The translations under genes were made by a program, and so were the position numbers. Source: Bdellovibrionales bacterium Ga0074139 (GTDB taxonomy: Bacteria; Bdellovibrionota; Bdellovibrionia; Bdellovibrionales; Bdellovibrionaceae). From it: 64,000 nucleotides of DNA. Each line of letters starts with the position of its first letter. Positions within the stretch are counted from its first letter, which is position 1. Of this stretch, positions 1-64,000 are shown piece after piece. Under the pieces are notes generated by a model. It saw nothing but the letters and a program-made list of their open reading frames with translations. It was not told where the DNA came from and ran no database searches. The DNA lies in contig LNEB01000003.1 of assembly GCA_001464795.1 (NCBI GenBank), forward strand, positions 62,001-126,000. The letters run 5' to 3'.

Positions 1-1
1 A

Positions 2-919
2 AATGCAGCCGGCGCCCTTTCTTCAATTGAAGTTTTAGATTCTTATGAGGCCCGCATACTTCGTGGTTTTAAAGTTAAATTAGGAGACCCAGCCAATTCC
101 GTTTCAGAAAAAGTAAACTTGGTTTTTGATCGCGTGAGCCTTCAAGATAAGTCCCGTGCCGCACGCTATGCTCACTGGTATAAAAATTGGGATGCCGGTA
201 TTCGATGGCAAGACGAAGCCCTACCTGCCACGCCTGACGTGGATCCAAGCCTGATCCCAAAAAATTGTAAAATTGAACAAATTGCTATCCAAAGAAATAC
301 CACAGACAATCAGGCATGGTACGATTACGGTCTTAGTCTTAAAATGAATAGACCCCTTTGGAATGCTTTGGACAATGATCAAAAAGCAGTTTTAATATTG
401 CACGAAATTTTTTATCACGAAGCACTTTATTCAGACTTTAAATCAGCCGAACCTATTCGCTATCTAAATTCGCTGTATTTTTCTGATGAAGCTGGCCCTC
501 TGATGTCGACACCACTTAAGTACGCCCAGATCTTAGAATCAATGGGATTTAATACGATTTATTTCAATGGAGTTACTTATTATCATCCCGCCGTCATGGC
601 CAGAGACTGGGTTAAAAGTCATTTTTACGCAGATACGGGTCTGCCACGTATTTTGTATGTTTTTGAAAAGGATTTTAAAAATGAATTATTTTTACAAAAA
701 ATTAATATCTTGGGATCTGAAGTAACTTTAATGCATTCGAAGCACAGTTATAATCGAGAGATTTCGGAAGTTGTATTTGAAAATCGTTTTGGATATTACA
801 AGGTTGTTCCCATCGACAGTCCTGTGACCTTCAGATTACCAAATGGCACTTCCAAAACGTGCGATAGAGGCTATCTGCAACTTGAAAATGGCCTATTCAA
901 AAAGTGTGATGAAAAATGA
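2..919 (+). CDS. hypothetical protein, 5'-truncated by window edge
   Basis: The reading frame is open from base 2, so the gene begins upstream of the window; the TTG at 119 is probably internal. I recognise no family. The visible part has a motif H-E-I-F-Y-H-E (HExxxH, one residue longer than the classical HExxH zincin motif) in a helix-like stretch around codon 135 of the visible frame, and a C-terminal region with paired cysteines. It overlaps the next gene by 4 nt (ATGA at 916-919), so the two are probably co-translated. A secreted role is likely from the neighbour but cannot be shown because the N-terminus is missing. Confidence 0.75.
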   Translation, partial: NAAGALSSIEVLDSYEARILRGFKVKLGDPANSVSEKVNLVFDRVSLQDKSRAARYAHWYKNWDAGIRWQDEALPATPDVDPSLIPKNCKIEQIAIQRNTTDNQAWYDYGLSLKMNRPLWNALDNDQKAVLILHEIFYHEALYSDFKSAEPIRYLNSLYFSDEAGPLMSTPLKYAQILESMGFNTIYFNGVTYYHPAVMARDWVKSHFYADTGLPRILYVFEKDFKNELFLQKINILGSEVTLMHSKHSYNREISEVVFENRFGYYKVVPIDSPVTFRLPNGTSKTCDRGYLQLENGLFKKCDEK

Positions 920-1476
920 TTTCAAAAAAGGGTAACCAAATGGTTCAAATGACAATCTTTTTAATTTTGGTCTTCTTTATTCACCCCACGTTTGGGTCAT
1001 CGTCGGAACCCAAAAAATGTCCTGATTTCACAGGTTACTGGAGCATGCGCATGCACACACCGGGTAATGTTCATGTGCGTAGCATCGGTTGTTCTAGGAT
1101 CGAGTTTCGAGCTGAAACTAATTATGCAAGTGGAAATAGTTATTACAACCCGACGATAGAGGTTACAAATCGAGAAATCATTTTAGAAAAAGGTCATCCG
1201 CAGGGGGCCCTTCCCGGAGTCGAATCGTGGTCCAACTGGGTCAGTGCCGACGATATTGGTTATCCTTTAGAAAGTATTTCTACGTCATATAGTGGAGACA
1301 GTCTCGAGCGAGTCCTCATGAGTAATTCCGGGCGCACCGTTAAAATAAAAATGGCTTTTTCACCGAAACCTTGCGGCAGAGAAACGACAAGAAAATCAAT
1401 TGAGTTTACCATGAATTATTATGATTTTCCTTACGCGCCGGCACCGAGTAGGACAGATTGTAAGATCTGGGATTAG
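916..1476 (+). CDS. hypothetical secreted protein
   Basis: 186 residues beginning with a typical Sec signal peptide (hydrophobic core FLILVFFIH, then a likely cleavage before SSSEP). The mature part has four cysteines (CPDFTGYW near the start, CSR, CGRE, DCKI at the end), suggesting disulfides in the periplasm or outside the cell. The start may be the ATG at 916 (4-nt overlap with the upstream stop) or the ATG at 940, nine codons in, which places the hydrophobic core closer to the N-terminus. No family recognised. The 3' side is 199 bp of non-coding DNA before the next gene. Confidence 0.7.
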   Translation: MISKKGNQMVQMTIFLILVFFIHPTFGSSSEPKKCPDFTGYWSMRMHTPGNVHVRSIGCSRIEFRAETNYASGNSYYNPTIEVTNREIILEKGHPQGALPGVESWSNWVSADDIGYPLESISTSYSGDSLERVLMSNSGRTVKIKMAFSPKPCGRETTRKSIEFTMNYYDFPYAPAPSRTDCKIWD

Positions 1477-1675
1477 ATACAAACTGTTTTACTTGCGATG
1501 CTGCTCAAATTTTCAGTATAGAAATACTTTAGTACGCTATTGGTCACGAAGGAGTTACTCCGAGGGCTCTTTCAAAAAATTAAGCGAAGTATTAGCCATT
1601 CTCACCACCAGACCCCTAATTTTCTGGGAGTTATTCTAAATGAATCAATGGTGATTGGCTGGTTCAGAACTGAAA

Positions 1676-2125
1676 TTAGAGGGTGGTCTGGGGAAAAATT
1701 TGAAGAACTCTAAATTTCTCACACACGACTGATTGAGTCTTTGAATTCCACTCGAGACCAATTTCTTTTCCATAATCGGTAAAAAACCTCTCATGCACTG
1801 TTTTCCAGTAAAGATAGGATCGATCACCTTCACCTTCTAAAAATGCAAACTCCTCATCCACTTGAAGAAAAGGCTTCACTTGGACTTCGATCAACTCAAT
1901 TACACAAACAGGCTCATCTTTCGAGTTCAAAATATAAGATCGCTCTCCAACTTTTGGAATTGGTTCGTTTTCTATTTGGTAAGCTTCATACCAGCCACAA
2001 GTAGCAGATTTGATTCCCTTTACGACTAAGTTTGCCAATTCATCTTCAATGCCTGAACCTTTTCCGCCAAAGTGCCAACCCTCTAAATTTCTAAGTGCAT
2101 TTTTCCAGTCCATAAAACTCAGCAT
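1676..2125 (-). CDS. ASCH domain protein
   Basis: 149 residues matching the ASCH fold (PUA-like beta barrel, RNA-associated; some members are N4-acetylcytidine amidohydrolases). Family features seen: the early G-K-G conserved turn (FGGKGSGIEDEL), the K-S-A-T-C-G strand, the central VGERSYIL strand, and the ExDRSYLYWKTVHERFF segment typical of the YqfB-type/ASCH clade. Start may be the ATG at 2125 or at 2113 (fourth codon on); neither has a strong ribosome-binding site. Transcribed away from the XRE-TPR gene. Substrate unknown. Confidence 0.8.
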   Translation of the reverse strand: MLSFMDWKNALRNLEGWHFGGKGSGIEDELANLVVKGIKSATCGWYEAYQIENEPIPKVGERSYILNSKDEPVCVIELIEVQVKPFLQVDEEFAFLEGEGDRSYLYWKTVHERFFTDYGKEIGLEWNSKTQSVVCEKFRVLQIFPQTTL

Positions 2126-2267
2126 CCTTTTTTATTTTTCTGGATATCGAATAACACCACCGACTAGAATTTTCAATCTGTCGCAACCAAGCACCAATCT
2201 GAGTTTAGTTTCTAGATCACTTAATCGAAGGACGGGGCGAGGTAGACCTTTTAATCGCCAGAGTGCA

Positions 2268-3572
2268 ATGAAAACATTAGGTTTTGATGCTAACTATATT
2301 GTCATGGCATTTAGATTCGAGCACAATACTCCAAGAGGTTGTTTGGCTAGATCAGAAGTATTACTCAATCATGTTTTTTTGAAAAATCGCATCGCCGAGC
2401 TTGGAATTAAACAGTGGTGGTTGGCCGAGCAAATTGGTGTCGATAGAAAAACGATCATCCGATGGACTCAAGGACAGGTTCGCTCTATTCAAATTGAAAA
2501 TGCTGAAAAGTTGGCAAAAATCCTTGATTGTGTGCTCTCAGATTTAACTGTAAAAAATGAGGCTGAACAACTCTCAACTCCCGAAGACCAGAGGACTGCA
2601 GCAGCCTTACTTGCCACCAGCTCACTGATTGAAAAACTTGGGCCCATTGGAGAATGGAATGTCATCGAAGGCCTTCTGAAGGCAAGTCTTGTTCCCAATT
2701 TACCATTGAATGTATTGGGCGAGCTCTATGATCAGCTAACAATTGCGTCGTGGCGACAGAGTAAGATTGATCAGGCAGCCATCTACAACACCAAGACCCA
2801 AGAAATTGCACAAAAAAGTGGAGACAAGTGCCTTCTTGCTTCCGCGCTATTAAGTAAAGCCAATATTCATTCATGGCGTGGTCAGGTTTCTCAGTCCATT
2901 GCAGCTTACAAGCAGTGCATCGCTCTGGAAAAATATGTCGAGCCGAAAACTCTTGGGGCCATCTACTCGAATCTTGGTGGCGTGCTTTATGAGTCTGGCG
3001 AGGTTTCTGAAGGTGAAAATTTTATTAGAAAATCGATAGCCGTTTTTAATGAATTTGGAAAGCCCATCAACTTGAGTATTTCCCATACACATCTCGCGAT
3101 CATTGCCTTGCAAAAAGGTCTGGTCGATGTTGCTGAAACAGAAGCGGTCATTTCACTACAATTTGCTAAGCATGACGATTTCAGGCGTGGAATACAAATG
3201 GTGGGACTCCTTCAAGCCGAGATCGCATCACGTAGAAATCAACAGACAGATGCGCAGAGGCTTATAAAAGAATCTTTAGCAGGTTTTGAGGCCCTGGGCA
3301 TTATTGAAGGACTGAATTTTGAAATTGCTGGGCGCACGTATCGGTTGATTGGGAAATTGGATGAAGCCGAGGATTTTCTTCGAGAAGGGATAAAGGTCAG
3401 TAAATCTTTTCCAGTTTACTTAGCTGCGATACATTGTGAACTTGCAGAAGTTCTAAGGGCCAAAAATTCGTCGAGTTGGGTCACCGAAGCGCAAACGGCT
3501 ATGAATATTTTTAAGCAGTCCGAATGTCCTAAGCGAGTCCTGGAAGTAAAAAGCCGTTTTGGTCTTAAGTAG
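2268..3572 (+). CDS. XRE-family regulator with TPR sensor domain
   Basis: About 434 residues from the ATG at 2268. An XRE-type helix-turn-helix occupies residues 38-93 (KNRIAELGIKQWWLAEQIGV, then TIIRWTQG as recognition helix). The remaining 330 residues are helical repeats of TPR type (e.g. ALLSKANIHSWRGQVSQSI, GAIYSNLGGVLYESGEV, SHTHLAIIALQKGLVDVA). This HTH-plus-TPR layout is that of peptide- or protein-sensing regulators such as the RRNPP group, but the ligand is unknown. The frame is open back to 2010; ATG 2268, ATG 2304 and a TTG after AGAGG near 2334 are all possible starts. The next gene, 79 bp on, is another helical-repeat protein and probably its partner. Confidence 0.75.
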   Translation: MKTLGFDANYIVMAFRFEHNTPRGCLARSEVLLNHVFLKNRIAELGIKQWWLAEQIGVDRKTIIRWTQGQVRSIQIENAEKLAKILDCVLSDLTVKNEAEQLSTPEDQRTAAALLATSSLIEKLGPIGEWNVIEGLLKASLVPNLPLNVLGELYDQLTIASWRQSKIDQAAIYNTKTQEIAQKSGDKCLLASALLSKANIHSWRGQVSQSIAAYKQCIALEKYVEPKTLGAIYSNLGGVLYESGEVSEGENFIRKSIAVFNEFGKPINLSISHTHLAIIALQKGLVDVAETEAVISLQFAKHDDFRRGIQMVGLLQAEIASRRNQQTDAQRLIKESLAGFEALGIIEGLNFEIAGRTYRLIGKLDEAEDFLREGIKVSKSFPVYLAAIHCELAEVLRAKNSSSWVTEAQTAMNIFKQSECPKRVLEVKSRFGLK

Positions 3573-3651
3573 TTCTCAGAGTGTCACCCCATGTCTCTTT
3601 TCAAATAACAGATTCCTTCGGTATAAACGCATCATAACGGGGGCAAATGAT

Positions 3652-4518
3652 ATGAATTTTGAAACATATATTGATCAAGCTTGGGCCGATCATGGCAGTC
3701 AACCGGAAAAAGTCGCTGAAGGATTAAAAAAAGCGTTACCGCTAGTTGAAACAGACGATCACTTGGCTCAACTCGTTCAACTGGCAGCACATGTTTTTGG
3801 TGATCACCTAGGTAACTGGGCTGATGGATTACAACTACTAAAAGAGCTTCAGAAACATCCAATCCTTTTGCCATCTAGGGAAACTGAAATGGCGATCCTT
3901 CGCTCGATTGAGGTCATGCACATTGGAAGTGGGCAATCACCCAATCTGAACTCATTTAATATTTTTGAGCAAGTTAAAATTCTATCAGCCAGTGGATCTG
4001 CACTAGGTGAACACGATGCAAAAAGGGCAAAGATTTTTTTAAACAAAGCATTAGATATAGCGCGAATAAATTTAGATATAAAAGATTCAGCAAACCGAGC
4101 GCTCGCAATCGCTGGCAACAATTTGGCCAGTGCACTGGAAGAGAAAAAAAATCGAAGCCCAGATGATATAGATCTTATGATTCTAGCTGCTCAAACCGGT
4201 AGAAAATATTGGGAGGTCGCAGGGACGTGGAACCAAGTGGCTTATGCTGAATACCGTCTTACTATGACCTATGTTCAAGCAAACCAGCTATCCAAAGCTT
4301 TGCAACATGCACAATTATTTTCGGAGATATGCCAAGAAAACAAGGCAGAGGACCGAGATATGTTTTACTGCTATGAAGCCCTTGCCATTGTCGAGCGGGC
4401 CAGAAAAAATGACATCGGATTTAAAAAAGCCGTTGAGCAAGCAACTGCCTATTTTGAAAAACTCAACACCGAACAGCGAGCTTGGTGCGAGCCGGAAATG
4501 AAAAAACTACTTTTATAA
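3652..4518 (+). CDS. helical-repeat (TPR-like) protein
   Basis: 288 residues, no signal peptide, no membrane segment. The protein is made of amphipathic helices with TPR-like spacing (NRALAIAGNNLASALEEKK; WNQVAYAEYRLTMTYVQANQLSKAL; YCYEALAIVERARKND). Start chosen at ATG 3652, preceded by ACGGGGG; an open frame back to 3559 overlaps the upstream gene and lacks a good start. It follows the XRE-TPR regulator in the same direction, so it could be a target, co-sensor or paralogous half that lost the HTH. Function unknown. Confidence 0.7.
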   Translation: MNFETYIDQAWADHGSQPEKVAEGLKKALPLVETDDHLAQLVQLAAHVFGDHLGNWADGLQLLKELQKHPILLPSRETEMAILRSIEVMHIGSGQSPNLNSFNIFEQVKILSASGSALGEHDAKRAKIFLNKALDIARINLDIKDSANRALAIAGNNLASALEEKKNRSPDDIDLMILAAQTGRKYWEVAGTWNQVAYAEYRLTMTYVQANQLSKALQHAQLFSEICQENKAEDRDMFYCYEALAIVERARKNDIGFKKAVEQATAYFEKLNTEQRAWCEPEMKKLLL

Positions 4519-4619
4519 AAATGGCTAGAGGGTATCTGGATTTTGCTATTCTGATCAGCGACGCGGTTCGTAGGGAATTCTTTGATGACCGCAGTCTTTT
4601 TCAATTTTAATGTGAAGTT

Positions 4620-5204
4620 ATGAATTTAATAATAGTTCCTTTTTTAATTTTAATGTCAGCTAATGGAAAACTACAAGTTTGGAAAGCTGAAAAAAATATA
4701 GAGCTCTCTTCTTCTCAGATCGCACTTGATGGGGGCTCTCCCAGCTCACTTCCATGTCCTCATCAGACAAAAACAGCCGTAGGAAAGCTCGAAATCAAAA
4801 GCAATTTAGTAGAACTATCTTGCTATGATGATTATTTGGGAGGCTTCTTTCATAATGAAGATACTCTTGCACAAAAAGATGGCGATGCCGGCGAATCATG
4901 GGAGACTCAATCATTATTGTTTTTTGATAAAGAATCTAAATCATTATTTTTATCGCTCAAGACCTATTCGACTTACGATACCTCTTTCGAATGTGATGGG
5001 TACACCAAGGAAGATCTAAAAAAATCTGGATGGAGTGAGCAAAAAATCGCGGATTGCCAAGCAGGTTTGGTAAAATGCAAAGTAAGTGAGAAGTTCAAGA
5101 AGTGGGACCCAATTAAACAAAAGTTCTTTGAATCAAGCTTCAGTGGAACTGCACCAAAGCGACAGTTTAAGCCCTTTGAGAAATATCTGAAAAGCTGTAA
5201 ATAA
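4620..5204 (+). CDS. hypothetical secreted protein
   Basis: 194 residues with a short hydrophobic N-terminus (IIVPFLILMSANG) consistent with a signal peptide. The body has six cysteines, including CPHQ, SCYDD, ECDG, DCQAG, KCKV and a C-terminal SCK, as expected of a disulfide-bonded exported protein. Lys/Ser rich, no family recognised. Preceded by about 100 bp of non-coding DNA and followed by the GNAT gene after 39 bp. Confidence 0.65.
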   Translation: MNLIIVPFLILMSANGKLQVWKAEKNIELSSSQIALDGGSPSSLPCPHQTKTAVGKLEIKSNLVELSCYDDYLGGFFHNEDTLAQKDGDAGESWETQSLLFFDKESKSLFLSLKTYSTYDTSFECDGYTKEDLKKSGWSEQKIADCQAGLVKCKVSEKFKKWDPIKQKFFESSFSGTAPKRQFKPFEKYLKSCK

Positions 5205-5243
5205 AACAGGACAAATTCTTTTAAAAGTGATTAATTTTAAAAA

Positions 5244-5789
5244 ATGGAAAAACTAGAGAAAAAGCCATTTAATTCTGTGTTACAAGGTTCACGCATTCAA
5301 CTTGTGTTAAGTGGCCCCCAATATACCGAGCAAGTTTTTGACTACATTCAACGAGACCATAAGTTGGGTGGCACTAATTATTCTTGGGTCCAGTCCTTAG
5401 AAGATGTTGCTAAGCACGTTACGACGGAACCTGAAGCGAACTTCAAAGAAATTAGTTATCTCATCTTAAAAGACGACAAGGCGATTGGGTCCATACACGT
5501 CCATACAATTTCCTACTTGGATCATAAAGCTGAAGTTGGTTACGGTATTGAAAAAAAAGAAGAAGGCAAAGGTTATGTCAGTGAAGCTCTTCAGCTCGTT
5601 TTATCTGAAATGAAGCGTTTGGGTTTTAATAAAGCAATTATCAACTGTGATAAGGAAAATCTTCGTTCAAAAAAAGTTGCAGAAAGAAATGGTTTTTCCT
5701 ATGAAGGACTGTTGCTTCAAGATTGTATTGACAATCAACTTTGCAAAAATCCAAGCTCAGAAAAAGTAATGATAAAGTTTGGTTTGTAA
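5244..5789 (+). CDS. GNAT-family N-acetyltransferase (RimJ/RimL type)
   Basis: 181 residues. The acetyl-CoA-binding segment is clear: AEVGYGIEKKEEGKGYVSEAL (motif A, with the Q/RxxGxG/A loop as EEGKGY) followed by NCDKENLRSKKVAERNGF, the N-x-x-S-x-x-x-x-x-x-x-G-F signature of RimJ/RimL-like GNATs that acetylate protein N-termini or small amines. Substrate cannot be told from sequence. It sits alone between a secreted protein and a 293-bp gap. Confidence 0.85.
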   Translation: MEKLEKKPFNSVLQGSRIQLVLSGPQYTEQVFDYIQRDHKLGGTNYSWVQSLEDVAKHVTTEPEANFKEISYLILKDDKAIGSIHVHTISYLDHKAEVGYGIEKKEEGKGYVSEALQLVLSEMKRLGFNKAIINCDKENLRSKKVAERNGFSYEGLLLQDCIDNQLCKNPSSEKVMIKFGL

Positions 5790-6082
5790 AGAAAAGGCTA
5801 CCTCAAACAAGACTATCAAAAAAACGGCAAATTTTTAAATATGCTCGTCTACGGCCTTTTGAGGGAAAACTTTTTGTCTCGGTAAAACTGCCAGATATGT
5901 GTTTTGATTTCATACGAGAGTTTCAGAAATATTGCTCACTTGCTCCATGACGGGCGAGATTTGGGATGATGCAATTATTGAGTGCTAGGATTGGCTGGGT
6001 TTGATGAGTCTTTCGAATAGCTGATGTGCACCGCAATCCTTTCAATAGTGACGAATTTTGATATTTATAGTTTAATTTATTC
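5790..6082 (+). other. non-coding interval with no recognised content
   Basis: 293 bp between the GNAT and histidine phosphatase genes. A 69-codon frame crosses it (5741-5950) but begins inside the GNAT gene and resembles nothing I know. No terminator-like hairpin with a T run, no tRNA and no clear promoter hexamers were found, although promoter elements for the downstream gene must lie here. Confidence 0.4.
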
Positions 6083-6679
6083 ATGGATTTTGAACCTAAA
6101 GTTTTTCGTACAATTATTTTTGTTCGTCATGGTCAATACACTTCAGATCCTGAGAAGCTAACGAGTCTTGGCCGCAAACAGGCAAAAATAGCTGCTAAAG
6201 CGATAGCTCTTTTAAAGCCATCTAAAATTTATTGCAGCACAATGCCGCGAGCAAAAGAAACAGCGAATGTTATTGGTCAACACCTCGGCCTTAAATTTAC
6301 TGCAAAGGATATATTTCGCGAAGGTCTGTTACCAGGCACAATAGGTTTTAACCAATTAATCACCAAGGGAATACCGCCAGACAAGAAAAAAGAGATTCTT
6401 GCTAAGATGAGAGTTGCCCGAAAAAATGCTGACCTTGCATTCAAAAGGTTATTCAAAATTCCACAGAGAGGGCAAAGTACTGAAGTCGTAGTAGCCCATG
6501 GCAATGTTATTCGTCATTGGGTTTGTAAGGCTCTGGATATTTCAGAGAAAAATTGGTTAAAAATGGATGTTAGTCATACTTCGTTAACCACAATTCGGAT
6601 TTCAAAGGCAGGGCAGTTTGTTTTATTGGGATTTGCGGATAAAGGTCATCTACCATTGAAGATGCGTACTTACGTTTAA
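6083..6679 (+). CDS. histidine phosphatase family protein
   Basis: 198 residues of the phosphoglycerate-mutase-like superfamily. The catalytic RHG triad is at residues 15-17 (FVRHGQY), the second-arm arginine/glutamate region is CSTMPRAKETANVI, and the second catalytic His lies in VVAHGNVIRHW. No signal peptide, so cytoplasmic. The TSLGRKQAKIAA spacing is that of SixA/CobC/YfhR-type small phosphatases, but the substrate is not predictable. Converges on the next gene with 9 bp between stops. Confidence 0.85.
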   Translation: MDFEPKVFRTIIFVRHGQYTSDPEKLTSLGRKQAKIAAKAIALLKPSKIYCSTMPRAKETANVIGQHLGLKFTAKDIFREGLLPGTIGFNQLITKGIPPDKKKEILAKMRVARKNADLAFKRLFKIPQRGQSTEVVVAHGNVIRHWVCKALDISEKNWLKMDVSHTSLTTIRISKAGQFVLLGFADKGHLPLKMRTYV

Positions 6680-6688
6680 ACTAGTAGC

Positions 6689-7399
6689 TTATTCAACTTG
6701 CCTTGTATTTGTACCATCTTGTACCAAGATAAATTCTTTTTTATCGTTTACAAGCCAAACATCAATCTGATTGTGATTCCCTAAGGGTGTTGCAATCAGC
6801 ATTTCAAAGCTTTCGCTATCAGCTGTGCAACGGTTTTTACAAAACTCTTTGTATGAAGACAGATTAATATCACGAACAAAGGGACCGTATTGGATCGTTT
6901 CATTTGTGAAACGATCTTTTTCACCAACAAAAAAGTCACTGTCCAAGCGTCTAGCATCTATATTTGCATCGATAGGAATTTCGAGAGGTTCCTCTGAAGA
7001 TTCTAAAAATCCAGCTTTAAAAGGAAGAATTGGTTCAGCGGGAGAAATTCCAATAGCGATATAGTCTGTGATGTACTGGTTATATTCTGTGTGAAAAGCT
7101 TTTTGTGCTGTATATAAAGCTGCTAAAAAACTTTTTGTTTTGCCTCTCAATTCATCAATTTCATCAGCAGAAAGTTGTCGAGGCTTTTCTGAGTTTACAA
7201 CAGTATCCGAAGTGACAGGAGGCATTTCGGATGGGACAAGGGTGTCATTTGATTTCACTGGGTTTGTTGTCACTGCAATATTAGAGATGGGCCTCACATC
7301 CTTGTTGTTCTTGAGCTGAGCTACTGGAGGCATATTAGAGAAAAAATAGAAACCAAGACTTATAAGAATTAAAATCAAGAACATTCTTCTTTTATACAT
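6689..7399 (-). CDS. membrane-anchored protein with pilin-head-like domain
   Basis: 236 residues. N-terminal anchor (residues 6-23, FLILILISLGFYFFSN), a Pro/Ser/Thr-rich linker, then a block reading ...FLAALYTAQKAFHTEYNQYI-TDYIAIG which matches the alpha-helix-to-loop start of delta-proteobacterial type IV pilin head domains (consensus L-x-A-[IL]-Y-T-A-[EQ]-x-A-[FY]-x-x-E-[YW]). The prepilin peptidase motif (G|FTLxE) is absent, so this is not a classical pilin subunit. Cysteines CKNRC near the C-terminus could form a disulfide. Role unknown; perhaps a non-polymerising surface or periplasmic protein. Confidence 0.65.
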   Translation of the reverse strand: MYKRRMFLILILISLGFYFFSNMPPVAQLKNNKDVRPISNIAVTTNPVKSNDTLVPSEMPPVTSDTVVNSEKPRQLSADEIDELRGKTKSFLAALYTAQKAFHTEYNQYITDYIAIGISPAEPILPFKAGFLESSEEPLEIPIDANIDARRLDSDFFVGEKDRFTNETIQYGPFVRDINLSSYKEFCKNRCTADSESFEMLIATPLGNHNQIDVWLVNDKKEFILVQDGTNTRQVE

Positions 7400-7470
7400 A
7401 GAATTTTACTTTCCATAGTTAGAGATCCTGTGTCCAGAAGAGAGAGGTTTGTGGCACGATGTGGCGGCTA

Positions 7471-7971
7471 TCAATTCATGCTGTACCAGACGTGAATTTC
7501 TTCATTATGAACAAACTCCTTTACAGGTTCAAATCCTAATTTAATCAAACAATTTTGTGAGGTTGAATTGTTGATGTGAGCTAGTGCACCTATTGGAGTT
7601 TTAAGGTTTTTTAATTTAAATTTTTCGATCAATGCTCTAGAGAATTCTATTGCGTAACCATTGCCCCAATGTTTTTCAAGTAGTCTAAAGCCAATTTCAA
7701 AATAATCTTTATTTTCAAATTCAAAAGGCTCAAGTCCCATGAGGCCAATAAATTCATCTCCACTTTTTGTGAAAACAGGCCTTTTGCAAGAGCCATAGGT
7801 ACCCTGTAAATTTATTTTATTAGATATGAATTTCTTTTTAAGATCATCAGTCGAAAAATCATAGGATGGGGGATAGCAGAAAGATTTAAATCCTGGATCT
7901 TGTTCAATGAGATCAAGATAAGGGGTCATCTTAATATCCCAATCCAGTGTGTACAGTCGACTTGATTCCAT
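7471..7971 (-). CDS. GNAT-family acetyltransferase
   Basis: 166 residues, RimJ/RimL-like: the acetyl-CoA site FEIGFRLLEKHWGNGYAIEF and the later AHINNSTSQNCLIKLGFEPV (N-x-x-S-x-x-x-x-x-K-x-G-F) are both intact. Start ATG is preceded by AAGAAGGA. It follows the MNT nucleotidyltransferase gene by 8 bp in the same direction, so it is the third gene of the HEPN-MNT-GNAT set. Substrate unknown; the context raises a link to toxin-antitoxin function but does not prove it. Confidence 0.85.
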   Translation of the reverse strand: MESSRLYTLDWDIKMTPYLDLIEQDPGFKSFCYPPSYDFSTDDLKKKFISNKINLQGTYGSCKRPVFTKSGDEFIGLMGLEPFEFENKDYFEIGFRLLEKHWGNGYAIEFSRALIEKFKLKNLKTPIGALAHINNSTSQNCLIKLGFEPVKEFVHNEEIHVWYSMN

Positions 7972-7979
7972 GATCCTTC

Positions 7980-8285
7980 TTAAGAAACTACAATGCGATC
8001 TTTGAGAACTTGATCCTTATAGCTTGCTGCTAACTCATCGATAGCAACTAAATCCACTTTGATCGGCAGATTTGAGTCTTCTAGGTTTTCTTTGATTTTT
8101 GAAATAAGTCCATCGGGCAAGATATTTTTTTCCGTCGAGTATAAAATATCGATGTCTGAAAATTCACGATGATCACCCCTTGCTCGGGATCCAAAAACCC
8201 ATACTTTGACATTTTGGTTCATCAGGGGTTTAAACAGAATTTCTTTTAAAACTTCTAAGTCTTTTTCACGAAGTCCAAATTTCAT
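7980..8285 (-). CDS. MNT-type minimal nucleotidyltransferase (antitoxin-like)
   Basis: 101 residues. The polymerase-beta-fold signature is complete: G32-S33, ten residues, then D44-x-D46 (FGSRARG...SDIDIL), exactly the GSx10DxD pattern of MntA antitoxins, with a further Asp in VDLVAID. In characterised MntA-HepT pairs this enzyme AMPylates the HEPN partner. Its ATG overlaps the HEPN stop codon (ATGA at 8282-8285), as expected for a coupled two-gene operon. The family assignment is firm; activity on the partner is inferred. Confidence 0.88.
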   Translation of the reverse strand: MKFGLREKDLEVLKEILFKPLMNQNVKVWVFGSRARGDHREFSDIDILYSTEKNILPDGLISKIKENLEDSNLPIKVDLVAIDELAASYKDQVLKDRIVVS

Positions 8286-8659
8286 TTAATTTTCTCAAGA
8301 AGCTTAATAGCTTCTGGTAGGAATTTGCCAATCGTATTATAAACCAAAACGGCTTGATTTTCATCATATGTATGTGAAGATCGGTTTCGAGCTTCAATGA
8401 AATCAAACCATAAATCTGGATTTTGAATTAATCCATTCTGTGCCATTTCACGAATGACAGTTTTAGCTGTGCTACTTGAACTTCCCATGTGCTTTGCAGA
8501 TGTTTTCCATGCTAATTCTACGCAAAATTCAAACCTCTGGATACAGGCATCGCGTGCAATTTTAAAAACAGAATCGTCTGATAAACTTTTTTGAGCAAAA
8601 AGGATTGATTCGTTGAGGGCATTCAAAGCTTTTTCATACTCAGTAACTGAAACAGCCAA
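8282..8659 (-). CDS. HEPN / HI0074-family protein (toxin-like partner of MNT)
   Basis: 125 all-helical residues of the HI0074 nucleotidyltransferase-substrate-binding family (HEPN superfamily). R91-x4-H96-x-Y98 (RNRSSHTY) is the Rx4HxY motif that in HepT toxins provides the RNase site and the Tyr modified by MntA. Other family features: FEFCVELAWK and the TAKTVIREMAQNGLI helix. Start is TTG at 8659 after AAGGGG; no ATG fits. The gene lies 31 bp from the 3' end of tRNA-His, transcribed in the same direction, so it may be read from the tRNA promoter. Confidence 0.87.
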   Translation of the reverse strand: MAVSVTEYEKALNALNESILFAQKSLSDDSVFKIARDACIQRFEFCVELAWKTSAKHMGSSSSTAKTVIREMAQNGLIQNPDLWFDFIEARNRSSHTYDENQAVLVYNTIGKFLPEAIKLLEKIK

Positions 8660-8690
8660 AATGGCCCCTTACGTATAAACAAGATTTAAT

Positions 8691-8767
8691 TGGGGTGATC
8701 GACGGGGCTTGAACCCGCGACCCTGGGAATCACAATCCCATGCTCTACCAACTGAGCTACGACCACC
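8691..8767 (-). tRNA. tRNA-His (anticodon GUG)
   Basis: The complement folds as a full cloverleaf: 7-bp acceptor stem GTGGTCG/CGATCAC, D arm AGCTCAGTTGGTAGAGC, anticodon stem TGGGA/TCCCA around loop TTGTGAT (anticodon GTG), and T arm with GGGTTCAAGCCCC. The extra 5' G (position -1, base 8767) opposite C73 (base 8694) is the identity element of tRNA-His. The CCA end is encoded (8691-8693). Confidence 0.97.
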
Positions 8768-8824
8768 ACGAAAACGAGAATCAAAATATATAGCGAAAGT
8801 TGACTCAATTGAGAAGTAGGGAAG

Positions 8825-9352
8825 TTAACGCGTCAAGTCAATCGAGATTTCAGGGGTTTTAACCACTTCCAAGGCTCCCGAATCTTTCTTTTTCACAAAG
8901 ATAAGCTGTCCCTCGGCAGGGAATACGTCCAGCAAAGCCGTGATATTCACTTGATGTGTAACAAGTATAAACAAGTGTTTGTTTTTTAACTCTTGATTGA
9001 TCCAATTCTTCAGCTTCTTGGTTTGGTCATTTTCTAAACCCCTGTCCTGATAAAAAGAATTGAGCAATGGCAGTTCAACAACTTCACCTCGGTTTAAATT
9101 TCGAGCTGTATCAAGGCACCTGCACCACTGACTAGAATAGACTTTTAATTTTTTTGGCAGAGTTTTACCTAATTGTTTGGCTTGCTGAATACCATCAGCT
9201 GATAAGTTTCTTTGAGTCTTACAATCACCTAGCTTGAAGTGACTGGGGTCCCCCGTACCAGGAGCACGGGCATGGCGCATGATTATAAAATCATATTGTG
9301 AAGCAAAGGATTGAGCGGAAATAAAAATTAAAATCAAAATAAATAATTTCAT
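8825..9352 (-). CDS. secreted histidine phosphatase family protein
   Basis: 175 residues with a Sec signal peptide (LFILILIFISAQSFA) and then the histidine-phosphatase core: R26-H27-A28 (IMRHARAPG) in place of RHG, the arm CKTQRNLSADGIQQAKQLG, YSSQWCRCLDTARNL, and a second His in LVTHQVN. This is the periplasmic SixA/Ais-like branch. It is not a paralogue in tandem with the 6083 gene but the same superfamily occurs twice within 3 kb. Substrate unknown. Confidence 0.83.
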   Translation of the reverse strand: MKLFILILIFISAQSFASQYDFIIMRHARAPGTGDPSHFKLGDCKTQRNLSADGIQQAKQLGKTLPKKLKVYSSQWCRCLDTARNLNRGEVVELPLLNSFYQDRGLENDQTKKLKNWINQELKNKHLFILVTHQVNITALLDVFPAEGQLIFVKKKDSGALEVVKTPEISIDLTR

Positions 9353-9483
9353 AATTTTAGAATCTAAGCGGTTTTCAAAGCAAACCTCAAGACTTAAGTC
9401 TTACTGAGTAAGTCTATTGGTCCTGAAACTGGACTTAATTCTGATCCTGGTGTGACCGATCTAAATACCAGGAGGAACCCCCT

Positions 9484-10344
9484 ATGATGTCTAAAATTGT
9501 TCTTATTCTAAGCCTTCTAGCACTTGTTTCCTGCAAAGAATCGGGCAGATCCATTCTTGTTGTCGGTGATTCATGGTCCACATTTATCTGTGAGTACAAC
9601 AGCCTCGACCGTGCTTTGGTGAAAGCGGGTATTAACGATGTTAAAGTACAAAATACATGCTTCACAACCACTCGTGTGGGCGTTAGAGCTCAAGATTGGC
9701 TTGATACTGCTTTTCATAAAACAGCTCTTCTGAAATTAGCAGATCCAGGGGTGGAAGTGATCTACTTAAGCCTTGGTGGTAATGACATCATGAACGAGTG
9801 GAATAAATCAATGACCTTGGCTGAAGAGCAAGTGGTGTTTGACCGGGTCATTGGACACATTCAAAAAGTTGTTTCCACTTATCAAAAGCTCAGACCTGAT
9901 CTAAAAATTATATTATCAGGTTATGATTTTCCCAGATTTTACCTGGATCACCCCATCGCAGAGTACCGTGAAGCCTTTGATGAGATGGGTCGGCCCACGC
10001 CTTTTGAAATGAACTCTGCCGTTGTCAGATTCTCTGATCGCATTGCGAAAATAGCGGACCAGAAAAAGCTATTTTACATTCAGCACTATGGCCTTATGCA
10101 GTACCACTTTGGAAATTCTGATGTGAATTTAAAACCAGGACAAACACTCAGTCCCAATTTAATTTCTACTCCAGAAAATCCAATTCAAGTGGGTGGCATT
10201 CTTGATTATCAATCCGATCAGTCTGTGTTTTTCAAAGTGAAACTAAATGGCAAAGAAATCACAGATGCCTTTCATCTTAACAAAGCGGGCTATGATAAAA
10301 TTGCTGACCAAGTGGTAGGCCATTATTTGAAAGACTGGCTATAG
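9484..10344 (+). CDS. SGNH/GDSL-family hydrolase lipoprotein
   Basis: 286 residues. Lipobox L-V-S-C with Cys17 after a hydrophobic stretch marks a lipoprotein. Catalytic blocks of the SGNH superfamily: block I V-G-D-S30-W, block III G-G-N100-D, and block V D261-A-F-H264. Members are esterases, lipases or carbohydrate deacetylases; the lipoprotein anchor implies a periplasmic or surface substrate. The start ATG ATG follows a perfect AGGAGG 7 nt upstream. The gene ends 12 bp before a strong hairpin. Confidence 0.85.
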   Translation: MMSKIVLILSLLALVSCKESGRSILVVGDSWSTFICEYNSLDRALVKAGINDVKVQNTCFTTTRVGVRAQDWLDTAFHKTALLKLADPGVEVIYLSLGGNDIMNEWNKSMTLAEEQVVFDRVIGHIQKVVSTYQKLRPDLKIILSGYDFPRFYLDHPIAEYREAFDEMGRPTPFEMNSAVVRFSDRIAKIADQKKLFYIQHYGLMQYHFGNSDVNLKPGQTLSPNLISTPENPIQVGGILDYQSDQSVFFKVKLNGKEITDAFHLNKAGYDKIADQVVGHYLKDWL

Positions 10345-10356
10345 CTCTTGACAATC

Positions 10357-10388
10357 CATAGCCATCGATTCGAACATTGATGGCTATG
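10357..10388 (+). terminator. 10-bp perfect hairpin, likely terminator overlapping next start
   Basis: Arms CATAGCCATC (10357-10366) and GATGGCTATG (10379-10388) pair perfectly around a 12-nt loop and are followed by ATGCTTTTGCTTTTTT. It lies just after the SGNH lipoprotein gene. The 3' arm contains the candidate start codons (10380, 10386) of the next small gene, so it could terminate transcription, regulate translation of that gene, or both. Confidence 0.6.
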
Positions 10389-10682
10389 ATGCTTTTGCTT
10401 TTTTCCTATCTTCATTTCTCATTTGCACAAAGTGATTCCAATAAAATCAAAACTTGCCTTGCGATGCTTTATAATGATCAAACTTTGTTTATTAAAAAAA
10501 GTGGGCACTACGCGGCTCATGTGGATCTGCTTGAAAATTCTGAAAAATCAGCTTGTTTTGGAATAAGCCTTAAATTGAAAAGAAAAACTGTTAAAGATTA
10601 TAATATCGAAGCCTCCACTGAAAACGAAACATGGCAAATTAACCATAAAAAAATAATTACGAAAGTGAGCCAAGGAACATGA
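10380..10682 (+). CDS. small secreted protein, pilin-head-like
   Basis: About 100 residues. A Sec signal peptide (MMLLLFSYLHFSFA) is followed by KTCLAMLYNDQTLFIKKSGHYAAHVDLL, which resembles the helix-loop start of type IV pilin head domains, and two cysteines that could bridge. Start codons TTG 10377, ATG 10380, 10386 and 10389 are all possible; none has a Shine-Dalgarno and all lie in or beside the hairpin at 10357-10388. The gene overlaps the GST gene by 4 nt (ATGA), supporting a real, translated frame. Confidence 0.6.
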   Translation: MAMMLLLFSYLHFSFAQSDSNKIKTCLAMLYNDQTLFIKKSGHYAAHVDLLENSEKSACFGISLKLKRKTVKDYNIEASTENETWQINHKKIITKVSQGT

Positions 10683-11311
10683 AAGTACAAATTTATTGCA
10701 TGGGCTATCAAGACCGAAGTGACCGAGTACGCTGGCTGCTAGAAGAATTAGAAGTTCCTTACCAGGATCATTTTCTAAGTCGAAAAAAAGGAGAGCTCAA
10801 CACCCCCGAATACAGAGCCTTAAACCCCATGGGCCGAGTGCCCACTGTTCGTGATGGAGATATAACACTGCATGAATCCGTGGGTATTTGTTTGCATTTG
10901 GCTGATCGTTATCAAGGTAAACAAAAGTTAGCGCCTGATCTGAATTCGCAAGAGCGAGCGCTTTATTATCAATGGATGGTCTTTTCAGTGGCCTCTTTGG
11001 AATCAGTGGTAGCTAGAATGTTTACCTTTGATGGAAAGTCAGAAGCTGAAATTTCTGAGATCAAAAAATTCGTGCAAGCTCAGTGTGAAATTTTTAAAAA
11101 AGTACTAAACCCCATTCTAGAAAAACAGGATTATATTTTACCCAGTGGCTTTTCAGCAGCTGACATTATGCTAGCAGCGGTCATTCCAGGAGCCTGGGAT
11201 TATTTAGTTCAAGACAATCCCCCAATGGAAAAGTACATGAAGCGAATGATGGCAAGACCCTGTGCTACCAAGGTTAAAGTTTTTGATGTGCCTGATATGA
11301 CCAACGCTTAA
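10679..11311 (+). CDS. glutathione S-transferase family protein
   Basis: 210 residues. N-terminal thioredoxin fold with the active-site region YQDRSDRVRWLLEELEVP, the cis-Pro loop MGRVPTV, and the glutathione gamma-glutamyl site L-H-E-S (residues 63-66), then the all-helical C-terminal domain. Likely conjugates or reduces electrophiles or peroxides with glutathione in the cytoplasm. AAGGA precedes the start. Its stop codon overlaps tail to tail with the AlkB-like gene (11308-11311). Confidence 0.88.
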   Translation: MKVQIYCMGYQDRSDRVRWLLEELEVPYQDHFLSRKKGELNTPEYRALNPMGRVPTVRDGDITLHESVGICLHLADRYQGKQKLAPDLNSQERALYYQWMVFSVASLESVVARMFTFDGKSEAEISEIKKFVQAQCEIFKKVLNPILEKQDYILPSGFSAADIMLAAVIPGAWDYLVQDNPPMEKYMKRMMARPCATKVKVFDVPDMTNA

Positions 11312-12111
11312 ATTTGTTTTTTCCAAAAAGCTGATTTTTTTGAAAGTTCCTGAATGTAAGGGGCTACATCTTGCCTAAGGTGCGTTGGAAAATCTTGAAT
11401 TTTCTTGATGTGCTGAACAGGAACGTAGCGAAATGTTAAATTAATTCTTCGAGTTTCAAAATCAGGAATGTCAATTTTTGGTAAATTTAAAAATTTATTT
11501 TTTTCAACCCGTTGAACACGGTGGAAATAGAGATCCTTATACTTGGGGCCTGCAAATATTTGTAAACTATTATCAGCTAGCCATTGTTGAAGCATCACTT
11601 GGCTAGGGCCTATTTTTCTTTGGCTTTGCACAAACTGAAACAGGGCCCTTTCACCAAATGAGTAGGATGCCACGGGCCCAGGCTCAAAATCTTTGTGCTC
11701 TCCAACACGGGCCGCATCGATTTTTTTTCCATTTTCAATTTTTGATCCATAGTAATTAATAAGGCAGGTGTTCAGATGCCAATCCTTTGGAATGTCTTGG
11801 GGGTTAAACTTTTCTTTTACGATCATTTCGATTTGATTCACAAATTTTTTAACAATGGGTCCGTAAGCTTCTGCTTGCACACAACGGTGATCGATTCCTT
11901 TTGGTGGATGATAATAGTTATGACAAGCAAACTGCCAATTCCCAAGCCAGTAAACAGGTCTTAACAATTGTCGTTGTGTTTGACCCTTGGGGGGAGGATT
12001 TGAATCAGAAAAGCGATTCTCCCAAATGGGACTGTAACATAAAATTTCTTCCAGCATTTTTTCGCGGGTTTCAAATGGAAGAAACTCATGCTTTAAAAAA
12101 TTCTGTACCAT
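11308..12111 (-). CDS. AlkB-like Fe(II)/2-oxoglutarate dioxygenase
   Basis: 267 residues. The iron-binding facial triad is visible as H139-x-D141 (GEHKDFE) and H197 (FHRVQRV), and the 2-oxoglutarate-binding arginines as RRINLTFRYV near residue 222-228. The substrate loop C-L-I-N-Y-Y-G-S fits AlkB-type nucleic-acid demethylases. Family members repair N-alkylated bases or demethylate RNA/tRNA; which one applies here is open. About 100 N-terminal residues before the core are unlike E. coli AlkB. Confidence 0.82.
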   Translation of the reverse strand: MVQNFLKHEFLPFETREKMLEEILCYSPIWENRFSDSNPPPKGQTQRQLLRPVYWLGNWQFACHNYYHPPKGIDHRCVQAEAYGPIVKKFVNQIEMIVKEKFNPQDIPKDWHLNTCLINYYGSKIENGKKIDAARVGEHKDFEPGPVASYSFGERALFQFVQSQRKIGPSQVMLQQWLADNSLQIFAGPKYKDLYFHRVQRVEKNKFLNLPKIDIPDFETRRINLTFRYVPVQHIKKIQDFPTHLRQDVAPYIQELSKKSAFWKKQI

Positions 12112-12114
12112 AAA

Positions 12115-13161
12115 CTATTTCTCAGTCACCTGAGGAGTTGGATAACAGGCCACAAAACCTGTGCTAAGACCTGTGATCACTTCTAAATCATCATTTGTCC
12201 ACAAGGCAGCAGTGATGGCCTGATCCCTGATTCCTGCGATGGCCAGAGGCTGATCATCAAAAAGATCCGGTCTCCAGAATAAAACAACTCCGTCTTGACC
12301 AAAACTTGCTAGCATTTTTCCTTTGTTTTGATATTTACAAAATTGCACAGGCTTTTCAAAGGGTCCAAACACTTGAGGTTTTTTTCCAGCTGGTCCTGGA
12401 TCCATATAGTCCCAAACCATAAATTCTTCACCGCTTGCGTTGGCCATGTACAGTCCATCTTTACGAAAACTAAGATCGGTGATTTTTTGTGGAAAGCCCC
12501 GCATGGCCAAATCTTTATCTTTTTTTAGATCCCAAATATGAATAGATAAGTCGTTAGAGGCGCAAACGGCGAATCGATCCCTTGGGGAAAAAACAAGTTT
12601 TTCAAGTTGTCCTTTCCATTCAAAATTTTTTATTTTTTTAAAATCATCTTCTGTGTCGTAAAGGCAAAATCGACTGTAACCAGCCACACCTAATTCTTCC
12701 TTCTCATTGAACTGTAAGGAGGAAATAGAATGAGCCCAGGTTTCAATCAGTCGAGGTTCTTCTTCATTCATTAACCATTGATAGAGGTTTTTTCCTGATG
12801 AAAGATATAGAATTTCATTTTTCCAGATGGCTTGCTCGACCCAAAATTTGGATTTCCATTTTTTTAAAAGTTCTAATCCTGTTGGAAGGACTTGATAGAT
12901 ATTGACAAAGTTATCTTCACCTAAAGAAGCCATTTTGTTTTTTTGTGGACAGATATTAAAATCAATAAGTCCCATTTTGTGAGCCTGAAGGGATGTGATT
13001 GTTTTACCTGATTCATAATCAATGAGAACAATTTGTCCATCACTGAGTCCGGCAAGAACCATTTTGTTGTCATTTGCGAATTTCAATTGCACGACCGGTT
13101 GCTCAGTGATGTTCAGCCATCTGGGTCTGATGATGGGAACTTCTGCCTCTAATTGTGACAT
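12115..13161 (-). CDS. WD40 beta-propeller protein of the zinc operon
   Basis: 348 residues built of WD40-type repeats (e.g. GLSDGQIVLIDYESGKTI; ASLGEDNFVNIYQ; CASNDLSIHIWDL; SFGQDGVVLFWRP), enough for one seven-bladed propeller. No signal peptide. It overlaps the upstream COG0523 GTPase gene by 13 bp and is the last gene of the zur-znuCBA-cobW operon. Pairing of a WD40 protein with a zinc-responsive COG0523 GTPase is, as far as I recall, also seen in alpha-proteobacteria. A client-docking or chaperone-partner role is inferred. Confidence 0.82.
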   Translation of the reverse strand: MSQLEAEVPIIRPRWLNITEQPVVQLKFANDNKMVLAGLSDGQIVLIDYESGKTITSLQAHKMGLIDFNICPQKNKMASLGEDNFVNIYQVLPTGLELLKKWKSKFWVEQAIWKNEILYLSSGKNLYQWLMNEEEPRLIETWAHSISSLQFNEKEELGVAGYSRFCLYDTEDDFKKIKNFEWKGQLEKLVFSPRDRFAVCASNDLSIHIWDLKKDKDLAMRGFPQKITDLSFRKDGLYMANASGEEFMVWDYMDPGPAGKKPQVFGPFEKPVQFCKYQNKGKMLASFGQDGVVLFWRPDLFDDQPLAIAGIRDQAITAALWTNDDLEVITGLSTGFVACYPTPQVTEK

Positions 13162-14111
13162 GCTAAAAATCCTTCAGTTAACTTCTCGCGGTCTAGGTTT
13201 TTACCGATAAAGACGAGCTGAGATTTTCTAATTTCATTTTCTTTCCATGGAGATCCCAATTGTCCTTCTGTTTGCATATGCACACCTTGAAATACGTATT
13301 TTTGACTTTGACCTGGCATTGCGATGAGTCCCTTCACGCGGTAGATGTCAGCGCCTTGAGTTTGTAATAGGTTGCCTATCCAGGCCTGAAATTTTTCAAT
13401 GTTCAGCTCTTTATCTGTGGTAAGACCCACAGAGCCCACTTGGCTGTGGTGATGATGTTTATGACCATTTAAAAAGTCAGGATGAATTTCAAGAGTTTTA
13501 TTTAGATCAAAACTTCCCACATTTAAAATTGTCTCGAGATTGATTTCACCCTTGATGGTAGGCACCACTTGAACACCTGGATTGATGGCTTGGATTTGTT
13601 GTGTGACTTTTTGTTTTTGAGCTTCATCAATCAAATCTGTTTTATTAAGCAAGATCACATCTGCGAAAGCAATTTGCTGGGGACATTCAGGGGATCTTTC
13701 CAGTTGCTCAAGCACATGGTAGCCATCCACGACCGTGATGATGGCATCTAATTGAAATTGAGACTTGATTTGTTCGTCCACGAAAAAAGTCTGTGCAACT
13801 GGAGCTGGGTCTGCCATTCCTGTGGTTTCAATAATGACATAGTCAAACTTGTCTTTTTTCTTGGCTAACTGATTTAAAATGCGAATGAGATCTCCGCGGA
13901 CAGTGCAACAAATGCAGCCGTTGTTCATTTCAAAAATTTCTTCATCAGCATTCACCACTATTTCGTGATCAATTCCGATTTCACCATATTCATTTTCAAT
14001 GACAGCAATTTTTTTTCCATGCTTAGCTGTTAAGATATAATTAAGTAGGGTGGTTTTTCCAGATCCTAAAAAGCCTGTAAGCACAGTGACGGGTGTTTTT
14101 AATGTGTTCAT
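13149..14111 (-). CDS. COG0523 (CobW/ZNG1-like) zinc-chaperone GTPase
   Basis: 320 residues. G1 P-loop GFLGSGKTT (13-21), the metal-binding GCICC motif (65-69), switch EYGEIGIDHE, and G4 N-K-T-D are all present, as is the CobW C-terminal domain after a His-rich linker (HKHHHH) that can bind zinc. In COG0523 proteins GTP hydrolysis drives zinc transfer to client metalloproteins during zinc starvation. Location directly after znuA and under the putative Zur site supports a zinc rather than cobalt role. ATGA overlap with znuA. Confidence 0.92.
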   Translation of the reverse strand: MNTLKTPVTVLTGFLGSGKTTLLNYILTAKHGKKIAVIENEYGEIGIDHEIVVNADEEIFEMNNGCICCTVRGDLIRILNQLAKKKDKFDYVIIETTGMADPAPVAQTFFVDEQIKSQFQLDAIITVVDGYHVLEQLERSPECPQQIAFADVILLNKTDLIDEAQKQKVTQQIQAINPGVQVVPTIKGEINLETILNVGSFDLNKTLEIHPDFLNGHKHHHHSQVGSVGLTTDKELNIEKFQAWIGNLLQTQGADIYRVKGLIAMPGQSQKYVFQGVHMQTEGQLGSPWKENEIRKSQLVFIGKNLDREKLTEGFLACHN

Positions 14112-14956
14112 GGTTGAGTCCTTAATGTTTGATAAATTTGTTCTAAATTGTACTTTAAAAATTCCTGGTAGTTTTTTACTTTTGATAAATCTTTTGGCAA
14201 AGAGTCAGATAAAAGCGCAGGCCCCACTTTAATGCCAGTTAAAGTGGTTAATCTTTTCAGTGATGAAGATATATAATTTCCCTCAGGAAAAAGAACTTTG
14301 ATTTTATTCTGATTGATCACGTCCACCAGTTTTTGCAGTTTTTGAGCTGAGGGTTCGCCATGATTGTCAAATCCCATGACAGAATAGGTCTCAAGCTTAA
14401 AATCACGAGCTAGGTAACCAAAGGCTTTGTGGGCCGTGAGTAGTTTTTTTGACCCTTCAGGGAGAGTGGCTAATTTTTTTTGATAATCGGAATGAATAAT
14501 ATCAAGTTCTTGAAGGATTCGATCTTGGTTGGCATCAATGGATGGAATCTGTTTTGGTAAGATTTTTTTTAAACAAGTCGCAATATTTTTAACAATCTGC
14601 ATTCCGGCTAAAGGGCTTTGCCAGGCATGGGGATCTAGGCCCGATTGGTTGTCATGGGTAAAGGCTTTACAATCCATGATGTTTGGAGAAGCCTTTTTTG
14701 CAATTTTGTAAGCTGAACTATCGATCCCGTTTCCAAAGTACAGCAGCATCTGAGATTTGGATATTTCCATCATATCTTTACCGGTGGCTTTGTAGCTATG
14801 GGGATCAACACCTTTTGGTGCTAAGCTGTGAATCATAATATTTGAACATGCCAGTTGTTCAGCCATGTCAGTCAAAATAGAAAAAGTGCTGGTCACTTGA
14901 GGCTGAGCTGGTAAAATCCAAGGACTTAATAAAACAAAAACACAAAAATTCTTCAT
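14108..14956 (-). CDS. znuA: zinc ABC transporter substrate-binding protein ZnuA
   Basis: 282 residues with an N-terminal signal sequence (FCVFVLLSPWILPA). Cluster 9 metal-binding features: VDPHSY, LDPHAWQ and TAHKAFGY supply the three His ligands, and FPEGNY lies in the fourth-ligand region. The long His/Asp-rich loop found in E. coli ZnuA is missing, so the metal-shuttling loop is reduced. Captures Zn2+ in the periplasm for ZnuBC. ATGA overlaps on both sides (znuB upstream, cobW downstream). Confidence 0.92.
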   Translation of the reverse strand: MKNFCVFVLLSPWILPAQPQVTSTFSILTDMAEQLACSNIMIHSLAPKGVDPHSYKATGKDMMEISKSQMLLYFGNGIDSSAYKIAKKASPNIMDCKAFTHDNQSGLDPHAWQSPLAGMQIVKNIATCLKKILPKQIPSIDANQDRILQELDIIHSDYQKKLATLPEGSKKLLTAHKAFGYLARDFKLETYSVMGFDNHGEPSAQKLQKLVDVINQNKIKVLFPEGNYISSSLKRLTTLTGIKVGPALLSDSLPKDLSKVKNYQEFLKYNLEQIYQTLRTQP

Positions 14957-15783
14957 GCAGGTACCCTTCGGTAATTAAGAAATAAGAGGCAAACGAAAAT
15001 GAAAAGAAGAGAGGCGCTTAAAATAAGACTGGGTCCAATAGGCAAATCGAATAAAAATGAAATCGACAGACCAAAAAAGTGGCTAATAAAGCTAAAAACT
15101 GTGGCAGCTATGATCCGACTGTACAACAGAGTATAAAATTTTTGTGCAAAAAGACTTGGGATAATCAATAGTCCAACGGCCATTAAAGTACCCAGGCTGT
15201 AAAGTCCCAGAGTCAAATGTGTCACAAATAGTAGAAGGCTTATCACAGCAATGGGGCCAATCAAGCGGGCTTTGATCAGTGGAAAAGAGGGATCAAGTAT
15301 CCAAAGACTCCAAATGTTTCTGGAAAAATAAAAAACTCCTAAGGTGACTAAAGTTAGGCCAAAAGTATAAGACAAAAGTTCTTGGTCAAACACAAACAAA
15401 TTACCAAATAGCAAGTGTAACAAGTCAGTGGAAGTTTGAAATTTAAAAGATAATATCATGCCGATAGAGATAAAAAAAACGGACATAAATGCAAACGAAG
15501 AGTCTTTGCGAATATTTCCAAACTTAGAAATAAGTAATGTGACAGCCATCAGTAAAAATCCCGATAACCAACCACCCAATAACAAAGACAGTAAACTGGA
15601 TCCACCCAGGATACCTGCGATCACCACGCCTGGCAAAATGGCATGACTAAAAGTATCGCCAAAGAGGCTCATTTTTTTTTCAATTAAAGTGGTGCCAATA
15701 ATTGCAAAATTAATACTGAGTAAGCCAATTCCTAAGTAAGATTGCCAAAATAGAGGTGAGGCCAAAAAATTTAAATAGTCCAC
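14953..15783 (-). CDS. znuB: zinc ABC transporter permease ZnuB
   Basis: 276 residues, eight or nine hydrophobic segments, belonging to the ABC-3 (metal cluster 9) permease family. Diagnostic are EKKMSLFGDTFSHAILPGV near the N-terminus and GLYSLGTLMAVGLLIIPSLFA in the C-terminal half. Forms the inner-membrane channel that receives Zn2+ from ZnuA and is powered by ZnuC. Overlaps znuC by 13 bp. Confidence 0.93.
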   Translation of the reverse strand: MDYLNFLASPLFWQSYLGIGLLSINFAIIGTTLIEKKMSLFGDTFSHAILPGVVIAGILGGSSLLSLLLGGWLSGFLLMAVTLLISKFGNIRKDSSFAFMSVFFISIGMILSFKFQTSTDLLHLLFGNLFVFDQELLSYTFGLTLVTLGVFYFSRNIWSLWILDPSFPLIKARLIGPIAVISLLLFVTHLTLGLYSLGTLMAVGLLIIPSLFAQKFYTLLYSRIIAATVFSFISHFFGLSISFLFDLPIGPSLILSASLLFIFVCLLFLNYRRVPA

Positions 15784-16469
15784 GAAACCTCAGCGTGTTC
15801 GCAGTGACTGTGATGAAACTGTTGATCCACTTTTCTAAACCAATCCTGAGGACTGAGTATTAAAGCTTGTTGATTTTCTATCCATAAAACGGGGGAGTTC
15901 ATTTTCCTGATGTCTAATAAGTTATGTAGCACCAAAATCTGTAAGGTTTGATTTTGAATTCGATTGAGTAAGGAATAGATCTGAGTTTGACTTTTTTGGT
16001 CAACTCCATTGAAGGGTTCATCTAAAAGTAAAACTTTAGCGTTTAATAACAAGGCTTGAGCAATTTTTAATTTTTGTCTTTCACCACCTGATAATTGGCT
16101 GAGTGGCTTATTTGCTAGTTCTACTTTTTTTAGAATCTCAAAGGATTTTTCAGAAGCCAAATGGGACTTGGCAAATGGAAAGTTAAGATTCTGACTTTTG
16201 ACTAAAAAATCAATCACGTAATCGGGCGTCGCCGAATGAAAGGGATTTTCCTGAGGCACATACTGCACATCATTGAATGTAAAACCCCATTCAATGGAAT
16301 TTTGCTTTTTTTGGATCGAGTGAAACATGAGTTTGATCAAAGTGGATTTTCCACAACCGTTGGATCCATATACGATCAGTCTATTACCAAGTTCAAGGTG
16401 AAGATTTAAATTTTTAATCAAAACTGAATTTTGGTTTTTAACTGTGAGGTTGTTGATAGAGAGATTCAT
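15771..16469 (-). CDS. znuC: zinc ABC transporter ATPase ZnuC
   Basis: 232 residues from the ATG at 16469, which forms ATGA with the zur stop; the open frame continues upstream only as antiphase sequence within zur. Walker A YGSNGCGKST, Q-loop VPQENP, signature LSGGERQKLKIAQALL, Walker B VLLLDEPF and H-loop LVLHN are all intact. Supplies ATP hydrolysis for zinc import through ZnuB. Confidence 0.93.
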   Translation of the reverse strand: MNLSINNLTVKNQNSVLIKNLNLHLELGNRLIVYGSNGCGKSTLIKLMFHSIQKKQNSIEWGFTFNDVQYVPQENPFHSATPDYVIDFLVKSQNLNFPFAKSHLASEKSFEILKKVELANKPLSQLSGGERQKLKIAQALLLNAKVLLLDEPFNGVDQKSQTQIYSLLNRIQNQTLQILVLHNLLDIRKMNSPVLWIENQQALILSPQDWFRKVDQQFHHSHCEHAEVSWTI

Positions 16470-16888
16470 TTTGTAGCCTCTTGCTGGCTGCAACTGGGGC
16501 AGCGGCCAATGAATTCCACTCGGTGGGTCAGTTCGGTAAAACCTAATTTTAATAGATCTTGATGCTGATCGTGAAGTTGGCAATCACTGAAAGTTTCAAT
16601 GGAGCCACAGTCTTTGCAAAACAAGGTGTGCTGATGTCTTTGGGTCGTGGATTTCCAGTACCTGGATTTTCTTTCGCCGAATTCACTTTTTTGTAAAAAG
16701 CCTTTTTCATGAAGTAATGATAGTGTTCTATAAACAGTGGCCAAATCGATTTGTTTTTGCTTAAGGCCCTTTGCATGAAGCTCTTCGGCTGAAAAAGGCT
16801 GGGATTCTTTTTCAATGCGACTTGTAATCAGCTTACGCTGCAAAGTCATTTTTATTCCAGATTGCAATAAGTTATCTGACCATCCCAT
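16466..16888 (-). CDS. zur: Fur-family regulator, probably Zur
   Basis: 140 residues. The winged helix is LLQSGIKMTLQRKLI...ATVYRTLSLLHEKGFL. Zinc-site residues: HQHTLFCKDCGS gives the His/Cys regulatory and structural sites, and the C-terminal CPSC completes the structural Cys4 zinc site. It heads the znuCBA-cobW-WD40 operon, so the metal sensed is most likely zinc. Start at 16888 keeps the N-terminal helix expected of Fur proteins; the internal ATG at 16849 has a slightly better spaced GGA. Predicted to bind the palindrome 31 bp upstream. Confidence 0.88.
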   Translation of the reverse strand: MGWSDNLLQSGIKMTLQRKLITSRIEKESQPFSAEELHAKGLKQKQIDLATVYRTLSLLHEKGFLQKSEFGERKSRYWKSTTQRHQHTLFCKDCGSIETFSDCQLHDQHQDLLKLGFTELTHRVEFIGRCPSCSQQEATK

Positions 16889-16918
16889 AGGAGGGATCTA
16901 ATGCCACAACTCATTCGC

Positions 16919-16939
16919 AGTTGCAAATCATTTGCAACT
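16919..16939. promoter_or_regulatory. perfect 21-bp palindrome, candidate Zur operator
   Basis: AGTTGCAAAT-C-ATTTGCAACT is a perfect 10+1+10 inverted repeat, far beyond chance in a 50-bp gap. It lies 31 bp upstream of the zur start and overlaps the stop codon of zrgA. Length and symmetry fit dimer-of-Fur-family binding sites. On the zur strand the second TTGCAA could serve as -35 hexamer, so Zn-Zur binding would block transcription of zur-znuCBA-cobW-WD40. Assignment to Zur is by position. Confidence 0.8.
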
Positions 16940-17426
16940 AATTCAGGGTGTCCTTGGAAGGTGTCAGAACAAAGCTTTTCTGTTGTGTGCCTATTATTGT
17001 TTGGACTTGAATTTTTTCAAGTTTGGGAAATTCTGAAAGTGCTTTGATTTTGATCTTTGGTAAAGTGGGCGTTTGAAGGCATTGGATCTCAGCGGTCAGT
17101 TTAAACTCGGAATGGCTGTCATTTTTGCCGCTATAGATGACGCTACTTTGGGAATTTGACAACTGACAGCCAAAAGTTTCGTCTAAAATTAAAATTTTAG
17201 GTAAACTTTCTGTTAATGACTGAATAGACTTTTGCAGTTTCATTTTCTGGATGGAATTTTTAGGTTTATGTTCGAAGTCAATAATGGCCGTGGCTGGAAT
17301 TTCAAGTTCAAAGAAACCTTTCACCCCATCAAAGGCAAGATTGGCTGATCCCAAATTATGGGAGTGAGCCTTGTGGGCCTGAGCAGATAAACAAACAAAG
17401 AATAGAGTCATTATGAATTTAAACAT
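16938..17426 (-). CDS. ZrgA-family (DUF2796) zinc-uptake protein
   Basis: 162 residues. Signal peptide FIMTLFFVCLSAQA is followed at once by HKAHSHNLGSANLAFDG, the His-rich start and first strand of DUF2796; ELEIPATAIIDFEHKP is the family's second conserved block. Characterised ZrgA proteins are periplasmic and zinc-regulated, and are thought to help deliver zinc to the importer. It lies just upstream of zur in the same direction. Its own promoter must sit in the 36-bp gap or inside the divergent gene. Confidence 0.83.
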   Translation of the reverse strand: MFKFIMTLFFVCLSAQAHKAHSHNLGSANLAFDGVKGFFELEIPATAIIDFEHKPKNSIQKMKLQKSIQSLTESLPKILILDETFGCQLSNSQSSVIYSGKNDSHSEFKLTAEIQCLQTPTLPKIKIKALSEFPKLEKIQVQTIIGTQQKSFVLTPSKDTLN

Positions 17427-17462
17427 GCTTAATTATATTTCTTAATGTTAGATTGAAGTCCA

Positions 17463-17984
17463 ATGAAAATCTTAAGCCTATTAATTATTCTTAATCTTCT
17501 ATCATTGCCTAGTTGGTCAGCACAAATTTTCTGTCAAAAACATCCACGGGATGTGGCGGTGGCCATCGACTGGCTTGATCAAGACTTATCGATTCAGGTT
17601 TTTTCACCCCTTGGTTATACGTATATGCCGCAAATTGAAGGGCCGTTAAGACCCAGCTCTCTTGATTGGAGCCGCTACCAATTTCAGCAACTAGAGCCAC
17701 TCGGAAGCCGCTTTGAAGTTCGCTTTAAAAAAAATGATTGTGAATGGACAATTAATAAAAATAAATCTGAAACCAAAGTAGAGTGTGGTGGGAAAAGCAC
17801 AGCATCAGCAAAGGAACTTTTGTTTACTAGCTTTTCACTTGTAAGGATCACAGAATCCACTCTCAAAAATCAGTTTTTTACACGAAGATTTCGCTTCTCA
17901 GTGGTGCGTAAAACGCAATTAGGGGACGATACTTTTTTTGTAACAATTCCTGTTTCAGAACAGGGCTGTCAAGACTACGAGTAA
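17463..17984 (+). CDS. hypothetical secreted protein
   Basis: 173 residues with a clear signal peptide (ILSLLIILNLLSLPSWSA). Four cysteines in the mature protein (FCQKH, DCEWT, ECGGK, GCQDY) suggest two disulfides. Divergent from zrgA across 36 bp, so it could share zinc control, but no second palindrome is seen there. Family not recognised. Confidence 0.7.
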   Translation: MKILSLLIILNLLSLPSWSAQIFCQKHPRDVAVAIDWLDQDLSIQVFSPLGYTYMPQIEGPLRPSSLDWSRYQFQQLEPLGSRFEVRFKKNDCEWTINKNKSETKVECGGKSTASAKELLFTSFSLVRITESTLKNQFFTRRFRFSVVRKTQLGDDTFFVTIPVSEQGCQDYE

Positions 17985-17998
17985 AACTCTCAATTTTG

Positions 17999-18028
17999 TT
18001 GATGATTATTTTTTATATCAAATATAGT
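17999..18028 (+). promoter_or_regulatory. candidate sigma70 promoter of small XRE regulator
   Basis: TTGATG (17999-18004) and TATAGT (18023-18028) are separated by 18 bp, giving 4/6 and 5/6 matches to the housekeeping consensus. TGTAGT (18028-18033) and ACTACA (18056-18061) form an inverted repeat just downstream that could be an autoregulatory operator. Located in a 97-bp gap. Confidence 0.45.
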
Positions 18029-18081
18029 GTAGTCATTGCTGTAAACACATTATTAACTACATACAGTCAAAGAGGTATACA

Positions 18082-18348
18082 ATGGCAGAATTATCAAACT
18101 ATCTTAAAAAAAGCCGCGAAAGCTTAGGTCTTTCTCAAACTTTTGTTTCATCTAAACTTGGATATTCATCACCACAGTTTGTAAGCAACTGGGAACGTGG
18201 TCTTTCTCACCCACCAGTTAAGTCTTTGAAGAAAATTGCTAAGCTCTACAAGCTCAAAGACAAAGAATTATTTGATGTTTACGTGGTTTCCTATTTAAAC
18301 GAAGTGGAAACCGATCTTCGTAAAAAGATTCAAAAAATTAAGGGTTAG
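18082..18348 (+). CDS. small XRE-family transcriptional regulator
   Basis: 88 residues that are little more than one HTH domain: LKKSRESLGLSQTFVSSKLG as helices 1-2 and SPQFVSNWERG as turn and recognition helix, followed by a short helical tail (VETDLRKKIQKIKG). AAAGAGG precedes the ATG. Acts as a DNA-binding regulator; target unknown. Not beside any toxin or phage gene. Confidence 0.85.
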   Translation: MAELSNYLKKSRESLGLSQTFVSSKLGYSSPQFVSNWERGLSHPPVKSLKKIAKLYKLKDKELFDVYVVSYLNEVETDLRKKIQKIKG

Positions 18349-18367
18349 TTTTTTGAAATACTAACTC

Positions 18368-19351
18368 TTAGGTTTTTAATTTTTTAATAACCTTTGAATA
18401 AGGGGCCTCTTGATGGGGCCCTTTCTTTTTATTAAGTTGCCATTGAAATGCACAGTTTTTCGAACAAGTGTCTTTTTTTGACTCTATTTTTACGCAAGAC
18501 TCACAAATCAAATACTCATGATCACAGCGCACGCACTGAAGGCGAGTGGCCGCAGGCTGGCCACAATGGGGACAAAGTTTATAGATGGTTGTGGGCTTGA
18601 GTTCCTGATCGACGGCGACTCGGTTATCAAAAACAAAACATTCACCGGTAAAAGACTGATGAGGCTTTTCTTTTAAGTAATTAAGGATGCCACCTTCCAG
18701 CTGGTAGACATTATTAAAGCCCTCTTCTTGCAGCTCTAAAATACCTTTTTCGCAGCGAATACCACCGGTACAAAAGATAAGTATTTTTTTATCAGGCGAA
18801 ATATTTTGCTTTTTAAAATAATTGGGAAATTCCGTGAACTTTTCGATATTGGGGTTGAGTGCCCCATTGAACGTTCCCAGCTGATATTCGTACCAATTTC
18901 TTGTATCGATGACGACAACGTCTTCTTTTTCGCTTCTTAAAACTTCTTCCCATTCATCAGGTGAAAGGTGAAAGTTTTGATTTTGCTTTTCTTTTGGAAG
19001 TTTCAAATCCGTGCGACCTGTGGTGACAATTTCCGGTTTTACTTTAATTGATAACTTTAAAAAAGGCGGCAACTGGGATTCCGAGTCCTTGTTGTTAAGG
19101 GATTCAAGGTTGAAAAGTTCTTTAAAATACTTTTTCCAAGCCTCAAAGTGGTCTTTGTTTTGACAGCATGTGGTGGCATTGAAGCCTTCAGTCCCAAGGA
19201 CAATAAGACCCAAAATTCCTAACTCTTGGGCTTTTTCAGTCAGCTGTAACTTCATTTTTTCGGGGTCAGTTATAGGGATGAATTGATAGAAGGCCGTGAT
19301 GAAAAAGGGGGTGTCAGGCAATAAAATATCTGATAGGTCTAATCTGGTCAT
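18368..19351 (-). CDS. trhO: tRNA uridine(34) hydroxylase, rhodanese-type
   Basis: About 327 residues. The order is N-terminal acylphosphatase-like domain (FITAFYQFIPI... GLIVLGTEGFNATTC), rhodanese domain with the active loop C-T-G-G-I-R-C-E-K, and a C-terminal Cys-rich zinc-binding tail (CPHCGQ, CVRC, CESC, CSKNC). TrhO makes 5-hydroxyuridine at tRNA position 34. The start is taken at the ATG at 19351 (after AAGGATG); an 18-codon extension to a TTG at 19405 is possible. Confidence 0.9.
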   Translation of the reverse strand: MTRLDLSDILLPDTPFFITAFYQFIPITDPEKMKLQLTEKAQELGILGLIVLGTEGFNATTCCQNKDHFEAWKKYFKELFNLESLNNKDSESQLPPFLKLSIKVKPEIVTTGRTDLKLPKEKQNQNFHLSPDEWEEVLRSEKEDVVVIDTRNWYEYQLGTFNGALNPNIEKFTEFPNYFKKQNISPDKKILIFCTGGIRCEKGILELQEEGFNNVYQLEGGILNYLKEKPHQSFTGECFVFDNRVAVDQELKPTTIYKLCPHCGQPAATRLQCVRCDHEYLICESCVKIESKKDTCSKNCAFQWQLNKKKGPHQEAPYSKVIKKLKT

Positions 19352-19436
19352 CAATTCATCCTTGTATCTTGGGTGCAAGCCAAGTGGTAAATTATGTTCA
19401 AACAAGTAGCATTTAACTCAATTTGAGGTCAAGAAC

Positions 19437-21035
19437 ATGAACGTCAGTCCCGTCATTGCAGAAGAGATTCAAAGGCGTAGAACTTTTGCAATTATTTCCC
19501 ATCCTGATGCGGGTAAAACCACATTGACTGAAAAACTTCTTTATCACGGCGGTGTGATTCACGAAACAGGGGAAGTGAAAGGGAAATCAGGAACCAAGGC
19601 CGTGACCTCGGACTGGATGGAGCTTGAAAGACAAAAAGGAATTTCCATTACTTCCAGTGTGATGACCTTTGATTACCAAAAGTTAAGGGTTAATTTACTC
19701 GATACTCCAGGACACAAAGATTTCTCGGAAGACACTTACCGGGTACTCATGGCTGTGGATTCTGCTTGTATGTTGATCGACGTCGCCAAAGGTGTGGAAG
19801 AGCGAACTAAAAAACTTTATGAAGTTTGTCGTTACAGAAAAGTTCCCATTTTTACATTTATTAATAAACTCGACCGTGAAGGAAAAGATCCCCTCACATT
19901 AATTGATGAAATCGAAAAAACTTTAGGCATGCAGTGCTATCCTGTGACATGGCCGCTGGGGATCGGTCAAAGATTCAAAGGTATTTTTAATAGGCTAACA
20001 AAAGAGCTTATGATTTATGATCAGCGTCGGGATGAAGTGGAACAGTTTCACATTGTTCCTACCATTGGTCAGGACTTATCAAAACTTTTGCATCAGTATT
20101 TGGACCGTGAATCTGCTGAACAGGTCTTAAATGAACTTGAACTTGTCGAAGGGGCTTTGCCACCATTTGATGAACAAGCCTTTTTAGCAGGAGAAATTTC
20201 TCCGGTGACTTTTGGTTCTGCCAAACAAAATTTCGGTGTGGATTTATTTTTAAGTTTTTTCTGCAAATATGCACCTGCGCCTATTCCAAGACCCATCAAA
20301 CCTCAAGAGTCTCTCAGCCCTTTGGATAATCGCTTCACTGGCTTTGTATTTAAAATTCAAGCCAATATGGACCGCAGGCACAGAGACCGCGTGGCCTACA
20401 TCAGAATTTGCTCAGGCCAATTTCAGCGTGGAATGAAAGTGTTTCACTCGCGCCTAGACCGGGAGCTCAGACTTGCGTATTCCAATCAATTTGTTGCCCA
20501 AGACCGTGAAACGGTGGACGTGGCCTACGCCGGTGACATTGTTGGAATCAATGACACAGGAAATTTTGCCATTGGTGATTCTGTATCCTCTGCTGGAAAA
20601 GTTGAGTTTGAAGACATTCCTAAATTTGCGCCCGAATTATTTGCAAAACTGACGGTTCGTGACGCTTTAAAAAGATCAAAACTTCAGGAAGCTTTAAAGC
20701 ATTTAGCTGAAGAAGGGGCCATTCAAATTTTCATTGATCCCATCATCGGTCATCAAGATCCTTTAATTGGTGCTGTCGGTGAACTTCAATTTGAAGTTTT
20801 AGTCCACAGACTGCAAGACGAGTACAACTTGGAAGCAAAGCTTAATCGATTATCTTATACCGTTGCTCGTTGGCCTCGAGACAAACAGGGCAAGGCTGTT
20901 TTTGAGGTGAAGGGTCATAATCTTTACCGTGATATGCAAGATCAACCTGTTCTTCTTTTAAATCAGGAATGGGATCTGAACTGGGCTGCACGCGAAAACC
21001 CAGAACTTGAGTTCGCAAGTTCCATTAATCGTTAA
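19437..21035 (+). CDS. prfC: peptide chain release factor 3
   Basis: 532 residues, normal RF3 length. GTPase motifs: G1 SHPDAGKTT, G3 DTPGHKDFSEDTYR, G4 NKLDREG. Domain II (GFVFKIQANMDRRHRDRVAY) and the C-terminal domain (VGELQFEVLVHRLQDEY) follow. Releases RF1/RF2 from the ribosome after peptide release. Divergent from trhO with an 85-bp gap; no terminator visible afterwards. Confidence 0.96.
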   Translation: MNVSPVIAEEIQRRRTFAIISHPDAGKTTLTEKLLYHGGVIHETGEVKGKSGTKAVTSDWMELERQKGISITSSVMTFDYQKLRVNLLDTPGHKDFSEDTYRVLMAVDSACMLIDVAKGVEERTKKLYEVCRYRKVPIFTFINKLDREGKDPLTLIDEIEKTLGMQCYPVTWPLGIGQRFKGIFNRLTKELMIYDQRRDEVEQFHIVPTIGQDLSKLLHQYLDRESAEQVLNELELVEGALPPFDEQAFLAGEISPVTFGSAKQNFGVDLFLSFFCKYAPAPIPRPIKPQESLSPLDNRFTGFVFKIQANMDRRHRDRVAYIRICSGQFQRGMKVFHSRLDRELRLAYSNQFVAQDRETVDVAYAGDIVGINDTGNFAIGDSVSSAGKVEFEDIPKFAPELFAKLTVRDALKRSKLQEALKHLAEEGAIQIFIDPIIGHQDPLIGAVGELQFEVLVHRLQDEYNLEAKLNRLSYTVARWPRDKQGKAVFEVKGHNLYRDMQDQPVLLLNQEWDLNWAARENPELEFASSINR

Positions 21036-21110
21036 GTTTTCTTTCTAGTGTTCATATTTGACTACTTGCTTCATTTATAAACTTTATAATGTTTGTAAGT
21101 TCCTCCATTA

Positions 21111-21138
21111 TTGACAGCAATCAGTTACAAGTTATTCT
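21111..21138 (+). promoter_or_regulatory. candidate sigma70 promoter
   Basis: A consensus -35 TTGACA (21111-21116) is followed after 16 bp by TATTCT (21133-21138, 4/6 to TATAAT). It stands 25 bp ahead of the secreted-protein start at 21163, after the end of prfC. Confidence 0.5.
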
Positions 21139-21162
21139 TAATAAGATTTACGGAGGTTTTTT

Positions 21163-21600
21163 TTGAAAAAATCATTAATAGTTATTATTTTAATATTTAT
21201 AAGTTTCTCAACATGGGCTCTTCCTTCCCAAGTCGTCTGTAAAGCAGAAAATATTTCTGACAATATTGATAAATTTGGAAGTGTAGTATTCACTTTTGAA
21301 CCACTGACAGCAGTCTGGACGGGCCGTTCTGGTTTACCTAAGAAAATTTTTGATCAAAACATTATTTGTGGCAGGGACATTTCTAATACATCTGTTAAAC
21401 CAGGATGTTATTTTGAAGATATTAGCGATAGTGATCTTCGGTACACTTTGACTTGTGATACTCAATATCAAAATGGAATTCAGTGGTTTGCCAAGGGTGG
21501 TTTGGTTGTTAGTGAAATTACTAAGAATGGAAGATTTGAGTGTAGAACAAAATATGGCAGTAATTATTTTGTTGTGTTAAATTTAACTGCTTGCCAATAG
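21163..21600 (+). CDS. hypothetical secreted protein
   Basis: 145 residues starting with TTG at 21163, eight bases after CGGAGG. The signal peptide (SLIVIILIFISFSTWA) precedes a mature part with six cysteines (VCKA, ICGR, GCYF, TCDT, ECRT, ACQ) and alternating strands. No family recognised. It meets the DUF2147 gene end to end (stops adjacent at 21600/21601). TTG is the only start that keeps the signal sequence. Confidence 0.7.
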   Translation: MKKSLIVIILIFISFSTWALPSQVVCKAENISDNIDKFGSVVFTFEPLTAVWTGRSGLPKKIFDQNIICGRDISNTSVKPGCYFEDISDSDLRYTLTCDTQYQNGIQWFAKGGLVVSEITKNGRFECRTKYGSNYFVVLNLTACQ

Positions 21601-22017
21601 TTACTTAAATTTTTCAAACACTTCCGTACGACCCAAAAGCGAAAAACCAATATAGCCCCGTACACTGAGCAGGTTTCCTTTTAAAGTCATTTTGCACGAG
21701 TAAGTTTTGCCGTTATTGGGATCATAAATGGTCCCGTCCACCCATTTTTCTCCATCAAATTTAAAGTTTTTTAAAAGAGTAGACCCCATTAATTTTTCAT
21801 TGCGTAATTTTGGATCTGGGTTTTTGGTATCCAAGTCTTCGGCTTTTTCTGGAAGTGACCAGATGATGCGGCCATTGTAGCGATTGTCAGTTTTCGTGAT
21901 TTCAATGTGAGCATCTTTTTTGGGTGACCACCAGACACCTAAAATGCTGTCAGCTTCAACTTTTTGCGCTAGTACTAAAGATGAAATCAAACTGAGCATT
22001 GCAATTATTAACTTCAT
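21601..22017 (-). CDS. DUF2147 secreted protein
   Basis: 138 residues, signal peptide (LIIAMLSLISSLVLA) then the DUF2147 core: ILGVWWSPKKDAHIEIT, NGRIIWSLPE, GEKWVDGTIYDPNNGKTYSC and VRGYIGFSLLGRTEVF, all diagnostic. DUF2147 proteins are small exported beta-barrels of unknown function. Third gene of a DUF4442-DUF1304-DUF2147 operon; adjacent to the DUF1304 gene without a gap. Confidence 0.88.
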   Translation of the reverse strand: MKLIIAMLSLISSLVLAQKVEADSILGVWWSPKKDAHIEITKTDNRYNGRIIWSLPEKAEDLDTKNPDPKLRNEKLMGSTLLKNFKFDGEKWVDGTIYDPNNGKTYSCKMTLKGNLLSVRGYIGFSLLGRTEVFEKFK

Positions 22018-22380
22018 TTAAATTCCTACCCATAAACTGACTGCAGCGATCACCGCTGGAGCCGCTTGCACATACATAATTCTTTTTGAAAAAGTAAGAC
22101 CACCGTAAATTCCAGCAATCAATATGCAGCCTAAGAAAAAAAACTGAATTTGAAATCCAGTTAAGATATCGGGATGGATAAGTCCCCAAATCAGGCCCGC
22201 ACTTAGAAAACCGTTATAAAGTCCTTGATTGGCAGCTAAGACCCTTTGAGTTTCTGCTCTTTCGAGTGATTGTCTAAAAACCTTTAAGCCTAATGGTTTT
22301 GTCCATAAAAACATCTCTAAAACCAAAATGTAGATGTGCAAAGCGGCAATCAATGAAACTAGAATTTTTGATAAGATCAT
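22018..22380 (-). CDS. DUF1304 integral membrane protein
   Basis: 120 residues with four predicted transmembrane helices. The DUF1304 signature is present: LHIYILVLEMFLWTKP near the start and NQGLYNGFLSAGLIWG in the second half. Function of the family is unknown. Its start overlaps the DUF4442 stop by 4 nt (22377-22380). Confidence 0.88.
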   Translation of the reverse strand: MILSKILVSLIAALHIYILVLEMFLWTKPLGLKVFRQSLERAETQRVLAANQGLYNGFLSAGLIWGLIHPDILTGFQIQFFFLGCILIAGIYGGLTFSKRIMYVQAAPAVIAAVSLWVGI

Positions 22381-22862
22381 AACATTCCTTTTTTTGTAGG
22401 CTTAAGGGAGAGTGTGATTTGAAACTCAAGGATCTTTTTTGTGGGCTCATTAACAGTGTAGGCATAACCATTGATAGTTTTATCACAGCGAGTTTTTAAC
22501 CTTAAAGTTTCAGCAATTAATTCATCCACTTGTGCGACTTCATCGGTTCGAAAACAAACATGAGCTTCCGCTCTTGATAAAAACTGAAACTGAGCATCTT
22601 TGAAAATAAAACTGACAGGCAGTTTTTCAGAGCCCATGCGCATTAACAATTGGGTGGCCACGCTGAGCTCGGCCCCCATGGCAAGGGCACCAAAATACAT
22701 AGAGCCCACGTGGTTGGAAGTGAGCCACCATCTTCTGATTCTGATGGTCGCAGTGCTTGCGGTCAACTCCACCACCTTGGGCCAACAAAGTGCCAGTAAT
22801 GGGACTTTAAAAAAGCTGAGCAAGCGGATCATCCGTGTGAGTTGATTGACAGATCTTTTCAT
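22377..22862 (-). CDS. DUF4442 hotdog-fold protein (thioesterase-like)
   Basis: 161 residues. Matches the DUF4442/YiiD-C type hotdog fold: RWWLTSNHVGSMYFGALAMGAELSVATQLL is the central helix region, then LPVSFIFKDAQFQFLSRAEAHVCF. Such proteins are probable acyl-CoA or acyl-ACP thioesterases without a fixed substrate. First gene of a three-gene operon and divergent from ffh. Confidence 0.82.
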   Translation of the reverse strand: MKRSVNQLTRMIRLLSFFKVPLLALCWPKVVELTASTATIRIRRWWLTSNHVGSMYFGALAMGAELSVATQLLMRMGSEKLPVSFIFKDAQFQFLSRAEAHVCFRTDEVAQVDELIAETLRLKTRCDKTINGYAYTVNEPTKKILEFQITLSLKPTKKGML

Positions 22863-22909
22863 AGCTTAAGTCTTGCAGAATTTTTATCAGCAAGCTATTA
22901 GTGTTTTCT

Positions 22910-24253
22910 ATGTTTGAACAACTATCTGACAAAGTTCTGGGTTCCATTAAGAAGCTTAAAGGCCAAAGTCAAATCACAGAATCGAATATCGAAGATGTCT
23001 TAAAAGAAATCCGCCTTAGCCTTTTGGAAGCTGATGTTAATTTTAAAGTTGTTAAAAATTTTCTCGAACGGGTAAAAACGAAGGCCATAGGAACGGATGT
23101 TTTAAGCAGTCTGGAACCTGGTCAGCAGTTTATCAAAATTGTTCATGATGAGCTCACAACAACTCTTGGCTCTGAGCCTGTTTTTATTGATGTTACGAAG
23201 CCGTTTAACACCATTTTAATGGTGGGTTTACAGGGTAATGGTAAAACCACAACCTCAGCTAAACTAGCTCTTTATATCAGGCAAAAATTAACAAAAAAAC
23301 CGGGTCTTGTATCTGTGGATACTTACAGACCTGCTGCCGCTGAACAGCTAGAAATTTTAGCTAAACAAAATAATCTTCCTTACTTTGCTGTGGATCTGAA
23401 AGATTCTCCTCTTGAAAGATTAAAAAAAGCCAAAGCTTGGGCTCAAAGCCAAGACATCGAAGCTTTAATTGTGGACACCGCCGGTCGTTTGCAAATTGAT
23501 GAAGCTTTAATGAACGAGCTTGAGGCTTTAAAAAAAGAATCCAATCCTTCTGAAATTCTACTTGTCGCTGATGCCATGATTGGTCAGCAGTCAGTGAATG
23601 TGGCTCAAGGATTCAATGAAAAACTCGGGCTCACAGGCCTTGTGCTAACAAAAGTCGACGGAGACGCCAGGGGCGGAGCCGCTCTTTCCTTTCGTGAGGT
23701 CACGGGACTACCCATTAAGTTTTTAGGTGTGGGTGAAAAAGTGGCTGCCTTAGAGGTTTTTCATCCAGATCGCTTAGCGAAAAGAATTTTAGACATGGGG
23801 GATGTGTTATCCCTTGTTGAAAAGGCCCAAGAAGTTGTCAGTGAAAAAGACGCTCGTGATTCCGCTAGGAAAATGGCTAAAAACCAATTCACTTTGGAAG
23901 ATTTTTTATCGCAAATTCAGTCATTGAAAAAAATGGGTGGTATCGAAGGAGTGCTCAAATTTTTGCCTGGTATGGGAGAAATCTCGAAGCAAATGAAGAA
24001 TATGACTCCCCCGGACGATGAGATGAAAAAAATTGAAGCCATCATTCGTTCTATGACTCCAAAAGAGCGCCGGGATCACCGGGTATTAAATGCCTCAAGA
24101 AGACAAAGAATAGCCTCGGGTAGTGGAACTCAAGTGCAAGATATCAATAAGCTTGTGAAACAATTTGAACAGATGCAAAAAATGATGAGCCAAATGATGA
24201 AAATGGGCATGGGTGGAATGAAGGGCTTAGGAAAACCTAAGTTCCCATTTTAG
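22910..24253 (+). CDS. ffh: signal recognition particle protein Ffh
   Basis: 447 residues from the ATG at 22910 (a GTG three codons earlier is less likely). N domain, then the SRP GTPase with GLQGNGKTTTSAKLA, DTYRPAAAEQL, DTAGR and TKVDGDARGGAALS; the C-terminal Met-rich M domain (MQKMMSQMMKMGMGGMKG) binds SRP RNA and signal peptides. Targets inner-membrane proteins to the translocon. Heads the ffh-rpsP-khpA-rimM-trmD-rplS block common in bacteria. Confidence 0.97.
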   Translation: MFEQLSDKVLGSIKKLKGQSQITESNIEDVLKEIRLSLLEADVNFKVVKNFLERVKTKAIGTDVLSSLEPGQQFIKIVHDELTTTLGSEPVFIDVTKPFNTILMVGLQGNGKTTTSAKLALYIRQKLTKKPGLVSVDTYRPAAAEQLEILAKQNNLPYFAVDLKDSPLERLKKAKAWAQSQDIEALIVDTAGRLQIDEALMNELEALKKESNPSEILLVADAMIGQQSVNVAQGFNEKLGLTGLVLTKVDGDARGGAALSFREVTGLPIKFLGVGEKVAALEVFHPDRLAKRILDMGDVLSLVEKAQEVVSEKDARDSARKMAKNQFTLEDFLSQIQSLKKMGGIEGVLKFLPGMGEISKQMKNMTPPDDEMKKIEAIIRSMTPKERRDHRVLNASRRQRIASGSGTQVQDINKLVKQFEQMQKMMSQMMKMGMGGMKGLGKPKFPF

Positions 24254-24313
24254 ACTTGCAGGTGTTCACAAAATTCGTTATTAATCGAACGCACGAAAAA
24301 ACCGAGGTACAAT

Positions 24314-24562
24314 ATGGTAGTTATTAGACTTGCAAGAACTGGAACGAAACACACTCCTAAATACAGAATCACTGTGGCTGATTCTCGCCGTTATGTAACA
24401 GGCAAGTACTTGGAAGTATTAGGTTATTATATTCCTACACCAAGAGGTCAGGATAAAAAAGTAGCCATCGACATGGAAAAATACAACGCATGGGTAGCTA
24501 AAGGCGCACAAGCGACCGACCGTGTTAAGCACGTTGTTAAGCTCGCTCAAGGCACTAAATAA
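24314..24562 (+). CDS. rpsP: 30S ribosomal protein S16
   Basis: 82 residues, full length: VVIRLARTGTKHTPKYRITVADSRR is the hallmark N-terminus, followed by YIPTPRG and the C-terminal WVAKGAQATDRVKHVVK. Binds 16S rRNA early in 30S assembly. GAGG precedes the start. Sits 60 bp after ffh in the conserved ribosome-associated operon. Confidence 0.98.
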   Translation: MVVIRLARTGTKHTPKYRITVADSRRYVTGKYLEVLGYYIPTPRGQDKKVAIDMEKYNAWVAKGAQATDRVKHVVKLAQGTK

Positions 24563-24654
24563 AGCTTGGTTTTCTCATATTTTTGCCATAAATCATTCTA
24601 ATGGGGAATTTTTCCCCATGAAATTTTTGGATAAACCGACCTAAGAGGTAACGA

Positions 24655-24894
24655 ATGGACAATCTCAAAGATCTAGTTGAATTCATGGCAAAATCCTTAG
24701 TTGATAAACCTGAAAATGTTGAGGTCGATGAAATCCCTGGCCAACAAACCACTCTTCTTGCTTTAAAAGTTGATAAAGACGACCTTGGTAAAGTCATTGG
24801 TAAACAAGGTAAAACAGCTGCTGCCATGCGAACCATCATCCGTGCCGCAGGGACAAAGCTTAATAAAAGATACCATCTCGATATCGTTGAATAA
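24655..24894 (+). CDS. khpA: KH-domain RNA-binding protein KhpA
   Basis: 79 residues consisting of one KH domain with the GxxG loop as G-K-Q-G (VIGKQGKTAAAMRTIIRAA). Between rpsP and rimM, the usual place for this gene (ylqC/khpA). Binds RNA; in other bacteria it works with KhpB in cell-size and sRNA control. AAGAGG precedes the ATG. Confidence 0.94.
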   Translation: MDNLKDLVEFMAKSLVDKPENVEVDEIPGQQTTLLALKVDKDDLGKVIGKQGKTAAAMRTIIRAAGTKLNKRYHLDIVE

Positions 24895-24897
24895 CTC

Positions 24898-25416
24898 ATG
24901 AAAAACTATGTCCATGTGGGTAAAGTTAAATCTGCACATGGGCTCAAAGGCGAAATTTTCATTTTCGTCTTTTCAAAAGACACCTCCTGGTCAAAAAAAC
25001 TAAAAAATTGCCAACTCAAAAATTTAAAATCTGAAATCTCTGATCATAACGTTGAAAGATCTAAGCCTCATAAAGAAGGTTTGATCATGCAACTAGCCAA
25101 TGTATCAGACAGAAATCAGTCCGAAAGTCTTATCGGTCAGGAATTTTACATTCCAGATGATCTGCTTCAGTCTGAAAAAGGTGAAACTATTTACTTGTCT
25201 GAGATCCTCGGTTTTGATGTTTACTTGGGTGATCAGTGCGTGGGTCAGGTGCAGACCGTAAGCTCTAATGGACCGCAGGATCTACTGGTTATACGAAACG
25301 AAGAACACCTGTTTGAAGTTCCATTTGTGAAAGATTTTATTGTACAAATGGATTTTGAAAATTCCAAAGTGCTGATGAACTTTCCACCAGAGCTTATTGA
25401 ATTAAATCGCAAATAA
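24898..25416 (+). CDS. rimM: ribosome maturation factor RimM
   Basis: 172 residues. N-terminal barrel starts VGKVKSAHGLKGEIFIF, the family signature; the PRC-barrel half has LSEILGFDVYL and LFEVPFVKDFIVQMD. Assists 30S head assembly and binds S19. Starts 4 bp after khpA. Confidence 0.95.
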   Translation: MKNYVHVGKVKSAHGLKGEIFIFVFSKDTSWSKKLKNCQLKNLKSEISDHNVERSKPHKEGLIMQLANVSDRNQSESLIGQEFYIPDDLLQSEKGETIYLSEILGFDVYLGDQCVGQVQTVSSNGPQDLLVIRNEEHLFEVPFVKDFIVQMDFENSKVLMNFPPELIELNRK

Positions 25417-25447
25417 TCCTAACTTCTAGTAAGTCTTAATCCACAAA

Positions 25448-26215
25448 ATGAATTTTCAAATCCTTAGCCTTTTTCCAGAGATGATTCAGTCCTACCTTCA
25501 AGAAGGGGTAGTGGGCTCTGCGTTTAAGAAAAATCTTTTTTCACTGCAGCTGATCAACCCCCGAGACTTTTCAGTAGATAATCACAAAAGTGTGGACGAC
25601 CGACCTTTTGGCGGTGGCGATGGCATGGTGATGATGCCAGAAACCATGGAGCTTGCATTGGAATCAAGGCTCGAAAAAGCCGATCATGTGGTTTATTTAT
25701 CTCCACAAGGTTCGGCTTTGAATGAAAAAAAAGTTCAAGAATTTTATCAGAAAAAAAATGTGACTTTGATTTGCGGGCGCTATGCCGGACTTGATCAAAG
25801 ATTTATCAACACGCACGTGAATGAAGAAATTTCCATTGGTGATTTTGTGATCTCTGGAGGAGAGCTTGCCGCATTATGCATAGTTGATGCTGTGGTTAGA
25901 AAAATTCCTGGAAGCCTGGGTCACTTAGATTCTGCCACTGATGATAGCTTTGCTAACCCTGGTGGTGGATTGGAGTGCCCCTTATTTACCAGACCTCAGA
26001 TATGGCAAAACCAAGCCGTGCCAGAAATATTACTTTCAGGGCACCATGGACGAATTCAAATCTGGAGAGATCAAGTGGCTAAACTTGTGACGATGAAAAA
26101 GAGGCCTGATTTGGTCAAGCTTAATGATTTTGAAAAAAAAGGCTTACAAAAATTTTATTCGCAGTTAAGTGCTGTTGATAAAAAAGTCTGTGACATTGAG
26201 GGGATGGAATTTTGA
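25448..26215 (+). CDS. trmD: tRNA (guanine-37-N1)-methyltransferase
   Basis: 255 residues. SPOUT knot residues are all visible: NPRDFSVDNHKSVDDRPFGGGDGMVM, ICGRYAGLDQRFI, EISIGDFVISGGELAA and the C-terminal WRDQVAKLVTMKKRPDL. Uses S-adenosylmethionine to make m1G37 in tRNA, which prevents frameshifting. The next methyltransferase gene overlaps its stop (TTGA). Confidence 0.97.
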   Translation: MNFQILSLFPEMIQSYLQEGVVGSAFKKNLFSLQLINPRDFSVDNHKSVDDRPFGGGDGMVMMPETMELALESRLEKADHVVYLSPQGSALNEKKVQEFYQKKNVTLICGRYAGLDQRFINTHVNEEISIGDFVISGGELAALCIVDAVVRKIPGSLGHLDSATDDSFANPGGGLECPLFTRPQIWQNQAVPEILLSGHHGRIQIWRDQVAKLVTMKKRPDLVKLNDFEKKGLQKFYSQLSAVDKKVCDIEGMEF

Positions 26216-26778
26216 AGCCAAAAATTGCCATTGCTCTTGTTCATTATCCCATTTTAGACGGCCAAAAGGATGTGGTTGCCACTAACATTACCAATTTTGA
26301 CATCCATGATATTGCAAGGGCTGCGACCGTGTACGCCGTCGATCGGTACTACATTATCCATCCGGTTCAAGAACAGCTGATGTTTGTCGAGCGAGTTCTG
26401 GATCATTGGAAAGTGGGAACGGGTTCCAAATTCAATCCCATGCGAAAAACAGCCCTGAATCCTGTGCGGACGGCTCCCAATTTAGAAGCGGCCTTGGCCG
26501 ATTGGGGGGCTGAAAATCCAGTCATTTTAAGCACTCATGCCCGAGCGGTCGAGGGAGCTGAAGCTTGGAGCTTTCAAGCCACCAGGGAGCTTTTGAAAAA
26601 GGGTGAAAGACCACTATTTTTAATGTTTGGCACCGGTTACGGGCTGACTGATGATTTTATGCGTTCTCAAGGTGGAGTTTTGGAAAGTATTAAAGGTTCG
26701 GGTGCTCAAGATTACCGTCACCTTTCTGTGAGGTCAGCGGTAAGCATCATTCTTGACCGACTGCTGGGGACATGGTAG
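26212..26778 (+). CDS. SPOUT-type RNA methyltransferase (PF09936 family)
   Basis: 188 residues. Begins IAIALVHYPILDGQKDVVATNITNFDIHDIARAA, the signature of the Methyltrn_RNA_4 family, and ends in a SPOUT-like SAM site (PLFLMFGTGYGLTDDF). Starts with TTG overlapping the trmD stop by 4 nt. These proteins are found fused to or next to TrmD in delta-proteobacterial and Aquifex-like genomes; their target base is unknown to me. Confidence 0.86.
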   Translation: MKPKIAIALVHYPILDGQKDVVATNITNFDIHDIARAATVYAVDRYYIIHPVQEQLMFVERVLDHWKVGTGSKFNPMRKTALNPVRTAPNLEAALADWGAENPVILSTHARAVEGAEAWSFQATRELLKKGERPLFLMFGTGYGLTDDFMRSQGGVLESIKGSGAQDYRHLSVRSAVSIILDRLLGTW

Positions 26779-26823
26779 TTCATAACGCTTCTTGATAAAA
26801 TCGCAATCGAAGGACGGACACAA

Positions 26824-27246
26824 ATGGCTAAAAAGAAAACAGTAAAAGCAGCTTCTGAAAATAAAGTTGAAACAAATCTTGTTCGTCGTGTGACGGCTCG
26901 AAAAACTCCTAAATCCATCGCAAACTTTGGCTCGGGCGATACAGTTAACGTTTATGTTAAAGTAAAAGAAGGCGATAAAGAACGCGTTCAGCTTTACAAA
27001 GGTATTGTCATTAAAACTCAAGGCTCTGGTTCTTCGCGATCTTTCACAGTTAGAAAAATTTCTGCTGGTGTGGGCGTTGAAAGAACATTTCCAATGACAA
27101 GCCCGGCCCTTGACCGAGTGGAACTTGTTGCCACTGGTAAAGTTCGCAGATCAAAGCTTTATTATCTTCGTGGTTTAGAAGGCAAATCAGCTCGTATCGA
27201 GTCTGAATTAGCGGCTCCCATTTCAGCCACTGAATCTGCTGAGTAA
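26824..27246 (+). CDS. rplS: 50S ribosomal protein L19
   Basis: 140 residues, longer than the usual 115: the L19 core ([26 protein letters not shown], then [18 protein letters not shown]) is preceded by a Lys/Ala-rich extension of about 35 residues and followed by an Ala/Ser/Glu tail. Lies at the 30S-50S interface. AAGGACGG precedes the ATG. Confidence 0.96.
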
Positions 27247-27252
27247 TTTTTT

Positions 27253-27879
27253 TTGAATTCTAAAAATTTTGATAAAATTGACTGGAAGCCCTTCAAACAA
27301 GAAGGGCTTTTTGTTTTTGGTGTGGATGAAGTCGGCAGAGGTTGCTTAGCTGGTGATGTCTATGCAGCAGCTGTCATTTTACCTCATCATGAATGGGATC
27401 AGGATTTAACAGACTCCAAACTATTATCCGAAAGCCGGCGTGAAGCTTGGGCTTATAAAATTCAATCAGAAGCTAGGTACGGAATTGGAATTGCTAATAT
27501 TAGTGAAATTGAATCACTTAATATTTTGCATGCCAGTTTACTTGCAATGAAAAGAGCTGTGGAAAATGTAGTCGGGGTGGATTCTGGTTGGGTTCTTGTG
27601 GATGGAAATAAAAAAATATCCAACCTCAAACCCGGGTACCAGCAGCAAACCTTTGTCAAAGGTGACCTCAGGCTCGCTCCGATTAGTGCGGCCTCCATTG
27701 TTGCGAAAGTGGCACGTGATCAGAAGATGAAGGAACTTGCACTTGTCTACCCTCAATACGGATTTGAAATTCACAAAGGTTACGCCACACCAATTCACCG
27801 AGAAGCGATCCAAAAGTACGGACCAACTCCGCTGCATCGAAAAACTTTTAGCGGAGTTAAAGAGTACCTCTCGCTGTAA
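27253..27879 (+). CDS. rnhB: ribonuclease HII
   Basis: 208 residues. Active-site acidic residues are in [20 protein letters not shown] (D, E) with LTDSKLLSE and [23 protein letters not shown] is the conserved central helix. Removes RNA from RNA-DNA hybrids and single ribonucleotides from DNA. Starts with TTG 6 bp after the rplS stop with no Shine-Dalgarno, so translation is probably coupled. The 3' 143 bp overlap yraN in another frame. Confidence 0.95.
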
Positions 27880-28195
27880 ACAATTTGTTGGTCTTGAATC
27901 CGAGTTTAAAGTCGCTTTGTATCTGCATCAAAAAAATTATTTTATTCTGAATCATCGCTTCAAGACTCCATTTGCTGAGGTGGATCTTTTTATTGAAAAT
28001 CAAAAGCAAGAGCTTGCATTAGTGGAAGTGAAAACATTAACACACCTGGAATGGATGGAAGAAAGAGTTTCAAGCTCACAAAGACAAAGATTGATCAGAG
28101 CCTGCGAGTGGATGCAGGCAAGAAAAGATATATCTGTGACTGTTTTGGTAGCCTTTGTTTATAATAAACAAATAAAGATTTATAATTTAGATTAA
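27737..28195 (+). CDS. YraN / UPF0102 endonuclease-like protein
   Basis: Up to 152 residues. The PD-(D/E)xK-like core is clear from about residue 53: [20 protein letters not shown], then TPFAEVDLF and ALVEVK, matching E-x-D and V-E-V-K of UPF0102. No ATG, GTG or TTG occurs between the end of rnhB and that core, so the start must lie inside rnhB; the TTGs at 27737 and 27743 are the only usual start codons available. The first 45 or so residues therefore duplicate rnhB coding DNA in another frame. Confidence 0.8.
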
Positions 28196-30582
28196 TTTCT
28201 GAATTGATCAAGTGTTGACCTGGGTGGCGCTGGCTTGGGAACTCCATCAAAACTAAATTCAAACCCAATCAATGTTCTTATGTCACCACCAACTTGTTGA
28301 TCTTGAGTGAAATTAATTTGCCAGCATTCGCCTGGGGGTTTTAACTGAGCAATATAGCCCCAGGATTTAATTTGCTGACCTTGAGATGAGTTTTTAAAGT
28401 TATTATCGTAAACAAATTGTCCGACAAAATTGAGAGCTCGATTGGAAAAACCTAATCCAAAACTGATATCTTCCACTCGCTTTGATTCATCGACTCTTTG
28501 GCCTTGAACGATGGTGTAGGTTTTCTCTAGGCCCAGTTCAAAAAACTGACCCTTTTCGTTGATAAAAGCAGTTCTGGTTTTTACGTTCGTTACATTTTGC
28601 TTAGGAAAATAATTAAAACTGGTGTTGGTTTCTATATTTTCAAAGCGAACAGTTAAAAGGCCTGCAAGATCGGACCAGGGACTGGCGCCATTTTGTTGCG
28701 ACTCTCGGCTGAGGTTGTAGCTTTGTGAAAGTTTAAATTGCACCACTTGACGGTAAAGAGCTGTGTCGCCGGACCATAACCTTTGAATCAATCGGTTATT
28801 AAGTGAAAGAGTGACGAGGTTTCGGTCCAGAATTCGGTCTGTTTCATCAAACTGAACACCGAGACCACTATTAAGATCTCCGTCCGACACAGGTGTAGCG
28901 GATCCTATGGTGGGGCTTACAAAAGTTTGCAAAGGAAAGAATGAACTTTCCTCTGCATAGAGGTAGGGAATATTAGAATAGCTGACTTCTGGTTCTATCA
29001 GATGTTTGAACCTTTCACTTTCAAGGGATGTTTGACCGTAGACTCGGGAAAACTGCATTCGACTTGTCAGTTCTGTTTTTACAAATCGACGGGTGAGCTG
29101 ACGGTCATCACCCACGGGGAAAAAATATTGAGTTTCCCGGTAAGTCACTTTTGGAATCACATCGATGGCTTCATGAAATCTAAAAAAACCTGTGATCTGA
29201 GGTTTTAGATCAATTCTTTGGCCGACACGAATCAAGTCGATGCCGTCGTTGAATTCTCCGTCAAAGGTATAATCACAGTTGGGATCATTTTCACAATCGG
29301 GTCCTTGAGGATTGGTGGGGTAGGCCCCAGTTCCACTAGCCGTTAAATCATCATAGGGTTGAAAACTACGGGTAAAGTTTGAATATCTTAAATCCCAATT
29401 GTAACGAAAAGGGGAGTCTGCAATTTTTTGTGAAGTTTGAGAAAAGCTAATTTCAGGCAATCTGTGAACGGCATCTTCGTTGTTAGATAAGGGATCAGCA
29501 CGCAGAAGATTGATGTAGTAGGAGCTGTCAATACTGGTGTGAAAATCATCAGAATTTTTTGAAAAGCTCACACGGTTTTCAAGGGCTGGTTCTGAAAGTC
29601 CCCGCTGAAAGGCTTCCTTTTCAAAATCCAAAGGAAACCTGAGATCAGAAGCGTTGTGAAGTTGCATTCTTTGCGTCCAGCCATTTTCCAATTCCAGGTG
29701 GTGCTGATAATGCAAATACCAACGACTGAAAGTGGCATCCTTATCTGTGCCCGTTCGAAAACGTTGTAAATCACTTCCTGTTTTTGCAAAGACGCGGTCA
29801 TTGATCCATGCCGTGTCTAATTCACCTTTTGATTTTTCGGTTAAAGCGAAGCGGTAATTGGCAAGTCCCATCAGTCTTCTTTTTTCAAAGTTTTTTAAAG
29901 TCACAGTTAAATCTTGGCTGCGATCGATGGCCCAAAAATAACTTTGTGCGACTTCGGCTCCACCCGCTTCAGAAGAGCCAATGGTAGGAGTCAAAAGTCC
30001 TGATTGGCGATCACTTTTTAATGGCACAACCAGGTAGGGGAGCCAAAGCACGGGAACTCCACCAATGCGCATGACAGAATTTTTAATGTAAGCATAGCCA
30101 CCTAATTCAGCACGAATACTTTGCCCTGTGAAGCTCCAGGTGGAGGGACAATTGGTACAAGCCGTGTAGTTCGCATCTTGAACATAAAATTCATCATCAC
30201 CAATTTTTTGCAGCAGATCACCTTCGAAGGAAACATTTCCTGAAGTCACAAAACCATTTTTAATAAGACCAGTGCCTGTTTCGTAATCTAAAAGAATTTC
30301 TTCACCCACAAGACTTTGGGTCGAAGTGGTCACTTGAACACGGCCTTTCAATTCTAATTTTTTAGAGCGTAGAAAAATGACGGCACGGTCACACATGATG
30401 TGTTGATCACCTTTAACGATTTGAACATTTCCGTTAAGTTCAATTTGTTCTTTTTCTAGGTCACGTAACAGTTCATCGGCCTGAAGTGTGAGTCCTTGGA
30501 TTTTAGCCTTTGGACTGGCCAAGGCCACAGGGCTTAAAAAAAGAAGACCGATCAGAATAGAAAGTGAGAACTGAATTAACAT
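28192..30582 (-). CDS. lptD: LPS-assembly outer-membrane protein LptD
   Basis: 796 residues. Signal peptide (FSLSILIGLLFLSPVALA), N-terminal OstA/LptA-like beta-jellyroll (LTLQADELLRDLEKEQIELNGNVQ), then the LptD barrel with VLWLPYLVVPLKSDRQSGLLTPTIGSS, a highly conserved block. A cysteine pair CTNC lies near residue 142. Inserts LPS into the outer leaflet together with LptE. The stop overlaps the yraN stop tail to tail. Confidence 0.93.
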   Translation of the reverse strand: MLIQFSLSILIGLLFLSPVALASPKAKIQGLTLQADELLRDLEKEQIELNGNVQIVKGDQHIMCDRAVIFLRSKKLELKGRVQVTTSTQSLVGEEILLDYETGTGLIKNGFVTSGNVSFEGDLLQKIGDDEFYVQDANYTACTNCPSTWSFTGQSIRAELGGYAYIKNSVMRIGGVPVLWLPYLVVPLKSDRQSGLLTPTIGSSEAGGAEVAQSYFWAIDRSQDLTVTLKNFEKRRLMGLANYRFALTEKSKGELDTAWINDRVFAKTGSDLQRFRTGTDKDATFSRWYLHYQHHLELENGWTQRMQLHNASDLRFPLDFEKEAFQRGLSEPALENRVSFSKNSDDFHTSIDSSYYINLLRADPLSNNEDAVHRLPEISFSQTSQKIADSPFRYNWDLRYSNFTRSFQPYDDLTASGTGAYPTNPQGPDCENDPNCDYTFDGEFNDGIDLIRVGQRIDLKPQITGFFRFHEAIDVIPKVTYRETQYFFPVGDDRQLTRRFVKTELTSRMQFSRVYGQTSLESERFKHLIEPEVSYSNIPYLYAEESSFFPLQTFVSPTIGSATPVSDGDLNSGLGVQFDETDRILDRNLVTLSLNNRLIQRLWSGDTALYRQVVQFKLSQSYNLSRESQQNGASPWSDLAGLLTVRFENIETNTSFNYFPKQNVTNVKTRTAFINEKGQFFELGLEKTYTIVQGQRVDESKRVEDISFGLGFSNRALNFVGQFVYDNNFKNSSQGQQIKSWGYIAQLKPPGECWQINFTQDQQVGGDIRTLIGFEFSFDGVPKPAPPRSTLDQFRN

Positions 30583-30691
30583 TCGAGTTCAAGTGTAGAG
30601 AGAGCCTGATTCAATGGCAATCTGGTCTTATGTCGCCTGTGGTAAATTTTAATTAATCCGATGAACTTATTAACAATTGATGGGAGCCAAA

Positions 30692-31066
30692 ATGCAAGCA
30701 ATGGTAAAAAGACGTGGCGAGTGGACGGTTGTGACGATGAAGGGAAGAGTGGAGCTGGAAAAAACAGCTGCTTTTCGAGAGGCTTGCTTGAAATCTTTAT
30801 TACAAGGTCCAGTCATTTTTGAAATGTCCAGTTTGCAATTCGTAGGTTCCACTGGAATGACCGAGTTTTTTCAATGTTTGGCTGATGTGCAAAACGTCAA
30901 TAACTGTGATGTCAGTATGGTAGGACTTAGCGAAGACTTTAAGAGATTTGTAACAATTTCGTCAGCAGCTACAATTAAAGCTTTTGGCCGCATCGAAGAG
31001 GCCTTTAGCTCGAATGTTTCTCGGACTCTCGAATCTCTTGCAGTTTCTGACTTAAAGATAGATTAA
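30692..31066 (+). CDS. STAS-domain protein (anti-sigma-antagonist-like)
   Basis: 124 residues from the ATG at 30692, six bases after GGGAG; an upstream TTG/ATG at 30677/30680 is in frame but lies on that ribosome-binding site. STAS fold: RGEWTVVTMKGRVELEKTAAFREA, then MSSLQFVGSTGMTEF, where Ser-Thr-Gly-Met stands at the usual phospho-serine site (SSG). Probably a switch partner for an anti-sigma kinase or part of a phospholipid-transport complex; no partner nearby. Its last 62 bp overlap the convergent coiled-coil gene. Confidence 0.82.
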   Translation: MQAMVKRRGEWTVVTMKGRVELEKTAAFREACLKSLLQGPVIFEMSSLQFVGSTGMTEFFQCLADVQNVNNCDVSMVGLSEDFKRFVTISSAATIKAFGRIEEAFSSNVSRTLESLAVSDLKID

Positions 31067-31988
31067 GTTTTTCTAAAGCATTTAAGCTTTGAGTCAGTCT
31101 TTCTGACTCTTCATTTTTTTGATTCCACATAAAGCGCATGGATTCTAGCTGCCTTTTCAATTGCATAATTTCTTGATCATATTTCATTCGGCTTTCATGC
31201 TCAGAATTGACATAGTCTTTTAGATCTTGATTTTCAATCTCGAGGCGAGTCTGCGCCCCTGTACTGGCATTTAGCTTTTCTTGAAGTCTTAGGATTTCCG
31301 TTTCTAAGCGAGACTTCATATCCACTTTTGATCGTTCCAGTTCAATCACCCGATTTTCAAGCTCGGCCTGGTTTTCAAGAGTTGAGGACATTTTTTTTAT
31401 CTGATCCTGGGACATTCGAACTTCTAATTTAAGGGAGCGATTTTCATCTGATAAAAGTTGCTTTTGTTTCTCTGTGAGTTCAATCACATCAAGTCTTTGC
31501 TTTTGAACTTCTTCAATCTGATTTTTTGTGTGCTTAAGAAGCTCTTGCATCTGCACACGAACATCCTGAAGCTGAGAATCCTTTAAACCCATTTGGCGCT
31601 GAAGACCGTCTAATTTAATTTGTGCTTCATCACGAGAGTTTTTTAAGGCCGTGATATAGGGTTTTACCTGGATGCGAATTTTGTCATGATATTTCTTAAA
31701 TCGTTCAACTTCAGAAATCAAAGGCTCTAGCTGCCTGATTTTGGCAGTTAGGACTTCCTTTTCATCTTCCATTTCATCCACTTTGTTTTTCCAAGCTTGA
31801 TCTTTTTCTTTTAAAACTTGGACTTGATCTTGGAAATTAAGAATTTGATTTTTTTGATTGAAATTTTCAGTTTGTAATTCTTGGTTAAGATCTTCGAGAC
31901 TTGCCAAGCGGCGAGTGAACATCTTCATTCTTTCCATGAGATCTTCGTTTTGAGAAATGAGATTTTCAACAGTCGCGGATTTCATTAT
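31005..31988 (-). CDS. long coiled-coil protein
   Basis: About 327 residues, almost all heptad-repeat coiled coil rich in Glu, Lys, Gln and Leu (for example LIDKKQ-like and LRQLEPLISEVERFKKYHD). No signal peptide or membrane segment, so probably a cytoplasmic structural or scaffold protein. Start chosen at the ATG at 31988 after AAAGGA; an ATG at 32069 would add 27 residues. Convergent with and overlapping the STAS gene. Confidence 0.75.
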   Translation of the reverse strand: MMKSATVENLISQNEDLMERMKMFTRRLASLEDLNQELQTENFNQKNQILNFQDQVQVLKEKDQAWKNKVDEMEDEKEVLTAKIRQLEPLISEVERFKKYHDKIRIQVKPYITALKNSRDEAQIKLDGLQRQMGLKDSQLQDVRVQMQELLKHTKNQIEEVQKQRLDVIELTEKQKQLLSDENRSLKLEVRMSQDQIKKMSSTLENQAELENRVIELERSKVDMKSRLETEILRLQEKLNASTGAQTRLEIENQDLKDYVNSEHESRMKYDQEIMQLKRQLESMRFMWNQKNEESERLTQSLNALEKLNLSLSQKLQEIRESEKHSS

Positions 31989-32183
31989 GTCCTTTGAAAC
32001 ATAAGATTCGCTTCGGATGTGGGTCTCATTGGTAAATTCGTGATCTTGTAAGAAAGGCTTCAATTCCATACGTTTATCGTCTCAAATTCATACATAACTT
32101 GCAAATCCATCACTCGCCCAAGGGCTTAAAACCTAGACTTTGGGCTATCAAGACTCACAGACAATCGTCCGATATTATCTATT

Positions 32184-32786
32184 ATGTCCAATGCGGCAAT
32201 TAAAGTAGATAAGGCTCAGCTTGAGAAGGCGATGACTGTTGCACAAACTCAGCAAGAGTCTAAAATTTTTGAGATGAACCATGAACCAGTGGATTTTGGT
32301 AAAGCCGATAGCTTTCGCTACAATATTTTAAGCTGGGTTCTGAACGAGCAGTACGACCGAGCCATCCAGGAATTGAGAAGTTTTGCAACTCAAGATTCTG
32401 AGTACCCTAACTTTAAAGAAAAAGTGGAAAGACTTGCATTGCATTCGGTGGATCTTGTTTACGCTATTAAAGCAAAACGAAATTTTCCAGGCCTATCAAG
32501 TTTAACAAGAGCTAAGCAGCAAGAGCTAAGAGAAAAATTCAAAGTTCATTTTAAAGAACTTCAAGCTGTGATGAAAAGAATTGAAAAGATTCAAGTGGAT
32601 TTAAGAATTGAAGACGCCAGATCCACCATTTATATCATCCGAGCTTTGTGGCTGGCAGGTGCTGCCATCGCTATTTTAGCATTTATGCAAGAGGTGGTCA
32701 GAGGCTTGGCGGTCACCAGCAGTATTGTCATGAGCGATTTGCTGAATCAAGTCGTCGAAATGATCTTTGGATTCATCGGTTTTTAA
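32184..32786 (+). CDS. hypothetical protein with C-terminal membrane segments
   Basis: 200 residues: a helical soluble part of about 150 residues (DSFRYNILSWVLNEQYDRAI; FKVHFKELQAVMKRIEKIQ), then two hydrophobic helices (AGAAIAILAFM... and SDLLNQVVEMIFGFIGF). Probably anchored by its tail in the inner membrane with the bulk in the cytoplasm. Family not recognised. Convergent with the VKOR gene, one base between stops. Confidence 0.72.
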   Translation: MSNAAIKVDKAQLEKAMTVAQTQQESKIFEMNHEPVDFGKADSFRYNILSWVLNEQYDRAIQELRSFATQDSEYPNFKEKVERLALHSVDLVYAIKAKRNFPGLSSLTRAKQQELREKFKVHFKELQAVMKRIEKIQVDLRIEDARSTIYIIRALWLAGAAIAILAFMQEVVRGLAVTSSIVMSDLLNQVVEMIFGFIGF

Positions 32787-32787
32787 A

Positions 32788-33978
32788 TTATCTGATCAGC
32801 TGATCAGCGGCCTCAAGCACTGGCAAAAACTGGCCTCCAGAAAGACTTTTCCCATTGATAAAAAAGGCCGGTGTTCCTTGGATTTGTGCAGCAATTCCTT
32901 CCTGTGCCATTTTTTGAATTTGCACTTTGGAATTATCATCAGACATGCACTTTTTTAAATCCTCACAGTTGCTGGAAACTTTAGTATCACAAAGCATTTT
33001 ATCTACGTCTTCCATGCGTGATTGTTGGCGAAATTGGTCCTGACCATTAAAAATACTTTGTGCCATGTCCCAACCCTTTTTTTCTAAACTTTCTGCACAA
33101 TAAGTCGCAAGAGCCAACCTGCAGGAAATTCCATCTCCACGGCCTTCGAAAGCGGGACTGGGGTTGCAAGTACCATCCAAAGGAAAAGGTTTAAACAAAA
33201 GAGCCACATCTTTCCGGGATTGAGTGAATGATTTTAAAGTGGGTGCAGCAAATTTACAGTGAGGACAGCGGAAATCCGCAAATTCCACAATGACCATTCG
33301 GGCTTGATCAACGGGGGCTCCGAGGTGAAGTCCTGAAGTAAGGTCAAAGCTTTGCACAGGGGCTGCTTGCCAAGCGGAGATTTGATCTTGAACGATGCCT
33401 TTAGCAGCTGATCCAGTCATAGGACCCGCCCAAGCAGAGGAGAGAACAAACACAGCCACTGGAACAGACACAATCAAGCCCCAGGTGGTTTTATCTTGAA
33501 CCACTTGAACGACGTGTTGAAAAAAAGCAAGTGGTTGAAGCCCTGCTAAATGAATCAATACCAGGCCGGCCGTCGAGAGTGCATAGGTTAAAACACAAAA
33601 TAAACAAAAGTTACTGAGCTGGGTGAAGGAAATTAAAGCCATCACCACGGAGGCCAGAAATATAATAACTGAGCCGATGGCAGTGGTTCGGCCCCAAAGA
33701 CTACTTGTTTTTTGAGGATTCAGGAATGCCAGAGACTGAACGAGTAAAAAGACAGCGTTTGTTACCAAGCCCCAAAGGGCCAAGGGAAATCCTAAAACTT
33801 TAGCATAAGAAGACGTGCTGACCACATCACAGTTCCAAAGGGCATTCACGTTACAAAAGCTTTCCCCAGAAGATGTGCCATTTTGTAAGGCATAAAACTT
33901 TTGGGTGAGGTAAAAATGAAAGCCAATGGCCAGAACAGTCAAGATGATATTGATAAGAAGTGGTTTTGTTTTTAACAT
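32788..33978 (-). CDS. VKOR-DsbA fusion, disulfide-forming enzyme
   Basis: 396 residues. Residues 1-180 form a four- or five-helix vitamin-K-epoxide-reductase domain with loop cysteines C42 and C50, the S/T-rich loop SSYAKVLGFPLALWG, and the quinone-site C125-x-x-C128. After a further membrane helix, residues 205-396 are a periplasmic thioredoxin-fold DsbA domain with active site C238-P-H-C241. Oxidises exported cysteines and passes electrons to quinone in one chain, replacing DsbA plus DsbB. Fits the many Cys-rich secreted proteins here. Confidence 0.9.
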   Translation of the reverse strand: MLKTKPLLINIILTVLAIGFHFYLTQKFYALQNGTSSGESFCNVNALWNCDVVSTSSYAKVLGFPLALWGLVTNAVFLLVQSLAFLNPQKTSSLWGRTTAIGSVIIFLASVVMALISFTQLSNFCLFCVLTYALSTAGLVLIHLAGLQPLAFFQHVVQVVQDKTTWGLIVSVPVAVFVLSSAWAGPMTGSAAKGIVQDQISAWQAAPVQSFDLTSGLHLGAPVDQARMVIVEFADFRCPHCKFAAPTLKSFTQSRKDVALLFKPFPLDGTCNPSPAFEGRGDGISCRLALATYCAESLEKKGWDMAQSIFNGQDQFRQQSRMEDVDKMLCDTKVSSNCEDLKKCMSDDNSKVQIQKMAQEGIAAQIQGTPAFFINGKSLSGGQFLPVLEAADQLIR

Positions 33979-34032
33979 AATAAGGAAATCAAATCACGGT
34001 TTTACGGCCGTTGCAAGACTTGGGGTCATGAA

Positions 34033-35553
34033 GTGAGTGCGTCGAGTGAAATCAAAAAAGAGCTCTACTCTCGCATCAAAGAGGAAGTCAGTGTTAAGCA
34101 AGCTTTAGCCGAAGACTCTGAACTTAAGTCTTTAGATCTTGCGATGGGGCGATTTTATAAACGCAAGTGGTCCCTGACATCGGAATCCCTTTTAAATAAA
34201 AGAATCATTCAGTCTGAATTGGTGTTTTGGGGAGATTTTCACGGCGTGAGGCAATTTCAACGCTCCGTTCTGCGCTGGTTGGAATTATTAAAACCCTTCG
34301 CAGATGGAAACTTTGTTCTTGCTCTCGAGTGTTTGCCAAGTTCTTGCCAAAAGTGGGTGGATTTGTTTGTAGCTCGGCAAATTTCAGAAAGTGAATTTTT
34401 AAACCAAGTGAAATGGAAAAAATCCTGGGGATTTCCTTGGGAGCATTATCAGCCGCTCTTTCATTTAGCACAAATTTATAAATTTAAAATTTGTGCGCTT
34501 AATCAACCCGGTTTGAAAACCAAAATGCTGAGCCGTGAGGCTTGGGCCCTTAAGCAGATTAAGAAAATAAAGACACAAAATTCAAAAGCCAAAATTTGGG
34601 TCTTGTATGGGGAATTTCATTTGCTACCTCAGCGTTTTCAAAAAATTTTTAAAAGTTTTCAGGCCCTTTATATTTTTCAAAATTCTGATGTTCTGTATTT
34701 CAAAAATAAGACTCAACGTGGTTTGGGTAGCAGCCGGGTAATGAAGCTGAATGAATCTAATTTTTGCTTGCAATCGGTGGCACCGTGGATCAAGTGGCAG
34801 TCCTATCTTTATTTTCTCGATACCCATGAAAATAATGAAGTGGAAGAGGGTCTTGATGTGTCTGAACATGTGGCAGCTCTAGCCAGCACTTTAGCGCAAG
34901 AGTTCGATTGGCGTCTCAACAAAAATGAAATTCATACGTTTTCTTCAGATGACTCGGCCCTCTGGCAAAAATTGAAAACCACTGAGCCCATTTTTGAAAA
35001 ATTTGTTCAGGAAGGTATTAGTTTTGTCGTGAAAGATTTTGGCTGGTCTTACCTTTCCAGATTAACAGCCAACGAAGTGGGAAGTCTGGCTTTCATGATC
35101 GTTTGGTTTCAAAATGTAAAATTCATGGGATGGCCAGCCCCTCAAAAAAAATGGGACCTTAAAAATTGGCAGCATCTACTGTGGGTGCTCAGTTTTTGTT
35201 ATTTTGGCTCAAAAGTTTTAAATCCCCACAGAAAAACTCCTGAACTTTCAGAAATCCACCGGATGTCAAAGTCCTCTCAGCAGCCCTTTGAAAGGCAAGC
35301 CGCACGCATTGTCATTCACTACCTTTTACAACAAAACATGAGTCGGTTTGAAAATGTTTTTGAAAGCACTCCATCGGACCGAATCCGTTTTCAGGCTTTG
35401 CTATGGCTGGCGGGGCTAACGGGCGAGAGAATTTTTCAAGCTTACGTCGATAAGAAGATTAATTTAACAACTTTAAAAGGTTTTTTAACAAAAAACCCGA
35501 GTAACCCGCACTTTCATGAAGTTCTAAAAAGCCTGGATGAGGTTTTGACTTAG
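34033..35553 (+). CDS. ChaN-like (DUF399) protein with extra C-terminal domain
   Basis: 506 residues, GTG start. Residues 50-220 resemble the ChaN/haem-binding-uptake family: ELVFWGDFHGVRQFQ (GExH-like site as G-D-F-H), FVLALECLPSS, WGFPWEHYQPLFHLAQ and IWVLYGEFHLLPQ. ChaN is usually under 300 residues and a lipoprotein; this one has no signal peptide and about 280 further residues, helical, of unknown type. Its role is therefore open. Its stop overlaps the HU stop. Confidence 0.72.
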   Translation: MSASSEIKKELYSRIKEEVSVKQALAEDSELKSLDLAMGRFYKRKWSLTSESLLNKRIIQSELVFWGDFHGVRQFQRSVLRWLELLKPFADGNFVLALECLPSSCQKWVDLFVARQISESEFLNQVKWKKSWGFPWEHYQPLFHLAQIYKFKICALNQPGLKTKMLSREAWALKQIKKIKTQNSKAKIWVLYGEFHLLPQRFQKIFKSFQALYIFQNSDVLYFKNKTQRGLGSSRVMKLNESNFCLQSVAPWIKWQSYLYFLDTHENNEVEEGLDVSEHVAALASTLAQEFDWRLNKNEIHTFSSDDSALWQKLKTTEPIFEKFVQEGISFVVKDFGWSYLSRLTANEVGSLAFMIVWFQNVKFMGWPAPQKKWDLKNWQHLLWVLSFCYFGSKVLNPHRKTPELSEIHRMSKSSQQPFERQAARIVIHYLLQQNMSRFENVFESTPSDRIRFQALLWLAGLTGERIFQAYVDKKINLTTLKGFLTKNPSNPHFHEVLKSLDEVLT

Positions 35554-35834
35554 TTGGATTTTTTAGAAACGCGCGTGCGAAATTCTTTACCGGGTTTAAA
35601 GCGGGGAATGGGCATGGCAGGAATCTGGGCGAATTCGCCGGTTTTTGGGTTTCGGCCTGGGCGCGGTTTACGTTGTGTTCGAGTGAAAGAACCAAAACCG
35701 ACAAGTTTAACTTCTTCGCCTTTTGAGACAGTTTTTTGAATTAAATCCAGAGTGGCATCCAGAACGTTTTCGGTTTGATTTTTTGAAATTTTCAACTGTG
35801 CAGATAATTTTTCTATAAACTCAGCTTTATTCAT
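35550..35834 (-). CDS. HU-family DNA-binding protein
   Basis: 94 residues with the complete HU/IHF pattern: MNKAEFIEKLSAQ, LVGFGSF, the DNA-clasping arm RKPRPGRNPKTGEF (with P at the intercalating position) and PRFKPGKEFRTRV. Shapes the nucleoid and assists recombination and replication. Upstream is a 216-bp gap shared with a divergent gene; TTGACC with a poor -10 is the only promoter-like signal I see for hup. Confidence 0.94.
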   Translation of the reverse strand: MNKAEFIEKLSAQLKISKNQTENVLDATLDLIQKTVSKGEEVKLVGFGSFTRTQRKPRPGRNPKTGEFAQIPAMPIPRFKPGKEFRTRVSKKSN

Positions 35835-36050
35835 ACTTCAGATGCACCCTTGCTTGATTGAGAATCAAAAACTAATGTTCAGGTCTGAAGGGGTCAAGAG
35901 CGAAGTCAGGAATGACATGTGCGGCAAATCACTAAAAAAAACTTGAACTTTCCAAGCCCTGACTTCAGTCCAGATAAAGTCCAAATATGAGACATTAAAT
36001 ATTGCTTTTCAGGTCTTCATCTGAAGTTCAAAACTGCCGAATAGAATCCT

Positions 36051-36704
36051 GTGAGAAGTCAAAAAAACTGGTTGTTTATTTCATATTGTTTGATCTTGGT
36101 GACCGGCCTTGTGTGGTCGCTTGGATTATTTCAAACTTATTTTGCTTCAAGACCTGAAGCTCTTTTTGAAATGGAGCAACTCAAATCACAACTGGTGCAA
36201 ACTCAAAGAGAAAAAAAATTACTTGGTTACCAATTCGAAGATTTTAGACAAAATGCAGCCCTTCATTGGCCAGAGGCAAGAAAAAAAGACTACCGCTGGC
36301 CTGCGAGCACTCAGCTTGACCTGTCTTCAACCCAATATGAAAAGGGCCGGGAGCTTTTTAAGAAAGCTCAGTGGGATGCGGCTTATCAAATCTTTGATTT
36401 GCTGATCACAGAATACCCTTATTCAAAATGGATCACAGAGAGCTATTACTACCGTTGTGAGGTCTTATTTCAAGTCAGAGATTTTAAAAAATTCACCAGT
36501 TGTGCTTCCGAAATGGTAGAGCTTTTTCCAGAGAACACTTTAACCGGGTTTCAAGTTTTAAGGCTGGCTCAGTCTCATGAAATTCACGGTCAGAACGCTG
36601 AAGCGCTTGAGCTTTATCGTTTGGTTGAGAATCAATTTCGCAATGAGTCCGTTTTGAGTGAACAATCTGCACAGGCCATATCAAGACTGCGAGGGGCCTA
36701 TTGA
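36051..36704 (+). CDS. membrane-anchored TPR protein
   Basis: 217 residues, GTG start. A single N-terminal membrane helix (LFISYCLILVTGLVWSLGLF) is followed by a short coiled coil (EMEQLKSQLVQTQREKKL) and TPR-like repeats (YEKGRELFKKAQWDAAYQIFD; LRLAQSHEIHGQNAEALELYR). The layout resembles CpoB/YbgF-type envelope proteins. It forms a pair with the next gene (TTGA overlap), so an envelope-associated complex is plausible. Confidence 0.75.
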   Translation: MRSQKNWLFISYCLILVTGLVWSLGLFQTYFASRPEALFEMEQLKSQLVQTQREKKLLGYQFEDFRQNAALHWPEARKKDYRWPASTQLDLSSTQYEKGRELFKKAQWDAAYQIFDLLITEYPYSKWITESYYYRCEVLFQVRDFKKFTSCASEMVELFPENTLTGFQVLRLAQSHEIHGQNAEALELYRLVENQFRNESVLSEQSAQAISRLRGAY

Positions 36705-37333
36705 AATGGCTCTCTGCCTTTTTTTTCTTAATGGCATCCACTGGTGAATTACGAGTTAAAGCCAGCTCTGATCATTTAGCTTCATTATTTTGTAAAGATT
36801 CAGTGGTTCAACCACAAAATTTAGTCGATGGCTGTATTTGGATAAGATCCAAAAAAAAGGAATCTGTACAAACTTTGCATGCCAAAGCAGAAAGTTCTGA
36901 GTCCCAATTCCACATCGAGTATCAAAGTGGACGAATTTATTTTACGAACCACTCTGGAAATTTAAAATTGACTTTGCGTGATGGTCGCCTGATCACCGTG
37001 CCAGCGGGGTTTTCCGTTTGGGTGGGGGAAATTCAGGAAAATAAAAAAAATCAAGTGGGCATGATTGAACCCATCGATGTAAAAAATCATATTTCAAAAC
37101 TGGCTTCTGTTTGGGAAGAATCGGCCTCTGCTTTAAAAGCCGAAATGAAACCCTTAATTGAGCGTTGGGGAAAAACCCATGAATTAGCAGCTCAGTACTA
37201 CGAAAGTCTAGTGAGCCGAAAGATTGCAAGCATCGAAGATGCCAAACGAAAAGAACAGAACCGGATTTTAAATCAACAGCTTCAACGGCAAAAAAATCAA
37301 AAGCTATTATTCGATCGCGTATTTAATCGCTAA
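36701..37333 (+). CDS. secreted protein with FecR-like region
   Basis: 210 residues from TTG at 36701, overlapping the upstream stop by 4 nt. Signal peptide (WLSAFFFLMAS). The middle (SQFHIEYQSGRIYFTNHSG... LRDGRLITVPAGFSVWVG) has the alternating-strand look of a FecR domain; the C-terminus is a basic helix (AKRKEQNRILNQQLQRQKNQKL). Probably acts with the TPR membrane protein in the periplasm. Family call is tentative. Confidence 0.65.
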   Translation: MKWLSAFFFLMASTGELRVKASSDHLASLFCKDSVVQPQNLVDGCIWIRSKKKESVQTLHAKAESSESQFHIEYQSGRIYFTNHSGNLKLTLRDGRLITVPAGFSVWVGEIQENKKNQVGMIEPIDVKNHISKLASVWEESASALKAEMKPLIERWGKTHELAAQYYESLVSRKIASIEDAKRKEQNRILNQQLQRQKNQKLLFDRVFNR

Positions 37334-37422
37334 AGCAAGTCTTCGGTCTTGTGCGCCTATCAAAATGAGACAATCCACCGTCATATCGTGATACTCTGAA
37401 GATGTTTCAAGGAGTGTTCATT

Positions 37423-39096
37423 ATGTCGGTATCAGGGACAGATCGAGTACGTCAAAATCAACGCCTCACAGAGGCTCGCGAAGAAGCTGAAGAGCGGGAA
37501 GCTCAGGTTTTAAAGCGTAAAAATGAACAGTTGAAAAGAGCTGAGCAAAGGCATCAGCGTGAAATTTCAAAACTCAATGATGCGTATCGAACACAACTCT
37601 CAAGTCTTAGAGAAAAACAAATGGAAACCTTGGCCAGCCGGGAATCGGGCCACCAAGAAAAAACAGAGAGTTTAAGAAATCAATATCAAACTCAATTGCA
37701 AAAAAAGTATGAGGCAGGGGCTTCAGAAAAATCTCAAATTCGTGAGACCTATGAATCCCAAATCGCAAAGCAAAAAGAAACAGCCGAACTGCAAAAAGAT
37801 AATTTAAAAACAAAACAGCAAATTGAGCTCTCCACTCGAGATCAAAAGCTTTCTGAAATCGCGGAGAGATCTCAAGATAAAATGCGTGAAGCCATTCAAA
37901 ATAGTTCAAGACGATTAAAAGAAGCGCACGAAAGAGAAAGCTCGGCTGTACGTGAAGGTCGAGAAAAGCAAATCAGAGACTCAGAATTAGAAAAAATTCG
38001 CACCCGTGACAATTTCAAAGGGCAAATTGATGATGTGAAAAAGCAGTCTGATTACAAAGAGGCCTCTTGGCGAGAAAAATACAACAGCTTGTACAATCAG
38101 GTTTATGATCCTGAAAATGAATCAGGGCCCACTAGGTCGCAGATGCTACAAGCAGAACTGCAAAACATCGAAAATCGCTATGGTAAAAAATATGAAGACC
38201 GTGTTAACCAATTAGAATCCAGTCGAGCTGCGTTTGAAGACACTGTTTCGGACCGAGTGAATAATCAAGTGAAGTCCAAAGACACAAAAATTTCAAGCTT
38301 GCAGACAAGACTAAATCAGCAAGAGGTCAACAATCGAAGGTTAAGAGCCTTAGAAGCTAAAAATATTCAAGGTTCTTACGAGAATAAAATTCAAGATCTC
38401 GAAGGTCAACGCAGTGAAATTCAAGAGCTCATGAGTGAATTAAATGCAGACCGCATAGGAAAGATGAAAGACCAAAATGACACGGTCCTTCGCCGAGCAA
38501 GCCTTGATAGCAGGTCTAAGTCACAGATCGAAAAAGCAAAATATCAAGAGCATGTAGCGGGCCTAGAGCTTATGCAGCAAAACAATTTGGACCGAGTTAC
38601 AAACCAGGCAGAGACTCGGGTAGAAAAGATCAAACGGGTCACAGATCAGACAACGCAAAAACTGTCAGAGTACTTTACGGACTCCATTGATATGAACCGT
38701 GAAAGTTTTGATAAAAAAATTGTGGATCAAAGAGAAAAAAATATTCAATTGCAAAGTCAGAATCAAAGAATGATGAGCGAAAAATTTCGTAAACTTGAAA
38801 AATCCTTCACATCAAAATTGGATTCAGCCATTGAGCAATATGAATCTAAGCTTCAGCAGATGAAAGATACCCACGAAAAAGAAATTAGAAACCTGAAAGC
38901 TCAGGAAAAGATGCGACTTCAGGACCGAGAAAAGGGACTGATCACTGAAAAAGAAAGTGTCGAGATGAAGTACGAATCTAAGCTTTCTATGGTTCAAGAC
39001 CAGCATCAAGAGCAACTCAGCCAGATTCAAAAAAGACATCAAGAAGAGATGCGAGATTTGGCCGTTAAAATGAACCAGTATAACAGGAAAGCCTAA
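37423..39096 (+). CDS. 557-residue coiled-coil protein
   Basis: Almost the whole protein is Arg/Glu/Gln/Lys-rich heptad repeat (AEEREAQVLKRKNEQLKRAEQ; HEKEIRNLKAQEKMRLQDREK). No cysteine, signal peptide or membrane helix. Start is the ATG at 37423, after AAGGAG; a frame from 37402 adds seven residues. Predicted to form a long rod of perhaps 70-80 nm if unbroken. Six bases before the pyruvate kinase gene, same direction. Function unknown; filament, polar scaffold or cytoskeletal roles are open. Confidence 0.78.
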   Translation: MSVSGTDRVRQNQRLTEAREEAEEREAQVLKRKNEQLKRAEQRHQREISKLNDAYRTQLSSLREKQMETLASRESGHQEKTESLRNQYQTQLQKKYEAGASEKSQIRETYESQIAKQKETAELQKDNLKTKQQIELSTRDQKLSEIAERSQDKMREAIQNSSRRLKEAHERESSAVREGREKQIRDSELEKIRTRDNFKGQIDDVKKQSDYKEASWREKYNSLYNQVYDPENESGPTRSQMLQAELQNIENRYGKKYEDRVNQLESSRAAFEDTVSDRVNNQVKSKDTKISSLQTRLNQQEVNNRRLRALEAKNIQGSYENKIQDLEGQRSEIQELMSELNADRIGKMKDQNDTVLRRASLDSRSKSQIEKAKYQEHVAGLELMQQNNLDRVTNQAETRVEKIKRVTDQTTQKLSEYFTDSIDMNRESFDKKIVDQREKNIQLQSQNQRMMSEKFRKLEKSFTSKLDSAIEQYESKLQQMKDTHEKEIRNLKAQEKMRLQDREKGLITEKESVEMKYESKLSMVQDQHQEQLSQIQKRHQEEMRDLAVKMNQYNRKA

Positions 39097-39101
39097 CCAC
39101 C

Positions 39102-40586
39102 ATGCTTGCAGAACGCCGTGCTAAAATTGTTGCCACCATAGGCCCCGCTACGTCTTCACCGGAGGCTTTGGAAAAAGCCATTAAAGCTGGTATGAACGTG
39201 GCCAGGCTTAATTTTTCTCACGGGAAACATGAAGAGCATCTGAAGGTTTTAAAAACCATTCGCGAACTTTCTATGAAGCTGCAGGCGCCAGTCAGTATTT
39301 TACAAGATCTTCAGGGCCCCAAAGTTCGTGTGGGTCGTTTTAAAAATGGCTCCATTGAAATCAAGCCGGGCGAGGTTGTGACTGTCACCATCGAAGACGT
39401 GCAAGGGGATGTGGGGCTGATTCCTAGCGATTTTAAAGAATTGATTTTGGTTGCAAAACCAGGGATTCGAATTTTATTAGATGATGGGCTCATGGAGCTT
39501 GAAGTTCTAGAATCTGGAGAAAAAGATCTAAAGGCCAAAGTTATTTACGGTGGATTGTTAAAAGACCGAAAAGGAATGAATTTACCAGGGGTTCCTTTGC
39601 CGGTGGATTGTTTGACCGAAAAAGATTTAAAAGATCTAGAATTTGGCATTGAAAATAAAGTTGATTACGTGGCCTTAAGTTTTGTTAGACGGGGTCAAGA
39701 CATTCGAATTTTGCGGGAAATGTTGGAAGCCAAAGGCAGTGACGCCCGCATTGTGGCAAAAATTGAGATGATGGAAGCTTTGGATAACCTTGAAGAAATC
39801 ATAAGACTTAGTGATGCTGTTATGGTGGCCCGTGGGGACTTGGCTGTTGAAGTGGGATCCTCAAGACTTCCAGGGTTTCAGAAAAAAATTATTAAATTAT
39901 CCAATCAGATGCAAAAACCAGTGATCACAGCGACTCAAATGCTAGATTCCATGGTGGAAAATCCAAGGCCCACCAGGGCTGAAATCACAGATGTGGCCAA
40001 TGCTGTACTGGATGGATCCGATGGCTTGATGTTAAGTGCAGAAAGTGCTAGCGGGCATTACCCTTTTATTTGTATCAGAACCATGCACGAAATCATCACC
40101 GAGGTGGAAAAATCAGAGGAGAGGTATAATAAAATCTCCATGGAGCATGAGTTCTTAAGTATTCCTTCAGCCATTGGTGCCAGTGCCTGTTTGTCTGCTA
40201 TGAAGCTGAATGCAAAAGCTATTGTTTGTCTGACAACATCTGGAAAAACGGCCAATATCATTACAAGTTTTAGGCCTCAGGCTAAAGTGATTGCCGTGAC
40301 AGACCGGATCGATGTGTTGAACCGCTTAGAGCTTATTTGGGGCATTCAAACATTTTTGATTCAAACGTATAAAAATATGGAAGACATTTTAGTGCAAGTG
40401 GACAGGTTTATGGTCAACTATGGTTTAGCCAGAACGGGTGATCGAATTATTTTAACGCTGGGTCAACCCATCGAAGTGGGCTCTAAAACCAATGCTTTAT
40501 TTGTGCATATCGTGGGTGCTGAGAAAGATATGAAACTTGTTGATTCAGAGCTTCCACTGAGATGTCAGAAGCTTCCCATCATTTAG
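39102..40586 (+). CDS. pyk: pyruvate kinase
   Basis: 494 residues, normal length. AKIVATIGPATSS and MNVARLNFSHG at the N-terminus; LQDLQGPKVRVG; metal/substrate site IVAKIEMMEAL and VMVARGDLAVE; TATQMLDSMVENPRPTRAE. Converts phosphoenolpyruvate and ADP to pyruvate and ATP. Convergent with the following small gene, one base between stops. Confidence 0.97.
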   Translation: MLAERRAKIVATIGPATSSPEALEKAIKAGMNVARLNFSHGKHEEHLKVLKTIRELSMKLQAPVSILQDLQGPKVRVGRFKNGSIEIKPGEVVTVTIEDVQGDVGLIPSDFKELILVAKPGIRILLDDGLMELEVLESGEKDLKAKVIYGGLLKDRKGMNLPGVPLPVDCLTEKDLKDLEFGIENKVDYVALSFVRRGQDIRILREMLEAKGSDARIVAKIEMMEALDNLEEIIRLSDAVMVARGDLAVEVGSSRLPGFQKKIIKLSNQMQKPVITATQMLDSMVENPRPTRAEITDVANAVLDGSDGLMLSAESASGHYPFICIRTMHEIITEVEKSEERYNKISMEHEFLSIPSAIGASACLSAMKLNAKAIVCLTTSGKTANIITSFRPQAKVIAVTDRIDVLNRLELIWGIQTFLIQTYKNMEDILVQVDRFMVNYGLARTGDRIILTLGQPIEVGSKTNALFVHIVGAEKDMKLVDSELPLRCQKLPII

Positions 40587-40587
40587 T

Positions 40588-40887
40588 TTACCTTAAACAT
40601 TTTTTGAGATCCCATACAAAGCGCCAATTTTTAGCTATGGGTTCGAGATCTTCTAAGCTGCAAGTTACGAATACATTTTTATCTTGCATGGTTTTTTCTG
40701 AAACAAGCTTTTTTTCTACCAGTGGATTCATGTCTTCAGCACGAAAAACGTAACCTAGATCTCGCATGGAATCATTTTGCATTTCTGTGACATTAATTTT
40801 TCTAAAGCCTTTGTCATCAGGTGTAGTCTTTTTTGCATAAAAAACGGCTGCTTCTAAAAACTTAACTTCAGAATCTGAAAGGCTCAC
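40588..40887 (-). CDS. small hypothetical protein
   Basis: 99 residues, mixed helix and strand, no signal peptide and no family I recognise. It lies 6 bp downstream of the cyclic-nucleotide-binding gene, so it is probably co-transcribed. A shared set of hydrophobic and charged residues (DLGYVFRAEDM, NVFVTCSLEDLEPI) looks like a small folded protein. Confidence 0.65.
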   Translation of the reverse strand: MSLSDSEVKFLEAAVFYAKKTTPDDKGFRKINVTEMQNDSMRDLGYVFRAEDMNPLVEKKLVSEKTMQDKNVFVTCSLEDLEPIAKNWRFVWDLKKCLR

Positions 40888-40893
40888 TTTGTC

Positions 40894-41538
40894 TTACCAA
40901 TCCACAAATTTAATTAAAAACCCAGCGTTCATGTTAACAATTTTTTGTTGTCCTTCGCCGATGTCAGTGATCTCAAACATTTTTAAATCTTTAAGTGCTT
41001 GAAGTAAGCTTTGCATTTTATTCGTGGGCTCTTGAAAAATTTGAATGGTAAAGTTTCTTAAGCGATGTTGTGGAACTAAAAGATTTTCGCCTTCTTTTTG
41101 ACCAAACATAGTTCCTACCATATTAAGGATCGTTAAAAGTTTGTTAATGGTGTGAGGAGGAAATCTTTCAGCATCAGGATTGGCATTTTCTAAAAGTTTG
41201 ATTTTTTTATTGGCCTCACGAAGATTTTCATTCATGGTTTTCATGATGGCTTTGGTCCAAACGGGCAGGGCTTCCATTTGTTTTGTTAAACTATCATAGG
41301 GTAAAACAATCACTTCTGATTCTTTAATGGCTTTCACATTGGCAGACCTAGGCTTCATGTCAAAAATGGCCATTTCACCCACCATGCCACCGGGGCTTAG
41401 GCTGGCTAAGACGATTTCTGATGTGCCTTTGGTTTTAGTAATGGCAAGCTCTCCGGATTTTAAAATGTACATGGCATCAGGTGCATCACCTTCACGGAAT
41501 AAATAAGTATCTTTTGAAACTTTTTTGCCTTCAGCCAT
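40894..41538 (-). CDS. cyclic-nucleotide-binding-domain protein
   Basis: 214 residues. N-terminal cNMP fold: TYLFREGDAPDAMYILKSGELAI, SPGGMVGEMAIFDMKPRSANVKA (phosphate-binding cassette, with GEMAxxxxxxRSA) and VIVLPYDSLTKQM. The C-terminal half (HTINKLLTILNMVGTMF... MQSLLQALKDLKMFEI) is a winged-helix-like region but weak as HTH. Could be a Crp-type regulator or a cNMP-responsive effector. Start chosen at ATG 41538 (GGGG upstream); GTG 41550 is also possible. Confidence 0.82.
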   Translation of the reverse strand: MAEGKKVSKDTYLFREGDAPDAMYILKSGELAITKTKGTSEIVLASLSPGGMVGEMAIFDMKPRSANVKAIKESEVIVLPYDSLTKQMEALPVWTKAIMKTMNENLREANKKIKLLENANPDAERFPPHTINKLLTILNMVGTMFGQKEGENLLVPQHRLRNFTIQIFQEPTNKMQSLLQALKDLKMFEITDIGEGQQKIVNMNAGFLIKFVDW

Positions 41539-41634
41539 CACACACCCCACTGTTGAAACAAGACTATGTTCTCATAGAAGGTGAATGGCTGCTAGAAGGA
41601 TTGAATTTGTGGCTAGACCAAAGGTTTAAGATAA

Positions 41635-42291
41635 TTAAAATGTCATCATTTTGCAATGAGGAGAGATCGTCATTCGCCCTTCAGTGAGTTTCATGATTTT
41701 CTCTGGAGTCATGTCCGGTGCATATTCTAATAAAACAAAACCTTGAGGTGTAACATCAATAACACCTAAATCGCTAACGATGCGGTTCACGCAAGCTTTT
41801 CCAGTGAGGGGAAGTGTGCAAGCTTTTCGAAGTTTCGAATTTCCTTCTTTATCGGTGTGTTGCATGGCTACGATCACACGCTTGGCTCCGGCCACTAAAT
41901 CCATGGCGCCTCCCATGCCTTTCACCATTTTTCCAGGTACCATCCAGTTGGCAATATCACCTTTTTCATCCACTTCCATAGCGCCTAGAACTGTGAGGTC
42001 CACGTGTCCTCCACGAATCATAGCAAAACTGTCAGCACTGGAAAAATAAGAAGCGCCACTGGCTTCCGTGACTGTTTGTTTACCAGCATTGATCAGATCT
42101 GCATCTACTTCATTTTCCAAAGGGAACGGGCCAATTCCAAGTAAACCATTTTCACTTTGTAACATAACGTTTTTTTCAGGTGAGATGTAGTTGGCTACAA
42201 GTGTTGGAATTCCAATTCCTAAATTCACTACAAATCCGTCTTCCACTTCTTGAGAAATTCTTTTAGCTAGTTGTTCACGAGTGAGCGGCAT
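41635..42291 (-). CDS. scoB: 3-oxoacid CoA-transferase subunit B
   Basis: 218 residues, family I CoA transferase. VNLGIGIPTLVANYI, the catalytic glutamate loop LQSENGLLGIGPFP, and DLTVLGAMEVDEKGDIANWMVPGK are diagnostic of ScoB. With ScoA, moves CoA between succinyl-CoA and acetoacetate (ketone-body use). Follows scoA by 3 bp. Confidence 0.95.
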   Translation of the reverse strand: MPLTREQLAKRISQEVEDGFVVNLGIGIPTLVANYISPEKNVMLQSENGLLGIGPFPLENEVDADLINAGKQTVTEASGASYFSSADSFAMIRGGHVDLTVLGAMEVDEKGDIANWMVPGKMVKGMGGAMDLVAGAKRVIVAMQHTDKEGNSKLRKACTLPLTGKACVNRIVSDLGVIDVTPQGFVLLEYAPDMTPEKIMKLTEGRMTISPHCKMMTF

Positions 42292-42294
42292 AAA

Positions 42295-42996
42295 TCACGA
42301 ACCTTTCCGAACAGTTTTTTGCTCGATTCTTTTTTCATAGCCCTGACCTTGAAATATTTTTTGTACAAAAATTCCAGGAGTGTGGATTTGATCCGGTGGA
42401 AGCTGGCCGACTTCCACCAGTTCTTCTACTTCAGCCACTGTGATTTTACCGGCAGTGGCCACCATGGGATTAAAGTTTCTGGCTGTTTTTCGAAAAATAA
42501 GATTTCCGAATTTATCACCCTTCCAGGCTTTCACCAGTGCAAAATCCCCTTTGATACCTTTTTCTAAAATGTACTCTCGGCCGTCAAAAACTTTCACTTC
42601 TTTGCCTTCAGCCACTTTTGTACCCACACCTGTGGGAGTGTAAAAGCCAGGAATTCCTGCGCCACCGGCACGAATTCTTTCTGCTAATGTTCCTTGCGGG
42701 CAAAGTTCTACTTCAAGTTCGCCACTCATGAATTGTTTTTCAAAAGTGGCATTTTCGCCTACATAGGAGCTGATCATTTTTTTGATTTGTCTTGAATGCA
42801 GTAAAATTCCCAAACCAAAATCGTCAACGCCTGCATTGTTAGAAACACAAGTCAGCCCTTTCACTTTTAATTCTTTGAGGGCCGTAATACAATTCTCAGG
42901 AATTCCGCAAAGTCCAAAACCTCCAACGACTAATGTCATTCCGTCTTGAAGACCCACTAAAGCTTCTGTGGCATTTTTAACGACTTTTGATTTCAT
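42295..42996 (-). CDS. scoA: 3-oxoacid CoA-transferase subunit A
   Basis: 233 residues: [85 protein letters not shown] are the ScoA/AtoD blocks in order. Forms the acetoacetate-succinate CoA transferase with scoB. Middle gene of a thiolase-scoA-scoB operon, 11 bp after the thiolase. Confidence 0.95.
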
Positions 42997-43007
42997 AATA
43001 TGACCCT

Positions 43008-44180
43008 TTAAATTTTTTCAATGATAAGAGCTACACCTTCGCCACCACCAATGCATAGGCTTGCACAACCGTATTTTTGATTGTGAGTTTGCATGGCATG
43101 AACCAATGTGGTCAGTATTCTAGCACCCGAAGCGCCGATCGGGTGACCGATGGCGATGGCTCCGCCGTGAACGTTAATTTTAGCCATGTCCAAATCCAAA
43201 GATTTTTGCGCTGCCATGGTCACATTGGCAAAAGCTTCGTTGATTTCCCATAGGCCAATTTCAGAGGCTTTTAAGTTGGCTGCAGATAAAGCATTTTTGA
43301 TGGCTCCCACGGGAGCTGTAGTGAACCACTTTGGATCTTGTGCAAAACATCCTTGGGAAACAATTCTTGCTAGAGGTTTAAGGCCTAAGGCTTTCGCTCT
43401 GGATTCACTCATCAGAACGTGAGCACTGGCTCCGTCATTAATTTTTGAGGCATTAGCTGCGGTGATGGTTCCTGCTTTATCAAAAGCGGGTTTAAGACCT
43501 GGCATTTTATCAAACTTTGCTTTTCCAGGCTCTTCATCTTTGGTCACAATCACTTTTTCTTTGCCTTCGATGGTGACATTTGCAATTTCGTTTGCGTACC
43601 CAGTGCTATCTAAAAACTTGTGAGCTTTTTTGTAGGAGTCCACAGCAAAAGCATCCTGCGCTTCCCTACTGAATTTATACTCAGCTGCACAAAGCTCAGC
43701 GGCATTTCCCATGTGCCAATTGTTATAAGGATCCCACAGACCATCTTTCAACATGGAGTCTGACATTTGTACATTTCCCATGCGATAACCTGCGCGGGAG
43801 TTTTCAAGTAGGTGAGGGGCTAGAGACATATTTTCTTGGCCACCGGCGATCACAGCATCCGTGTGACCAAGTCTAATGGCATCGGTGGCCAGCATCACAG
43901 CTTTTAAACCTGAGCCGCACACTTTGTTAATTGTTAAACAAGTTGTAGAATCTTGAAGGCCTGCAAAGATGGCGGCTTGCCTGGCGGGTGCTTGACCACT
44001 GCCAGCTGTTAAAACCTGTCCCATGATGACGTCTTTGATGTGTTCGGGTTTGGCGCCTGATTTTTCAAGAGCGGCTTTGATTGCGATCGCACCAAGTTTA
44101 GGTGCTGGAAGGCTTGATAGTGCACCTTGAAAGGATCCGACCGGTGTTCGAACAGAAGCAACAATGACCACATTTTCCAT
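43008..44180 (-). CDS. acetyl-CoA acetyltransferase (thiolase)
   Basis: 390 residues. Active-site nucleophile in [16 protein letters not shown], the His loop [17 protein letters not shown] and the C-terminal general-base Cys loop C-I-G-G-G-E-G. This is the biosynthetic/degradative AtoB-PhaA type. With scoA/scoB it links acetyl-CoA and acetoacetate, most likely for using acetoacetate or 3-hydroxybutyrate. Confidence 0.95.
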
Positions 44181-44259
44181 GAAAGACTCCTTGATTTAAA
44201 AAATGAACTCGAGCAAAACAAGTTGACAGAATAATTCAAATCATTCAACGGTGAATCTT

Positions 44260-45057
44260 ATGGCAAAAACAAAGACAAAAAAACCTGTTAAACCTGCAGC
44301 AAAAACTCTAAATAAAGCGAAAGCGAAGCCTGCAAAAGTGGCCAAAGCCCCTGCTAAACCAGCTGCCAAAGCTGCAGCAAAGCCGGCTAAGCCTTCAAAA
44401 CCACTCGCAAAAGAGAAAACTGTTAAAGCAGTTACTGTGAAGCCCGCTACAAAAGCTCCAGCCCCTGCTAAAAAAGCAAAAGCTCCTAAAAAAGAAATCA
44501 AAAAAGAAGCCGAAGAGCTGGATATTTTTGATGACGGCGATGTGTCAGAAAGTGAAGAGCTTTTAGAGTACCAAGCTGAACTCGAAATCAGTGAAGAGCT
44601 TGAAGAAGAAGTGGAAACAGATCAAGACGATGATTTGCTTGAAACCACAGCTGCGCCTTCTGATTCTGATGAAGACGTGGTTTTAACAGATGCCGATGGT
44701 AACCGTTATTGCCGAGCCAAAGACTGCGACCAAACAGCAGCAGTCGACGGGTATTGCCGCTTTCACTACCTTTTGTTTTGGAAGAAAATCCAGATCCGAA
44801 AAGAAATTTTGATCGATGGAAAACTTGAAAAATACGTCGACGACTTAACCTCTAGGTACCCTGACAAATTCATTGAAGTTTTAAGAAAAGATCTTAAGAC
44901 CACAAAAGACTTTTTGGCTGCTATCGCTGAGCTCGAAATTGATGAAAGCGCTGGCGAAAATGAATTCGAAGAAGACGCTCAAACTTTCATTGATGAAGTT
45001 CGTGGAATTTCTGATGTGGCGGGTGCGGGTTCAGGAATGGACGACGACGAGTTCTAG
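44260..45057 (+). CDS. histone H1-like protein with acidic middle and Cys/His motif
   Basis: 265 residues from the ATG at 44260. Residues 1-85 are Lys/Ala/Pro repeats (AKPAK, AAKPAKP) like eukaryotic H1 tails and bacterial AlgP/HctB-type proteins. Residues 88-145 are strongly acidic (EELEEEVETDQDDD). Then YCRAKDCDQTAAVDGYCRFHY, C-x4-C-x8-C-x2-H, a possible zinc knuckle, and a helical C-terminus ending in DDDEF. Basic tail plus acidic stretch suggests a DNA-binding protein with self-shielding. Family by layout only. Confidence 0.75.
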   Translation: MAKTKTKKPVKPAAKTLNKAKAKPAKVAKAPAKPAAKAAAKPAKPSKPLAKEKTVKAVTVKPATKAPAPAKKAKAPKKEIKKEAEELDIFDDGDVSESEELLEYQAELEISEELEEEVETDQDDDLLETTAAPSDSDEDVVLTDADGNRYCRAKDCDQTAAVDGYCRFHYLLFWKKIQIRKEILIDGKLEKYVDDLTSRYPDKFIEVLRKDLKTTKDFLAAIAELEIDESAGENEFEEDAQTFIDEVRGISDVAGAGSGMDDDEF

Positions 45058-45058
45058 T

Positions 45059-45610
45059 TCAGTGAAGGGGGCCTTTTGGGCCTCCTGATGAATCATCATC
45101 AGGATCTTCATCTTCAGAATCTGCCAAATCTTCCAAGTCTTCTTCTTCATAAACTAACTTATCATCTTCGTTATCAAGTAACTGACTGGCTTTTTTAGCG
45201 AGTTCTGAATTTTCAGTGGAATGTTGAACCCAGATTTTTTTGCCCTCAAAATCAGATTCAGTCCAAGTGTAAGGAAGTTCTAAGGCATCGGGGTCGTCAA
45301 AGTGTTCAGACATCAGACTACCAGCTGCGTCCACGCAAATGCTTAAGCACGTCAAAGCCGAGTCTTCTTGAGTCAATTTGTAGGGCATCGAAACTTCAAA
45401 ATTGTACTGAGCCAATCTTCCATTTTCAATGTAGCCCACACGAAGTAGAATTTCTTCCTGATAAATTCGACCTTCCGCAATGATTCTCGAGTTTTGCAGC
45501 TCTTTTTGAAAGTTTTCTTTGAAGAGTTCTTGGATTTGTAGAACTACATCTTGAGGAATCGGAGTCCACTTCTTTGAAGATTTTAAACGTGGTTGCATAA
45601 TCCTCCTCAT
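45059..45610 (-). CDS. hypothetical protein with acidic C-terminus
   Basis: 183 residues. The first 110 are a mixed alpha/beta domain (VVLQIQELFKENFQKEL, EGRIYQEEILLRVGYIENG, LTCLSICVDAAGSLM); the last 40 are Asp/Glu-rich (EEEDLEDLADSEDEDPDDD). No family recognised. Convergent with the histone-like gene, one base between stops. Start at ATG 45610 or the ATG at 45598 after AGGAGG (3-nt spacer). Confidence 0.65.
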   Translation of the reverse strand: MRRIMQPRLKSSKKWTPIPQDVVLQIQELFKENFQKELQNSRIIAEGRIYQEEILLRVGYIENGRLAQYNFEVSMPYKLTQEDSALTCLSICVDAAGSLMSEHFDDPDALELPYTWTESDFEGKKIWVQHSTENSELAKKASQLLDNEDDKLVYEEEDLEDLADSEDEDPDDDSSGGPKGPLH

Positions 45611-45668
45611 TCGGCTGCCTTGCCTAATTGACTTTAAAGCCAGTCGTACCTATAACCAAATTCCTTTT

Positions 45669-47075
45669 ATGACACAACGAGAAACTCCCACTGAAACTTT
45701 TGAATTTTTAAATAAGCCTTCTCAAAATGCGCTTAATCACGACATTGGAAAAGGCCGTGGGGTGTTCATTAGTACCTATGGTTGTCAGATGAATGTGAAT
45801 GACAGTGAACGCATGTACAGTTTGCTGGAAATGTCGAATTTCACTCCTGTTTCCACGCCTGAAGAGGCCAGTCTTATTATCATTAACTCCTGCTCGATCC
45901 GCGAAAAAGCCGTTCATAAAGTCTATTCTGAAGTGGGAACTTACCGTCCGCTAAAACAAAAAAAACCAGAACTTCTGATCGGTGTTGGTGGCTGCGTGGG
46001 CCAGCAGGAAAAAGACAAGTTGATGAAAAATCATCCGCTGATTGATTTTGTTTTTGGTACTGATGCCATAGATGAATTGCCGCAAACCATCCAGCAAGCT
46101 TTAGGTAGGTCTAGGGGTGATTCAAAAATTGTCAACGCCCAGTTTCATCACCGGGAACCTTACCATGTGGACACTTTGGTTAGAAATCCAGGGGTTGCGA
46201 CTTTTGTGAATATCACGAAAGGCTGTGATAATTTTTGCAGTTTCTGTGTGGTGCCTTTTACCAGGGGCCGGGAAAAATCAAGACCCGTCAGTCACGTTTT
46301 GAATGATATTCATTTACTAACAAAACGGGGAGTCAAAGAAGTCACACTACTTGGGCAAAATGTGAATTCTTATGAAGGTGACTGCGGCACTGATTTCGCG
46401 GACTTACTGAAAAAAGTGGCAGTGGAAACTGATCTTCAGCGAATTCGATTTACGACTTCTCATCCTAAAGATTTTAACCAAAAACTAATGACGGTGATGG
46501 CGGATCACACAGATAAAATTTGTGAATACATTCATTTGCCGTTTCAAAGTGGAAACTCAAGAATATTAGAATTGATGAACCGTGGATATTCCAGAGAAGA
46601 GTATTTAGACAAAATTAAAATGATTAAAGAAACACTTCCAAATGTGGTTTTATCCAGTGATATCATTGTGGGATTTCCGGGTGAAACCGAAAGTGAATTT
46701 CAACAGACCATCGATATGGTGGAAGAAGTGGGTTATGAAACCATTTTTGCTTTTAAATACTCGCCTAGACCTAATACTAAAGCCGCTAAATTAACAGAGC
46801 AAGTGGATGAAGCCATAAAGACTGAAAGGCTGAATCGATTGTTTGATCGTCATGAAGCTATGGCTTTTGAGATGGTAAAAAAATACGAAGGCCAAACTTT
46901 AGAAGTTTTAGTGGAAAAAGTGGAAACCGGCGGATTGAAGCTTTCCGGAAGATCCAGACAAAATAAATTGGTGTTTTTCGAAGGTCCTGAATCACTGCTA
47001 GGACAAATGGTTCCAGTTAAAATTATCCGGGCCATGCCTGCTGTGTTTCGTGGTGAAATTGTGGTGCCCTCATGA
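45669..47075 (+). CDS. miaB: tRNA-2-methylthio-N6-dimethylallyladenosine synthase MiaB
   Basis: 468 residues. N-terminal UPF0004 domain with three cluster cysteines (STYGCQMNV, INSCSIREKA, GVGGCVGQ), radical-SAM C-x3-C-x2-C as G-C-D-N-F-C-S-F-C, and a C-terminal TRAM domain. Adds the methylthio group to ms2i6A37 in tRNAs reading UNN codons. Overlaps the next gene by 4 nt. Confidence 0.96.
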   Translation: MTQRETPTETFEFLNKPSQNALNHDIGKGRGVFISTYGCQMNVNDSERMYSLLEMSNFTPVSTPEEASLIIINSCSIREKAVHKVYSEVGTYRPLKQKKPELLIGVGGCVGQQEKDKLMKNHPLIDFVFGTDAIDELPQTIQQALGRSRGDSKIVNAQFHHREPYHVDTLVRNPGVATFVNITKGCDNFCSFCVVPFTRGREKSRPVSHVLNDIHLLTKRGVKEVTLLGQNVNSYEGDCGTDFADLLKKVAVETDLQRIRFTTSHPKDFNQKLMTVMADHTDKICEYIHLPFQSGNSRILELMNRGYSREEYLDKIKMIKETLPNVVLSSDIIVGFPGETESEFQQTIDMVEEVGYETIFAFKYSPRPNTKAAKLTEQVDEAIKTERLNRLFDRHEAMAFEMVKKYEGQTLEVLVEKVETGGLKLSGRSRQNKLVFFEGPESLLGQMVPVKIIRAMPAVFRGEIVVPS

Positions 47076-47572
47076 ATGAAGAAGTTTTTCATCAAAAGGA
47101 TTTAATTGCTTTAAATCCTTTTGGAATTTCTATTTCCCCTGCCAACGAGCGTCCTTTTTTAATTCTAAAAAGTAAAAATAATGAACACACTTTGCCGGTG
47201 TTTTTAAATCCTTTGGAAGCGGGCGTAACTTTAACTCAAAGTAATAAGTCGATCCCACCGCTCACGCCGCATCGATTTGTCAGAGAACTAATAAAATCCT
47301 TAGATATTAAAATTCAACAGATGGTGTTTGTAGAAATCAAAGGCATGCATCAGTTTGTAAGACTTTATTTTCAAGGGCACCCCAAGCAGAACTCCATGCG
47401 GCTTCGGGCCGATGAAGTGATGTCTTTGGCTCTTGAACTTGAGGTTCCCATTTTTGCCACAGAGGATCATATCCTACGAGCTAAGGTTTTAAATACGCAA
47501 ATGGAGTCCTTTTCTGAAGATTTCATTAAGAATGCGAAAGATCTCAAAAAAAACCAGCCTTATATGATGTAG
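47072..47572 (+). CDS. DUF151 / bifunctional-nuclease-family protein
   Basis: 166 residues. The BFN/DUF151 fold is seen in FLILKSKNNEHTLPVFLNPLEAGVTL, TPHRFVRELIKSLDIKIQQMVFVEIK and the C-terminal SMRLRADEVMSLALELEVPIFAT. Family members cleave DNA or RNA in other organisms; activity here is not proven. ATGA overlap with miaB. Confidence 0.87.
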   Translation: MNEEVFHQKDLIALNPFGISISPANERPFLILKSKNNEHTLPVFLNPLEAGVTLTQSNKSIPPLTPHRFVRELIKSLDIKIQQMVFVEIKGMHQFVRLYFQGHPKQNSMRLRADEVMSLALELEVPIFATEDHILRAKVLNTQMESFSEDFIKNAKDLKKNQPYMM

Positions 47573-47612
47573 TTGTTTTACATCATTTTTGTTTCCTGCC
47601 AGACTTGGAAGT

Positions 47613-48137
47613 ATGAAAAATACCTTTAAGGCCCGAGGCAAAACTCCCGTTATTCATGAAAAATCCTGGATCGCACCGACTGCAGCTGTGATTGGTGATG
47701 TGACCATAGAAGAAGGGGCTAGTGTTTGGTTTCACACCGTTCTTCGCGGGGATGTGATGCCAATCAAAATTGGCAGGGAATCCAACATTCAAGACAACAC
47801 TGTCATTCACGGAACCTTTCAGAAATATGGAACCACCATTGCCGAGCGAGTGACCATCGGACACTCGTGTATTTTACACGGCACCACCATTGGCCGCGAA
47901 ACTTTGATCGGCATGGGTAGCATTTTGATGGATAATACAAAAATTGGGGCAGGCTGCATTGTGGGAGCTGGATCTTTAGTCACGGAAGGATCCCAATTTC
48001 CTGATGGGGTTTTGATTTTAGGAAGACCTGCTAAAGTGATCCGGGAATTGAAGCCAGAGGAAAAAGCTTTTCTGCCACAAAGTGCAAATAACTATATTCA
48101 TTATCAAACTTGGTACAACGAAGATGGAGAAAATTAA
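47613..48137 (+). CDS. gamma-carbonic-anhydrase-family protein
   Basis: 174 residues from ATG 47613. Left-handed beta-helix of hexapeptide repeats (IGDVTIEEGASVWFHTVLRGDVMPIKIG). Zinc-ligand histidines fit the family: VIHGTF and GHSCILHG. These proteins are either carbonic anhydrases or acetyltransferase-like; the pattern with R-G-D and N-I-Q-D-N is the CamH/PaaY type. Confidence 0.9.
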   Translation: MKNTFKARGKTPVIHEKSWIAPTAAVIGDVTIEEGASVWFHTVLRGDVMPIKIGRESNIQDNTVIHGTFQKYGTTIAERVTIGHSCILHGTTIGRETLIGMGSILMDNTKIGAGCIVGAGSLVTEGSQFPDGVLILGRPAKVIRELKPEEKAFLPQSANNYIHYQTWYNEDGEN

Positions 48138-48138
48138 A

Positions 48139-49596
48139 ATGGAGCAAAAACTAGCACTGACCTTTGATGATATTCTACTGGTACCTCAGTATTCAGAAAT
48201 CATTCCATCGGAAGTTCAGCCCAAAACTTTTTTTGCTAAAAATCTTTATTTGAATATGCCGATTTTATCGTCCGCCATGGATACGGTCACAGAAAATAAA
48301 TTGGCCAGGGTCATGGCTCAATTTGGTGGCTTGGGTGTGATTCATAAAAATTTGAGTTTTGAAAAACAAGCCTTGGAAGTGGAAAAAGTAAAAAAATATG
48401 AAAGCGGAATGATTCAAGATCCGATCACTTTAGGACCTGATCATTATGTACGTGAAGCTTTGGAAGTGATGGCTAAATTTTCTATCTCAGGAGTTCCCAT
48501 CACGGTCCAAGGAAAGCTTGTGGGAATATTAACCAACCGTGATCTTCGCTTTGAAACCAATATCGATCAGCCTGTGAAAAATTTAATGACCAAAGAAAAA
48601 CTAGTCACAGCTGTTGAAGGTACCACTCTTGATCAAGCTAAAAAAATTCTTCAAGCCCATAGAATCGAAAAACTTCCTGTGGTGGATAAAAATGGCTACT
48701 TAAAAGGTTTGATCACCATTAAAGATATCGAAAAAGCGCAAGCCTTTCCTAATGCGACTAAAGATTCCCGTGGAAGATTAATCGCAGCGGCCGCTGTCGG
48801 AGTGGGAACAGAAGCCTATGACAGAATCGAGTCCTTGATCCAGGCGCAAGTGGATGTCATCTGTGTGGACACAGCTCATGGACATTCTAAAAACGTCATG
48901 GAAGTTGTTAAATATATTCATGAAAGACATCCACAAATAATAATCGTTGCAGGAAACGTAGTCACAGCTGATGCGACCACAGCTTTAATTCAAGCCGGTG
49001 CTGATGTGGTGAAAGTGGGGGTGGGTCCAGGAAGCATTTGCACGACTCGGGTGGTGACAGGTGTGGGTATGCCTCAGATATCAGCCATTCAAGAGTGTTC
49101 ACTAGCTGCAAAAAAATTAGGAAAATCCATTATTGCCGATGGTGGTGTGAAATTCTCTGGAGATTTAACTAAAGCTTTAGCTTTGGGTGCGAACACCGTG
49201 ATGATTGGAGGATTACTGGCAGGTGCTGATGAAGCGCCAGGCGAGACCATTTTATTTCAAGGGCGAACTTATAAAGTTTACCGCGGCATGGGTAGCCTTG
49301 GAGCCATGAGTGATGGCTCGAAAGATCGCTACGGACAAGCCGATATTGTGGACGAAGAAAAATTAGTCCCTGAAGGTATTGAAGGAAAAGTTCCCTATAA
49401 AGGAAGTGCCTCAGCCATTCTACATCAGCTGGTGGGTGGACTGAAATCCGGAATGGGATACTTAGGAGCCAGCAACATCGATGAGCTTCAAAAGCGAGCG
49501 AAATTTGTACAAATCAGTTCTCAGGGTTTAAGAGAATCCCATGTTCATGATGTCAGTATTACCAAAGAAGCTCCTAATTACCGATTGGAATCATAA
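48139..49596 (+). CDS. guaB: inosine-5'-monophosphate dehydrogenase
   Basis: 485 residues from the ATG at 48139, one base after the previous stop, with GGAG nine bases before; a start at 48124 would overlap. Core: [15 protein letters not shown], two CBS domains (about 95-210), catalytic loop [15 protein letters not shown] with the active Cys, and the flap MGSLGAM. Makes XMP from IMP. guaA follows immediately. Confidence 0.97.
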
Positions 49597-49599
49597 AAT

Positions 49600-51120
49600 A
49601 TGCTGCGCGGATTTATTATTCTGGATTTTGGTTCTCAGTACACTCAAATCATTGCAAGAAGACTACGTGATATCGGCTTCTATTCAGAAATTGTGCCCCA
49701 TGATATGTCCATGGATCAGATCAAACAAAAAAATCCCTATGGTCTTATTTTAAGCGGTGGTCCTCAATCAGTTTATGATCAAAACTCTTTATCAAGGGAT
49801 GTGAAAGCATTACTTGAAGTGGCTCCGCTGATGGGAATTTGCTACGGCTTTCAATTGATCATTCATCAATTGGGTGGAAAAATTGAGCCAGCCAATCACC
49901 GCGAGTACGGTAAACAAATGGTCCGCTGGAAAAAACCTTTTCGAGGTGTGTCTTTAAATCAATCCGTTTGGATGAGCCACGGGGATGTGGCCACAAAAAT
50001 TCCTGAGCAATTAAAAGTCATAGCTGAATCAGAAAATCATCCAGCCGTGATTCAAGGAGAAAAAATCCTAGGTGTGCAATTTCATCCTGAGGTTTTTCAC
50101 ACGGATCAAGGCGAAGAACTGTTTTTAGAATTTGCTGAAATGTGTGCAGCCAAAAAAACTTGGAATTCTGGTTCCATGCTCGTTGAGGCCGAGAATTTTG
50201 TAAAAACCCAAGTGGGTGCAAGCGAGAAAGTTTTATGTGCTTTGTCAGGCGGCGTGGATTCCACGGTGGTGGCCACATTGTTACATAAAATTTTAAAGCC
50301 AGGGCAGTTGCAATGTTTGTTTGTGGATACAGGTCTACTTCGGGATCAAGAGGCTCAAGAAGTGATGAAGGCTTATGAAACCCTTGGCTTACCCGTGATA
50401 AAAGCTGATGCAAGAAAACTATTCTTGGAACAATTATCTGGCGTCAGTGATCCAGAAAAAAAACGAAAATTAATTGGTAAACTATTTATCGATACTTTTG
50501 ATTCTGAGGTGAAAAAATTAAAACAAAACTTCACCTGGCTCGCTCAAGGAACACTTTACCCTGATGTGATTGAATCAGTGTCACTGCATGGATCCAGTGT
50601 GACCATTAAATCCCACCACAATGTGGGCGGATTGCCAGAGAAAATGAATTTAAAAGTTTTGGAACCTGTCAGGTTTTTGTTTAAAGATGAAGTCAGAAAC
50701 TTAGGACAGTCTTTAGGATTACCAGAGTCTTTTATTCAGCGTCATCCCTTTCCAGGGCCAGGCTTAGCCATCAGAATTTTAGGTGAAATTTCGGAAAGCA
50801 AAATTCAGATTTTACAAAAGGCCGATAGAATCTACATTGATTTTTTAAAAGAGAAAAATCTGTATCATAAGATTTGGCAGGCCTTTTGTGTGCTGTTGCC
50901 TGTGCAAACAGTGGGTGTGCAAGGGGACTCAAGAACCTATGACAATGCCTTAGTCTTACGAGCTGTGACCAGCCGGGACGGCATGACCGCTGACTGGTAT
51001 GAATTTGAAATGAAAGATTTAAAAGAAGTTTCAAGCCGCATCACCAATCAGGTCAAAGGCATCAACCGAGTGGTGTATGATGTGACCAGTAAGCCGCCTG
51101 CCACCATCGAATGGGAGTAA
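49600..51120 (+). CDS. guaA: GMP synthase (glutamine-hydrolysing)
   Basis: 506 residues. Class I amidotransferase: G-I-C-Y-G-F-Q (nucleophile Cys) and VQFHPEVFHT; PP-loop SGGVDSTVVATLL for ATP; C-terminal dimerisation domain with PFPGPGLAIRI. Converts XMP to GMP. Three bases after guaB: a guaBA operon. Confidence 0.97.
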   Translation: MLRGFIILDFGSQYTQIIARRLRDIGFYSEIVPHDMSMDQIKQKNPYGLILSGGPQSVYDQNSLSRDVKALLEVAPLMGICYGFQLIIHQLGGKIEPANHREYGKQMVRWKKPFRGVSLNQSVWMSHGDVATKIPEQLKVIAESENHPAVIQGEKILGVQFHPEVFHTDQGEELFLEFAEMCAAKKTWNSGSMLVEAENFVKTQVGASEKVLCALSGGVDSTVVATLLHKILKPGQLQCLFVDTGLLRDQEAQEVMKAYETLGLPVIKADARKLFLEQLSGVSDPEKKRKLIGKLFIDTFDSEVKKLKQNFTWLAQGTLYPDVIESVSLHGSSVTIKSHHNVGGLPEKMNLKVLEPVRFLFKDEVRNLGQSLGLPESFIQRHPFPGPGLAIRILGEISESKIQILQKADRIYIDFLKEKNLYHKIWQAFCVLLPVQTVGVQGDSRTYDNALVLRAVTSRDGMTADWYEFEMKDLKEVSSRITNQVKGINRVVYDVTSKPPATIEWE

Positions 51121-51184
51121 ATAAGCTCACGTCCGAGATGTCCGAGTTTCGCTGATCACCTGACCTTTTACCCTTTCCATCGCT

Positions 51185-51238
51185 GGGCACCGCCCCACTT
51201 GCTTATTGCATCCACTGCTCTTTATGGGGGCGGTGCCC
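51185..51238. repeat. REP-like inverted pair upstream of RAYT
   Basis: GGGCACCGCCCC (51185-51196) and GGGGCGGTGCCC (51227-51238) are exact reverse complements 30 nt apart. Each arm is itself a mini-hairpin, GGGC-ACC-GCCC and GGGC-GGT-GCCC. The 3' arm runs up to the RAYT start codon at 51239 and contains its only Shine-Dalgarno-like GGGGG. The layout resembles paired REP elements around REP-associated tyrosine transposases. Confidence 0.75.
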
Positions 51239-51799
51239 ATGCCAAAATCAAAACAACTGTCATTATTCAGCAATCAGAAGCCTCAAAAAGCTCACGGTGG
51301 TAGCCTTGCTGTTGAAAAAAGACGCTCAAAAAGACCAATCAACATCAAACAAAGCCATCACATCACCATGAAGTCCCATCATGCCGTGGGTTCAAGATCT
51401 TTGTTTCGCTTTAAAAAAATCATTGTTCAGCTTATGAAAAAAAATGCCTTTAAATTTCACATCAAAGTTTATGAGTACTCTATTCAAGGGAATTATTTGC
51501 ATCTGCTTGTTAAAGCCCAAAACCTGGAAGGTTTACAGAATTTCTTCAGGGTCCTTGCAGGACACACAGCTCAGCGAATTTTAAAAGAATTTCCAATAAA
51601 GCAAAGCGCGGGCGGTGCCTCACGAAAGAAGAAAGGGTGTAAGAAGAACCAGCGTAAATTCTGGAGTTATCTTCTATTTTCTAGAATTGTCAGCTGGGGG
51701 CGAGAATTCAAACGTGTGGCAAGTTACATTCAGCAAAATACTCTTGAGCTACTACAGGTGATTGCTTATCAGCCGAGATCAAAAAGTAATTCGAGCTAG
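51239..51799 (+). CDS. REP-associated / IS200-like Y1 transposase (RAYT)
   Basis: 186 residues, start ATG 51239 (GGGGG upstream; an ATG at 51224 and GTG 51233 are in frame). Core fold: FRFKKIIVQLMKKNAFKFHIKVYEYSIQGNYLHLL, then the Y-containing helix ASYIQQNTLE (Y163). The HUH motif reads Y86-L-H88 where most family members have H-x-H. A basic insert (SRKKKGCKKNQRK, residues 128-140) is unusual. No neighbouring cargo; probably a domesticated single-copy nickase acting on the flanking GGGC-N3-GCCC repeats. GC-rich compared with neighbours upstream of 51239. Confidence 0.82.
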   Translation: MPKSKQLSLFSNQKPQKAHGGSLAVEKRRSKRPINIKQSHHITMKSHHAVGSRSLFRFKKIIVQLMKKNAFKFHIKVYEYSIQGNYLHLLVKAQNLEGLQNFFRVLAGHTAQRILKEFPIKQSAGGASRKKKGCKKNQRKFWSYLLFSRIVSWGREFKRVASYIQQNTLELLQVIAYQPRSKSNSS

Positions 51800-51805
51800 A
51801 TGGGT

Positions 51806-51844
51806 CCTAATACCATTTAGGGTCTCAGTGTCTAAAAATGAGAC
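51806..51844 (+). repeat. two abutting hairpins downstream of RAYT
   Basis: CCTAA-N6-TTAGG (51806-51821) is immediately followed by GTCTCA-N11-TGAGAC (51822-51844), starting 7 bp after the RAYT stop. No T run follows, so they are not obvious terminators. They could mark the right end of the REP/RAYT unit or act as a bidirectional stop. Confidence 0.5.
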
Positions 51845-51912
51845 AGTGGCGAACAGCCAAAGTGAATGAATGTCACTTCACACGGGTCCTGTTTGTGCAA
51901 AACCAGCAGCTC

Positions 51913-52854
51913 ATGAAGATATTTATAAATCTGCTGATTTCACTTTTAATGATGATGTCTCAGGCTTTCTCACAAAGTCTGGATTCAACAATAACCCAGT
52001 TAGATGACAAAATAGCGAAAGTTGTTGTTGATAAAAAAGGTGATGTGACAATTGTATTTCGTGACGGCAGAGAAGCTCAGGTATTTTATGGGCTGACTGG
52101 CGCTTTAGATGGCCAAATACCATTGATGCAATTGGAAAATTCCTGCGGTTACGAATTGAAACCAGCTAATTGTAAAGTTTTGGCTCGTTATGAAAACTAC
52201 CGAGTCCAATTGCAGTGGACGAAAAACCCTAATGCAAAGAAATTGGGTCAAGTGGTCGAGAAATACTATCCCGACCAACCCAATGATGTATCTAAAATAC
52301 AAGAAGACATTTTTACATCACCTATCACCTATCAAAAAACCTTTTTGGAACCAAGAAAAGGACAATTCCGCTACGAACTCAGTTGTGATCAAACCCAGTG
52401 GATCGAAAATGCTAGGACTTCAGACAAGCTCAGTTTATTTTCTTCTGTTTCAAACGAAATAATGTTTACAAATGATGAAACAGATGTGGATGAAAACCAG
52501 AGTCTTTCAGAAATTTTCAATGCACAGTTTAAATTGAATGAAAGAAACAATTATGAGCTGATGACCTATGCCTATTCTCACTCCTCCTTTGGGTCCGCTG
52601 ATCCTTTCTTAAGCAATCAAGTGATCCATTTTGTTTATGAAAAAGATAAAAAATCTTGCCATGTCTCATTTGCAGCTAATGCAGGGGAACTGATTGCGCA
52701 GGTGAGAAAATTGACAGAAAGTTCAGCACCGAATCAGAATAAAAAGCTGTTAAAAAAAATGGGTGAATTAAGGTCATCTGAAATATATTCGCTTATTTCG
52801 GAGATTCTGAACTCTAAGGTTGATTCAGAGCTGAATCTGCAGAGGTATCGATAA
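51913..52854 (+). CDS. hypothetical secreted protein of DUF1588/DUF1501 locus
   Basis: 313 residues from ATG 51913, where the signal peptide (IFINLLISLLMMMSQAFS) begins; the open frame to 51838 would put 25 polar residues first. Cysteines SCGYE, NCKV, SCDQT and SCHVS. Mature part is beta-rich; no family recognised. Stop TAATG overlaps the next start. First gene of a five-gene set transcribed in one direction. Confidence 0.72.
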   Translation: MKIFINLLISLLMMMSQAFSQSLDSTITQLDDKIAKVVVDKKGDVTIVFRDGREAQVFYGLTGALDGQIPLMQLENSCGYELKPANCKVLARYENYRVQLQWTKNPNAKKLGQVVEKYYPDQPNDVSKIQEDIFTSPITYQKTFLEPRKGQFRYELSCDQTQWIENARTSDKLSLFSSVSNEIMFTNDETDVDENQSLSEIFNAQFKLNERNNYELMTYAYSHSSFGSADPFLSNQVIHFVYEKDKKSCHVSFAANAGELIAQVRKLTESSAPNQNKKLLKKMGELRSSEIYSLISEILNSKVDSELNLQRYR

Positions 52855-54350
52855 TGAAATATTTTATTATTCATTTGCTATTCCTGGCGTGTTTCAGTTG
52901 GGCGCAAACCCAGCTGGCTCATCCCACCACACAGTTGCAAAAACTTTCTAGATCACTACGTGGAAAAAACGCTGATATCAATGATCTTAAGAATATTCAA
53001 TCCATGAATGATACTTTGCAAATTGAGAATTTCTTAAAATCAAAAGCCAAAGAGTATATAAAAACAGACAACTTTAAAATGAACTTCAAATTTAAAATTG
53101 ATGAGCTTTTTAAAATGAACGTTGTGATTAATCAGTACCGGGAAGACAAACAAAATGAAGCCTATGATAATCTGATTCAATCCTTAGTTTCTGAAAATCA
53201 AAGTTGGGACCAGTTGCTATTGGCTCGTGAATTTAAAATTTCGCTTCCAGAAGATGGATTTCCACAAGATCAGTATGATGGTAGCGAGCAAAAATTTTAC
53301 GAGGTCTTAACAGGCGGCAAAGACTTTATCGTTGACGATTTTGCTAAGGTCATCACCGCAATCCCCAACCAGTCACAAAGGAAAATGGTTCCTACGACTT
53401 ACACCTTTGATGAAGGTGACGAAAGGATCGCAGGTCTTTTATCCACACCAAGGTTTTATAGTCGCTACACAAACACGGCACTGAATAAGAACCGCAGAAG
53501 AGCCGCTTTCCTATTTGAGGCTTTTTTATGTGATCCCATGGTTCCCGTGGTTCCCTCTATTAATAAGGAAAATGAATTGAAAGACATCGATTTTTCTGTG
53601 GGAAAGGATGTGACAGAGGAGCAAATTAAAGCTCACGCGAAGTTGGACCCCCACGGCACGCAAAAAGATTGCATGGCCTGTCACGAAAAACTAGATCCCA
53701 TGGGCCAAGTTTTCTCGAGTTCCAATTTTAGATTAAGCCCATTTGCATCGCCTGGAGCCCTTTTTTACCGTAGATCTGGTGCAGCTCCAGTGAGCATTCC
53801 CGTTAAAGGGGTTCGAAGCTTAGCTAAATCCATTATCAATCAAGAGGAATACGTAAAATGCCAAACCCAGCATTTTTGGAATTGGTTCATCGGTGAAGAT
53901 GTTCCTTTATCTGAATCAAGACAAGAACAGATTGTGAAGAACTTTAATTCTGTTCAGCGCAAGCCTGTGGATTTTATTTTGTATCTGGTGAGTCAGCCAG
54001 AATTTAAAAAAGCACCCAAGCCATTAACTGAAGATCAACTTTTAGCCAGACAAGCGGTGCAAATTTTAAAAACTTGTCATTCATGCCACAGGCAAAATGA
54101 ATCCGAAATGATTGATTACTGGGATATGTCAGTACTGCCGTTTGCTAAAGACTTAAAAACTCGGATTAACCGAATCACTGAGCTTAAAAAGCAATTGGAC
54201 ACTCAAAACAATAGCCACTCTCCTAAGATGCCACCCAGAAGTTCCCTATGGAGACCCACTCCGCAGGAGTACTCAGTTCTTAATCAGTGGCTTAAAAAAG
54301 GGGCTCCTGATTTGAACGGAGTCTTACAAGTGGAAAGGGATAAAAAATGA
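52854..54350 (+). CDS. DUF1588/DUF1585-type CxxCH protein
   Basis: 498 residues with a signal peptide (FIIHLLFLACFSWA). An N-terminal helical block resembles DUF1592; then RRAAFLFEAFLCDPMVPVVP (DUF1588), C-M-A-C-H-E-K-L-D-P haem motif, KGVRSLAKSI... CQTQHFWNWFIGED (DUF1585) and a second C-H-S-C-H. Two c-type haems are predicted, so the protein is periplasmic. DUF1592-1588-1585 proteins are typical of Planctomycetes and are often next to DUF1501/DUF1552 genes, as here. Confidence 0.78.
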   Translation: MKYFIIHLLFLACFSWAQTQLAHPTTQLQKLSRSLRGKNADINDLKNIQSMNDTLQIENFLKSKAKEYIKTDNFKMNFKFKIDELFKMNVVINQYREDKQNEAYDNLIQSLVSENQSWDQLLLAREFKISLPEDGFPQDQYDGSEQKFYEVLTGGKDFIVDDFAKVITAIPNQSQRKMVPTTYTFDEGDERIAGLLSTPRFYSRYTNTALNKNRRRAAFLFEAFLCDPMVPVVPSINKENELKDIDFSVGKDVTEEQIKAHAKLDPHGTQKDCMACHEKLDPMGQVFSSSNFRLSPFASPGALFYRRSGAAPVSIPVKGVRSLAKSIINQEEYVKCQTQHFWNWFIGEDVPLSESRQEQIVKNFNSVQRKPVDFILYLVSQPEFKKAPKPLTEDQLLARQAVQILKTCHSCHRQNESEMIDYWDMSVLPFAKDLKTRINRITELKKQLDTQNNSHSPKMPPRSSLWRPTPQEYSVLNQWLKKGAPDLNGVLQVERDKK

Positions 54351-54982
54351 AGAATCTAATTGTCTTAGTTTTATTTTGCGTCCCCACTTTAGAAGCTTCT
54401 TTTTCGCATAACCAGTTGCGCTATCTATCAGGGCCCGAGTTTCAGCAAAGAATAACCGATGTGGGCATTAAACTGAATACACAGGAACTATGTTTTCATT
54501 TAAGCTATTCCAATAGAGAAAGTCTGAGTAGTCTGGGTGTCAATCCCCCCTCATTAGGTAAGCCCTTGTTTCCTTCTCCTACAGCAGGAACCATTCAATT
54601 AATTTCAGAGTGCTTAAGTAAAAATTTTTACTTAAGAGCTAATGAATACTCAGAAGAGGATTTAAAAGCTTTCATTTCAGAGGATTTTTTTCAGAAACTT
54701 AAATTTAAAGAGCCCTTCTTTAATGATAGAAAGCGGCAACTTAATTACCAATGGTCAAAGCTTCCCTCAGAAATGAAATATTTTTTGATTCATGATTTGG
54801 TCCTGTTATTTCTAGGCCCCGATGAAGTGATAGAGGACTACGGACTGGTGGAAAACGCAGCCACTTTCCGTCAAGAGATTTTTCAACAACTGGAAAGTGA
54901 CAAGGATATTCCTAATGTGGAAGAGGCTTTAAAAAAAGCCATTTTAACACTTGTTTTACGTGATGAGTTTTTAAGCTATTAA
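54347..54982 (+). CDS. hypothetical secreted protein
   Basis: 211 residues with signal peptide (NLIVLVLFCVPTLEA). Two cysteines in ELCFHL and SECLSK. Helical C-terminal half. No known family. ATGA overlaps the di-haem gene and 16 bp before the DUF1501 gene, so it is part of the same secreted system. Confidence 0.7.
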   Translation: MKNLIVLVLFCVPTLEASFSHNQLRYLSGPEFQQRITDVGIKLNTQELCFHLSYSNRESLSSLGVNPPSLGKPLFPSPTAGTIQLISECLSKNFYLRANEYSEEDLKAFISEDFFQKLKFKEPFFNDRKRQLNYQWSKLPSEMKYFLIHDLVLLFLGPDEVIEDYGLVENAATFRQEIFQQLESDKDIPNVEEALKKAILTLVLRDEFLSY

Positions 54983-54998
54983 AAGGAAAAACTAAAAA

Positions 54999-56246
54999 AT
55001 GATCAACAGAAGAGATTTTCTAAAAAATGGATCCTTACTAGCGCTGAGCTCGTGGTTGCCAAGCACGTCTTTAGCTAATTCTAAAGCTCCTCATTTTGTT
55101 GTCTTGTTGGAGCTCAGTGGTGGTTGGGACACCACTTTGGCCACAGATCCTTGGGTCCAAGCTGAGCGGCCTGAGACTTCCGAGCTATTTATCGAGTACC
55201 GAAAAGACGAGCTTTTACCGTTTCAGAAAAATTTTGTCGGCCCTGCTTTAAAACCACTGGAAAAATACTTCTCAAGGATGAATGTTATTAACGGGGTCTT
55301 TTTAAATTCCTCAGATCTTGGGCATCCATTACTAAAATACAGTCAAACGGGTCATGGGCAGGGAGAGCTCGCTTCACTGGCTGCTGAAGTGAATTATCAA
55401 ACTCAAATAGATAATCTAGGGACTTTATTTAATGAATCTCTTTATCTAGCCAACAGAAATATTATGCAAATGAAGCTTTCTGATTTGTCATATGGAAATT
55501 TCGGCTCATCATTTCCATTGACCCTTTCATCTAAGTCCCAGTCTTCAGTAGAAAAAGTAAAGTCTCAGCTTCATAAAATGAGATCACAGATTCAATCATT
55601 GAATGAGGCTATTAATAAATTAAAAACTGAAAATAATAATAAGCCCATTCGTTCTGGACAAGTGGTCGCACAAAGTTTTCGCCTTGGGTTATCGCAAACA
55701 GCTTCATTAAGTGTTCAACAGATTTCCAATGGAGAAAATGCTGCCAACATAGACTTAGATACTCATGATCAACATGAGGGACAGCATAAAAATTCGTTGC
55801 TAGAAGGTTTTTCACGCATCAAATTATTTTTAGATGATTTGGCAGCTGCTGAAATTCCCAATTCAAAAGGACTTTCCGTTCTTGATCAGACCACTGTCTT
55901 AATTGTTTCTGATTTCGCAAGAACTCCTGCCTTGAATGCCTCAAAAGGAAAAGATCATAATCCACAGACCAATTCCATGATTGTGATGGGGCCTGGTTTA
56001 GCCAAAGGTAAAATGATTGGAAGCTCAAGACTGATTTCAAGAAGTCAGTCACCGATCTCAGTGCCAGTGCTGGTTGCAAACCCACTGGATCAAATCACGC
56101 AAAAACCAGTAAGGCGTAAGCAAGATGTTTTTATGCTGCGGCCTGAGCATATTTTTAAAACTATTTACTCAAGTTTGGGTGTGGATATAGCGAAAAGTAA
56201 TTTAAGTTTTACAGACATCGCCGTTATTAAAGACTTACTAAAATAA
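54999..56246 (+). CDS. Tat-exported DUF1501 protein
   Basis: 415 residues. Tat signal R-R-D-F-L-K followed by SLLALSSWLPSTSLA. The DUF1501 (alkaline-phosphatase-like) fold is seen in FVVLLELSGGWDTT, DLGHPLLKYSQTGHGQGELASL, and VLIVSDFARTPALNASKGKDHNPQTNSMIVMGPGL. Metal-site His/Asp of the family are present (D, H in KDHNP). Exported folded, with metal or cofactor. Its function in this clade is unknown. Confidence 0.85.
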   Translation: MINRRDFLKNGSLLALSSWLPSTSLANSKAPHFVVLLELSGGWDTTLATDPWVQAERPETSELFIEYRKDELLPFQKNFVGPALKPLEKYFSRMNVINGVFLNSSDLGHPLLKYSQTGHGQGELASLAAEVNYQTQIDNLGTLFNESLYLANRNIMQMKLSDLSYGNFGSSFPLTLSSKSQSSVEKVKSQLHKMRSQIQSLNEAINKLKTENNNKPIRSGQVVAQSFRLGLSQTASLSVQQISNGENAANIDLDTHDQHEGQHKNSLLEGFSRIKLFLDDLAAAEIPNSKGLSVLDQTTVLIVSDFARTPALNASKGKDHNPQTNSMIVMGPGLAKGKMIGSSRLISRSQSPISVPVLVANPLDQITQKPVRRKQDVFMLRPEHIFKTIYSSLGVDIAKSNLSFTDIAVIKDLLK

Positions 56247-56284
56247 ATAGGATGACTTTTTCAATTGTCCTATTAACATGGGCT

Positions 56285-56878
56285 ATGAAATCAAAATTGT
56301 TTATTTCCATATTGATATTGTTTCATTCAAGCCAAGGCCTTACGGCACCAAAATGCAAGCTCACATATTTCAATAAGAATAGTTTTGAAAAGCGTGTAGA
56401 TTCAATACCAGAGATGAGAGATTTCTCTCGGACAGTTAATAACATTCTCAAAAAATCCTACAATACTTTACAAAAAGTGGATGATAAAACTCTAGGTCTT
56501 GTTTCTGCCATCGCATCAGGTGGTATACCCATTGATCAATTAAAACCTGAACAGTGGGATAAGCTTAATATCACGGGAAATTTAATTTATCAGGACCAAC
56601 CCTTTTCAGGTACAGCGCTGAAGGGAACCAAGATGACTTTCTCAGAAAAGACGAACTCTCGAACGATTACAACTGGAGCTTTCGGAGAGTTTTCAGAGTC
56701 CTTTTCCAAACTAATTCCGTTTACTAAATTTAGACTATTTCCTATTCCTTTTGTTTACTCAGGTAACAATTTAGTTCCGACCATTAAAATTCCGATCACA
56801 GTTAAAGTGGAATCCACAATCTGTCAGGCTGAAATGACAATTCAAGAAATTCCTTTAGAGCCTTTGCTTTTATCATGA
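56285..56878 (+). CDS. hypothetical secreted protein
   Basis: 197 residues from ATG 56285 (signal peptide LFISILILFHSSQGLTA); the open frame to 56252 lacks sense. Two cysteines (KCKL, ICQAE). The second half is beta-rich and repetitive in Thr/Phe/Pro (GAFGEFSESFSKLIPFTKFRLFPIPF). Last gene of the DUF1588/DUF1501 locus, 38 bp on; no family. Confidence 0.65.
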   Translation: MKSKLFISILILFHSSQGLTAPKCKLTYFNKNSFEKRVDSIPEMRDFSRTVNNILKKSYNTLQKVDDKTLGLVSAIASGGIPIDQLKPEQWDKLNITGNLIYQDQPFSGTALKGTKMTFSEKTNSRTITTGAFGEFSESFSKLIPFTKFRLFPIPFVYSGNNLVPTIKIPITVKVESTICQAEMTIQEIPLEPLLLS

Positions 56879-56898
56879 GCCCCAATGAGTAATTCAGG

Positions 56899-57810
56899 TT
56901 ATTCACGCATACATTCTGTTTGGCACTCAGTTTTATAAATATGGCAAGCACGGCGAATGGGTTCCTCAACTAAAAAATGTCCGTAGTTGATTTTGTTTTG
57001 TCGACTCTCGTTAAATAGTTGAGCAATTCGTGACTCCATTTGATTGCAAAATTCACCACGAACGTCCGAGAGACTTTTCAATGCTGCTTTTAAAAAATTT
57101 TGATTCTGTTCTAAAGTAAGGTTCGTAAATTCATTGGAAATCATCGTTCTTGATTTTAGATCACCAAGAACAGCTGCATTCAAACCCACAATTGTGCCTT
57201 CAAAGATCACCGGGCCACCAGAATCGCCACCGCTTAATCCTACAGGTGGTGAGGTGAAAAAGGTTTTACTGCTCTTAAGCCTAATGGTTTTTGTCATCAG
57301 TTTTTGGTTTGCACCATTATCATGATATCTTCCAATTCCATAAATCTTTGCATCAAAAACTTCTGGTAGGGGCTCGGGTGAAATTAGTTTTTCAGTTGCA
57401 AAGCCATAGATTTCGGATTTTTTAAGCCACTCTGAGGAATCGCTGTGAAGTTCAATAATGCCCACATCATGAAGACTCGAGTTTTTTTCTTGGCTGAAGC
57501 GGCCACTATTGTAAAGGGTGGCCTCGGTCAGACGGTGCAGTAAATAAAGTGGATGCTGAATTTGATTTTGGATTTTGAGTTCGATGGATCGGCCAGAAAC
57601 TAGGTCTGTAACATAAGGTTTCAATTGATCATCTAAACAATGAGCGGCTGTTAAGATCCATTGATTCTCAATCAAAGAAGAAGTGCAAATCACAGATCCG
57701 TTTTTAAGGAGTAAAATAGACCGGGATTCATGGTTTTTCTTGGGCGGTTGGGCCTGATAAAGGCCCCAAGAATTCAGTGCTAAAAATAGAAGGCTTAATA
57801 TAAAAGCCAT
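56899..57810 (-). CDS. secreted trypsin-like serine protease
   Basis: 303 residues. Signal peptide (ILSLLFLALNSWG). Chymotrypsin-fold triad: H57 in LTAAHC, D115 in HDVGIIEL, S197 in GLSGGDSGGPV. A C-terminal region of about 70 residues has four cysteines (EFCNQM, RRACHIYK, TECQTECM), extra to the S1 core. Start overlaps the repeat-protein stop by one base (TAATG). Confidence 0.88.
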   Translation of the reverse strand: MAFILSLLFLALNSWGLYQAQPPKKNHESRSILLLKNGSVICTSSLIENQWILTAAHCLDDQLKPYVTDLVSGRSIELKIQNQIQHPLYLLHRLTEATLYNSGRFSQEKNSSLHDVGIIELHSDSSEWLKKSEIYGFATEKLISPEPLPEVFDAKIYGIGRYHDNGANQKLMTKTIRLKSSKTFFTSPPVGLSGGDSGGPVIFEGTIVGLNAAVLGDLKSRTMISNEFTNLTLEQNQNFLKAALKSLSDVRGEFCNQMESRIAQLFNESRQNKINYGHFLVEEPIRRACHIYKTECQTECMRE

Positions 57811-58205
57811 TACTGAGAGAACTTAGGCAAAGTGACAGTATTGGGCACGCAGACTAATTTAGGTCCCTGCAAGCAGTCTTTGATGTATGTGGATGATAGT
57901 CGATCACAGGCCATGACTTCTTCTGCTGACTGCAAGTTTCCACTCAAGCAAGCAGGGATGTAGGTGGAAGAAAGTCTGTCACAAGCTTTGATCACTGCGG
58001 CAGGCTTAGCAGGGCCCTGTAAGCAAGTCGTGATATAAGTGGAAGAGAGACTGTCACAGGCTCTAATAGAGTCACCAGATGTTTGACCACCTGTTAAGCA
58101 AGCCTTGATATAAGACGATGACAAGCTGTCACAGGCTTTGATTCTGTCACTGGCCATTGCTAAGGTAGAGAAAATTGTAATTGTGAAAATAATGAATGTT
58201 TTCAT
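57810..58205 (-). CDS. secreted Cys-rich 25-residue tandem-repeat protein
   Basis: 131 residues: signal peptide (TFIIFTITIFSTLAMA), then four repeats with A-C-D at residues 24, 49, 74 and 99, that is every 25 residues exactly. Each unit is x-A-C-D-x-L-S-S-x-Y-I-x-x-C-L-x-G with two cysteines (25/36, 50/61, 75/86, 100/111); a ninth Cys is at 119. I know no family. Same operon as the protease, first gene. Could be its inhibitor, substrate or partner. Confidence 0.8.
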   Translation of the reverse strand: MKTFIIFTITIFSTLAMASDRIKACDSLSSSYIKACLTGGQTSGDSIRACDSLSSTYITTCLQGPAKPAAVIKACDRLSSTYIPACLSGNLQSAEEVMACDRLSSTYIKDCLQGPKLVCVPNTVTLPKFSQ

Positions 58206-58266
58206 TTTTTTATCCTTTGTTGGCGTATATTAAGCTATAATCAGAAATATTAAAATAGGTCATAAA

Positions 58267-59313
58267 ATGAACACGGATATTTTACATAATGTTTGGTATG
58301 GATCCCTACTTAGCCAGGAATTAGGCAAAGGGCAGTTGAAAAGTCTTGTGCTGAACGGTGAGCCCGTGGTTCTAGCTAGAACCCAAGAGGGTTTGGTTTA
58401 TGCTTTAAAAGACATTTGTCCCCACCGGGGAATTCCCTTTTCCTTTGGCCGCATGGTGGGAGATCAAATCGAGTGCCCCTACCATGGATGGAAATTTAAT
58501 TCAGGCGGGGTGTGCACAGAAATTCCTTCTTTATGTTCGGGTCAAGATTTAGATTCAACGAAAATCAAAGTTAAAAAATACCCAGTGATGGAAAAGCAAG
58601 GTGTGATCTGGATCTATTTAAGTGATAAAAAAAATCCTGATGTGGAAAGCTTAACTCCAGAACCTCCGCTGATGGCGGCCTTGGGCTTAGATGCAAAGCC
58701 CCAAGTGATTGCTGAAGCTGTATTTAAATGTCACATTGATCACGCTGTGATTGGTTTGATGGATCCCGCCCACGGTCCCTATGTTCATAAATCTGTATTT
58801 TGGCGCTCTGAAAAAACCACTTACGAAAAATCTAAAAACTTTGGACCTGTGCCCTTTGGGTTTCAGATGCTTCGTCATCAACCATCAAAAAACTCGAAGG
58901 CTTATAAAATACTGGGTGGTCAACCCACCACAGAAATCACTTTTCAAATTCCTGGTGTTCGTTTGGAACACATTCAAGTGGGAAAAAGAAATGTCTATAG
59001 CTTAACGATCTTAAGTCCCATGGGACCTATGCAAACAAAAGTTTATTCACTGCTTTACTGGGATATGCCGTGGCTTGTAATAGCAAAGCCTTTAATTCAG
59101 GCCTTCGCGGATCGTTTTTTACAACAAGATGTTCAAGCCGTAGATAGACAGCAGGTGGGTCTGCAGTACGATCCATCACTGATGCTTATTAAAGATGCCG
59201 ATACCCAGGCCAAGTGGTATTACGCGCTAAAATCCGAGTGGATAAAAGCTTCTTTAGAAGGCCGTCAGTTTCAAAATCCTATCCAACCCACTGAACTTCG
59301 CTGGCGCAGTTAA
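58267..59313 (+). CDS. Rieske non-haem iron oxygenase (PaO-like)
   Basis: 348 residues. Rieske 2Fe-2S site: C-P-H-R-G... C-P-Y-H-G-W-K-F. The mononuclear iron site fits the D-P-A-H-x4-H pattern (DPAHGPYVHKS) of pheophorbide-a-oxygenase/aromatic-ring-oxygenase type. Hydroxylates or demethylates a hydrophobic substrate using a separate reductase, not encoded here. No signal peptide. Divergent from the repeat/protease operon. Confidence 0.86.
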   Translation: MNTDILHNVWYGSLLSQELGKGQLKSLVLNGEPVVLARTQEGLVYALKDICPHRGIPFSFGRMVGDQIECPYHGWKFNSGGVCTEIPSLCSGQDLDSTKIKVKKYPVMEKQGVIWIYLSDKKNPDVESLTPEPPLMAALGLDAKPQVIAEAVFKCHIDHAVIGLMDPAHGPYVHKSVFWRSEKTTYEKSKNFGPVPFGFQMLRHQPSKNSKAYKILGGQPTTEITFQIPGVRLEHIQVGKRNVYSLTILSPMGPMQTKVYSLLYWDMPWLVIAKPLIQAFADRFLQQDVQAVDRQQVGLQYDPSLMLIKDADTQAKWYYALKSEWIKASLEGRQFQNPIQPTELRWRS

Positions 59314-59477
59314 AGTAAAACCTTTCCGGTTGTACAAAATTTTGTCACCTTAAAATGGCTCTAATCAGATTCTATTGTATCTGGTGGTATTGAAAATTTT
59401 GCCTCAAACAAGCCTTTTTTGTTTCTAGGTCCATTCAACAATTGTTTGGTAAGTAGAGATTGATTACGGGGGTAATT

Positions 59478-60557
59478 ATGATTTCAGGAATAAAATCGAA
59501 TCTCGAGCCAATACTCAACAAAAAACTATTTAAATCCATTGCAGAGTATGCTTTCGAACTGACTTGGATGACCCTACTACTTGCTGTTTTATTCTTTTCG
59601 TTGGTGGGTTGCGGGCAAAACGGCCAAGTGGAAGGACAAGGTTTTGCACAAAGAATTGAAGTGGCAAAACCTGTTGAAATAGCAAAAATTAAAAAGTCCA
59701 TCATCACAGAAGTTCAAGAAGTGAATCAGACTGATGTTTTGATAGTCGTGGATAATTCGGCCTCCATGAGATTTGAGCAGGCCAGTATGGCGGCTAAATT
59801 CAGTTCTTTGCTTGAGCAGCTGAAGGGTCTTAACTGGCGCTTAGGAATTATCACCACTGATATGTCTGGCAATGCACCTAAGAAAGACGGAAGACTTTTA
59901 GAATTAGCAGGACTTCCAGGGCAATTCTATTTGGATCATGAAATGAACACTTCTGTCATCGAAGAGGCTTTTTCAAAAACCATCCAAAGACCATCACGTG
60001 AGGGCAGTGCCAATGAGCAAGGTCTGAATGCCACATGGAGAGCCATTGAAAGAGGACAGGAATTTTTTAGAACTAATGGATCATTAAATGTGATCGTGGT
60101 GGCTGACGCTGATGAAACAGCTCCTAAGGGATCCAAGCCTAATATCAGAAACAATCCCAGTGAGTTATTGAAATTTGTGAATGAAACTTATCCGAAAAAA
60201 CCTTTTTATTTTCACTCGATCATTGTCCAAGAGGGTGATGAGACTTGTTTAAAAGGTAGTGATAATGAATCCTACGGTCGTCAATACGCATGGCTTTCGA
60301 ATAAAACAAATGGTTTAGTTGGTAATGTTTGTGCGGATGATTATGCAGGACAATTAAAAATGATTGGTGAAAAAGTCAGTCAAAAAGTTGTGATGCAAGA
60401 GTTGGGTTGCCAACCGGTTTTAGAATCGATTAGTATTAAAAGCTCACTCAACTCATTAGCACCTGCTTTTGAAGTGCAAGGCACACAAATGTTATTTGCT
60501 GAACCTTTAAGTCCAGGTGTGTGGACCACAGACTTTGAGTGTGAAAACAGTTTATGA
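59478..60557 (+). CDS. vWA-domain lipoprotein
   Basis: 359 residues from ATG 59478 after ACGGGGG. Hydrophobic stretch ending L-F-F-S-L-V-G-C is a lipobox. Residues beyond form a von Willebrand A fold with MIDAS D-N-S-A-S (DVLIVVDNSASMRFEQ), LNWRLGIITTD and VIVVADADETA. Two or three cysteines near the end (ETCLKG, VCADD, LGCQ). Likely a surface or periplasmic ligand-binding protein. ATGA overlap with the TetR gene. Confidence 0.83.
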   Translation: MISGIKSNLEPILNKKLFKSIAEYAFELTWMTLLLAVLFFSLVGCGQNGQVEGQGFAQRIEVAKPVEIAKIKKSIITEVQEVNQTDVLIVVDNSASMRFEQASMAAKFSSLLEQLKGLNWRLGIITTDMSGNAPKKDGRLLELAGLPGQFYLDHEMNTSVIEEAFSKTIQRPSREGSANEQGLNATWRAIERGQEFFRTNGSLNVIVVADADETAPKGSKPNIRNNPSELLKFVNETYPKKPFYFHSIIVQEGDETCLKGSDNESYGRQYAWLSNKTNGLVGNVCADDYAGQLKMIGEKVSQKVVMQELGCQPVLESISIKSSLNSLAPAFEVQGTQMLFAEPLSPGVWTTDFECENSL

Positions 60558-61162
60558 GTCCAAGGCAAACTCGCTCGAAGATGATATATGACTCTGTGCT
60601 GCTGGCAGCTCGGGAGCTTTATTCTGAAATCGGTTTTGATAGTTCGACGACGAACAAAATAGCCGAGCGAGCGGGTGTGGGAATTGGCTCTTTGTATCGA
60701 TACTTTCCTGATAAGAATTCCATTTTAAAAATGCTGACAGAAAAATTCATTGAAACCAACAATGAAGTTTTTGTATCAAATATGAAAAAGCAATTGCACT
60801 TGTCATTAACGGAAGCTGTAGAAAATATCGTGCACATTTCGGTGGATCATTTTTTAGCACAAAAGTCTTTTTTCATATTATTTTTAGTGCGTGTGTATGA
60901 AGTGGGGCTTGAGGGGCAAATTTATCAGTGCCGGCAAAAGCTCTCGAAGGATTTTACAAAAATGCTTTTTGAGACCTATCCTTTGGAAATTAAGATATCA
61001 AGATCCGAGATGGAGGAAAGTCTTTATCTTGGCTTTCATTCCTATATGGCCACATTACTAGCCTTTATGCAGCTTCCACGGGAACAGCAGAATGAAAAAA
61101 TCCTTAAACAAAATTTGAGTGAACAAATGCTTGGGATTATAAAGCGGAGTCGCGTCCAGTAA
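60554..61162 (+). CDS. TetR-family transcriptional regulator
   Basis: 202 residues. N-terminal HTH: AARELYSEIGFDSSTTNKIAERAGVGIGSLYRYFPDKNSIL, a textbook TetR DNA-binding domain; the rest is a helical ligand pocket. Overlaps the vWA gene by 4 nt and stands upstream of the alpha-dioxygenase-like gene. The AACGAA-T-TTCGTT palindrome at 61165-61177 just after its stop is a candidate operator. Confidence 0.9.
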   Translation: MSPRQTRSKMIYDSVLLAARELYSEIGFDSSTTNKIAERAGVGIGSLYRYFPDKNSILKMLTEKFIETNNEVFVSNMKKQLHLSLTEAVENIVHISVDHFLAQKSFFILFLVRVYEVGLEGQIYQCRQKLSKDFTKMLFETYPLEIKISRSEMEESLYLGFHSYMATLLAFMQLPREQQNEKILKQNLSEQMLGIIKRSRVQ

Positions 61163-61164
61163 TT

Positions 61165-61177
61165 AACGAATTTCGTT
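61165..61177. promoter_or_regulatory. 13-bp palindrome, candidate TetR operator
   Basis: AACGAA-T-TTCGTT, perfect 6+1+6 inverted repeat, directly after the TetR gene and 108 bp upstream of the peroxidase start. TetR proteins often bind 12-20-bp palindromes beside regulated genes. Could also be a minor terminator stem, but there is no loop or T run. Confidence 0.35.
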
Positions 61178-61284
61178 TAAAATTCCAAAGAAGTTTCAAG
61201 GGTTTACTTAAGTTCAAAAAGCGAGTACGAAAACCATTCAAGGCCTGCTAAAAGTGTGGAGATCTTAAATCATGAGGAGAATTT

Positions 61285-63168
61285 ATGTTTAAAGTAGGAT
61301 TTGTTTTGGTGCTCATTTCATCTATGGCTTTTTCCCAAAGTCTGCAAAGTAATAGGCCTTTGACAGCAAAGGATGCAGAAATTAAAACTTCTGATTGGTA
61401 CAACGCGGATTGGTATAAGCTGGGCACCATCAAGGGACTTCTTTACATTTCAAAGTTTGTTAAAAAAATGCATGCTGATAATCTTTATTTAACAAATGAA
61501 GACTTCGTTCAAAATAAAAAGTGTAATGACAATGATGTTTTTGTGAGATCCATTGATGGAAGCTGTAATGATTTAAAGTTGCCTTTAATGGGTGCCACGG
61601 ACACTTATTTTAGTCGGAATATGCCAGTGGATTTATCAAGAATGGATCTTAATAAAAGTCAGGAAGTGGATCCTCGCCTGATCAGCCGCGAGCTGATCAC
61701 AAGAGAAGAATTTAAGAAAGCAAAATATTTTAACTTCCTAGGTGCAGCTTTTTTCCAGTTCGTGGTTCACGATTGGTTTTCCCATGAAAATGACTACGAT
61801 CAAATGGAAGTTTTAAGGCTTTCTGATCAGGATCCACTTAAGATCAATCATGGTCAAAACTATATGGCTTACTTTAAAACTCGAGTCGCAGCCAAAGATC
61901 AAAAAGGCATTCTGTATCATAAAAATAAAACCACCCATTGGTTTGATGGCTCTCAAGTTTACGGCAGTGATCAAAAGACCTCTGATTCTTTAAGAACCTT
62001 TGAAAACGGACAGCTTAAAATTGTGAGTGGCGGTTTGCCACTGGATTCTAAAGGTCAAGAAATGGCAGGAAACACGGACAACTGGTGGGTGGGTTTAAGT
62101 ATCATTCACGGTCTTTTCGTAAAAGAGCACAACCACATTGCGCTTGAACTGAAGCGCCTTAATCCTAAATGGTCAGATCAAAAATTATTTGATAAGGCAA
62201 GACTCATTAATTCAGCGCTGATCACAAAACTTTTCTTAACAGAAATGGGTGAGCCACGATTTCAAAGTAGCATTGTGAATATGCAATTAAAAAGCAATTG
62301 GTATGGAATCGTTAATGCTTTAACTCAAGTCAAATCCAAAGGGACCGAATCAGATCTTTCGCCAGGTTGGGAAAAATTATTCCTAGGTCAGCCTTTATTG
62401 ACTGGCTTTGCTGGTAGCAAAAGAAATCTGAATGGCTATGCATTTTCAATGAGTGAAGAATGGGCTGTTGTGTACCGCTATCATCAAATTCTTCCAGACA
62501 CCTTAGAAATCAGAGATGAAAATAACCAGCTCCTTGAAACAAGACCTGTGGAAAAAACCCGTGGCCGTGAGGGTTACGATTTGGTTCAAAAATATGGTCA
62601 TGATCAAATGTTAAAAATGTTTGCCACTCAGCACGCAGGGCAAGTGGTTCTTAACAACAAACCAAAATTTATGTCAGAGCTTGAAATACCTGTGCTTGGG
62701 CGAATTGACATTGGAGCTCTTGATATCATCCGTGAGCGTGAGCGAGGAATTCCAAAGTTTAACCAGTTTCGTCGGCATATGGGACTTAAACCCTACTCAT
62801 CATTCCTTGAACTCACTCGCGATGCGAAAACAGCTCAAAAATTAGCAAACGTTTACCCCAATATCGAATCCATGGACACCACCATTGGTCTTGTGGCGGA
62901 ATTTAAACCTGACGGCTACGAGCTCGGTGAAACCCAATCCCTTATTTTAAGTTTAGCGGCTGTTCGTAGGCTTCAAGCGGACCGTTTTTATACGACACAG
63001 TTTAATGATAAGACCTATACAAAATTCGGCATGAACTGGATCAATACCACAACCATGAACAAGCTGATTGTCCGTCATCACCCAAGCTTAGCGAAAGCTT
63101 TAAAAAATGTTAAAAATCCCTTTGCCGTCTGGACCGATAAAGTTCAAAATAAGATGGGACAGTATTAA
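61285..63168 (+). CDS. secreted fatty-acid alpha-dioxygenase-like haem peroxidase
   Basis: 627 residues with a signal peptide (GFVLVLISSMAFS). Animal-type haem-peroxidase/cyclooxygenase fold. Distal site F-Q-F-V-V-H162-D-W-F-S-H, THWFDGSQVYGSD, GLFVKEHNHIALEL, and catalytic Y397-R-Y-H400 (Tyr radical and proximal His) with QILPDTLEIRD. These blocks fit plant alpha-dioxygenases (PIOX) better than myeloperoxidase. Such enzymes put O2 on the alpha carbon of fatty acids. GAGGAG precedes the ATG. Confidence 0.8.
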   Translation: MFKVGFVLVLISSMAFSQSLQSNRPLTAKDAEIKTSDWYNADWYKLGTIKGLLYISKFVKKMHADNLYLTNEDFVQNKKCNDNDVFVRSIDGSCNDLKLPLMGATDTYFSRNMPVDLSRMDLNKSQEVDPRLISRELITREEFKKAKYFNFLGAAFFQFVVHDWFSHENDYDQMEVLRLSDQDPLKINHGQNYMAYFKTRVAAKDQKGILYHKNKTTHWFDGSQVYGSDQKTSDSLRTFENGQLKIVSGGLPLDSKGQEMAGNTDNWWVGLSIIHGLFVKEHNHIALELKRLNPKWSDQKLFDKARLINSALITKLFLTEMGEPRFQSSIVNMQLKSNWYGIVNALTQVKSKGTESDLSPGWEKLFLGQPLLTGFAGSKRNLNGYAFSMSEEWAVVYRYHQILPDTLEIRDENNQLLETRPVEKTRGREGYDLVQKYGHDQMLKMFATQHAGQVVLNNKPKFMSELEIPVLGRIDIGALDIIRERERGIPKFNQFRRHMGLKPYSSFLELTRDAKTAQKLANVYPNIESMDTTIGLVAEFKPDGYELGETQSLILSLAAVRRLQADRFYTTQFNDKTYTKFGMNWINTTTMNKLIVRHHPSLAKALKNVKNPFAVWTDKVQNKMGQY

Positions 63169-63182
63169 CAAAAAAGAAGTAT

Positions 63183-64000
63183 GTGCTAACACTCGCAATT
63201 GATTTTGGAACAAGTAATACATTAGCCGGAGTGATTCGAGATGGAAAAATCGAATTGCTTCCCTTGGATCCTGAAAATCAGGATCCTCGTATTTTTAGAA
63301 CCTTGCTGTATTTCCCAGATGCCAATCAGGCCTTTTACGGCAAAAAAGCCATTACTGAATTCACGAGTAATGATTTCGAAGGCCGTTTGTTTAGATCCTT
63401 TAAAGCCCATCTTCCTAATCCTCAGTATCTGGGCACTACTGTGCAAAGCAGAAGGCTTCCCATTGAAGAAATGGTGGGGCTTTTTTTACTCGAAGTGAAA
63501 AAAAGAGCCGAGAAAATATTAAATCAAAAAATCACCAAAGCCCTTGTTGGAAGGCCTGCACTTTATTCCTTGGATCCAGTGAAAGAAGGGATTGCCACTT
63601 TCCGAATGGAGAAAGCCATACAGTTTGCTGGCTTTGAGGAATTTCAACTGATGCCAGAGCCCATTGCAGCCGCGTGGAGTTTAAAACCCACTTTAAAAAA
63701 AGTAAGTAAAATTTTAGTGGGAGATTTTGGCGGTGGAACCTCAGATTTCACACTCATTGAAATGGGTCCCACTCAAGAATTTGAAAAAAAGCATGTGCTT
63801 GGCCTTGGTGGATGTCCCAAAGCGGGTGATGCTTTAGATGGATTGTTTATGAAGAACCGCCTCAGCCGCCATTTTGGTGCACAAAGTGAATACCGAATCC
63901 CCATGGGGTCCAATGTTTTAAAAATGCCACCGGCTGTGACAGAAAAATTACAAGTGCCAGCGTGGATCTCGCATCTTCGTGAAAAAGAAACTTTTGAATT
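63183..64000 (+). CDS. Hsp70/YegD-like protein, 3'-truncated by window edge
   Basis: GTG start at 63183, open to the last base (272 codons). N-terminal actin-like ATPase: L-A-I-D-F-G-T-S-N-T and the phosphate-2 motif LVGDFGGGTSDF, with MPEPIAAAW between. This is the YegD/HscC-like Hsp70 branch without the usual DnaK-type RTTPS block. An ATG two bases upstream (63181) is out of frame and stops at once. Function and C-terminal domain lie beyond the window. Confidence 0.86.
   Translation, partial: MLTLAIDFGTSNTLAGVIRDGKIELLPLDPENQDPRIFRTLLYFPDANQAFYGKKAITEFTSNDFEGRLFRSFKAHLPNPQYLGTTVQSRRLPIEEMVGLFLLEVKKRAEKILNQKITKALVGRPALYSLDPVKEGIATFRMEKAIQFAGFEEFQLMPEPIAAAWSLKPTLKKVSKILVGDFGGGTSDFTLIEMGPTQEFEKKHVLGLGGCPKAGDALDGLFMKNRLSRHFGAQSEYRIPMGSNVLKMPPAVTEKLQVPAWISHLREKETFE

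Follow-up and report, generated by a model that had tools for sequence, protein, structure and literature searches.

An inverted copy of an upstream motif lies inside the Y1/HUH transposase gene of a putative IS200-like element of Bdellovibrionota

A short motif upstream of a Y1/HUH transposase gene of Bdellovibrionota recurs in inverted orientation inside the gene itself, and because relatives with a different motif carry a matching different inner copy, the in-gene copy probably serves the element and did not arise by accident. We consider it somewhat probable that the gene represents a small IS200-like element and that three sites in the copy analysed here, A, B and C, are recognition sites of its own transposase; protein binding at these sites, a role in transposition and control of translation are what we infer from the sequence. 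The element would be little more than its own transposase gene, and the transposase would recognise one forward copy of the motif upstream and one inverted copy in the region encoding a tolerant protein loop, with some relatives adding an inverted copy at the 3' end. When the specificity of the protein shifts, both sites would change together because the protein must recognise both, and the in-gene copy would thereby be maintained as DNA sequence. In the present clade an extra inverted copy, B, would have landed on the ribosome-binding site (RBS), so that the mRNA start may be hidden in a 12–13 bp stem and transposase output kept low.

The window, that is, the whole 64-kb stretch of DNA that was analysed (G000:C3:62001-126000), comes from a genome of 2.9 Mb that falls among Pseudobdellovibrio/Bdellovibrio relatives, and guaA directly precedes the transposase gene in it. 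The features of the window copy are the following.

51130..51799, + strand: whole IS-like element, ~670 bp, with CGTCCGA as left boundary and the stop codon as right boundary, delimited by alignment of the genome copies
51185..51196, + strand: site A, forward motif GGGCACCGCCCC, carried by each of the seven copies; upstream of relatives, most sites are forward
51206..51211, + strand: TTGCAT, 9–14 nt downstream of site A, conserved between clades that differ in their motif sequence
51227..51238, − strand: site B, GGGGCGGTGCCC, an inverted copy that adjoins the ATG and shares bases with the Shine-Dalgarno (SD) sequence GGGGG (51226-51230); seen in all six full-length copies and in RNA folds
51239..51799, + strand: Y1/HUH transposase gene, 186 aa, ATG to TAG, assigned by Pfam PF01797 and by a model matching IS608 TnpA and E. 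coli TnpAREP 4er8
51491..51502, + strand: HUH motif codons N-Y-L-H, with the first His changed to Tyr in the window copy, by comparison of copies
51610..51619, − strand: site C, GGGCGGTGCC, the inverted copy inside the gene, in codons for Gly-Gly-Ala, supported by the copies, covariation, codon conservation and the structure model
51725..51727, + strand: putative catalytic Tyr163 codon, motif Y-I-x-x-N-T-L-E, an invariant column in alignment A3 and in the last helix of the model
51796..51844, + strand: pair of hairpins in the flank downstream of the stop, neither motif copies nor common to the other copies

The preliminary description of this DNA had reported two exact inverted 12-mers before the gene and a third motif copy within it, and all three were found in place, GGGGCGGTGCCC being the exact reverse complement of GGGCACCGCCCC. 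As it also stated, the SD-like GGGGG belongs to the second arm, or more precisely spans its start, and the ATG at 51239 adjoins the arm. The two hairpins that it noted behind the stop exist, but they lie outside the element, the other copies losing similarity right behind the stop. Within the window, GGGCNNNGCCC occurs at two sites only, which are A and B (expected, 0.22; two sites were reached in 1 of 100 shuffles). In the entire genome the exact pair of arms with a spacer of 3–60 nt was found in two places, both of them element copies, and a control pattern was found nowhere.

Seven copies of the element are present in the genome, six of full length and one internally deleted. Compared with the window copy, two show ~90% DNA identity over 51130-51790 and three show 66–71%. 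In five copies the homology starts at CGTCCGA (51130), and its other limit is the stop codon; the flanks are unrelated, and the bases flanking the left boundary vary between copies. Sites A and B and the in-gene site C are present in 6/6 full-length copies, the inverted motif GGCACCGCCC / GGGCGGTGCC flanking the start in each, so the inverted repeats are part of the unit, as had been proposed, and the arm over the RBS recurs with them. The palindromes are confined to the vicinity of the left end; on reading the copy ends we saw no right-end hairpin in this clade, and Rfam gave no match. Site C lies ~190 nt inside the right end of the element, unlike the end of IS608. In the internally deleted copy (L016, G000:C8:147866-148269) the HUH region is joined to a left end with site A, and this copy is possibly a non-autonomous derivative. 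Behind guaA, no empty site was found in two genomes of the same genus (G001 and G002), where the neighbourhood is not syntenic and the genes downstream of guaA are not orthologous; we infer movement of the element from its dispersed copies.

The window protein scored 30.4 bits against Pfam PF01797 (Y1_Tnp; cut-off 23, E 4.7e-7), and stayed below the cut-offs of the NCBIfam RAYT model NF047646 (26.7 bits; cut-off 80) and of the IS200 model NF033573 (21.7 bits; cut-off 55). The gene thus encodes, by its profile scores, a divergent Y1/HUH transposase far under the curated RAYT and IS200 cut-offs; of the earlier designation as a RAYT transposase, the Y1 transposase part stands and the RAYT part does not. 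A structure predicted from a single sequence was poor (pLDDT 45), and a version built from 11 sequences (pLDDT 76.5) was used instead. This predicted fold matched IS608 TnpA (2vic) with a Foldseek E of 2e-6, and E. coli TnpAREP (4er8) with TM scores of 0.52/0.57, the former being the highest query-normalised score in the fold search. The Y motif Y---NP is absent from the window protein, which reads YIQQNTLE. The first His of the HUH motif is kept in the five other full-length copies and in the deleted one, where the motif is HLH or HIH, but it is Tyr in the window copy (YLH), and for this reason the window copy is probably not an active nuclease.

Homologues were gathered from 60 related genomes and by a named scan, and in 93 distinct full-length genes we compared the start region with the loop that separates HUH from Y and recorded the length of their longest inverted match. 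An inverted pair of at least 10 nt was present in 26/93 homologues, whereas cross-pair permutation gave a mean of 4.3 and a maximum of 12 (2000 permutations), and a pair in direct orientation was present in 2/93. With a second null, in which synonymous codons were shuffled and the upstream region was strictly non-coding, the count was 19/92 against a mean of 3.6 and a maximum of 8. Canonical RAYT-type genes of the phylum, taken as a control, had an inverted pair in 2/26 and a direct pair in 2/26. In over half of the homologues sampled, the GACATCGCT group being one example, the inverted pair was looked for and not found. Because these tallies count related genes several times, it is the motif classes, about five of them, that count as independent evidence: at least five classes, GGCACCGCCC, GGCATTGCCCC, AGGGGCACCGCG, GGGTAYCGGTCAC and CCCTCGCCCC, each have their own matching in-gene copy. 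The classes follow the protein tree with 6 changes, the least possible number being 5, and one motif class, CCCCTCGCCCC, is unable to form a hairpin alone.

The orientation of the sites in relatives follows a rule: forward to reverse copies number 51:8 upstream, 3:35 in the loop and 3:14 at the 3' end, again with related genes counted several times. Inverted sites frame the gene in the relatives L069, L144, L142, L093, L113 and L125-127; in the present clade the partner lies in the gene. In the predicted model site C falls in a disordered loop (residues 124-130) between helix αC (96-117) and strand β4 (147-151), and the in-gene copy sits in the same loop across divergent Bdellovibrionota relatives. 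A comparison of start regions of relatives had been suggested; part of the relatives do carry the upstream motif with its inverse in the gene. Site B is absent from the closest relatives outside this genome, and only in this clade does a reverse copy adjoin the ATG.

The synonymous positions were informative as well. Among five paralogues the third base is kept in 4/23 fourfold codon columns, three of which are the GGC-GGT-GCC of site C; when three genes of G026 were added, 3/18 columns were kept, exactly the site C codons. The codon before the GGC always ends in G, even as its amino acid varies among Ala, Thr, Val, Pro and Arg. In an independent clade, that of GGGTATCGGTCAC, 7 of the 8 best-kept synonymous codons (101 columns) come from two stretches, GGT ATC GGT in the start motif and GTG ACC GAT ACC in the loop motif. 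We conclude from this codon conservation that selection acts on the DNA.

Folding of the start region was also predicted, and the SD lies in the predicted stem as the preliminary description had supposed. The region 51130-51260 folds with a z of −2.67, and the 66-nt start region alone with an MFE of −32.1 kcal/mol and a z of −4.1. In five of the six paralogues the stem predicted for the start region encloses the SD (z −2.2 to −5.7), and L013 folds otherwise. These predictions make control of translation by the RBS stem plausible, and binding of the transposase might, as a hypothesis, add autoregulation; precedent for translation control exists in ISPpu9, where the transposase 5'-UTR buries the RBS (PMC8450116). 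One could go further and suppose that RNA is all that matters, with A pairing with B to hide the RBS, C competing for A (or, in other clades, hiding the start directly) and the transposase ignoring the motif. The strong stem in 5/6 paralogues, the ISPpu9 analogue and the GGGTATCGGTCAC clade, whose motif overlaps the start codon and has its inverse in the gene, agree with such a scheme, but we regard it as unlikely, though not negligible. What the motif covers varies, from a place upstream of the SD (G026, G031, G024) to the RBS (G000) and the start codon (GIGH clade), and the inverted pair is kept although the effects of pairing would differ between these clades. Moreover, within the clade the motif core is invariant, and two paralogues lose outer pairs with no compensating change, a pattern that speaks for a recognition sequence more than for a structure. 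One paralogue folds otherwise, and the scheme gives the copies at the 3' end no role.

Recognition by the element's own transposase also has to be weighed against the possibility that the in-gene copy is functionless, a REP-like repeat that inserts near or in tolerant loops of transposase genes and is refreshed by reinsertion or gene conversion. REPs inside tnpAREP genes have been described (PMC6006769), two members (L106 and L107) have two tandem loop copies, and in G026 one inverted pair (L210) stands alone outside long reading frames. However, the loop copies are almost always in one orientation (35 to 3), they occupy a homologous position in diverged clades, and the synonymous sites within them have been conserved over the long term. 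In addition, the insertion of TnpAREP subclass 2.4 lies between β3 and αC and the present one between αC and β4, and most of the dispersed sites sampled in G009 are in unrelated reading frames and are not free repeats. We therefore think this explanation distinctly unlikely.

The preliminary description had taken the locus for a new REP/RAYT unit, a proposal that the genome search largely refuted and that we now find very improbable, even though short palindromes flank a Y1 transposase and the predicted fold also fits the TnpAREP structure 4er8. Allowing at most one mismatch, the motif has 20 sites in its own genome, 14 in element copies and 6 elsewhere, nearly all inside unrelated genes; most of these six are ordinary coding coincidences such as Gly-Gly-Ala codons. 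The genome-wide search for the 12-mer that had been recommended as a check returned a single exact occurrence outside the element, inside a gene, and a REP population is therefore absent; we rejected it for this genome, nearly all extra matches being coding coincidences. No GT[AG]G foot was read in the bases 5' of the motif in the element copies, the RAYT profile score is far under its cut-off, and the element is multi-copy with shared ends, unlike domesticated RAYTs. Three separate RAYT genes in the same genome score far better on the RAYT profile, one of them over the cut-off, and the inverted-pair test took in two of the three (L220 and L245).

G000:C3:258542-258952: better-scoring RAYT gene
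G000:C11:27886-28293: better-scoring RAYT gene
G000:C15:146825-147208: better-scoring RAYT gene

Sister genomes gave tens of matches for GGGTATCGGTCAC and GGGGCACCGCCCC. REP-like dispersal was rejected there after 10 sites were read in G009, most of which lay in unrelated reading frames, including one that we take to be citrate synthase (MGIGHRVYK); a few motif sites of G026 do look intergenic. The motif together with TTGCAT was likewise rejected as a dispersed unit, as it occurs essentially at transposase genes only, the exceptions being G027:C83 and G026:C17.

A reading in which selection keeps a peptide (Gly-Gly-Ala or Val-Thr-Asp-Thr-Pro) and the likeness to the upstream motif is chance is disfavoured and barely credible. 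Within a clade most of these residues are indeed conserved. At the site, however, bases in synonymous positions are preserved as they hardly are anywhere else, and a G closes the codon ahead of GGC whatever the amino acid; the clades differ in peptide yet the match to the upstream DNA persists, and the loop is disordered in the predicted model.

The family differs in at least one feature from each of the REPtrons, the TIRtrons and the REP-in-gene cases of subclass 2.4. With tnpA-only members of IS200/IS605 (IS200, IS608 TnpA) it shares the Y1/HUH fold, an element of ~0.7 kb with a transposase only, several dispersed copies and a stretch close to the start that could hide the RBS; it differs in its low IS200 score, in a Y motif that is YIxxNT/E and not Y---Q, and in having an inverted motif copy in the gene and no right-end hairpin that we could find. 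RAYT/TnpAREP and REPtrons of E. coli and Stenotrophomonas (PMC2817692, PMC8266576) likewise have short inverted motifs next to a Y1 transposase gene and include 4er8, the structure with the highest query-normalised TM score, but the present element is multi-copy, scores low on the RAYT profile and is without a REP population, GTAG foot or Y---NP motif. For TIRYT/TIRtrons, De Nocera 2013 (PMC3733652) describes inverted repeats that are unrelated to GTAG REPs, flank a Y1 gene, in some cases overlap the gene ends, and are dispersed little or not at all; the consensus in that work is GGGGWSAS, the text consulted mentions no in-gene copy, and most examples are of subclass 2.1 with a C-terminal HTH, whereas no HTH match was found here. 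TnpAREP subclass 2.4 (Quentin 2018, PMC6006769) comes close in carrying in-frame motif copies between HUH and Y, but its β3–αC insertion is variable, whereas the αC–β4 loop here usually holds one inverted copy that covaries with the upstream motif and keeps its synonymous sites. Burial of the transposase mRNA start is shared with the ISPpu9 tnp 5'-UTR, for which mutants demonstrate it and antisense sRNAs are involved (PMC8450116); here it is predicted.

Work on REP/RAYT and IS200 has yet to settle how Y1 transposases and their short recognition motifs change in concert. If the sites are indeed recognised by the transposase, the classes, at least five in number, would be a natural series of enzyme/site pairs from which recognition could be read in sequence, and REP-in-gene cases elsewhere need not be passengers. 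A tentative possibility, to which we give a little less than an even chance, is a Y1/HUH lineage with an obligatory in-gene inverted partner, in which enzyme and site shift specificity together and the inner copy may serve end pairing or self-limitation.

Several individual loci deserve mention. The loops of L106 and L107 (G011) encode VTGTP...ATDTP and VTGTP...VTDTP, corresponding to two tandem inverted motif copies, and that of L130 (G027) a threefold in-frame repeat (NGGAS...NGGAS...NSGTS). L079, L081, L082 and L105 (G011) lack a covarying pair; where other genes have the loop copy, this clade has a palindrome of the ACTGCCACGGTGGCAGT type, which is self-complementary, and TTGACATCGCTAC precedes its start by ~35 nt. 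Two clades separated in the tree, L125-L127 (genus g6) and L076 and L109 (G023), share the motif CCCTCGCCCC and its in-gene inverse, by either convergence or transfer. L210 (G026:C4:36395-36437) is the lone inverted pair GGGGCACCGCCCC ... CGGGCGGTGCCCC, REPIN-like, in a stretch with no long reading frame. Similar DNA flanks the transposase gene in two species, in L069 (Bdellovibrio sp. qaytius) and L144, which suggests a single copy long inherited vertically. The C-termini of many homologues are alike across clades (NSS, NTS, STA or NTG before the stop) and may reflect right-end DNA that overlaps the stop codon. Behind the element, at 52854-56246 of the window, lies a gene pair with CMACHEKLDPMG and Tat-type MINRRDFL motifs, presumably of the DUF1588/DUF1501 type.
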